Below are positions 1 through 28,381 of a DNA stretch of 28,381 nucleotides, piece by piece. The notes beneath the pieces were generated by a model that had not been told where the DNA came from, searched no databases, and worked only from the letters and a program-made list of their open reading frames with translations. Every line of letters starts with the position of its first letter. The first letter of the stretch is position 1. Both the position numbers and the translations under genes were made by a program. The stretch spans positions 1 to 28,381 of the IMG/VR virus record IMGVR_UViG_3300007538_000125; one strand, given 5' to 3'. The DNA is from a virus.

Positions 1-995
1 GCATATACACCATGGTCAACAGAGTTGCCTGCATTGTTAGCAGACAGTTTGATCATGGTATCATCAACATTTACAGTCGATGAAGAAATATAAGTTACGC
101 CACCTTCAACAGTCAGATTACCGTCGATGGTAACATTACCCTGCACACCCAAATCATTGGTAACAGTCAGATCATTTCCGATGGTTACATCGTTAGGCAG
201 ACCAATCTGGAAGGTTGTACCTTCACCAGCAGAACCAGAAACTTCGATCTCGTTTGTAGTACCAGTTACAGCAGCAGCATAGTTGCCAGAAGTGTCAGTA
301 CCAAGTACAACATCATTGTTATAGGTAGTGCTGATTGAGACAGTGTTACCAGAGAAAGAAGCAGTACCAGTAACATCACCAGTCAGAGTTACAGTAGCAG
401 TGCCACCGAGTTTGCTGCTTGCATAGGTATAAGTGTCAGCAATGTAGGCATTGGTGTTTGCGAGGTTAGAAGCAACAGTTGCGCTAGTGGCAAATACTGT
501 ACTGTTAGCAACCTGCAAATAGTTAGCAAGAGTGCTACCTGCTGAAGTTGCAAGAGTAGCAGCACCAGTTACATTACCTGTACCATTGAAAGAACCAGAG
601 GTATAAGTAACATCACCAGTCAGAGAAATCGTTCTACCAGTTGCCAGAGCAGTAGCAGTAGCAGCATTACCAGTAGTGTCAGAACCAATCGTGCCTTCAA
701 GAGAGATACCGATCGCACCGTTAGCGTTGCGATTAACATCAATGTCAGTGCCAGGAACAATCGTAACAGTTTGACTTGTTCCCTGATCACCACTCAGCGT
801 GATATATGCGCCTTCACCAGCAGTAGCAGCAGAAGTGGCAAGAGTGTAATTCTCACCAGAAACAGCAGTTACACCAGCAGAGTTACCTACATAAAGTTTT
901 CTGTCAAAGAGGTTGACCGCCAGTTCGCCTTCGGCCAAACTATTTGGTACGGAACTCGCAGTGGTACTGCGCTTGATCTTGATAATTGATGCCAT
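1..995 (-). CDS. Tail fibre / adhesin protein, N-terminal 331 codons (runs off left edge)
   Basis: The frame is open from ATG at 995-993 to the window edge with no stop, so the C-terminal part is missing. A clear AGGAG Shine-Dalgarno lies just upstream. The first ~38 residues (MASIIKIKRS..., then LAEGELAVN and KLYVG) form a compact module that also starts the gene at 1301-1690, probably the domain that attaches to the virion. After it come Thr/Ser/Gly/Asn-rich beta repeats, with LTGDVT occurring twice, and then alternating short strands (GNVTIDGNLTVEGG). This composition is typical of trimeric phage fibres. The visible part ends near VDDTMIKLSANN, a motif I associate with fibres of T4-like cyanophages (from memory). 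A role in host recognition is inferred. A perfect late promoter at 1064-1071 can drive this gene on its own. Confidence 0.85.
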   Translation of the reverse strand, partial: MASIIKIKRSTTASSVPNSLAEGELAVNLFDRKLYVGNSAGVTAVSGENYTLATSAATAGEGAYITLSGDQGTSQTVTIVPGTDIDVNRNANGAIGISLEGTIGSDTTGNAATATALATGRTISLTGDVTYTSGSFNGTGNVTGAATLATSAGSTLANYLQVANSTVFATSATVASNLANTNAYIADTYTYASSKLGGTATVTLTGDVTGTASFSGNTVSISTTYNNDVVLGTDTSGNYAAAVTGTTNEIEVSGSAGEGTTFQIGLPNDVTIGNDLTVTNDLGVQGNVTIDGNLTVEGGVTYISSSTVNVDDTMIKLSANNAGNSVDHGVY

Positions 996-1019
996 GATTA
1001 GGACACTCCTTGATTATTA

Positions 1020-1298
1020 TTATCGCAACCCACCACGGCGAGTTGGCTTTTCTTTGTTTTCTTTATTTATAATAATTTGAGGGTTAACATATTTCTTATA
1101 GTAGTCTAAGTCTGCCTGTTGCTTGCGAATAATCGCTTCCATCTCAACGATCTGTTGTACAATCGTTTTAGGAACAGGCAACTTGTCCCTTGCTTCTAAT
1201 TCTCTTCGTAGATCTTTGTTTTCTTGCTTTAATTCAGCAACTGCTCTACTCAACTCAAGAACTAGATTATCACTGTTATCATCATAATAATCGCTCAT
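1020..1298 (-). CDS. Small coiled-coil protein of the fibre cassette
   Basis: 92 residues, family not recognised. The N-terminus is acidic (MSDYYDDNSDN). Residues ~12-70 are a heptad-like helix rich in Leu/Glu/Lys (LVLELSRAVAELKQENKDL), and the C-terminus is basic (KPTRRGGLR). The ATG follows the upstream TAG stop by two bases, so it sits in the same leftward transcript as its neighbours. Its 3' end also carries a perfect late promoter for the next fibre gene. A short coiled-coil protein among fibre genes could be a trimerisation, connector or fibre-assembly protein; that is inference. Confidence 0.8.
   Translation of the reverse strand: MSDYYDDNSDNLVLELSRAVAELKQENKDLRRELEARDKLPVPKTIVQQIVEMEAIIRKQQADLDYYKKYVNPQIIINKENKEKPTRRGGLR
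1064..1071 (-). promoter_or_regulatory. T4-type late promoter for the left-edge fibre gene
   Basis: On the minus strand the sequence reads TATAAATA, an exact match to the T4 late promoter -10 element used by the gp55 sigma factor with the sliding clamp. It lies inside the 3' end of the coiled-coil gene, about 70 bases upstream of the fibre ATG at 995. This gives the fibre an additional late transcript independent of the wedge operon. Confidence 0.6.
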
Positions 1299-1300
1299 CT

Positions 1301-1690
1301 CTAAAATGTTCCGCCATTCAAACTATCAAAATAAGGTGTTCCGTTTGCTGCTACTTGAAAGACTTGACCACTTGTGCCTTTCACACCATCAACTCTACCA
1401 TTTGCTTTTGTAATCAATGTAGAATCACTAGCAATAGAGGACAGAGTAAGATTACCAGATACAGTGAAATTGGTATATGTTCTGTTGTCACTAATAACAA
1501 TGCTTTCTAGATTCGCAACTTTATCGACAAGCAATTTGCCGCCGATGTATTCAACAGACACTGCTGATGTGGCAGTATCCGTTTGGCCAATAAACAATTT
1601 ATTGGCCGAGTAGGAGTAAGCAAGTTCGCCATTCGCAAGTGCTGTTGGAGCATTATTGCTCTGCGAGGTCTTGATCGAAATAATTGCCAT
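1301..1690 (-). CDS. Small fibre-like structural protein sharing an N-terminal module with the left-edge fibre
   Basis: 129 residues. The N-terminus (MAIISIKTSQ..., LANGELAYS, KLFIGQT) aligns with residues 1-38 of the fibre gene at 1-995. A beta-rich stretch follows (FTVSGNLTLSS), and the end is Gly-rich (GQVFQVAANGTPYFD, NGGTF). The start ATG overlaps the previous stop by one base (TAATG), which indicates translational coupling. It looks like a minimal or cut-down fibre: the attachment module without a long shaft. It may be a collar or adaptor between the baseplate and a longer fibre. The function is inferred from the shared module and location only. Confidence 0.82.
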   Translation of the reverse strand: MAIISIKTSQSNNAPTALANGELAYSYSANKLFIGQTDTATSAVSVEYIGGKLLVDKVANLESIVISDNRTYTNFTVSGNLTLSSIASDSTLITKANGRVDGVKGTSGQVFQVAANGTPYFDSLNGGTF

Positions 1691-1953
1691 TAGAACGATC
1701 CGCCCTCAAGTTTGAAAGCACCAGTGCCTGTATCATAGGTAAGAATGTCACGCTGAACATAAGTATCAGTCGCAGCATTATATACAAGAATAGAACCATT
1801 TGCTTGCGACACAGATGTGTCTACATCAGCAAGCGAATCAATACGACCGCCAGACAATGCTTGGTTCTTAAGTGTTACATCGTTTGTCGGTGGATCAAAA
1901 TTAACACTGAAATCCCCAGTAGATGAGTTTCCGAGTTTGACAGTGAATGCCAT
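1690..1953 (-). CDS. Small structural protein of the fibre cassette
   Basis: 87 residues, not assigned to a named T4 gene. It starts MAFTVKLGNS, with a central segment (SLADVDTS, then GSILVYNAATDTYV) of a type common in phage fibre and appendage proteins. It ends in a Gly-rich LEGGSF, similar in style to the NGGTF end of its downstream neighbour. The ATG lies two bases after the upstream stop, and the gene ends in a TAATG overlap with the next one. It is probably a virion component of the adhesion apparatus; no catalytic motif is visible. Confidence 0.78.
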   Translation of the reverse strand: MAFTVKLGNSSTGDFSVNFDPPTNDVTLKNQALSGGRIDSLADVDTSVSQANGSILVYNAATDTYVQRDILTYDTGTGAFKLEGGSF

Positions 1954-1955
1954 TT

Positions 1956-2291
1956 TTATGCCCTCGTGACTTCAGGTGTAATCGTAACGATTCCTTCCAC
2001 TAATCTTGATCTTGTGTTTGCGGAACTCGTAATTTCCACATCATATACATAGCGACCTGCTTCCATATCAGAAGTCGTTGCTCTTGAGAGAGAAAGTGTA
2101 ATCTTACCTTCTGATCTTGGAGTACCAAACGAACAAGTAATTGGAACTGCAGTTGTTGATGAGTAGTGCTTACGAATATGTCCGTTCGCAGTATAACCTG
2201 TCAAATCAACAGCAGCACCAGCATCCTCTACGGTGATTGTGGTAGAGAAGTCAGCACCTTGATCAACAACTAAATTTGCCTTCGCTGCCAT
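1956..2291 (-). CDS. Beta-sandwich (Ig-like / BppU-type) structural protein
   Basis: 111 residues. The pattern is VVDQGADFSTTITV, then DLTGYTANGHIRK, then GKITLSLSRATT, then GRYVYDVEI, and a final VTITPEVTRA. Alternating strands and the DLTGY and GxYxYDVE motifs recur in small phage baseplate and appendage proteins with an Ig-like fold, including the N-terminal domain of lactococcal-phage BppU-type proteins (recalled, not searched). It is one domain with no signal peptide. The ATG follows the previous stop by three bases. The likely role is as an adaptor that docks receptor-binding proteins on the baseplate. Confidence 0.82.
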   Translation of the reverse strand: MAAKANLVVDQGADFSTTITVEDAGAAVDLTGYTANGHIRKHYSSTTAVPITCSFGTPRSEGKITLSLSRATTSDMEAGRYVYDVEITSSANTRSRLVEGIVTITPEVTRA

Positions 2292-2294
2292 GTC

Positions 2295-3083
2295 TTACCC
2301 CAACGCAATTGCCAGTGCCAGTGCATCTCCACTGGTTGCCATTGTATCACCAGCATTGTTGTAGTAGGTGTTGGCAGTCAATCTTCCTGTACTGGTAACA
2401 GATGCCATGGTAGTGTTTGCATTATTTGTGAAAACAACCGCAGAACCACCACCATTGTCTGCCAACTTAACAAACAGATCAGATTCACCAGTCATGCCTG
2501 CGCCATTCGCCATATAAATTGCGATGGCGTCATTAGCGTTAGCAAATCTCAGTGCTGGTGTTTCGCTTGCTGACTTAGCAAAAGCAGTGTTTGCACCAGA
2601 CAGTGTAATGTTTGAAGAGTTGGATGAGAGATTCGTAATGTCACGGAGAGTCAGTGATTTAAGATCCGCAACACCACCAGTTGTAATTCTTAGAACCTGA
2701 CCAGCAGTACCACCTGTCAATCTCCAGTAGGCAACATCGCCAAGATCTACAACTTCTTGACCAGTCTGATTGAAGATTACATTGCCATTGAATGTGGCAT
2801 GACTAGAAACAGAGAGCGTACCAGTGATGGCAGTGTTAGAAGCAATTGAAAGAGATGCTTCGTTAGTGGTGTTACCACCTTTGATTGTCGTTGCTCGTAA
2901 CTGAGTTGCAGAGAATGTCCCGATAATATGACCATTACCAGTTGCCAGTCCACCACGTGATGAATCGCCACCTGGATTTACACTGACGACGTTGTTGGAC
3001 ATCGCAGTTGCAATCAAATTGGTGTTTAATCGCCACGTGTTAAAACTGTCGACAAGTTCAGTATTTGCTATTGTTACTGACAT
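2295..3083 (-). CDS. Fibre-like structural protein
   Basis: 262 residues. The N-terminus (DSFNTWRLNTNLIATAM) resembles an entry motif seen in many T4-like structural proteins, where a helix with FxxWR and NxNxI precedes a fibre shaft. The remainder is Ser/Thr/Asn/Gly-rich with short beta repeats (GTLSVSSHATFNGNV, LTLRDITNLSSNSSNITL) and no Cys. It ends in a hydrophobic helix (GDALALAIALG). It is probably a short tail fibre or baseplate appendage in the position held by gp9-gp12 in T4; sequence alone does not assign it to one of them. An AGAG-type ribosome site precedes the ATG, two bases after the upstream stop. Confidence 0.82.
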   Translation of the reverse strand: MSVTIANTELVDSFNTWRLNTNLIATAMSNNVVSVNPGGDSSRGGLATGNGHIIGTFSATQLRATTIKGGNTTNEASLSIASNTAITGTLSVSSHATFNGNVIFNQTGQEVVDLGDVAYWRLTGGTAGQVLRITTGGVADLKSLTLRDITNLSSNSSNITLSGANTAFAKSASETPALRFANANDAIAIYMANGAGMTGESDLFVKLADNGGGSAVVFTNNANTTMASVTSTGRLTANTYYNNAGDTMATSGDALALAIALG

Positions 3084-3085
3084 CT

Positions 3086-3295
3086 TTAATCTCTATTTAC
3101 AAGTTGCTGGAGCAATTGCTTGATTTCAGACATATCTGTTTTCAGATTATCGATATCTTCTCGCATTTGCCTTTCTTTATCCCTTACCACTTTATATTTT
3201 TGCAAAGCAGTCATATCGGTGTTGAGCACCGCATTGGTCTTGGAATCTCGAACCAATGTATCATCAGTGTCAATTTGCAAAAATCTGTGCTTCAT
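3086..3295 (-). CDS. Small coiled-coil protein downstream of the giant structural gene
   Basis: 69 residues, unknown family. Residues 1-30 are polar (MKHRFLQIDTDDTLVRDSKT). Residues ~33-66 form a strongly amphipathic helix ending in DMSEIKQLLQQLV, a plausible oligomerising coiled coil. The ATG overlaps the TAA of the 1940-residue gene (TAATG), so the two are translationally coupled. Coupling to a huge fibre-like protein suggests a trimerisation partner or assembly factor for it; this is inference. Confidence 0.78.
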   Translation of the reverse strand: MKHRFLQIDTDDTLVRDSKTNAVLNTDMTALQKYKVVRDKERQMREDIDNLKTDMSEIKQLLQQLVNRD

Positions 3296-6200
3296 TATTT
3301 CTGCAACGCAATTACTCTCAAATCATCTACCAGAGGAACAAGGTTTGTTCCAGTGGAAGTCATAACAATCTTAATAGCGAAGGTCTTATAACTATGATAG
3401 ATTGCACCATCAGTACCACGATATGCCACAATTTCGCTGTTAGAACTATTTAGTCGTGCGAAATTATTTGCTGTGGTTAAGAATCCTTGACCATCAGTGT
3501 TTGCGCTGAATCCAAACTCAAACTCTTTAATATCTCTGCCGTCGAAACCAGAAGAATAGGTATTCGAAGCAGTAATCTGAGTCAACGGAGTGTAATCCTT
3601 ATCCGTGAATGCTTCACCGTCTTCACCGTTGATGATACGAGCATAAACCTGAATGTCTGTTCCCACAGGTTTAAATGCATTCATATACACAACCATATCT
3701 TCAGCATCCTGACCATCGGCAAGAGTAATCTTCTTGCTGATATAACGAACAGATGCATTACCAACTTCCTTGTGTTCATCAGTGTTATCATTATTGATGT
3801 TGTTACCAAGGATAATTGCATTTGCTCTGGTCGTATCAATTACTGGAGATACATGAGAATCAGTAGTGCTCATTGTTCCTCTGAGAACAAAGGACTTGGT
3901 AGAACCGCCAACTGGAGTCAAACTGCTTTCGTTAGAAACAGAGTACACTTTCTTCTCATTATCGTAGAAGTTGTTTTCTTCACCAAGAGTAACATTGACC
4001 CAGTCGCTGCTGATTGTGCCAGCAGAGGAAGTTGAACGAACTGCCCAACCAGCAGAGGTCTTGTTGTACTTAATCTCTGGAAGTTTTGGTACAACAGAGT
4101 TCATCTGCAAATCATCAACCGTTACAACTCTACACTGAGCACCAGACTTCTGACCACGAACATAACCATTTGCGAAGTAACCAGTGCTAGAAGAAACATA
4201 AAGTTTATTCTTTGGTCCATAGAAGAACGATACAGTACCAGAAGCAGCATTTGCTTGGTGTGCAGTAGTTGTACCAACCAGCGTACCTGCTCCATCATAG
4301 ATGTTGTAGGCACTGGCAGTAGAAGTATTCGGGAATGTACCGATTGCTGCCAATTTAACAACAGTCGCACCAGCAGTGTTATCTACAATCTGCAGAATTG
4401 CACCGTTAGCGAAGTTGGTATTGGTAATTGCTGCACCATCATATGCTGCCTTAGACTTCAGAACCTGACCAACAGTCAGCGTTGAAGTATTTGCAACAGT
4501 CAGTACTGATTCAGAAGTAATTGATTCACCAACACGGAATGTTCCATCGATGTTATCAATCGTGAAGTAATCCTGATCAGAGTTCTCCATGTAAACTGTA
4601 CCAGTAGAGGTAGAGAACTCAGCACGATACATAGTGAACTTAATGTCTTCATCCTGAATAGGATTCCAAGTCTTGTCATTAGACGAGGAGAACAGAACAC
4701 CAGAATAAGTCTGCTTGTTGATAATCGTGTTAGGGCGGAAAACATCAGAACCACCCAACTGCGCAGTCCATACTGCATACTGATCTGAGTTACCACCTGG
4801 AATTACAATGAACGCATAGTCTGTTTGATTCTTCAAGAATACTGGCGTGTCAAAGGTAAAGGTGGTTGCAGTCGATGCATCAGCAGAAGTGTTTACACTT
4901 GATGCTGGCAGAGTCTTAATTGCATATGGTACGATCGTTTCAGTTGGGAAACCATTAACAACTTCACGAATCTGCAGAGTGATCGGCAGAGTGCTATCTT
5001 TCTTACCAAAGTACAGATCCATCTTAGTGATGAATACTCCATCATTGGTGCCAGAAATATTAACAGTAAAGGTTTGCGCAATTGGATCCCACCAAGAGCG
5101 GTCGCCATCCGCAACAGTATGCAGTACTTGCTTCTCAACAACAGTCTGCTGAGAGAACTGAGGAATCTGCATATTCACATCAGTACCACGCATCGTAATT
5201 TCGAGCGGATTGCTGGTGAAGTCGCCATGACCAGTTGTAGTAACCAAGTCTGCCTGAGTGATTGGATCAGAAATATCCTTCAACACAAACCGCTTCGTGC
5301 CAACACGGAACTTCAGATTGGTGTCATTTGGCAGACGGAACTTACCATACAGATTACCAGAAGAATCTGTTACAAGAGCAGCACCTTCAACGCCAGTATC
5401 TACGAAACTGGAATTGGTTGGTGTACAATAATCAGATACCTTCTCATCATCGAAGTAAGCATATACACGAGTGTTTGGTTTCATGCGTGTAGCAGTGAAA
5501 CGAATTTCACGAGAACGCATATACTCACGAACAGAGATATTCTCAATCGTGTTGCCGAGAGAAATTGTTTCTGTTACAGAACTCAGTGTAGTCTTGACAC
5601 CAGTATTGGTTCTGGTTCTGCCAGACTGTACCCAACCACCCCACTGAATCTGACCATTGTTCAGACCAGTTCTATTGGCGATGGTTTCAATTGCATCATA
5701 GAAACCAGAGAAGTCAAGTTGAACATCTGGCAACTGAGTAATGTCAGGAGTGTTATCCGCTGGTGGATCAAGAGTAACCTGACCACGCCAGTTGAACATC
5801 AATTCCTGTACTGGATTACGCAACTTCGATGCATAAGGTTGATCAATCAACGCAGTATGTGTATAAGACAGTGTTACAATATCACCAGTCTTAGTTACAT
5901 TGCTAGAGGACAGAGAAACATCCTTAGTCAAAGAAATGTCACTGCGTTCAAAAGTTGGACGCAACATACCTTCGTTGACATCAATTGCCGCACGATAGTA
6001 TGGATTTTGAGTGTCTACATTTACATGAGAACCCATGTCATCAACAAAGAAACCATTCTTGAAGCGATCAGCACCAGTCTCAGTGCTCAACAACTGCTTG
6101 TTCTTAGTTTGTGCTTCGAGAAGATTCAGTGTTGAATAGTATTCAAGACTTCTTACACGCTGTTCAACAGAACGCAGATCTTTCATCGTGTAACGACGAT

Positions 6201-9117
6201 TGTTTTCCAGCGTCATCTTCACTGCATATTCTGGACGCTCATAAACCTTCGCAACATATGGAGAGAGCGATGGATATGGAGGAATGTCCAGCACACCAAG
6301 TGTCATTGCACCTGCAGTTTCAGATGGAGTCTGTGGACTCAGATCTGGAACACCCTTGATTACTGAGAATGCGCCACCCTTCGTGACCACAACACGATCC
6401 TTGCGAGGCAGATAGTACTGCAGATCGCACTGGAAGTTTTCATCTGGAGTCGGCATAAATGCGCCATCAGAATCAACATTGAAAGTTGTGCTTGCTGCTG
6501 GGTTTGTTGGGCATGTACCAACTGCACCCACTGCATTTGGTGTTACGCTATTGCTCTTGATCGGACGCATATCAATATGATCACGAAGATCAAATACACG
6601 ATCAGAAGTCGGACTGCGGAACACAGGGATTTCCTGAGTTGTAATTGCCGTTGTGTTTGCAGTATTTGCATTATCTACTGGATAAGAATCAACAGAAAGA
6701 TAACCGATACCTGAAGAACGATCACGACCAAAGTAATTGAACTTGACCATCAACCCACAGTTAGTGAGATCAAGCGAACTATCTTTCTTCTGTACGAGAT
6801 AAGAGTTATCATACATCGCATCCTTCATACCTGAATCAAGTTCAAAGTGCGAAGTTACATCACTGTCAGAAGTTGTTACTGCGGTGTTGGTTCCCTTATA
6901 AACAGCAACCAACTTAAACGCATCGGCAACACCAAGTGGCCATGGACCAGACTTGCTTGCGCTATGCGAACCAGTATTGATATGAATAAACTTATCTTTG
7001 TTTACTGTCTTAGCAGTTTGTACCGCATCTGAACGAAGTCTATTGAAGTAGACTGTTGCAGCAAACGAAGAAGCAAGATTAGCAGTACCAAGATCAATAG
7101 AGTGCTGTGATGAGGTAGAAGTGATCGAACCGTTAGAGGTCAGATCAAAGATATAACCTGATGGGAATACAGTCTTATGTGCACCAGTCTGAGAACCACC
7201 GTATGTATTCGCAACCTTGATTGTCGTTGCGTTGGTGATTTCTGTGATTCGTTCTGGATTATTTGCACCGATGGCAATGAAGTCGCCAACACGATACTGA
7301 GTATCAAACGAAGTACCAGAACCAGTTACGGTGTTGCCGCTGGTTCCACTAATTGTACCAGTATGCGCTGCAGTTTCTACAGTCTCACGAGCAATTACAA
7401 GAATGTTGCGTCTTTCACTGGCAGACAATGTACCAGTTTCGTTCATAGTTTCTGTACCACCAGCGTGTGGTGTATTCGCAGTTACTGTAACCGTGCCAGT
7501 TGAAGGAATGGTTACATTCTTCTCAGCACGATATACAAACTGCGTATCAACAACATCATTAGCATCTTTAAGAGTCTTCAGTCCTTTTTGACCAACAGGG
7601 AATACCAAAGTATTCAGATTGGTTTCTTGCAACTTAGCAGAACCGTTCGTCAAAACGATATCTGCCATAGAGTTATAGGAACCATTGTCAATATGGAAAG
7701 AGCGAGCATCAGCGAAAGAATAACCGCTGTTCATATTTACATCAAAGATGTAGAGGCGCATCTTACCAGTTGCAGTACCCATTGTGCCAGAATCGTAACC
7801 AAAACCACGAATCTTACATGTACCGATTGCCGTACCTTGAGCAGACTGATTGCCAAGATTCTTACCAGTAATGCCTTGCTGCGCAGCGTTGTAGATGGTT
7901 ACTTGTCCGAGATCAAAGAACTCAAATGTACCGACACATTCATTAACATAAACATAGTTGCCGACTGCCTGGCCAACCACAACCGCATTTTGACTATTAT
8001 ATGCAGTTGCCTTATCTACATCAAGGAATCTTGCTGCTTGAAGTTGAATCTTATCGCCAGACACATAACCAATGCCCTTTTCGATTTCAACAACCAACTT
8101 ATCAGCATCGCCACCCTCAGATGCGGTGTAACGACCCAACGAATTGGTTTTCTTCAGATGCTCACGAACACGAAGATTGAATGGTTGTACAACAAAGTTG
8201 CCATTGGTATCATACAATCTTTCTGCTACAAACTTACCAATGTCTGAGTAGATTGTATCATCATTACGCTGAACAATAGAACCACCCTCAACAACCGCAA
8301 TCGTGAAGTAAGAGGAAGTGTTTGCGAAACCATAGTCCTGAACAGTCAGAGTTGGATACAACTTCAAACGCTCTGCACCTGGAGCAGTATAGTTACTGGA
8401 ACCAGTAGAGTTATCCAACAAAGAACTATCATCATTGGAATCGATCAGTGTTTCGGTTGTTGTAATACCAATATATGCATTTGGTGTTACACTATAACGA
8501 CCAACGATAACACTCTGAGAAGGCATACGAATAAAGTTTCCCTTATGGTAAACAATACCATCAGAGATGTTCGCCTTCATGGACTTACCAGTAGCAGAAG
8601 CAGTGATTGTGTTCGCTGCAACAATAAATTCAGAGTTAGAAGAACGACGGAAGATCAGTGTTTCGTTATCACCGAATGCTTTTGTTGTGTTATTTGAACC
8701 AGAGTTGGTGTAGTGGCAATAGATTGTCAGATAATCTGGAGCCGCTGCTTCTGAACCAGTTACGGCAGAAACCAACTTACCAGTCATGCCTGTTGTTGCA
8801 CCTGTGATGGTGCAGTTTGCAATTACGCCATTCTCATAAAAATCAGACAACAAAAGAACACGGTTGTTTGCATCCTTATCACGCAACTTGACATAGTTTG
8901 TTTGATCAGTAATCAGACCACCACCAGTTACGATGGTGCCATCAATCATCACTTCATTTGCGAAACGCTCAATCTGATTCTGCAGAATAGTCTGCATTTG
9001 AGTGAGTTCACGTGCCTGTACTGCGTAACCTGGACGGAACAGAATTCTATGGAAGTTCTTGTCCTCGCTAAAGTCATCGAAGTATGGACTTTGATTGAGA
9101 TTCGTTTCGATTGCCAT
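3295..9117 (-). CDS. Giant virion structural protein (DUF4815-type N-terminus), baseplate or tail appendage
   Basis: 1940 residues. The N-terminus (SPYFDDFSEDKNFHRILFRPG, then YAVQARELTQMQTILQNQI and DGTIVTGGG) is the hallmark of the DUF4815 family of large structural proteins in T4-like and related marine phages (family recalled, not searched). The middle is Thr/Ser/Asn-rich beta structure with several GxxxxGxxSGA-like turns. The C-terminus (YISKKITLADGQDAEDM, TDIQVYARI, LVPLVDDLRVIAL) looks like a globular domain. The gene follows gp8 by 11 bp in the place where T4 has gp9-gp12, so it probably forms the baseplate periphery or long appendages. Start chosen at the ATG preceded by AAAGG. There is no sign of a frameshift or truncation. 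Confidence 0.88.
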   Translation of the reverse strand: MAIETNLNQSPYFDDFSEDKNFHRILFRPGYAVQARELTQMQTILQNQIERFANEVMIDGTIVTGGGLITDQTNYVKLRDKDANNRVLLLSDFYENGVIANCTITGATTGMTGKLVSAVTGSEAAAPDYLTIYCHYTNSGSNNTTKAFGDNETLIFRRSSNSEFIVAANTITASATGKSMKANISDGIVYHKGNFIRMPSQSVIVGRYSVTPNAYIGITTTETLIDSNDDSSLLDNSTGSSNYTAPGAERLKLYPTLTVQDYGFANTSSYFTIAVVEGGSIVQRNDDTIYSDIGKFVAERLYDTNGNFVVQPFNLRVREHLKKTNSLGRYTASEGGDADKLVVEIEKGIGYVSGDKIQLQAARFLDVDKATAYNSQNAVVVGQAVGNYVYVNECVGTFEFFDLGQVTIYNAAQQGITGKNLGNQSAQGTAIGTCKIRGFGYDSGTMGTATGKMRLYIFDVNMNSGYSFADARSFHIDNGSYNSMADIVLTNGSAKLQETNLNTLVFPVGQKGLKTLKDANDVVDTQFVYRAEKNVTIPSTGTVTVTANTPHAGGTETMNETGTLSASERRNILVIARETVETAAHTGTISGTSGNTVTGSGTSFDTQYRVGDFIAIGANNPERITEITNATTIKVANTYGGSQTGAHKTVFPSGYIFDLTSNGSITSTSSQHSIDLGTANLASSFAATVYFNRLRSDAVQTAKTVNKDKFIHINTGSHSASKSGPWPLGVADAFKLVAVYKGTNTAVTTSDSDVTSHFELDSGMKDAMYDNSYLVQKKDSSLDLTNCGLMVKFNYFGRDRSSGIGYLSVDSYPVDNANTANTTAITTQEIPVFRSPTSDRVFDLRDHIDMRPIKSNSVTPNAVGAVGTCPTNPAASTTFNVDSDGAFMPTPDENFQCDLQYYLPRKDRVVVTKGGAFSVIKGVPDLSPQTPSETAGAMTLGVLDIPPYPSLSPYVAKVYERPEYAVKMTLENNRRYTMKDLRSVEQRVRSLEYYSTLNLLEAQTKNKQLLSTETGADRFKNGFFVDDMGSHVNVDTQNPYYRAAIDVNEGMLRPTFERSDISLTKDVSLSSSNVTKTGDIVTLSYTHTALIDQPYASKLRNPVQELMFNWRGQVTLDPPADNTPDITQLPDVQLDFSGFYDAIETIANRTGLNNGQIQWGGWVQSGRTRTNTGVKTTLSSVTETISLGNTIENISVREYMRSREIRFTATRMKPNTRVYAYFDDEKVSDYCTPTNSSFVDTGVEGAALVTDSSGNLYGKFRLPNDTNLKFRVGTKRFVLKDISDPITQADLVTTTGHGDFTSNPLEITMRGTDVNMQIPQFSQQTVVEKQVLHTVADGDRSWWDPIAQTFTVNISGTNDGVFITKMDLYFGKKDSTLPITLQIREVVNGFPTETIVPYAIKTLPASSVNTSADASTATTFTFDTPVFLKNQTDYAFIVIPGGNSDQYAVWTAQLGGSDVFRPNTIINKQTYSGVLFSSSNDKTWNPIQDEDIKFTMYRAEFSTSTGTVYMENSDQDYFTIDNIDGTFRVGESITSESVLTVANTSTLTVGQVLKSKAAYDGAAITNTNFANGAILQIVDNTAGATVVKLAAIGTFPNTSTASAYNIYDGAGTLVGTTTAHQANAASGTVSFFYGPKNKLYVSSSTGYFANGYVRGQKSGAQCRVVTVDDLQMNSVVPKLPEIKYNKTSAGWAVRSTSSAGTISSDWVNVTLGEENNFYDNEKKVYSVSNESSLTPVGGSTKSFVLRGTMSTTDSHVSPVIDTTRANAIILGNNINNDNTDEHKEVGNASVRYISKKITLADGQDAEDMVVYMNAFKPVGTDIQVYARIINGEDGEAFTDKDYTPLTQITASNTYSSGFDGRDIKEFEFGFSANTDGQGFLTTANNFARLNSSNSEIVAYRGTDGAIYHSYKTFAIKIVMTSTGTNLVPLVDDLRVIALQK

Positions 9118-9128
9118 CTGCTATACCT

Positions 9129-10910
9129 TTAGAAATCTAGAATAATTTTTAAGTCTTCAATTTGATCTGGGTCACGTGTTACTGCCTGAACATTTTCTGT
9201 GTACAAGATTTCGCCAGAGTAAGTGTTCGCCTCTGGACCCTGCACCTCAAGAACATCAGCAATTTGCGTAGCACTCGTGCTTCTAAGAACAACATCGTTG
9301 ACTTCGAACGCATTATAATTAGAATATGCATCAACATTATTTATGTAAACTGAATAGATGGATGCATCAGATTCTGTTTCATCTTCACGGGTGAAAACTA
9401 CCGTTGCGTTTGCTGCACGAACAGCATTAACAAGAGAGTTGGTCGCCAAGTCAGCACCAAGATCAGTAACAAAACCCAAAGCACCTGCTTCTGCAAGTGT
9501 CTTGAAACGACTAGATGTGATCACATCATTGACTTCAAGTGCATTAATTGGAGTTGTACCATCCATCTGTTGATACTGTACAGTCAACTTCGTTGACAGT
9601 CTTAAATGCGTTGGTGAGTTGGATGTGTTTGCAACATACTCAGTTGAAACAAACTCATTATTTGAGTTGACTTTCAGAACAGGATCTTTCATAATCGAGA
9701 TTGTTCTGAACTCAGTATTGGATGGAGTATAACCAGCACCAGTGCCAGAAACACCCATGTTATTATCCAACTGAACATTAATCATAATCTTATCTGCTGC
9801 CAACTGACGAATCATATCAGAACCATGACCACCAGTTGGTGAGATAATCACATTAGCAGTAGCACCAGAACCCTGCGTTGTATTTGCAGTGATCACAGTA
9901 TGCGCTGTTGTGTAGTCAGATCCACCATTGATTACAATGATGTTTGATACTGAACCAATATCCGTATTTACAGTTGCATATGCCTTTGCGCCAGTACCAT
10001 CACCAATAACCGTAACTGTTGGAGAAACGACCACACGTGAGTCTGTATTACAAGTCGTTGTAAATGCACTATTGACAGTAAGAGTACGAGTTGCGCCATC
10101 ATAACCAATGATTCTGCGCAACTGACCAGCACCAGTACCAGAAAGAACATATACGCTCGAGCGAGTATAGTTGCCAGTGGTTGGAGACGCATTGGTTGTT
10201 GCTGCAGTAGAGAGGCGAATGGTAAATCTGCCTGCTTCTGTAACTGCACCATTCGCAACATACAAATAGTTTGATCCGCCAGTATTGACTTCAATAACTT
10301 CAATTGCACCGTTTACTGCTGCATTTTGAACAGCAAGTTGGCGAGTTGCTTCGATAGAAGTTTCGCCAGCAACACGATTGCGAACTGGCATATAAGAAGA
10401 AGTCAGAAACTTATTTGCATCACCCAAAGAAATGGTGAACATATACTTCCAAATATAACCATCAGAGGTTGTGAATGGAAGCGTAGAGAATCCAGTTGGT
10501 TTGATTGTAGATGTAGCATTTTTGTTATTGAACAAGCATGCATAAACATTATAATCATCTGTCATTACATACCAGTTTCTTGCATACATGTCTGTATCAG
10601 TATCACGATACATTGAATACACTGTTCCAGAAACCCAGTCGTATCGATCAGTTACATGACAAACATCATTTACAGTAACCTTCTTTGCACCGTATGCTTC
10701 ACGATGTACCTGAAAACGCAAGTGTTGATCGTTATCTGGTGGAGCAGATGGATTTGGTTCATCTGTCCAATCTTCTGTACGACCAATTACAGCATAAAGA
10801 ATTGTTGAGTTCTTTGTGCTTGCGCCATCTGACGCATTCATTGCCTGAACAAATGCCTTTGCATTGTTGATCGACAGTTCTTTGGTTGCGTATCTGTATG
10901 TGCTTGCCAT
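9129..10910 (-). CDS. 8: Baseplate wedge protein gp8, enlarged
   Basis: 593 residues, against 334 for T4 gp8 (length recalled). Both ends carry gp8 features: near the start, LYAVIGRTEDW (about residues 39-48) with PNPSAPP; later, FRTISIMKDP; and the end SGEILYTENVQA then DLKIILDF. As I recall T4 gp8, these match its GRSEPW, FRQISI, SGEMIYMEN and INILFTF segments. Between them lies an inserted Thr/Gly-rich region with a GGSDYTTAHTV / GSGATANV repeat of the same kind as in the adjacent gp7-like protein. gp8 dimers sit in each baseplate wedge. The gene shares a TAATG overlap with gp7. Confidence 0.86.
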   Translation of the reverse strand: MASTYRYATKELSINNAKAFVQAMNASDGASTKNSTILYAVIGRTEDWTDEPNPSAPPDNDQHLRFQVHREAYGAKKVTVNDVCHVTDRYDWVSGTVYSMYRDTDTDMYARNWYVMTDDYNVYACLFNNKNATSTIKPTGFSTLPFTTSDGYIWKYMFTISLGDANKFLTSSYMPVRNRVAGETSIEATRQLAVQNAAVNGAIEVIEVNTGGSNYLYVANGAVTEAGRFTIRLSTAATTNASPTTGNYTRSSVYVLSGTGAGQLRRIIGYDGATRTLTVNSAFTTTCNTDSRVVVSPTVTVIGDGTGAKAYATVNTDIGSVSNIIVINGGSDYTTAHTVITANTTQGSGATANVIISPTGGHGSDMIRQLAADKIMINVQLDNNMGVSGTGAGYTPSNTEFRTISIMKDPVLKVNSNNEFVSTEYVANTSNSPTHLRLSTKLTVQYQQMDGTTPINALEVNDVITSSRFKTLAEAGALGFVTDLGADLATNSLVNAVRAANATVVFTREDETESDASIYSVYINNVDAYSNYNAFEVNDVVLRSTSATQIADVLEVQGPEANTYSGEILYTENVQAVTRDPDQIEDLKIILDF

Positions 10911-13726
10911 TATGCTACCTGATAGTAAATGTTTGCGCTGGTGCTACCAGTTGTGTAGTAGATATTTGCGCTTGTCAAGTTTGTATTTGCCCATGCGATC
11001 TTCGTGTTCGCCAATGTATCGCTTGACACTATATTTAGCGGAATTGTATAGAAAGATCTCGGCGCATATTCAATAATAATAGAACCATTATTTGCAAAAT
11101 GATTCGTAAACGAGGTGCCAGAACCAGTAATCGTGAACGAAGTGTTGCTGATGGCGATCGTACCATTTGCTTTGTTGCGACGCTTCGAACCTGCATCTAC
11201 AGTCATATCAACAAATGCATTGGACTGCAGTCTATACTTACCGAACAGTTTCTGTCCTGCTGGGTGTACCAACTTCAATGCAACATCACGATAACGAGCA
11301 AGGGATACTGGTGAAAGAATTTCATATGAGTATTCTTGGAAGTAGTCACCATCCTGAATATAACCACGCAACGAAGAAATATGACTTCTTGAAGTTGCAT
11401 AGTATCCTTCAGAGTTTGCTGCACCACGAAGATTGATAATACCAGATGCACCTGTTGCTAATGGACCAGTACCAATACCAAATTCAACTTCTTCGCCATC
11501 TCTATATGAGAAACCAGAGTCAACAATGTTGAATGCAACGATCGTTCCGTTTGCACCAACAGTAGGAGTAACCGTAGCATTTTCGCCAAGAATACCATTG
11601 TCTGTAACAAGAACAATCTGTGCGTTACCAGTATTGGTCAGCGTACGAGCGTCTGGTTCTGGATTGCCTGTTGTGTAAGAACCAAGATAGGTTTTGATTG
11701 TCACATATCCATTATTCGCAAATGTCAGACCAGTTACTGTTTCACCAACATCCTGCCAAACACGCACTGAAGTTTCATATGTGCCATTGCCATATTGTGA
11801 GACTGCAATCGGTTCACCATAAACAGAAGCACCAACAACATAACCAGAAGCACCAGAAGTTTCGATACGATCTGCAGAACTGAGTACTGTAAAGTTGGAG
11901 TTACCTGTTCCCCATTCAACATCATCGTTTTGCAAAGTCAGAACATATTCTCTAACTTTCAATCTGGAGATGTCAGTATCAATAACATCAACTGTTGGTG
12001 CGGTAATATAATCAGAACCACCAGAAACGCTTGAAAGTGAGCGAATCGAACCAACTGAAGCAGAAGCAAAGATCAGTGCATCTTCAAGCGCAGTATATAC
12101 ATTCTCAATTTCACTATTTGATGTTGTTGCTTTAGCAGTACCAACCACAGTGGATGTGTTGACAAGACGAATATTCTCTCCACTGGTATATGCCTTGAGT
12201 GGACCAGTATCAAACTGACTGGTCAGATTTGCAGTTGTGTTCGCAGTCACACGAACATAAGTATTTGCATCATTTGCTTCGACTACAAACTTAACAACAC
12301 CATAAGCACCAGAACTCACACCAACCAATTCCTGTCCCTCAGAAATCGCTTGTGTGTTTGCAATGTTCAGTACATGATACCCTGCAGTATTGCCAGAGAA
12401 TCCAGCAACATGACCAACGGTTGTGCCGCTTGGATCAGTAATGGTTACCATTTCGCCATCAGAGAAATTCTTATATCCGTTGATTGTAAGAACAACATTT
12501 GAACTGTTATAAGACTGAACCGTTGAGACAACAATGGCGTTTGCGCCAGAGGTAACGCCATAAAGACTGTCGCCAACTGTGATATTTGGATCTGATGTAT
12601 TTGCTACAGACAACACCGCATTGATGTTGTCATAAAAATCAACATATGCAGGTGGAACCGTTTGTTCGATAAAACCGTATCTTGGACTGCCAATGATGTT
12701 ATTGGCAAAGGTGTCCATTCTGAAATTGTTACCTTCCTTGTCTAATACAACTGCACTTAACAATGGACCAAAGGCATTGTAATCGCCAATACGATCCCAG
12801 TTTACATAGATTGGAATTGTATTGTGAATATCATCTGGTTCGATTTCAAATGATGCACCAGATCCACTAGAAACAGCACCAAAGGTAATTGTTGATCCTG
12901 GATTGGTCGTGGATGCACGATAACCAGAACCACCTTCTGTTACTGCAAACGATAGTGTACCACCAAGATCGATGGTTTCTTTTACAAGAACTCTGCCGAA
13001 TTCGCCAACTTGACTTGAACTAAGTTGTACGATATCGCCTGGAACATAACCACCACCAGCAGCAGTAATTGTAATTGAGTTGATACCTGCTTGGATAATC
13101 GGAGCATGTCCAGTTACAGATGTATCTGTTTGCAAATGAATTCTTTCTTCATTAACAAACGTGCCAACGATTCTGGACAACAGAATCTGCATGACATCAA
13201 GACCACGAATCGTGCGGCGAACAACATCTTCTACAAGAGCAATTGCACCAGAGTCAGAACCTACAATCGTTTTCCCGATAAAGTCATAAGTGTTTTTATC
13301 GTAAGGTGTAACCAAATAGCGATCAATGCGCCAGTCGCCATCTGATACCTTAAGAATCTGTTCTGATGGAAGATTAAGATCAATGTCTTCGCCATAGATG
13401 GCACGGAACATCAACCTATAGGCAGCGAAAGTGCCACGAGATCTATTGAACTCGCCAATGTATTTTGCCATCAATCTCTTGTCGGCAATTACAGTGGTAG
13501 GAATAGATGGAAGAAGATCTGACTCGAAATACTTTAGATATTCTTCAGTCGTTGTAGAGATGTCACGATAGGATTCAAGATTACGAATCGCATCAGTCAT
13601 CTGCCCTGTTTCTTCCATCCAAGCATAGTATGCCTCGATGAAAGCAAGGAAATTTTGCCCATCTTCTTTGTAGAAGTCTGGAAACTGGTTTTGAACCAGT
13701 TTTGAAATTTTCTCAGTAACTGCCAT
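10910..13726 (-). CDS. 7: Baseplate wedge protein gp7-like
   Basis: 938 residues. Residues ~1-160 (FPDFYKEDGQNFLAFIEAYY, ESYRDISTTT, RSRGTFAAYRLMFRAIYGED, then VGSDSGAIALVEDV) resemble the part of T4 gp7 that follows its N-terminal domains. That part has NFEAFCEAYIQYL, YSTKGIEASYKFLFKVLYNEE (recalled). Near residue 820, LKLVHPAGQKLFGKY corresponds to the RFVHPVGFGF region of T4 gp7. The ~650 residues between are beta-rich inserts with repeated GGGYVPGD, GGSGYRAST and GVTSGANAIV motifs. The T4 gp7 N-terminal domains appear to be absent. gp7 initiates wedge assembly with gp10 in T4. The ATG overlaps the gp6 stop (TAATG). The family call rests on recalled motifs and on position between gp6 and gp8. 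Confidence 0.78.
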   Translation of the reverse strand: MAVTEKISKLVQNQFPDFYKEDGQNFLAFIEAYYAWMEETGQMTDAIRNLESYRDISTTTEEYLKYFESDLLPSIPTTVIADKRLMAKYIGEFNRSRGTFAAYRLMFRAIYGEDIDLNLPSEQILKVSDGDWRIDRYLVTPYDKNTYDFIGKTIVGSDSGAIALVEDVVRRTIRGLDVMQILLSRIVGTFVNEERIHLQTDTSVTGHAPIIQAGINSITITAAGGGYVPGDIVQLSSSQVGEFGRVLVKETIDLGGTLSFAVTEGGSGYRASTTNPGSTITFGAVSSGSGASFEIEPDDIHNTIPIYVNWDRIGDYNAFGPLLSAVVLDKEGNNFRMDTFANNIIGSPRYGFIEQTVPPAYVDFYDNINAVLSVANTSDPNITVGDSLYGVTSGANAIVVSTVQSYNSSNVVLTINGYKNFSDGEMVTITDPSGTTVGHVAGFSGNTAGYHVLNIANTQAISEGQELVGVSSGAYGVVKFVVEANDANTYVRVTANTTANLTSQFDTGPLKAYTSGENIRLVNTSTVVGTAKATTSNSEIENVYTALEDALIFASASVGSIRSLSSVSGGSDYITAPTVDVIDTDISRLKVREYVLTLQNDDVEWGTGNSNFTVLSSADRIETSGASGYVVGASVYGEPIAVSQYGNGTYETSVRVWQDVGETVTGLTFANNGYVTIKTYLGSYTTGNPEPDARTLTNTGNAQIVLVTDNGILGENATVTPTVGANGTIVAFNIVDSGFSYRDGEEVEFGIGTGPLATGASGIINLRGAANSEGYYATSRSHISSLRGYIQDGDYFQEYSYEILSPVSLARYRDVALKLVHPAGQKLFGKYRLQSNAFVDMTVDAGSKRRNKANGTIAISNTSFTITGSGTSFTNHFANNGSIIIEYAPRSFYTIPLNIVSSDTLANTKIAWANTNLTSANIYYTTGSTSANIYYQVA

Positions 13727-15492
13727 TAGGTGTACTCAGAGATTACATTAACAGTTGCGTCATTTGAATCCATAATTAGAATCTGCTCACGAGTAGGAAC
13801 AACATCCAGATTCTGTGGAGTTACAGTCAGTTTCATTTGATCATCAACAAAAGAACTTGGAATGAAACCATCAAGAACCACTGTGCCTGTAGTATAGTCA
13901 ATCGTTCCAGCAGTTGATTCCAAAACAACCTTCGCTCTATTTGAATCAAAACGATAGATTCTAACATTACCCAAACCATCATCATCAATGAACGAATTAA
14001 ACCCTTCATAAGTGAACTGACTTGAAGAAAGAGTTCCTGTACGCAATTGATTATTGAAGTAGAAAGTAAGATTTTGAGAGATATCTAGTGTAGGAATAAA
14101 TCTTCTTTGAATCTGAATTGATGCATCAGTGTTCAAAATATCACCAATGCTCAAATTATCTAGTGTGCGAACAAAACGAGAATATCTCAAACGATTGCCA
14201 AATCTTTCTAGATTGCTCGCAGAGAAAGAATCAATTGCAGTCAACACAGCACTTCTAATCGCAGTCGGAGAAGTTGTGGTTGATGTGGCATTGTAATACG
14301 CTTTGACCGTTGGAATGATATATGTGTATTCTGGATCAATAATCACAGGGTCAATACCCAATGGTGTACGAGTAGAGATACTTGCTTTGAGTTTTGCTTT
14401 GCGATTTTCTGTTGCAAAGTTTTCGCCAAAAGGTTTCACGCCGATGTAGACTTTACCATATACCGCAGGAGTTGCTTCTTCGCCACCAAATGCTACAACA
14501 GATTGAATGTCTGCATTCTCAGCAAGGATGATTCTTTCGTAATCGTTTTGAACTACGGCACGGTTTTGTGTTTGGTAATTTTTTGGAGCATTAAACTTGA
14601 TTGAATCAATGGTTTCTGCTGCACGACCACCTGCAGATGCAGAGTTTGTTGTCAATGATGCGGCAGTATATGAAACACCAACACTCAGCGTGTCAATTGA
14701 GAAAGTTTCTGCACCATTTGTAGAATCACCATTACAAACCAGATAGTCAACGATTACGATGTTTCCGTTTTGGAGTGGTTTACCAAGTGCACCTGTACTG
14801 AACACAATCTCATACTTTCCATCTGCTGCTTCTTCAAGGAAGTACACAGGTGAGTTAGAGTAGATCTGATTGATGTTTGTAGCACGAGTGAATTCAGTTC
14901 TTGTTGTATCAACTGAAGACTCTTGCACACTTACCACAATGCTAGAAGTATCAACATTTGCATTCGGAATAATATAACGAACAGGGCTAGAGGTGCTGAC
15001 CGTGAAACGATGCGTCAGTGGTTCGCCTTCTTTAATGTTGATATTTCGAGTGTAAGAACCACTGTTGTTGATTACAGTATATGCTTCTGGTGTAACATAA
15101 GTATATGTCACATCATCAATCGTAGTTGTGAACTTCGAGTTCTTTGGAATCGTAAACTGAGAAGTTCCAGATGTAACGCCACTAAATGACACAAATACAT
15201 TTGCTGTTGCGCCAATCGCAGAAGTTGGAGTGTATCCCAATTCCTTAGCACGAGAAACAACAGACTCACGCTGCTGCGCAGTATCCAAGAACATCTCATT
15301 GGCGAGCATGTTCAGATAATATGCATTGTAGTGTGTGTTATAAGCGAGTACATCCAACAAGGTTGCCATAGCGGAACCTTCGAAGTTGAAGTCTGCGAAT
15401 TGATCTTGTGTACTTAGATAAGATTTCAGATTCGTACGAATCTGTTCGAAGTCTAACTCAGTAACTTTAAGATAGGTGTTTGCCGTTGCCAT
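13726..15492 (-). CDS. 6: Baseplate wedge protein gp6
   Basis: 588 residues; T4 gp6 is 660. The N-terminus (LKVTELDFEQIRTNLKSYL, then FNFEGSAMATLLDVLAYNTHY, LNMLANEMFLDTAQQRESVV, ELGYTP) is the strongly conserved gp6/gpJ-like wedge signature. gp6 dimers form the inner iris ring that holds the six wedges together and opens when the sheath contracts. The middle contains the expected VQNDYERIIL and LGIDPVIIDPEYTYI segments. The gene overlaps gp25 upstream by one base (TGATG) and gp7 downstream by one base (TAATG), giving coupled translation in the order of wedge assembly. Confidence 0.95.
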   Translation of the reverse strand: MATANTYLKVTELDFEQIRTNLKSYLSTQDQFADFNFEGSAMATLLDVLAYNTHYNAYYLNMLANEMFLDTAQQRESVVSRAKELGYTPTSAIGATANVFVSFSGVTSGTSQFTIPKNSKFTTTIDDVTYTYVTPEAYTVINNSGSYTRNINIKEGEPLTHRFTVSTSSPVRYIIPNANVDTSSIVVSVQESSVDTTRTEFTRATNINQIYSNSPVYFLEEAADGKYEIVFSTGALGKPLQNGNIVIVDYLVCNGDSTNGAETFSIDTLSVGVSYTAASLTTNSASAGGRAAETIDSIKFNAPKNYQTQNRAVVQNDYERIILAENADIQSVVAFGGEEATPAVYGKVYIGVKPFGENFATENRKAKLKASISTRTPLGIDPVIIDPEYTYIIPTVKAYYNATSTTTSPTAIRSAVLTAIDSFSASNLERFGNRLRYSRFVRTLDNLSIGDILNTDASIQIQRRFIPTLDISQNLTFYFNNQLRTGTLSSSQFTYEGFNSFIDDDGLGNVRIYRFDSNRAKVVLESTAGTIDYTTGTVVLDGFIPSSFVDDQMKLTVTPQNLDVVPTREQILIMDSNDATVNVISEYT

Positions 15493-15878
15493 CAGCGTAC
15501 TCGCTCAAGTATTACATCCAGTACAACTGGATTTGGATCGTTCTTAATCATAAACGCAAGAGATGCAGTAAGTGCATTTAGATCAGGGTGGTCTTCAACC
15601 AACACCTCTAGAATCTCTGCTCTTGGTTCATAGTTTGTGATAACTTCTTTAATTGCATTCTCCATTGATTGCTTAATCGCTGGAGTGAACAATTCAAACA
15701 GATAATAACGAATAGAACATCCAATATCAGGTTTGAAAGGACGCTCATAAAAATCTGTGAGGATCAAAGACTTAACAGACTGCTTCACAGCCTCTCTGTT
15801 AGTCTTGCGTGTAACAGCACCAGTGATTGGATGCGGGATGAACGCAAGATTCAAATCGCTGAATACTTCTGATGCCAT
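15492..15878 (-). CDS. 25: Baseplate wedge protein gp25 (GPW_gp25 family)
   Basis: 128 residues, close to T4 gp25 (132). Recognised by SVKSLILTDFYERPFKPDIG (about residues 34-53) and the EPR triplet at 84-86 (NYEPRAEIL), the signature shared with P2 gpW and type VI secretion TssE. gp25 is the core wedge protein that contacts gp6, gp7 and gp53 and nucleates sheath polymerisation. It starts at ATG 15878, seven bases after the TAA of the small upstream gene. It ends in a TGATG overlap with gp6. Confidence 0.95.
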   Translation of the reverse strand: MASEVFSDLNLAFIPHPITGAVTRKTNREAVKQSVKSLILTDFYERPFKPDIGCSIRYYLFELFTPAIKQSMENAIKEVITNYEPRAEILEVLVEDHPDLNALTASLAFMIKNDPNPVVLDVILERVR

Positions 15879-15885
15879 TTCTTAT

Positions 15886-16059
15886 TTAACCCTCGTTTTT
15901 TGCGTTTTGTATTTCTGCTCTACGCTCTTTGCATAGTTTTGCGATCTCAGCAAGTGCCTTTCTCGCTCTTGTTCCTGCTGACTTATTGCCTTTATCAAAC
16001 TTTTCGCTCTCAAAAGTATAAGTCTCAAATAAATTTACTAAAGAATCATGAATTTTCAT
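15886..16059 (-). CDS. Small basic conserved-type protein preceding gp25
   Basis: 57 residues from ATG 16059. A longer frame from a TTG at 16080 exists but lacks a ribosome site. The N-terminus is helical (MKIHDSLVNLFETYTFE). The C-terminal half is Lys/Arg/Ala-rich and reads KSAGTRARKALAEIAKLCKE then RRAEIQNAK. The TRARKAL(A/G)EIxKLxKxRRxEI pattern is one I associate with a small protein found in T4-like cyanophages and called histone-like because of its charge; I cannot confirm this here. It is the first gene of the leftward wedge transcript, about 80 bases after the late promoter at 16147-16154. A DNA- or RNA-binding role is only a guess. Confidence 0.8.
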   Translation of the reverse strand: MKIHDSLVNLFETYTFESEKFDKGNKSAGTRARKALAEIAKLCKERRAEIQNAKNEG

Positions 16060-16068
16060 AAAAAAGCC

Positions 16069-16097
16069 TTGACTTATCAATTCAAAATGGGTATAAT
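16069..16097 (+). promoter_or_regulatory. Sigma70-like promoter pointing right, antisense to the flanking genes
   Basis: TTGACT at 16069-16074 and TATAAT at 16092-16097 are separated by exactly 17 bases: a 5/6 -35, a perfect -10 and ideal spacing. It faces opposite to every gene for 7 kb. Transcription from about 16104 would run through the late promoter at 16147-16154 and then antisense to the Cys-repeat gene. No convincing plus-strand ORF follows. It is the only promoter of this quality that I noticed in the window. Confidence 0.55.
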
Positions 16098-16146
16098 CAG
16101 GATGTCCCCTTTAAGGTAAAGAAGCCAAAAGGAATTCCTGTTGTTC

Positions 16147-16154
16147 TATTTATA
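16147..16154 (-). promoter_or_regulatory. T4-type late promoter for the wedge operon
   Basis: The minus strand reads TATAAATA, exact T4 late consensus. It lies just after the stop codon of the Cys-repeat gene and about 88 bases upstream of the first downstream ATG (16059). It is the natural start of a transcript carrying the small basic gene, gp25, gp6, gp7, gp8 and onward. Confidence 0.7.
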
Positions 16155-16158
16155 CTTG

Positions 16159-18432
16159 TTAATTAACATTCATAACAACTTCTAGAATCATCGCTTCGAT
16201 TTCGTTCCAATCACCACCAACTTCTGAAACCAACTTATTCGTTGCACCAGATTCATAGTCTGTATCCCACTTTGCCTGTCTCTTCGGTGGATTACCATAA
16301 CTCCAAACAATTCTTTCTCTCACAACACCCTTTGTTCTATCGAATGTTATGACTGCAATGTTCCATGCTCCTGCAGGTCTAGATCCCACTGAGTCATTAG
16401 ACCACTTATATGTTTCAGTTTTCTTCGTATTGTAAACACGCACTTTTGCATCAAACATTTTTTGATCAAAAGCAAAAAACATCGACTTCGTTTGCTTATG
16501 ACGGAATTGTATTTGTTGCTTTGGTTTCCCTGCCAACCATTCGTCAGCATTATAAGTGATAACATTACCCTTGCTATTCGTGACTGTCTGAGTTCCTGTT
16601 AATTCTGAAACTTCTTCGATTTCCTTGACATCTTCCTTAGGAGTTTCAACAGGTTTAGATTCAGCAATTACTGCACCTTCTGGTTTTGGTTCTTCTTTCT
16701 TGACTTCTTGTATTTCTACAATATCACTAGATTTCTTTTCTTTGAGTGATGCTTCAGCTTCAGCAAATGTTTCTTTGATCCATTTAATCAAACCTTCTTC
16801 ATTAGCATAAGTTGTTGCTTCACCCTTGTTGAAGTATCTTTCTTGCTTGGTGTAGGTCTTTGTAATATAATCCCAAATTCTTACTTTACGATCTTGCAGT
16901 GTTAGATTTTTAGGATCTTTATTGTTTTTCTTTTTATATGCTTCAACATAAATTTTGTATCTCTTTTCTGCTTCTTCACCATCAATCTTAGGTTCTTTCT
17001 TTTTATACCAAAATGGATTTTGTGAAGTGTCGAAACTTCCTTCGCCGCCCTTTTCCCAGATTAGATCCTTATATGCCCACCACCAAGCATCAAAGTGATA
17101 TGATCCACTAAGGTCCAATCCTTTAAGGATTGTTTCAATAGACTTTCTAACCATGCCTTGTGTATAAAGGAATGCAGCACCAGCACCACCAGTTTGATTG
17201 TTCTTGGTGTTGTCTGTTGTTGGTGCTGGAACTGGTGGCGCAGGTGGTGCTTTTGGAACTTCTGGTTCCTTCGGCAAGTTGTCTGCAACCTTCACAATCG
17301 ATGTAACACCAGTTTGTGGATCTGTTTGAAGAATGTCTTTCGTCTCAATATTCTCTACCGTATTACACAGAGTGTCTGGAGAGATCTTCGGCAGACCATC
17401 AGAACCAAAGAAGTTTGGAATGGCAGGTGCTTCACCTGTACGACAAGTCCAAACTCCGCTATTGTTTTCGCAATCTTCTTTAGTATAATAACCTGGAATA
17501 GAACACTCACAAATCTCTGCAATCTCTCCTGCCTTCGGAAAAGAAGGAATTGCACCATCCGCTGATGGGAATTTTAATCCACTCGATCCAAGATTACTAA
17601 ATGCATCTTGAGCACCACCAACCAAGTTTGCAAATGTGTCAGAACCTTCAGAACCCGTGCTTACATATTCACCAAGATTATCATCCCATTCAAGACCAGT
17701 GTTCAATGCACTAGGTTGAGTTGCTGCCTTGCCGCTAAAGAAATCGGTGATAGAGGATACGCCACCAGAAATCTTTGAACCCCAATCACTAAATGCACCT
17801 GGACCACCACCAAGATTTCCAAGAGAACTGAGACCAGGAAGTCCAGATCCTAAGTCACCAGTCAGCGTAGTTTCTTCACAAACCCAAGAACCACCGCCAT
17901 CAATACACTCTGATTCTGTTGCCGCAGTGAAGTTTGTTCCACCAACACAACGACAAGATAACACAGCGTCTCCTGCCTTTGGTAATGAAGGCATGCTGAA
18001 GTTTTTAAAGAAGTCGCCAAGTGCTGGAGATGCAGCAGCAACTTTATCGTTTAGATCTGGAACAACGTCTCCGAATTTGTCTTTAATGCTTTGGACACCA
18101 GCAGCAAAATCGACTGGATCAGATTTGTCGTTGAGACTTAGCAGTTCTTGCTGGAGATTAAAGTTCTCAACAGTTTTACATACCCAAGTTCCACCACCCT
18201 CTTCACACTCTGATTGTGTTCCAGCAAGATAATTGGTTCCGCCTTGACATGTACAAACTTCTGCTGGTCCAGTGGCAGCAGTATTGAAGTTGGAAATCCC
18301 TTCATTCATTTTAGATTGAATAGACTCCATGCTGGTGAGACTGCTAAGATCACCAGTCATTAAACTTTTCAGGCTGCTTTTGCCCTCAGTTACCTGCTTA
18401 ATATCTGCATCTTTAATTGTACAGATTGCCAT
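16159..18432 (-). CDS. Cys-repeat structural protein of the hub region, function unknown
   Basis: 757 residues. Three Cys modules stand out: C60-x-C62...C76...C85, C160-x-C162...C176...C185 and C308-x-C310...C321...C330. The first two share the core GGTN(Y/F)xAxTxSEC then GGGxWVC, and modules two and three are preceded by PKAG(D/E). A Pro-rich linker (about 388-405, PKAPPAPPVPAP) leads to an aromatic, charged domain (about 420-565, SYHFDAWWWAYKDLIW). A Lys/Glu/Pro-rich spacer (about 570-610) and a C-terminal domain follow. T4 gp8 and gp10 each contain a similar short EC...GGxW segment, as I recall them. It lies between the PAAR tip gene and gp25, with GGAGG ahead of its ATG. It is probably a virion protein; no enzyme motif was recognised. 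Confidence 0.85.
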   Translation of the reverse strand: MAICTIKDADIKQVTEGKSSLKSLMTGDLSSLTSMESIQSKMNEGISNFNTAATGPAEVCTCQGGTNYLAGTQSECEEGGGTWVCKTVENFNLQQELLSLNDKSDPVDFAAGVQSIKDKFGDVVPDLNDKVAAASPALGDFFKNFSMPSLPKAGDAVLSCRCVGGTNFTAATESECIDGGGSWVCEETTLTGDLGSGLPGLSSLGNLGGGPGAFSDWGSKISGGVSSITDFFSGKAATQPSALNTGLEWDDNLGEYVSTGSEGSDTFANLVGGAQDAFSNLGSSGLKFPSADGAIPSFPKAGEIAEICECSIPGYYTKEDCENNSGVWTCRTGEAPAIPNFFGSDGLPKISPDTLCNTVENIETKDILQTDPQTGVTSIVKVADNLPKEPEVPKAPPAPPVPAPTTDNTKNNQTGGAGAAFLYTQGMVRKSIETILKGLDLSGSYHFDAWWWAYKDLIWEKGGEGSFDTSQNPFWYKKKEPKIDGEEAEKRYKIYVEAYKKKNNKDPKNLTLQDRKVRIWDYITKTYTKQERYFNKGEATTYANEEGLIKWIKETFAEAEASLKEKKSSDIVEIQEVKKEEPKPEGAVIAESKPVETPKEDVKEIEEVSELTGTQTVTNSKGNVITYNADEWLAGKPKQQIQFRHKQTKSMFFAFDQKMFDAKVRVYNTKKTETYKWSNDSVGSRPAGAWNIAVITFDRTKGVVRERIVWSYGNPPKRQAKWDTDYESGATNKLVSEVGGDWNEIEAMILEVVMNVN

Positions 18433-18434
18433 TC

Positions 18435-18698
18435 TTATCCTCCAGCAAACACATTAGAACTGCCTGAAGCAGTGTGCCCACATGTGGCAGCATCACCTGC
18501 TCTACATACACCAATACCATTTACAAATACCGTGCTTGATCCTTCTGCCATCGTTGGTGATGCATGCGGAGGCAATCCATGCCCTGCAACAGCATCCCCA
18601 ATACGAACTGCACCAGAACCATTGACGAATACATCGCTAGATCCGCCAACGAGCGTACCACCTGCAGAGTCAACATCTTTACGAGAAATTCCTGGCAT
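18435..18698 (-). CDS. 5.4: PAAR-type spike tip protein (gp5.4-like)
   Basis: 87 residues, similar in length to T4 gp5.4. It is built of PAAR-style repeats (GSSDVFVNGSGAVRIGDAV, GSSTVFVNGIGVCRAGDAA, SGSSNVF). H40, H45, C73 and H75 supply the three-His/one-Cys metal site known from PAAR proteins. Such proteins form the sharp, metal-bound point at the end of the gp5 trimer and pierce the host outer membrane. The gene starts one base after the gp5-like stop, fitting a tip made together with its spike. C65 is an extra cysteine. Start at ATG 18698. Confidence 0.93.
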   Translation of the reverse strand: MPGISRKDVDSAGGTLVGGSSDVFVNGSGAVRIGDAVAGHGLPPHASPTMAEGSSTVFVNGIGVCRAGDAATCGHTASGSSNVFAGG

Positions 18699-18699
18699 A

Positions 18700-20013
18700 T
18701 TAATTCAGATTGATTGTTGCGCCTGTTACTGTAACAGTGCCAGTTGTTGATTCAGTATGATTTCCACCAGTCGTTTCAGTTACATTACCAGTTACAGTTT
18801 CAGTAATGTTTCCTTGAACAATAATGTTCTGATTCGCTGGTGTTTGTATCTTCATATTGCCCTTGGATGTCACATAGTGTGCACCAAGATTGGTCAACTT
18901 ATAATCACCAGTTGCGAAGAACTGCGTATTGCCGAATGTGGTCAATGCATAGTCTTCATTTACAGTGATTGTATAATCGTTCTTAACATTAAGAATCTTT
19001 TCGCCACTTACAACATTCTCTACACAATTTCCGTTCACCAATGTCAGATAGTCATTGTCTTTTACATTGCATGCTCTTGATTTACCAACTTCGGTTTCTT
19101 GATTATGTGCAACTTTCGTTTGATGGGACTTTTGGAAGTCCATAGACATTTCACCTTCTACCTGAAGATGATAGTTGCCCTTAATTAATTCACGCTTGTT
19201 GCCATCAATCGTAACATTGTAGTCGCCTTTGATATACACATTATTGTTCTTCAAAAGCAGTTCGTAATTGTCACCAATAACCTTTACAGTCTTTGTTCCA
19301 TCAGCAATAATTTCTTCATATGTTCCTGCTGGATGATAGCGATGGTATCTTTCCATGCCATCTGTGTCATCAAACTCTTGTAAATGACCACCTTCCGTTT
19401 CATAGACATGATTGTGCGGATAGGATGAAATGTAATTGTCTGCTGCAGGCAATTCAGACCATGTATAAAGAGTATAATACGATGATGCTCTGTCAGGCGC
19501 AACAGAAGTAATTTTTGGCGGACGTGCGCAAGCATACTTAATTTCGTTGCCGCTATCATTAACACGTCTTGAGTTCTTATCAATTCTTGCAGGATGAATG
19601 TCGCATAAACCTTCACGCCCTGCTGGGTTCATATCACTTTCATTGATCCATTTTGGATAATCTCCGTATGGATCGTTGAATCCTGTACTCGTGTCTGCAA
19701 AATCAGTCGGAACGCCAGTGAGCGATCCAATAATGACTGGTTCTTGAGCACGCTCTCCATCCATGAAGAAACCAATGACCCAAGCACCCTCAACCAAACC
19801 AGTCGGTGAGTGTCCAATTCCAGAAACAGAGGCAGATTGAATACCATTGACAGTTAGTGCCCATGGCAATGATTCAGTTGGAATCTGAGACTTGTCAGCA
19901 GTGTGCCAACCAAATGCACGAACACGAACCCTGCCCATTTGGACAGGGTCGTTACGATCTTCAACGACTCCAACGAACCACGTGAAGTCACCTCTGCCGA
20001 TAAAATTGCGCAT
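18700..20013 (-). CDS. 5: Baseplate central spike gp5-like, without a lysozyme domain
   Basis: 437 residues. Residues ~1-125 are the OB-fold shared by T4 gp5 and VgrG, with DPVQMGRVRVR at 22-32, GAWVIGFFMDG at 76-86 and PVIIGSL at 92-98. A connector region follows (about 125-225). From about 235 to the end it is a needle of short valine/asparagine repeats (YNVTIDGNKREL, NITETVTGNVTETTGGNHTE), the trimeric beta-helix. T4 gp5 (575 residues) carries a T4-lysozyme-like domain between OB-fold and needle. The shorter connector here shows no lysozyme motif that I can recognise. The PAAR tip gene follows immediately. Confidence 0.92.
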   Translation of the reverse strand: MRNFIGRGDFTWFVGVVEDRNDPVQMGRVRVRAFGWHTADKSQIPTESLPWALTVNGIQSASVSGIGHSPTGLVEGAWVIGFFMDGERAQEPVIIGSLTGVPTDFADTSTGFNDPYGDYPKWINESDMNPAGREGLCDIHPARIDKNSRRVNDSGNEIKYACARPPKITSVAPDRASSYYTLYTWSELPAADNYISSYPHNHVYETEGGHLQEFDDTDGMERYHRYHPAGTYEEIIADGTKTVKVIGDNYELLLKNNNVYIKGDYNVTIDGNKRELIKGNYHLQVEGEMSMDFQKSHQTKVAHNQETEVGKSRACNVKDNDYLTLVNGNCVENVVSGEKILNVKNDYTITVNEDYALTTFGNTQFFATGDYKLTNLGAHYVTSKGNMKIQTPANQNIIVQGNITETVTGNVTETTGGNHTESTTGTVTVTGATINLN

Positions 20014-20016
20014 TAT

Positions 20017-20220
20017 TTACTTTTTACGACCAAATTTGCTTCTTATTGTTGTTTTCGTGGTGGAAACTTCTTCGACCACTTCTGCGGCATCGTCGGTTTC
20101 TTCATCTGGAATATACACATCTGGTTCTACAACCTCTTGTAAAAATTGTGCCTTTGCTGCTGCCTTCTTTCCGAGTTCAGCAAGCATTTTCTTTTCTCTA
20201 TCAGATCCTGGCAATGGCAT
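20017..20220 (-). CDS. Small charged protein between the hub and spike genes
   Basis: 67 residues from ATG 20220, chosen because AGGAGA lies at ideal spacing before it; a longer frame to 20259 would overlap the hub gene and lacks such a site. Residues ~7-30 are a basic helix (REKKMLAELGKKAAAKAQFL), residues ~33-52 are acidic (PDVYIPDEETDDAAEVVEE), and the C-terminus is basic (RSKFGRKK). It is unrecognised. Its place between the gp27-like hub and the gp5-like spike suggests a hub-assembly factor or a small hub component; that is inference. Confidence 0.8.
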   Translation of the reverse strand: MPLPGSDREKKMLAELGKKAAAKAQFLQEVVEPDVYIPDEETDDAAEVVEEVSTTKTTIRSKFGRKK

Positions 20221-20231
20221 TTTAGTTCTCC

Positions 20232-21632
20232 TTAGATTATACCTGTGTCTTTTGCACATTCTAATATTGTGATGAAGTTGGAACCTGTTGTTCCACCACT
20301 CATTTTATGACGAATCTTAGTAATTATATATTTCCCACTCAAATATGTATCAATCTGACTGCCTTCCTTATCTCGCTCAGTGTTTGTTGTGAGAGGGAAA
20401 GTAAGATTGATGGTGTTTCCTACATTCAATTCTGCATCACCTGGAACAGCAACTTCCAAAATTGTATTGAAGATGATTGCACTGTATGCTTCTTTTTTCT
20501 GTAGAAAGTGATTAATTCTTTTTGGTAGGTGATTTTCAGCAGAGAATACCATGCACTGGCAGTCATGTCCGCTTCTATCTGTAATCATCGTAACAACTGG
20601 TTCGCCAACCGCACCACCTTGCATCTTTGCTTCTTGCAAAGTCTTAAAACTATTTGCACTCTTGTCATAGTCGTAGTATGATTCATACATTGTTTTCTTA
20701 TGAACATCGAGATTCATCAAAACAGAACTGTACATTCCGCTTGCAAGATTCTCAAGAGTGTTGATTTGCTTCAACACATTATAAGAAATGATCTTAAAAG
20801 GATCATCAGTTTTTAATGCTTCTTCGCCATCCTTTGGCAAAACTCTTGGCGTGTTGGATATTTTGTAAATGTATGACTTTACTGGATCTGAGGTTACAAG
20901 GTTGGACAGATTTCTAAAATTAAATCCTTTCGCATCTTCATAGAAAAGATAGAATGGAATGTGATCGTCAGAATCTGCTTCCTTTCCCAAAAAATCTATC
21001 GTGTCATCAACAGACAAGTTTGGAATAATTAATTTCTGCGCACCAATTGTTTCATCATATACATTGGTTTTCTGAATCGTGTATTTTATAGTGTCTTTGA
21101 CTGATGCGTGTAATTGTTTCGCATTTTTGTTGTAGATGAATTCATCAACAATGTTATTCACCATCTTAGAAATTGTTGATCCAGAACTTCCACCATATGC
21201 TCTGGAAATCTTTACTGGCGCAGAAATGAATGCTTCAACACTAACCCCAGACAAGTTATAGATCTCTTGGTTCTCATTTGATCTTTGACGACTAGACAAT
21301 TCATACAAACGAAACATATGATTGTTGAATGTCATTGCAGTATCAGATTCGCCTTCAACACCTCTGTTTCTATAAGAGATAACAAGAATTTCATTACCAT
21401 TGAATCCACCAGAATACTTGTTTTCTTTATCCGCTGGAATGTAATTCATCAAAGAGATAGAATCGACAAGAACAATGTCACACTGAAGATAATGTTCAAA
21501 CAAATTTTGATAGATGTTTATCTCAGCGATCATGGTTGAGACATCAATAACCTGCCCAGCTGTTGTGAGCAAGATCGCATTTTTGAATTCAATATCGCCA
21601 GGCTGGCGATAACCTTTAGAGAATTCCGCCAT
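20232..21632 (-). CDS. 27: Baseplate hub protein, gp27-like
   Basis: 466 residues; T4 gp27 is 391. The N-terminal part (VSTMIAEINIYQNLFEHYLQ, then CDIVLVDSISLMNYIP, GNEILVISYRNRG) shows the pattern of hub proteins: secondary-structure blocks that begin with a dipping interaction region and a polar Gly-x-Glu-x-(I/L) loop. A later part contains FLGKEADSDDHIPFYLFYED and LNVGNTINLTFPL, as expected for the tube-like hub domains. gp27 trimers join the gp5 spike to the tail tube. Position after gp53 and before the spike agrees. It overlaps gp53 by one base (TAATG). The call rests on pattern and synteny, not a strong diagnostic motif. Confidence 0.75.
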   Translation of the reverse strand: MAEFSKGYRQPGDIEFKNAILLTTAGQVIDVSTMIAEINIYQNLFEHYLQCDIVLVDSISLMNYIPADKENKYSGGFNGNEILVISYRNRGVEGESDTAMTFNNHMFRLYELSSRQRSNENQEIYNLSGVSVEAFISAPVKISRAYGGSSGSTISKMVNNIVDEFIYNKNAKQLHASVKDTIKYTIQKTNVYDETIGAQKLIIPNLSVDDTIDFLGKEADSDDHIPFYLFYEDAKGFNFRNLSNLVTSDPVKSYIYKISNTPRVLPKDGEEALKTDDPFKIISYNVLKQINTLENLASGMYSSVLMNLDVHKKTMYESYYDYDKSANSFKTLQEAKMQGGAVGEPVVTMITDRSGHDCQCMVFSAENHLPKRINHFLQKKEAYSAIIFNTILEVAVPGDAELNVGNTINLTFPLTTNTERDKEGSQIDTYLSGKYIITKIRHKMSGGTTGSNFITILECAKDTGII

Positions 21633-22207
21633 TACAATCCATTCCTAAGAATATCTTCTACCTCATCTCTAATTTGCGGGAGATATTTTTTGTCAAGCAA
21701 TTTAATCTTTCTTCTCTTTTCGTTCTGTTCTTCTTCCCAATCATATTTGTAGATTGTTCTACGAGCAGTTGGAGAAGTTGATGCGTATGCTGTTGCATCA
21801 ATTACCAAATAACGCTCTGGAAGAATTGTTCCATCATAAAGTGTTTGCTGTTCAGCAACAATTTTGCGGTATTCATGTACAGTTGATTGTGCAGTTTGAA
21901 TGCTACCATACTTGCCTTTGAGATAATCTTCAAAATCTCTACCAAATAATGGCCATTCGAAGACAGGATCTACAATATCGTTGTAGTGCAAAACCAACCA
22001 AGCATAGGCAGAACTTCCATAATACTTGTTTGCGATGGTATCTGGACGATCACCTGCCTGAATGTCATATGAATAATACACATTCAGATTATCCTTTACA
22101 GATGAGCGAACCTTAAACCGACGCATGATATTCGTCAGTTGCACCTTTTGCCCAACATTGGTTAGATCATGTTGAGTCTTTGGGAAATATGAGAAGTAAT
22201 TAGACAT
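21632..22207 (-). CDS. 53: Baseplate wedge protein gp53
   Basis: 191 residues from ATG 22207, which overlaps the gp48 stop (TAATG). A TTG three codons upstream is not needed. T4 gp53 is 196. It is recognised by SNYFSYFPKTQHDLTNVGQK near the N-terminus and by a LysM-like segment (about residues 45-95) with IQAGDRPDTIANKYYGSS then WLVLHYNDIVDP. The C-terminus is charged (KYDWEEEQNEKRRKIKLL). gp53 clamps neighbouring wedges and is needed to close the six-wedge ring around the hub. Confidence 0.95.
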   Translation of the reverse strand: MSNYFSYFPKTQHDLTNVGQKVQLTNIMRRFKVRSSVKDNLNVYYSYDIQAGDRPDTIANKYYGSSAYAWLVLHYNDIVDPVFEWPLFGRDFEDYLKGKYGSIQTAQSTVHEYRKIVAEQQTLYDGTILPERYLVIDATAYASTSPTARRTIYKYDWEEEQNEKRRKIKLLDKKYLPQIRDEVEDILRNGL

Positions 22208-23364
22208 TATCCGCAACTATCCTCTGATGGTTCTGCTTCTGCTGTTGTATCGTCGACGGTAAGACCTTCTGGGAAATTTTCTCTCGTCAAAATCTTCGTT
22301 TCAACGAATGTCATAGCGATTTCAACAATAACTGGTGCTTGATTGCCTTCACCTGGACGCTCAAAGAATGCAGGAGTGTTTTCACCAGCATAGTTCACCT
22401 GAAGATCTTTAAGAACACAATCATTGATCTTAAACAAATATGGTGCAATGGTAGGAGAAAATCTAAGTTTGAATTCAGCAGGATAATCAAACGCCAATTG
22501 ACTTCCTTTTAGATAACCAGGATGCATGTGATATTTTAATGCATTGATCAACTGTTTGATTACATCTGATTCTTGTTTGTTACGAGCAATCAAACGATAA
22601 TTGAATGAGAAACTGCGCATGTTGACGCCACGGAAAAGAGTGGCGAGGTGTGGATTGATTGCGACACCAGCAGCAAGACCAGCACCTGCTAATACATTTT
22701 CCGCACCACCAGCAACAGCACCGAGCAGTGCGCCTGCGCCGCCACCCATCTTAGCACCAATTGCTGTGGCAAGACCAACGCCAGCAGTAGCAGCAAGAAG
22801 TCCACCAAGATCGTTTGCGTCTTTTTTGGCATTAGGCGATGCGGTTGCTCCTTTATCTAAACCAACAGCATTTGCAGCAGTTTGAACAAATCCACCACCT
22901 ATATCAAGCAATCCTTCAACCGCACCCATAACATCTTGCCCACCAAGACGACCAGCTGCAGCAGCACCTGCCATTTTTAGTTCTTGTGTTTCCCAATTTG
23001 CACCATAAGAAACCTGCAAATTTGATGGAACGGGAAGAACGATTGTACGCAAAGTTTTGCCATATTCGTTTTTGCCAGCAGAGAGTCGTTTTCTTTCAAC
23101 GATCTCATAGAGCATATAATGATCATTGTCAAGATCAAGTGGGAATACAATCGGAGAAGCAACTGAAGACTTGTACAGTTCTCGCAACTCACCCTTCACT
23201 GAAGTTGAGTTCATTTTCTTCTTCAACAATTGATTGAAGTTTGCGGAAATGGATGGACCATTAGCACCAAAAGAGATACCAATGTTCCCAGCACCACTAA
23301 TACCAAATGGATCTTTAATCAGATTTGATGCTAGTCCGCCGCCAAAAAATTCTCCGAGTCCCAT
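22207..23364 (-). CDS. 48: Baseplate tail-tube cap protein gp48
   Basis: 385 residues; T4 gp48 is 364. The start reads MGLGEFFGGG. A conserved body follows (FPLDLDNDHYMLYEIVERKR and VLPVPSNLQVSYGANWE), and the C-terminal half has FSFNYRLIARNKQESDVI, LKYHMHPG and FEVKx-free beta strands typical of tube-like domains. Residues ~130-240 are an unusually Gly/Ala-rich, weakly hydrophobic insert (GGGAGALLGAVAGGAENVLA). gp48 sits on gp27 and, with gp54, forms the platform on which the gp19 tube polymerises. AGGGGA lies ahead of the ATG, and the late promoter at 23398-23405 begins this transcript. Confidence 0.85.
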   Translation of the reverse strand: MGLGEFFGGGLASNLIKDPFGISGAGNIGISFGANGPSISANFNQLLKKKMNSTSVKGELRELYKSSVASPIVFPLDLDNDHYMLYEIVERKRLSAGKNEYGKTLRTIVLPVPSNLQVSYGANWETQELKMAGAAAAGRLGGQDVMGAVEGLLDIGGGFVQTAANAVGLDKGATASPNAKKDANDLGGLLAATAGVGLATAIGAKMGGGAGALLGAVAGGAENVLAGAGLAAGVAINPHLATLFRGVNMRSFSFNYRLIARNKQESDVIKQLINALKYHMHPGYLKGSQLAFDYPAEFKLRFSPTIAPYLFKINDCVLKDLQVNYAGENTPAFFERPGEGNQAPVIVEIAMTFVETKILTRENFPEGLTVDDTTAEAEPSEDSCG

Positions 23365-23375
23365 GCGATCCCCTA

Positions 23376-23383
23376 TATAAAGA
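23376..23383 (+). promoter_or_regulatory. Possible late promoter for the rightward gp4-to-tape-measure genes
   Basis: TATAAAGA matches the late consensus TATAAATA at 7 of 8 positions, lies 32 bases upstream of the gp4 ATG and points right. It is the best plus-strand candidate in the 51-bp divergent gap. The mismatch and the AT-rich context keep confidence low. Confidence 0.35.
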
Positions 23384-23397
23384 TGGATTGTTTGAAC

Positions 23398-23405
23398 TAT
23401 TTATA
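23398..23405 (-). promoter_or_regulatory. T4-type late promoter for the gp48-gp53-hub-spike operon
   Basis: The minus strand reads TATAAATA, a perfect match, 33 bases upstream of the gp48 ATG with AGGGGA between. It lies in the only gap between divergent gene sets, where a promoter is required. Confidence 0.75.
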
Positions 23406-23415
23406 ACGAGTTGCT

Positions 23416-23853
23416 ATGAAGTTTTACCAAGGAAGATTTCAACCAAAGTTTCCAGAAAAATACAAGGGTGACCCGACCAATATCATCTATCGTTCGAGTT
23501 GGGAACTCAACTGCATGGCATACTTCGATAAGACTCCAGAGATCGTTTGGTGGGCAAGTGAGGAGTTTGCTATTCCTTATGTCTCTCCCATCGATGGCAA
23601 AAGACATCGATACTTTCCTGATTTTATTGTAAAAACGAGCAGCGGTGATGTTGTTGTATTTGAAGTCAAACCAGCAGCACAGTCTAAACCACCTGAAAAG
23701 AAATCACGTGTCACCAAGAAATACATCAACGAAGTCAAGACATGGGGCATCAATCAAGCAAAGTGGAATGCTGCTGCTGAGTTTTGTGCTGATCGTAATT
23801 GGAAATTTCAAGTCATAACAGAGGAACATCTCTTCGGCAAAAAGAATAAATAG
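23416..23853 (+). CDS. 4: Head completion nuclease gp4
   Basis: 145 residues; T4 gp4 is 150. The N-terminus has KYKGDPTNIIYRSSWELNC, which matches the GDPxxIxYRSxWE signature of gp4. A PD-(D/E)xK nuclease core is visible: E30 in the RSSWE helix, D69 in RYFPDF, and E83 and K85 in VVFEVKP. T4 gp4 is reported to be a nuclease needed for head morphogenesis, probably acting at the packaged DNA end before tail joining. It is the first gene of the rightward set, which otherwise contains tail genes. The ATG at 23416 follows GAG five bases upstream. Confidence 0.93.
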   Translation: MKFYQGRFQPKFPEKYKGDPTNIIYRSSWELNCMAYFDKTPEIVWWASEEFAIPYVSPIDGKRHRYFPDFIVKTSSGDVVVFEVKPAAQSKPPEKKSRVTKKYINEVKTWGINQAKWNAAAEFCADRNWKFQVITEEHLFGKKNK

Positions 23854-23858
23854 GGAAT

Positions 23859-24449
23859 ATGGCAAGTGTATTTGACGATATTCTCTTAAAAGGTGTTCGC
23901 TCAGGGCAAATCCCTGCACGCACTCGTGCAGCACGTGATTGGTTCCGTGGCGTTGCTTCTGGGACATCCAAAAGCAGAGCAAATCCAGATAAGATCATTT
24001 CAGAATACAAAGAAACCGCAGGACGCCCAACCATTGGGAAAATGTATCACTTCTTCTATGATCCAAAGGGAAAGTCTACTCTCCCATACTATGATCGCTT
24101 TCCACTAATCTTTATGGTTGGTCCAGCATCAGGTGGATTCTATGGGATCAACTTACACTATTTGCCACCAAGACTTCGTGCTAAGTTGATGGATAGTTTA
24201 TATACAATCACAACGAATAAAAAATATAATGAAACAACTCAACTTGCGTTATCATATGATGTATTGAAGGGTGCAAGTAAGTTCAAGTATTTTAAACCAA
24301 CTTTCAAGCATTATTTGACTGGGCATGTAAAGTCAAGATATATTGAAATTCAACCAACAGACTGGGACATTGCCTTGATGTTGCCAACGCAGCGTTTTGA
24401 GAAGGCATCTGCTAACAAAGTTTGGGGTATCTCAGGGAGTATGATCTAA
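23859..24449 (+). CDS. Conserved T4-like virion assembly protein, unassigned (possibly gp2-like)
   Basis: 196 residues. The N-terminus is basic and helical (GVRSGQIPARTRAARDWFRG), followed by GKMYHFFYDPKGKSTLPYYD, RFPLIFMV, GGFYGINLHYLPPRLRAKLM, and a C-terminus with YIEIQPTDWDIALMLPTQRF. The PYYDxFPLxxxV then GxNxHYLPPxxRxxLMDxL pattern recurs in T4-like phages in my memory, but I cannot fix the name. DNA end protector gp2 is a possibility because genes 2 and 4 are neighbours in T4. It lies between gp4 and gp54, starting 5 bp after the gp4 stop. No catalytic motif is visible. Confidence 0.85.
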   Translation: MASVFDDILLKGVRSGQIPARTRAARDWFRGVASGTSKSRANPDKIISEYKETAGRPTIGKMYHFFYDPKGKSTLPYYDRFPLIFMVGPASGGFYGINLHYLPPRLRAKLMDSLYTITTNKKYNETTQLALSYDVLKGASKFKYFKPTFKHYLTGHVKSRYIEIQPTDWDIALMLPTQRFEKASANKVWGISGSMI

Positions 24450-25301
24450 ATGGCATCGTTTCTAAGCAAAGTAGCAAAAGATGTTGCTGGTTCCGTAGTA
24501 AGCGGAGCAATTAACAAAGTATTGGGTGGCGTTTCAACTCCACAAAGCACTGGACTCAGTGTACAGAATATTCTATCCACTATTAATAAATCTGGCGTTG
24601 CCAAATCATCTCACTTTGAAGTTCAAGTTATTGGTCCAAAAGGACCACTAACGAATAAACTGGACACCAACTACGAGCGTGAGATGATCTATCGTGCAGA
24701 TTCTTGCGAACTTCCTGGTCGTACCATTCAAACAACAGACTATAAGTTTAGCAACTATGGTCCAATGAGCAAACTTGCATATGGTCAACAGTATGGAGAT
24801 AGCAGCATAAGTTTTATCATGAGCGAAGATCTGCGAGAAAAAGAATACTTTGAACTGTGGCAAGATAGCATGGTCAATACAGGTGCATTTGAAGTTGGTG
24901 GTGGGCAACCAAATCGTTCTACCTCGAAGTTCAATGCGAGATATTTTGATAACTATGCAGGAACAGTTATCATAAGACAATATGCCACTGCTGGCGACTT
25001 GCGCTCTATTCATACACTAAAAGAATGCTATCCGATTATCATCAATCCAATCTCAATGACATGGGGAGAGGATAATCTTGTAAGAATGTCCGTGACATTT
25101 GCGTTCAGATATTACACTGCAGTATTCAATAAGCAAGATCAAGCAGGAATGGGTTATGGTTTCAGTTTGAAACTTGGCAAGGGTGGATTGCAAGGTTCTT
25201 TGCGTTTGCCTGGAATTGGTACTATCGCTGGTGGCGGTGGTTTTGGAACACAAGCAAATTTGGATCCACTTAAGAAAAGGATTGTTTCTGCGATATTATA
25301 A
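24450..25301 (+). CDS. 54: Baseplate tail-tube initiator gp54
   Basis: 283 residues; T4 gp54 is 320. The N-terminus is a helical, weakly hydrophobic segment (FLSKVAKDVAGSVVSGAINK). A tube-protein-like domain follows: FEVQVIGP, MIYRADSCELPGRTIQTTDY, SISFIMSEDLREKEYFELWQ, MTWGEDNLVRMSVTFAFRYY. gp54, gp48 and tube protein gp19 share one fold, and gp54 is the layer that starts tube growth. The alternative is that this is the gp19-like or gp48 equivalent, but gp48 is already assigned at 22207-23364 and this position beside gp26 fits gp54. It starts at the base after the previous stop, with AGGGAG upstream. Confidence 0.78.
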   Translation: MASFLSKVAKDVAGSVVSGAINKVLGGVSTPQSTGLSVQNILSTINKSGVAKSSHFEVQVIGPKGPLTNKLDTNYEREMIYRADSCELPGRTIQTTDYKFSNYGPMSKLAYGQQYGDSSISFIMSEDLREKEYFELWQDSMVNTGAFEVGGGQPNRSTSKFNARYFDNYAGTVIIRQYATAGDLRSIHTLKECYPIIINPISMTWGEDNLVRMSVTFAFRYYTAVFNKQDQAGMGYGFSLKLGKGGLQGSLRLPGIGTIAGGGGFGTQANLDPLKKRIVSAIL

Positions 25302-25318
25302 AATGATTGGAGATTATT

Positions 25319-26014
25319 ATGGCGTTACCATCGTTAGCGATTCCTGAATTTAGAGCAAATTTACCATCAACTGGGAAAGAAGTTAGATTTAGACCTTTCC
25401 TTGTAAAAGAAGAAAAGATTCTTTTGATGGCACTTGAAGGCGGAGACGAAAAAGAAATTATTAATGCAATTCTGAATGTTTTGCAAAATTGCATTTTAGA
25501 TGATCTTGATGTCAGAAAGATGCCATCATTTGATGTTGAATATTTGTACATGCATTTGCGTGCTAAGTCTGTTAATGAAATTATCTCAATGAGACTTGGT
25601 CATAGAAACAGCGAATGTTTGCACAAAACAGATGTAGAGATTCCGATCAATGATATTAAGGTTATTGGTAAAATCTCAAATGGTGTTGTTAAGTTGACAG
25701 ACACTGTTGGGATTAAATTCAAATATCCTGGAATCGAAGATCTCAATGTAATCGGTGATGCAAAAACGGAAAACATTTTTGAGTTGATCTATCGTTGTGT
25801 TGAAAGTGTGTATGATGAAAATGATGTTTACACAGAGTTTGATAGAGAAGAACTAGAAGAATGGTTGGAACAACTCAACAAAGAACAGTTTGAAAAAATT
25901 GGGGGATTCTTTTCAGAGATACCAAAGTTATCATATATTGTTAATTGGACTTGCCCAGCATGTGGTGAGTCTGATTCTGCAAAGGTGGAGGGTTTGGCAA
26001 GTTTTTTTATCTAA
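25319..26014 (+). CDS. 26: Baseplate hub / tail assembly protein gp26
   Basis: 231 residues from ATG 25319, selected because GGAG lies six bases upstream; a TTG start four codons earlier is unlikely. T4 gp26 is 208. It is recognised by IPEFRANLPSTGKEVRFRPF then LVKEEKILLMALEGGDEKEI near the start, the signature of the T4 baseplate gp26 family. C212 and C215 (WTCPACGES) precede the C-terminus (GLASFFI). The last codons AGT TTT TTT ATC TAA contain a slippery run of seven Ts, described separately. gp26 is needed for hub assembly in T4. Here it sits two genes before the tape measure, the usual place for tail-assembly chaperones in other tailed phages. Confidence 0.92.
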   Translation: MALPSLAIPEFRANLPSTGKEVRFRPFLVKEEKILLMALEGGDEKEIINAILNVLQNCILDDLDVRKMPSFDVEYLYMHLRAKSVNEIISMRLGHRNSECLHKTDVEIPINDIKVIGKISNGVVKLTDTVGIKFKYPGIEDLNVIGDAKTENIFELIYRCVESVYDENDVYTEFDREELEEWLEQLNKEQFEKIGGFFSEIPKLSYIVNWTCPACGESDSAKVEGLASFFI

Positions 26015-26061
26015 GCATGATACATGATTCGCTGGCAAATATGTATCAGATGAACTTTGCC
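26002..26061 (+). other. Candidate -1 programmed frameshift signal (slippery site plus pseudoknot)
   Basis: The slippery heptamer T TTT TTT occupies 26002-26008 in the gp26 reading frame. After a 9-base spacer, stem 1 pairs TGATACAT (26018-26025) with ATGTATCA (26041-26048), 8 perfect base pairs. Inside its loop, GGCAAA (26034-26039) pairs with TTTGCC (26056-26061), 6 perfect base pairs, giving an H-type pseudoknot with connecting loops of 8, 1 and 7 bases. A -1 shift reads TAT CTA AGC and then enters the gp51-like ORF in frame. The product would have about 290 residues. Found by reading, not by a folding program. Confidence 0.65.
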
Positions 26062-26190
26062 CTAATGCATCACCATAAATATTCTTTGACTGAATTGGAG
26101 AATATGATACCTTGGGAGCGAGACATTTATGTTGCGCAGCTGCGCCAATATCTGGAAGAACAAGAAGAACGACTAAAACAGAGACGATAA
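26017..26190 (+). CDS. 51: 57-residue gp51-like protein, likely -1 frame partner of gp26
   Basis: 57 residues (MIHDSLANMYQMNFALMHHH, then YSLTELENMIPWERDIYVAQ, then a charged Glu/Gln/Arg tail). ATG 26017 is two bases after the gp26 stop, in the -1 frame relative to gp26. No purine-rich ribosome site precedes this ATG or the in-frame ATG at 26041, so independent initiation looks weak and reading by frameshift or termination-reinitiation is likely. The compact helical PWERDxYxxxL segment is typical of small proteins encoded directly before tape measure genes. Cyanophage annotations often call this position gp51, the hub assembly catalyst, though T4 gp51 is much longer (249 residues, recalled); the symbol is therefore positional. 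Confidence 0.8.
   Translation: MIHDSLANMYQMNFALMHHHKYSLTELENMIPWERDIYVAQLRQYLEEQEERLKQRR
26074..26081 (+). promoter_or_regulatory. Possible late promoter before the tape measure gene
   Basis: CATAAATA differs from the late consensus at the first base only, a variant tolerated in T4. It points right, within the gp51-like gene, 109 bases upstream of the tape measure ATG. It could be chance in AT-rich coding sequence. Confidence 0.3.
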
Positions 26191-27945
26191 ATGGCAACAG
26201 TAAAACAAAAAACAAAACAAAAGACTTTGCCGACAGTCAATAAAGGTGTCGAAAAGGCTCAGTTGCAAGCAGCTTCTATGCAGGCGCAAGCAACAGAGAA
26301 AGCAGCACAGGCATCAATCGAAGCAACCAGTAGACTTGGTGCAAGACTTGGTGGTGGACTAGCAAATATCTCTGGTGGTATTCGTGAACTTCGTAAGAGC
26401 ATTGACACCCAAACTGTATATTTGGAGAACATGTGGGATCTTCAAGCAACCAAGTTTGAGTGGGAAAAACTGCAAGGACTATACCAAGAAGAAAGGGATA
26501 GAGAACTTGCACGAGCAGTCGGGAGCAGCGAGACATTAGGTGATCAACCTGGAGAGGGGTTTGGTAAGACTCCACAATCACAAGCTCCTGGATGGTTGTC
26601 TGGTTTACTCTCTAGTCTTGGGTTGGGTGCACTTGCTCCAACAATTGCCAATCTTGCCAAAGTAACTGGATCTTTGGGTCTTGCAGTTGCACCTCTTTTA
26701 GCAATGAAGAAGGTTGCTGACTGGGCAGAAGAAACAGAAACAACTCGCACCGATAAAACAACTGGCAGATTGACTGGCGAAGGTGGGGTTGAGAATCCGC
26801 TTACTGATATTGCCAATATTGGAATGAGCATTGGTGGCGTTGGGTTGAAAGAAGATCAAATTGATCCTACGGTTGCAACTGCGGAAGCAATGGCTCGTAG
26901 AATGAAAGATGCTGAAGAACGAGTACAAAAGTCTAGAGCAAGATTAGATGATCTCGCCGAACGAATTGCTGAGGCACGTGAAGAAGGAGACCAGCAGCGT
27001 TTAGAAGTCCTTGAGGGTCAAATGCGAAATGAGATGCAGAATCTCAAGGATGTAACTGCTAAGAGAGAAGAATTCCAAAAGCAGGCGCAAGAACAAATTG
27101 GCGAAGGCAAAAGAATCAGTGAAGAAGAATGGAAGCAAGCAACTGAAGATGTAATCAGTGTCTTTGATGGTCTTGGTCCTGGACAAATCGCCGTTGCTGC
27201 TGACGATCTTAGAATCAAAACTGAAAAAGAACTTGATGCAGTTCGACAGGAAAATGAAGATCTAATCAATAAGGCAGGTGCTGCGCTCTCAGGTTCTGAT
27301 GTTCAATGGGAAATGGATAAGAAAGCCCAAGAACGGAAGGATGCTTTGCAAGCAGAAAGAAAAGCAGCACAAGCAATGCCAGAAGGAGCAGAAAAAGAAG
27401 CAGCTCTTAGAAAGGCAGGTGTCTATACAGATCAAAAGGGGAGAGAAGATTGGGAAGCATTATCTGAAGAGGATAAACTAAAACGCTTCAAGGGAATGGA
27501 AGCGACGCTTGAAAGAACCAAAGAACTGTATTCAAAAGATGGTCTTTCTGAGCAGGAACAAAAACAACTGGATGCAATGAAGCAAAACATGTTCAAGGAC
27601 TACATGCTTGAATGGCAGAAGTCTTTGAGTGAAGGTGTCAAAGTTGAAGAAATTAAACCAGAAGATGCTGTTCAACCTTTTGTTCCTGGACAGATCTCAC
27701 CAGCACCAAGTGCTTCTGGTGAGGGTGTTGGTGCAAAGGTAAATGCTCAGTCTAAAGAAGTTTCACAGGCGAACATTTCTGCTCCAACGAATAATATCGC
27801 TGCACCTGTTACCAACAATAATGTTAACAACACAACCAATGTGAATAACACCACAGTTGTTCCGCCAAGTGCAACTCGCAGCAGATCAGCCGGAATGGGT
27901 GGAATGGGTAGAAAACCAACTGCTTTCGAACAAAGATACTGGTAA
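26191..27945 (+). CDS. Probable tail tape measure protein (gp29 equivalent)
   Basis: 584 residues. The N-terminus is basic and Ala/Gln-rich helical. Residues ~133-172 are hydrophobic (WLSGLLSSLGLGALAPTIAN, then SLGLAVAPLLAM). Residues ~225-330 are a long charged coiled coil (AEERVQKSRARLDDLAERIA), with further helix to ~480. The C-terminus is Asn/Thr-rich with NNNVNNTTNVNN and ends FEQRYW. A hydrophobic patch in a mainly helical protein, placed directly after the gp26/gp51 pair, fits a tape measure. Its length is nearly that of T4 gp29 (590, recalled). At about 0.15 nm per helical residue this predicts a tube near 88 nm, T4-like. I see no direct gp29 motif. It starts immediately after the TAA of the previous gene. 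Confidence 0.75.
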   Translation: MATVKQKTKQKTLPTVNKGVEKAQLQAASMQAQATEKAAQASIEATSRLGARLGGGLANISGGIRELRKSIDTQTVYLENMWDLQATKFEWEKLQGLYQEERDRELARAVGSSETLGDQPGEGFGKTPQSQAPGWLSGLLSSLGLGALAPTIANLAKVTGSLGLAVAPLLAMKKVADWAEETETTRTDKTTGRLTGEGGVENPLTDIANIGMSIGGVGLKEDQIDPTVATAEAMARRMKDAEERVQKSRARLDDLAERIAEAREEGDQQRLEVLEGQMRNEMQNLKDVTAKREEFQKQAQEQIGEGKRISEEEWKQATEDVISVFDGLGPGQIAVAADDLRIKTEKELDAVRQENEDLINKAGAALSGSDVQWEMDKKAQERKDALQAERKAAQAMPEGAEKEAALRKAGVYTDQKGREDWEALSEEDKLKRFKGMEATLERTKELYSKDGLSEQEQKQLDAMKQNMFKDYMLEWQKSLSEGVKVEEIKPEDAVQPFVPGQISPAPSASGEGVGAKVNAQSKEVSQANISAPTNNIAAPVTNNNVNNTTNVNNTTVVPPSATRSRSAGMGGMGRKPTAFEQRYW

Positions 27946-27953
27946 GTGCGGAT

Positions 27954-27980
27954 AAAAAAAGGGGAGACCGAAGTCTCCCC
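27954..27980 (-). terminator. Intrinsic terminator of gp32
   Basis: On the minus strand, an 8-bp perfect stem GGGGAGAC/GTCTCCCC (27961-27980) encloses the very stable TTCG loop and is followed by seven Ts (27960-27954). It lies 25 bases after the gp32 stop. In the plus direction the same hairpin is followed by six As, so it is not a classical terminator for the converging tape measure transcript. Confidence 0.92.
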
Positions 27981-28005
27981 AAAAAACACTCACATCAGAA
28001 AGGCA

Positions 28006-28381
28006 TCAATCTTCTTCTGCGAGCTTTTCAAAGAACGATAGATTATCATCGTCATCATCATCGAAGGAAACTTCATCGCTTACCTTTGGTGCTGGAGCAG
28101 ACTTCATCTCAGGTGCCTTAGCAACAGGTGCTGGTTCATAATCTTCTGCCTTAGTCGCAGGAGCATTCAAACCCAGTACACGATCCAACTTCGCCTTCAG
28201 TTCCTCATAAGACTTGAAGTGCTTACGATCAAGGAAATCTGCAAGACTGTACATTGAATTGTACACCTTTTCAAGTTCGTCATCATCACCAGCAAGCAGA
28301 GGAGATGCAGAATCAAACTCTGACTTATCATAGTTACGATAACCTTCTACATTACGAATCTTCAACTTGAAGTCAGCACCA
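28006..28381 (-). CDS. 32: Single-stranded DNA-binding protein gp32, C-terminal part
   Basis: 125 codons are visible; the gene continues past the right edge. The frame begins GADFKLKIRNVEGYRNYDKS, closely matching the [20 protein letters not shown] region of T4 gp32 at the end of its DNA-binding core (recalled). A helical segment (SMYSLADFLDRKHFKSYEEL) and an Ala/Pro-rich linker (APVAKAPEMKSAPAPK) follow. The end is an acidic tail (FDDDDDDNLSFFEKLAEED), the part that recruits replication and recombination partners such as UvsY and gp59 in T4. gp32 coats ssDNA at the fork. It is the only DNA-metabolism gene in the window and faces the tape measure gene. Confidence 0.95.
   Translation of the reverse strand, partial: GADFKLKIRNVEGYRNYDKSEFDSASPLLAGDDDELEKVYNSMYSLADFLDRKHFKSYEELKAKLDRVLGLNAPATKAEDYEPAPVAKAPEMKSAPAPKVSDEVSFDDDDDDNLSFFEKLAEED

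Follow-up and report, generated by a model that had tools for sequence, protein, structure and literature searches.

A poly-T slip site with flanking signals suggests a frameshifted tail assembly chaperone gene in a T4-like marine phage

The stretch of DNA analysed here (the window; 28,381 nt, positions 1 to 28,381 of IMG/VR virus record IMGVR_UViG_3300007538_000125) comes from a T4-like marine phage, in which one tail assembly chaperone gene very probably gives two products through −1 slippage at the heptamer T TTT TTT; the occurrence and rate of slippage we infer from sequence. Most ribosomes would terminate at 26012-26014 and release a gp26-like short form (TAC-N) of 231 residues, while a minority would slip back one base at 26002-26008 and make a long form (TAC-NC) of 290 residues. 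Pairing between 16S rRNA and the upstream GGAGGG (at 9 nt) probably aids the slip, and a stem or pseudoknot 9 nt downstream probably does so too. If lambda gpG/gpGT is a guide to the binding roles, the N part of both forms would coat the tape measure protein, for which the next gene is a candidate, and tail tube subunits would be recruited by the C domain, found in the minor form alone. T4 would make the same pair of products from genes 26 and 51.

The gp26-like gene (25319-26014, plus strand, stop codon included; 231 aa) hits PF12322 (E 1.8e-62) and phrog_150 (E 1.1e-65), and the SD sequence GGAG precedes its ATG, with an anti-SD duplex of −6.4 kcal/mol. Its 3' end reads ...GAG GGT TTG GCA AGT TTT TTT ATC TAA GC ATG..., with the stop at 26012-26014. 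Upstream lies a tail tube-like gene (24450-25301, plus strand; phrog_45 tail tube, E 1.3e-29), and downstream a gene of tape measure size without recognised homology (26191-27945, plus strand). The 584-aa protein of the latter is a candidate tape measure only by its place after the chaperone gene and its length, which is comparable to that of T4 gp29 (590 aa); it had no match to T4 gp29, Pfam, NCBIfam or a useful PHROG, and its recognised relatives are confined to the closest loci. It bears an N-rich VTNNNVNNTTNVNNT stretch near its end. In relatives L004, L005, L007, L011, L014, L016 and L024, the C domain is separated from the large tape-measure-like gene by ~330 nt, a gap that the window lacks.

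A preliminary description of this DNA had pointed to an in-frame heptamer, T TTT TTT, at 26002-26008 (plus strand), and its position and gp26 phase were verified in the window sequence. In-frame T TTT TT occurs only twice among the 8669 codons of the window genes. The other occurrence is mid-gene, at codon 213 of a minus-strand gene (20232-21632), and is probably due to chance. The −1 frame has no stop between 25975 and 26187, its bounds being a TGA at 25972 and the stop at 26188-26190; the next ORF does lie in this frame, with nothing to interrupt the path from slip site to ATG. Across the junction the frame reads FF-YLS-M(26017)IHDSLANMY..., and the predicted C-terminal, gp51-like domain of the long form takes up 26008-26190 (plus strand; 60 residues, YLSMIHD...KQRR, plus stop). 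The fusion product computes to 290 aa (230 + 60), in line with the earlier estimate of about 290. The frame relation by itself was excluded from the evidence, because stop-start overlaps (ATGA, TAATG) yield a −1 frame anyway.

Relatives of gp26 were taken from viral contigs and annotated phages, locating gp26 by profile and inspecting the end of the gene. Comparison of these junctions, which had been suggested as a check, bore out both the T-run and the frame: T TTT TTN is found in frame, 2-5 codons ahead of the gp26 stop, at 226 of 231 distinct junctions, and the −1 frame continues into the same ~60-residue domain at 218 and is open to the contig end at 7. The residue before the heptamer can be S, D, N, F, G, A, T or R, always with T as the last base of its codon; the T-run's second Phe is replaceable by Leu (TTA, TTG). 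Where FF occurs elsewhere in gp26, T TTT TT encodes it in 11 of 90 cases, and tests of synonymous choices at the T-run, in which shared ancestry was handled by clustering alone, gave log10 P of −12 to −51 for 41 to 161 clusters. Across these junctions the heptamer is conserved as a base pattern, beyond the peptide, and it is of the in-frame X XXY YYZ type from which a programmed −1 frameshift is predicted. In E. coli, slippage is weaker at U UUU UUU than at A AAA AAG (PMC5009743).

A fusion could also be had without ribosomal slippage, were RNA polymerase to slip on the T-run and produce transcripts longer or shorter by one base, and the window does present a homopolymer of seven T. We consider this extremely improbable, as the run in many relatives consists of exactly six T with a C after them, which is short for such slippage, the codon phase is fixed among them though phase is irrelevant to a polymerase, and the SD-like element and stems described below act on ribosomes.

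The five distinct junctions (of 231) without the heptamer are those of the Det7 type, K369, Cygsa01, Kuja and one phage of the T4 subgroup. Det7 (with S118), K369, Cygsa01 and Kuja (Det7, S118, K369, Cygsa01 and Kuja being loci L086, L095, L087, L103 and L105) keep a −1-frame C domain, with ATT TTC, CTT TTC or CTT TTT replacing the heptamer, while the T4-subgroup phage has gene 51 on the opposite strand. At one junction of the 231, that of Synechococcus phage S-SCSM1, the C domain lies in the +1 frame, the −1 frame having met a stop before it; this is either a genuine switch in strategy or a sequencing error. The +1-frame C domain of S-SCSM1 (L082, around 3215) adjoins a GATCCATATGGATC palindrome.

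A GAGG-type sequence stands at a fixed distance upstream of the heptamer across the relatives; in the window it is the SD-like GGAGGG at 25987-25992 (plus strand), with 9 nt between its end and the heptamer. Anti-SD pairing peaks 7-10 nt ahead of the heptamer and surpasses that of synonymous-codon shuffles (t about −7), and Glu at the element is encoded by GAG rather than GAA in 42 of 58 cases, with 15.4 expected from codon usage. By these measures the SD-like element is selected at synonymous sites, and GGAGGG is probably a frameshift stimulator that helps through pairing with 16S rRNA. The preliminary description, which had pointed out the downstream stems, had missed it.

The 8-bp stem that had been placed nine bases past the heptamer is there: after a 9-nt spacer (26009-26017), the 5' arm of stem 1, TGATACAT (26018-26025), pairs at 8 of 8 positions with the 3' arm, ATGTATCA (26041-26048), both on the plus strand. 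Over 26 close relatives, 91% of stem 1 cells are paired; one position is AU in 12, GC in 10, GU in 4 and unpaired in none, and one close relative shows a C-G/G-C swap. Sliding the register of the whole structure leaves at most 48% paired. The H-type pseudoknot that had been proposed holds in part, in that the arms of a possible stem 2, GGCAAA (26034-26039) and TTTGCC (26056-26061; both plus strand), are complementary at 6 of 6 positions in the window, but conservation of this second stem is only moderate (83% paired, with one good covarying pair and one pair failing in 12 of 25). Compensatory changes, a further suggested check, are thus seen for stem 1 in the close relatives and are weaker for stem 2. 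At 9 nt, and covarying in close relatives, stem 1 is a predicted structure within the 5-9 nt expected downstream of a slip site.

Stem 1 is kept in the window's form in close relatives only, and the pseudoknot as such is a trait of the window's close group, not family-wide. The covariation was seen by direct pair counting only; RNAalifold on the junction alignment gave no consensus structure, an Rfam search gave nothing relevant, and the fold energy of the window region, set against shuffles, is ordinary for its composition (z +0.27). Family-wide, the region after the heptamer folds more stably than the background of the same gene (mean z −0.72, t −4.3). Fold stability in the family peaks a second time ~24-42 nt upstream of the slip site (mean z about −0.9).

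Two separate genes would be another way to read the locus, with ATG 26017 serving as an independent start of the 57-residue ORF, perhaps one coupled translationally to the gp26 stop, and the T-run doing no more than encode a conserved Phe-Phe tail. An ATG 2 nt past the stop suits translational coupling, some 40% of clusters place an ATG no more than about 10 nt from the gp26 stop, the databases agree in that the C domain of relatives is usually annotated as a separate gene 51, and the frame relation in S-SCSM1 would require something similar. However, ATG 26017 has no SD, as had been remarked before, its best anti-SD duplex reaching only −0.1 kcal/mol, compared with −6.4 for gp26. Nor is it conserved, Leu being the commoner residue at that position (L 68, M 19 in 100 relatives); about half of the clusters (52/105) lack an ATG within 40 nt of the gp26 stop and about a quarter (28/105) lack any ATG, GTG or TTG near it. 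C-domain similarity among the relatives begins at the slip site, before any start codon has been reached, and conserved residues are present between the slip site and ATG 26017. The codon choice at the T-run is far from codon usage, and T4 gp51, a single long polypeptide, matches the whole fusion. By profile, the small ORF hits phrog_634 (E 3.8e-25) and also the C-terminal end of phrog_150, with which the fusion aligns continuously over 5-275 at 260 bits, while gp26 alone scores 223 (37 bits fewer). We hold separate genes to be highly unlikely, and the C domain is, as predicted from these comparisons, an internal part of the frameshift fusion and no independent gene.

That gp26 is a tail assembly chaperone, as the preliminary description had ventured, agrees with its AlphaFold model (pLDDT 91). 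For residues 1-94 of the model, the best solved matches by VIA-align are the HK97 TAC 2ob9, YqbN 3klu and the Bacillus protein 3fgx (Z 7.2-7.4), with the HK97 and YqbN chaperones among the top at Z 7.4; these matches are still under Z 8, and unrelated chains score Z 4.3 and less. The HK97 TAC ranked first with VIA-align only: in a Foldseek search of the model against the PDB it came third (probability 0.80), with all E values above 0.5. The modelled N-terminal domain of gp26 has the TAC fold, and the chaperone assignment of the gp26-like protein is largely supported by the model.

Comparison with T4 assigns the two predicted products to different T4 proteins. T4 gp26 matches the unshifted product, i.e. 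the N part (E 5e-20), and the ends of the two coincide, while for T4 gp51 the alignment takes in the entire protein and the entire fusion (E 1e-10). Searched by itself, the C domain hits only the end of gp51 in T4 (E 4.9e-5; shuffles about 0.3). The 57-residue ORF had been called gp51-like, which is right as to the end of gp51, but it is the whole fusion that is the counterpart of T4 gp51. T4 gp26 and gp51 are paralogues (E 2e-6) that both match PF12322, and their genes are separate and on opposite strands, so the frameshift proposed here is not one of T4 itself. In a tree they group together (93/94), which would suggest a duplication of gp26/gp51 in the T4 lineage, and only suggest it, because gp51 is a very long branch. 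Read most simply, these alignments mean that T4 uses two genes for the products that the window phage would obtain from one by frameshifting. By homology the window products are members of the T4 gp26/gp51 family (PF12322, phrog_150, phrog_634) and, at the level of sequence, a TAC-N/TAC-NC pair, i.e. a short form and a C-terminally extended form that share an N part.

The slip site of lambda gpG/gpGT is G GGA AAG, that of the window phage and its relatives T TTT TTN. The window phage also differs from lambda in its SD-like element and stem-pseudoknot, and gp26 is larger than gpG, with a Cys-rich C-terminal segment; sequence similarity between the two was not found. The signal resembles that of E. 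coli dnaX, with an internal SD about 10 nt upstream, a slippery heptamer and a downstream stem, but in dnaX the heptamer is A AAA AAG and the frameshift gives the shorter product, whereas T TTT TTT in the window would give the longer one.

The tail assembly chaperones of T4-like phages were reportedly identified by Vladimirov, Gautam and Davidson in 2022, in a paper whose title refers to a mechanism other than frameshifting; we take gp26 and gp51 to be the chaperone genes of that work, which fits the homologies found here. A chaperone role for gp26/gp51, which the preliminary description had offered as a new view of the pair, had already been published for T4-like phages in 2022. The T4-like gp26/gp51 chaperones are of the same protein family as those of the window, but where T4 has a gene pair split between opposite strands and lacks a slip site, the window phage has one gene and a slip. 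The gpG/gpGT frameshift is widespread among tail assembly chaperones, with T4 named as an exception (PMC5009743). A 2025 paper cites Vladimirov et al. 2022 for −1 signals of poly-T type in the TAC-N genes that T4-like phages carry (PMC12846349). The same paper covers Pseudomonas phage Adele and the Vandenendeviridae, another phage family, where a −1 frameshift was inferred from an invariant poly-T, GTTTTT, together with a frame that stays open in all genomes, and where the passages concerned report no SD-like element or pseudoknot (PMC12846349). Because of the 2022 identification and the poly-T signals cited in the relevant part of PMC12846349, we class the finding as known in kind. The chaperone role and the poly-T signal are already known; the SD-like element, covarying stem and junction census, not found in the literature searched, are additions.

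We lean slightly towards a broader reading, in which a dnaX-like signal of three parts (SD-like GGAGG, T TTT TTN, and stem or pseudoknot) would be general in T4-like phages outside the T4 subgroup, and the T4 subgroup would later have swapped it for gene duplication, copy 26 supplying the short form and copy 51 the long form in one frame. In these data most marine and environmental relatives of T4, itself the named exception (PMC5009743), carry signals of a lambda-type G-T shift, and T4's two genes gain a simple reading. The small 'gp51' genes are explained as C-terminal fragments annotated from incorrect starts, and hundreds of annotations in cyanophages would need revision. Since the piece would be no separate gene, inconsistent and truncated gp51 starts in cyanophage records are understandable. 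Such starts are seen in the gp51 annotations of P-SSM7, S-RSM4, Syn33 and Melnitz-3 (L088, L089, L081 and L096), and the annotated start of P-SSM7 gp51 lies 90 nt inside the similarity match.
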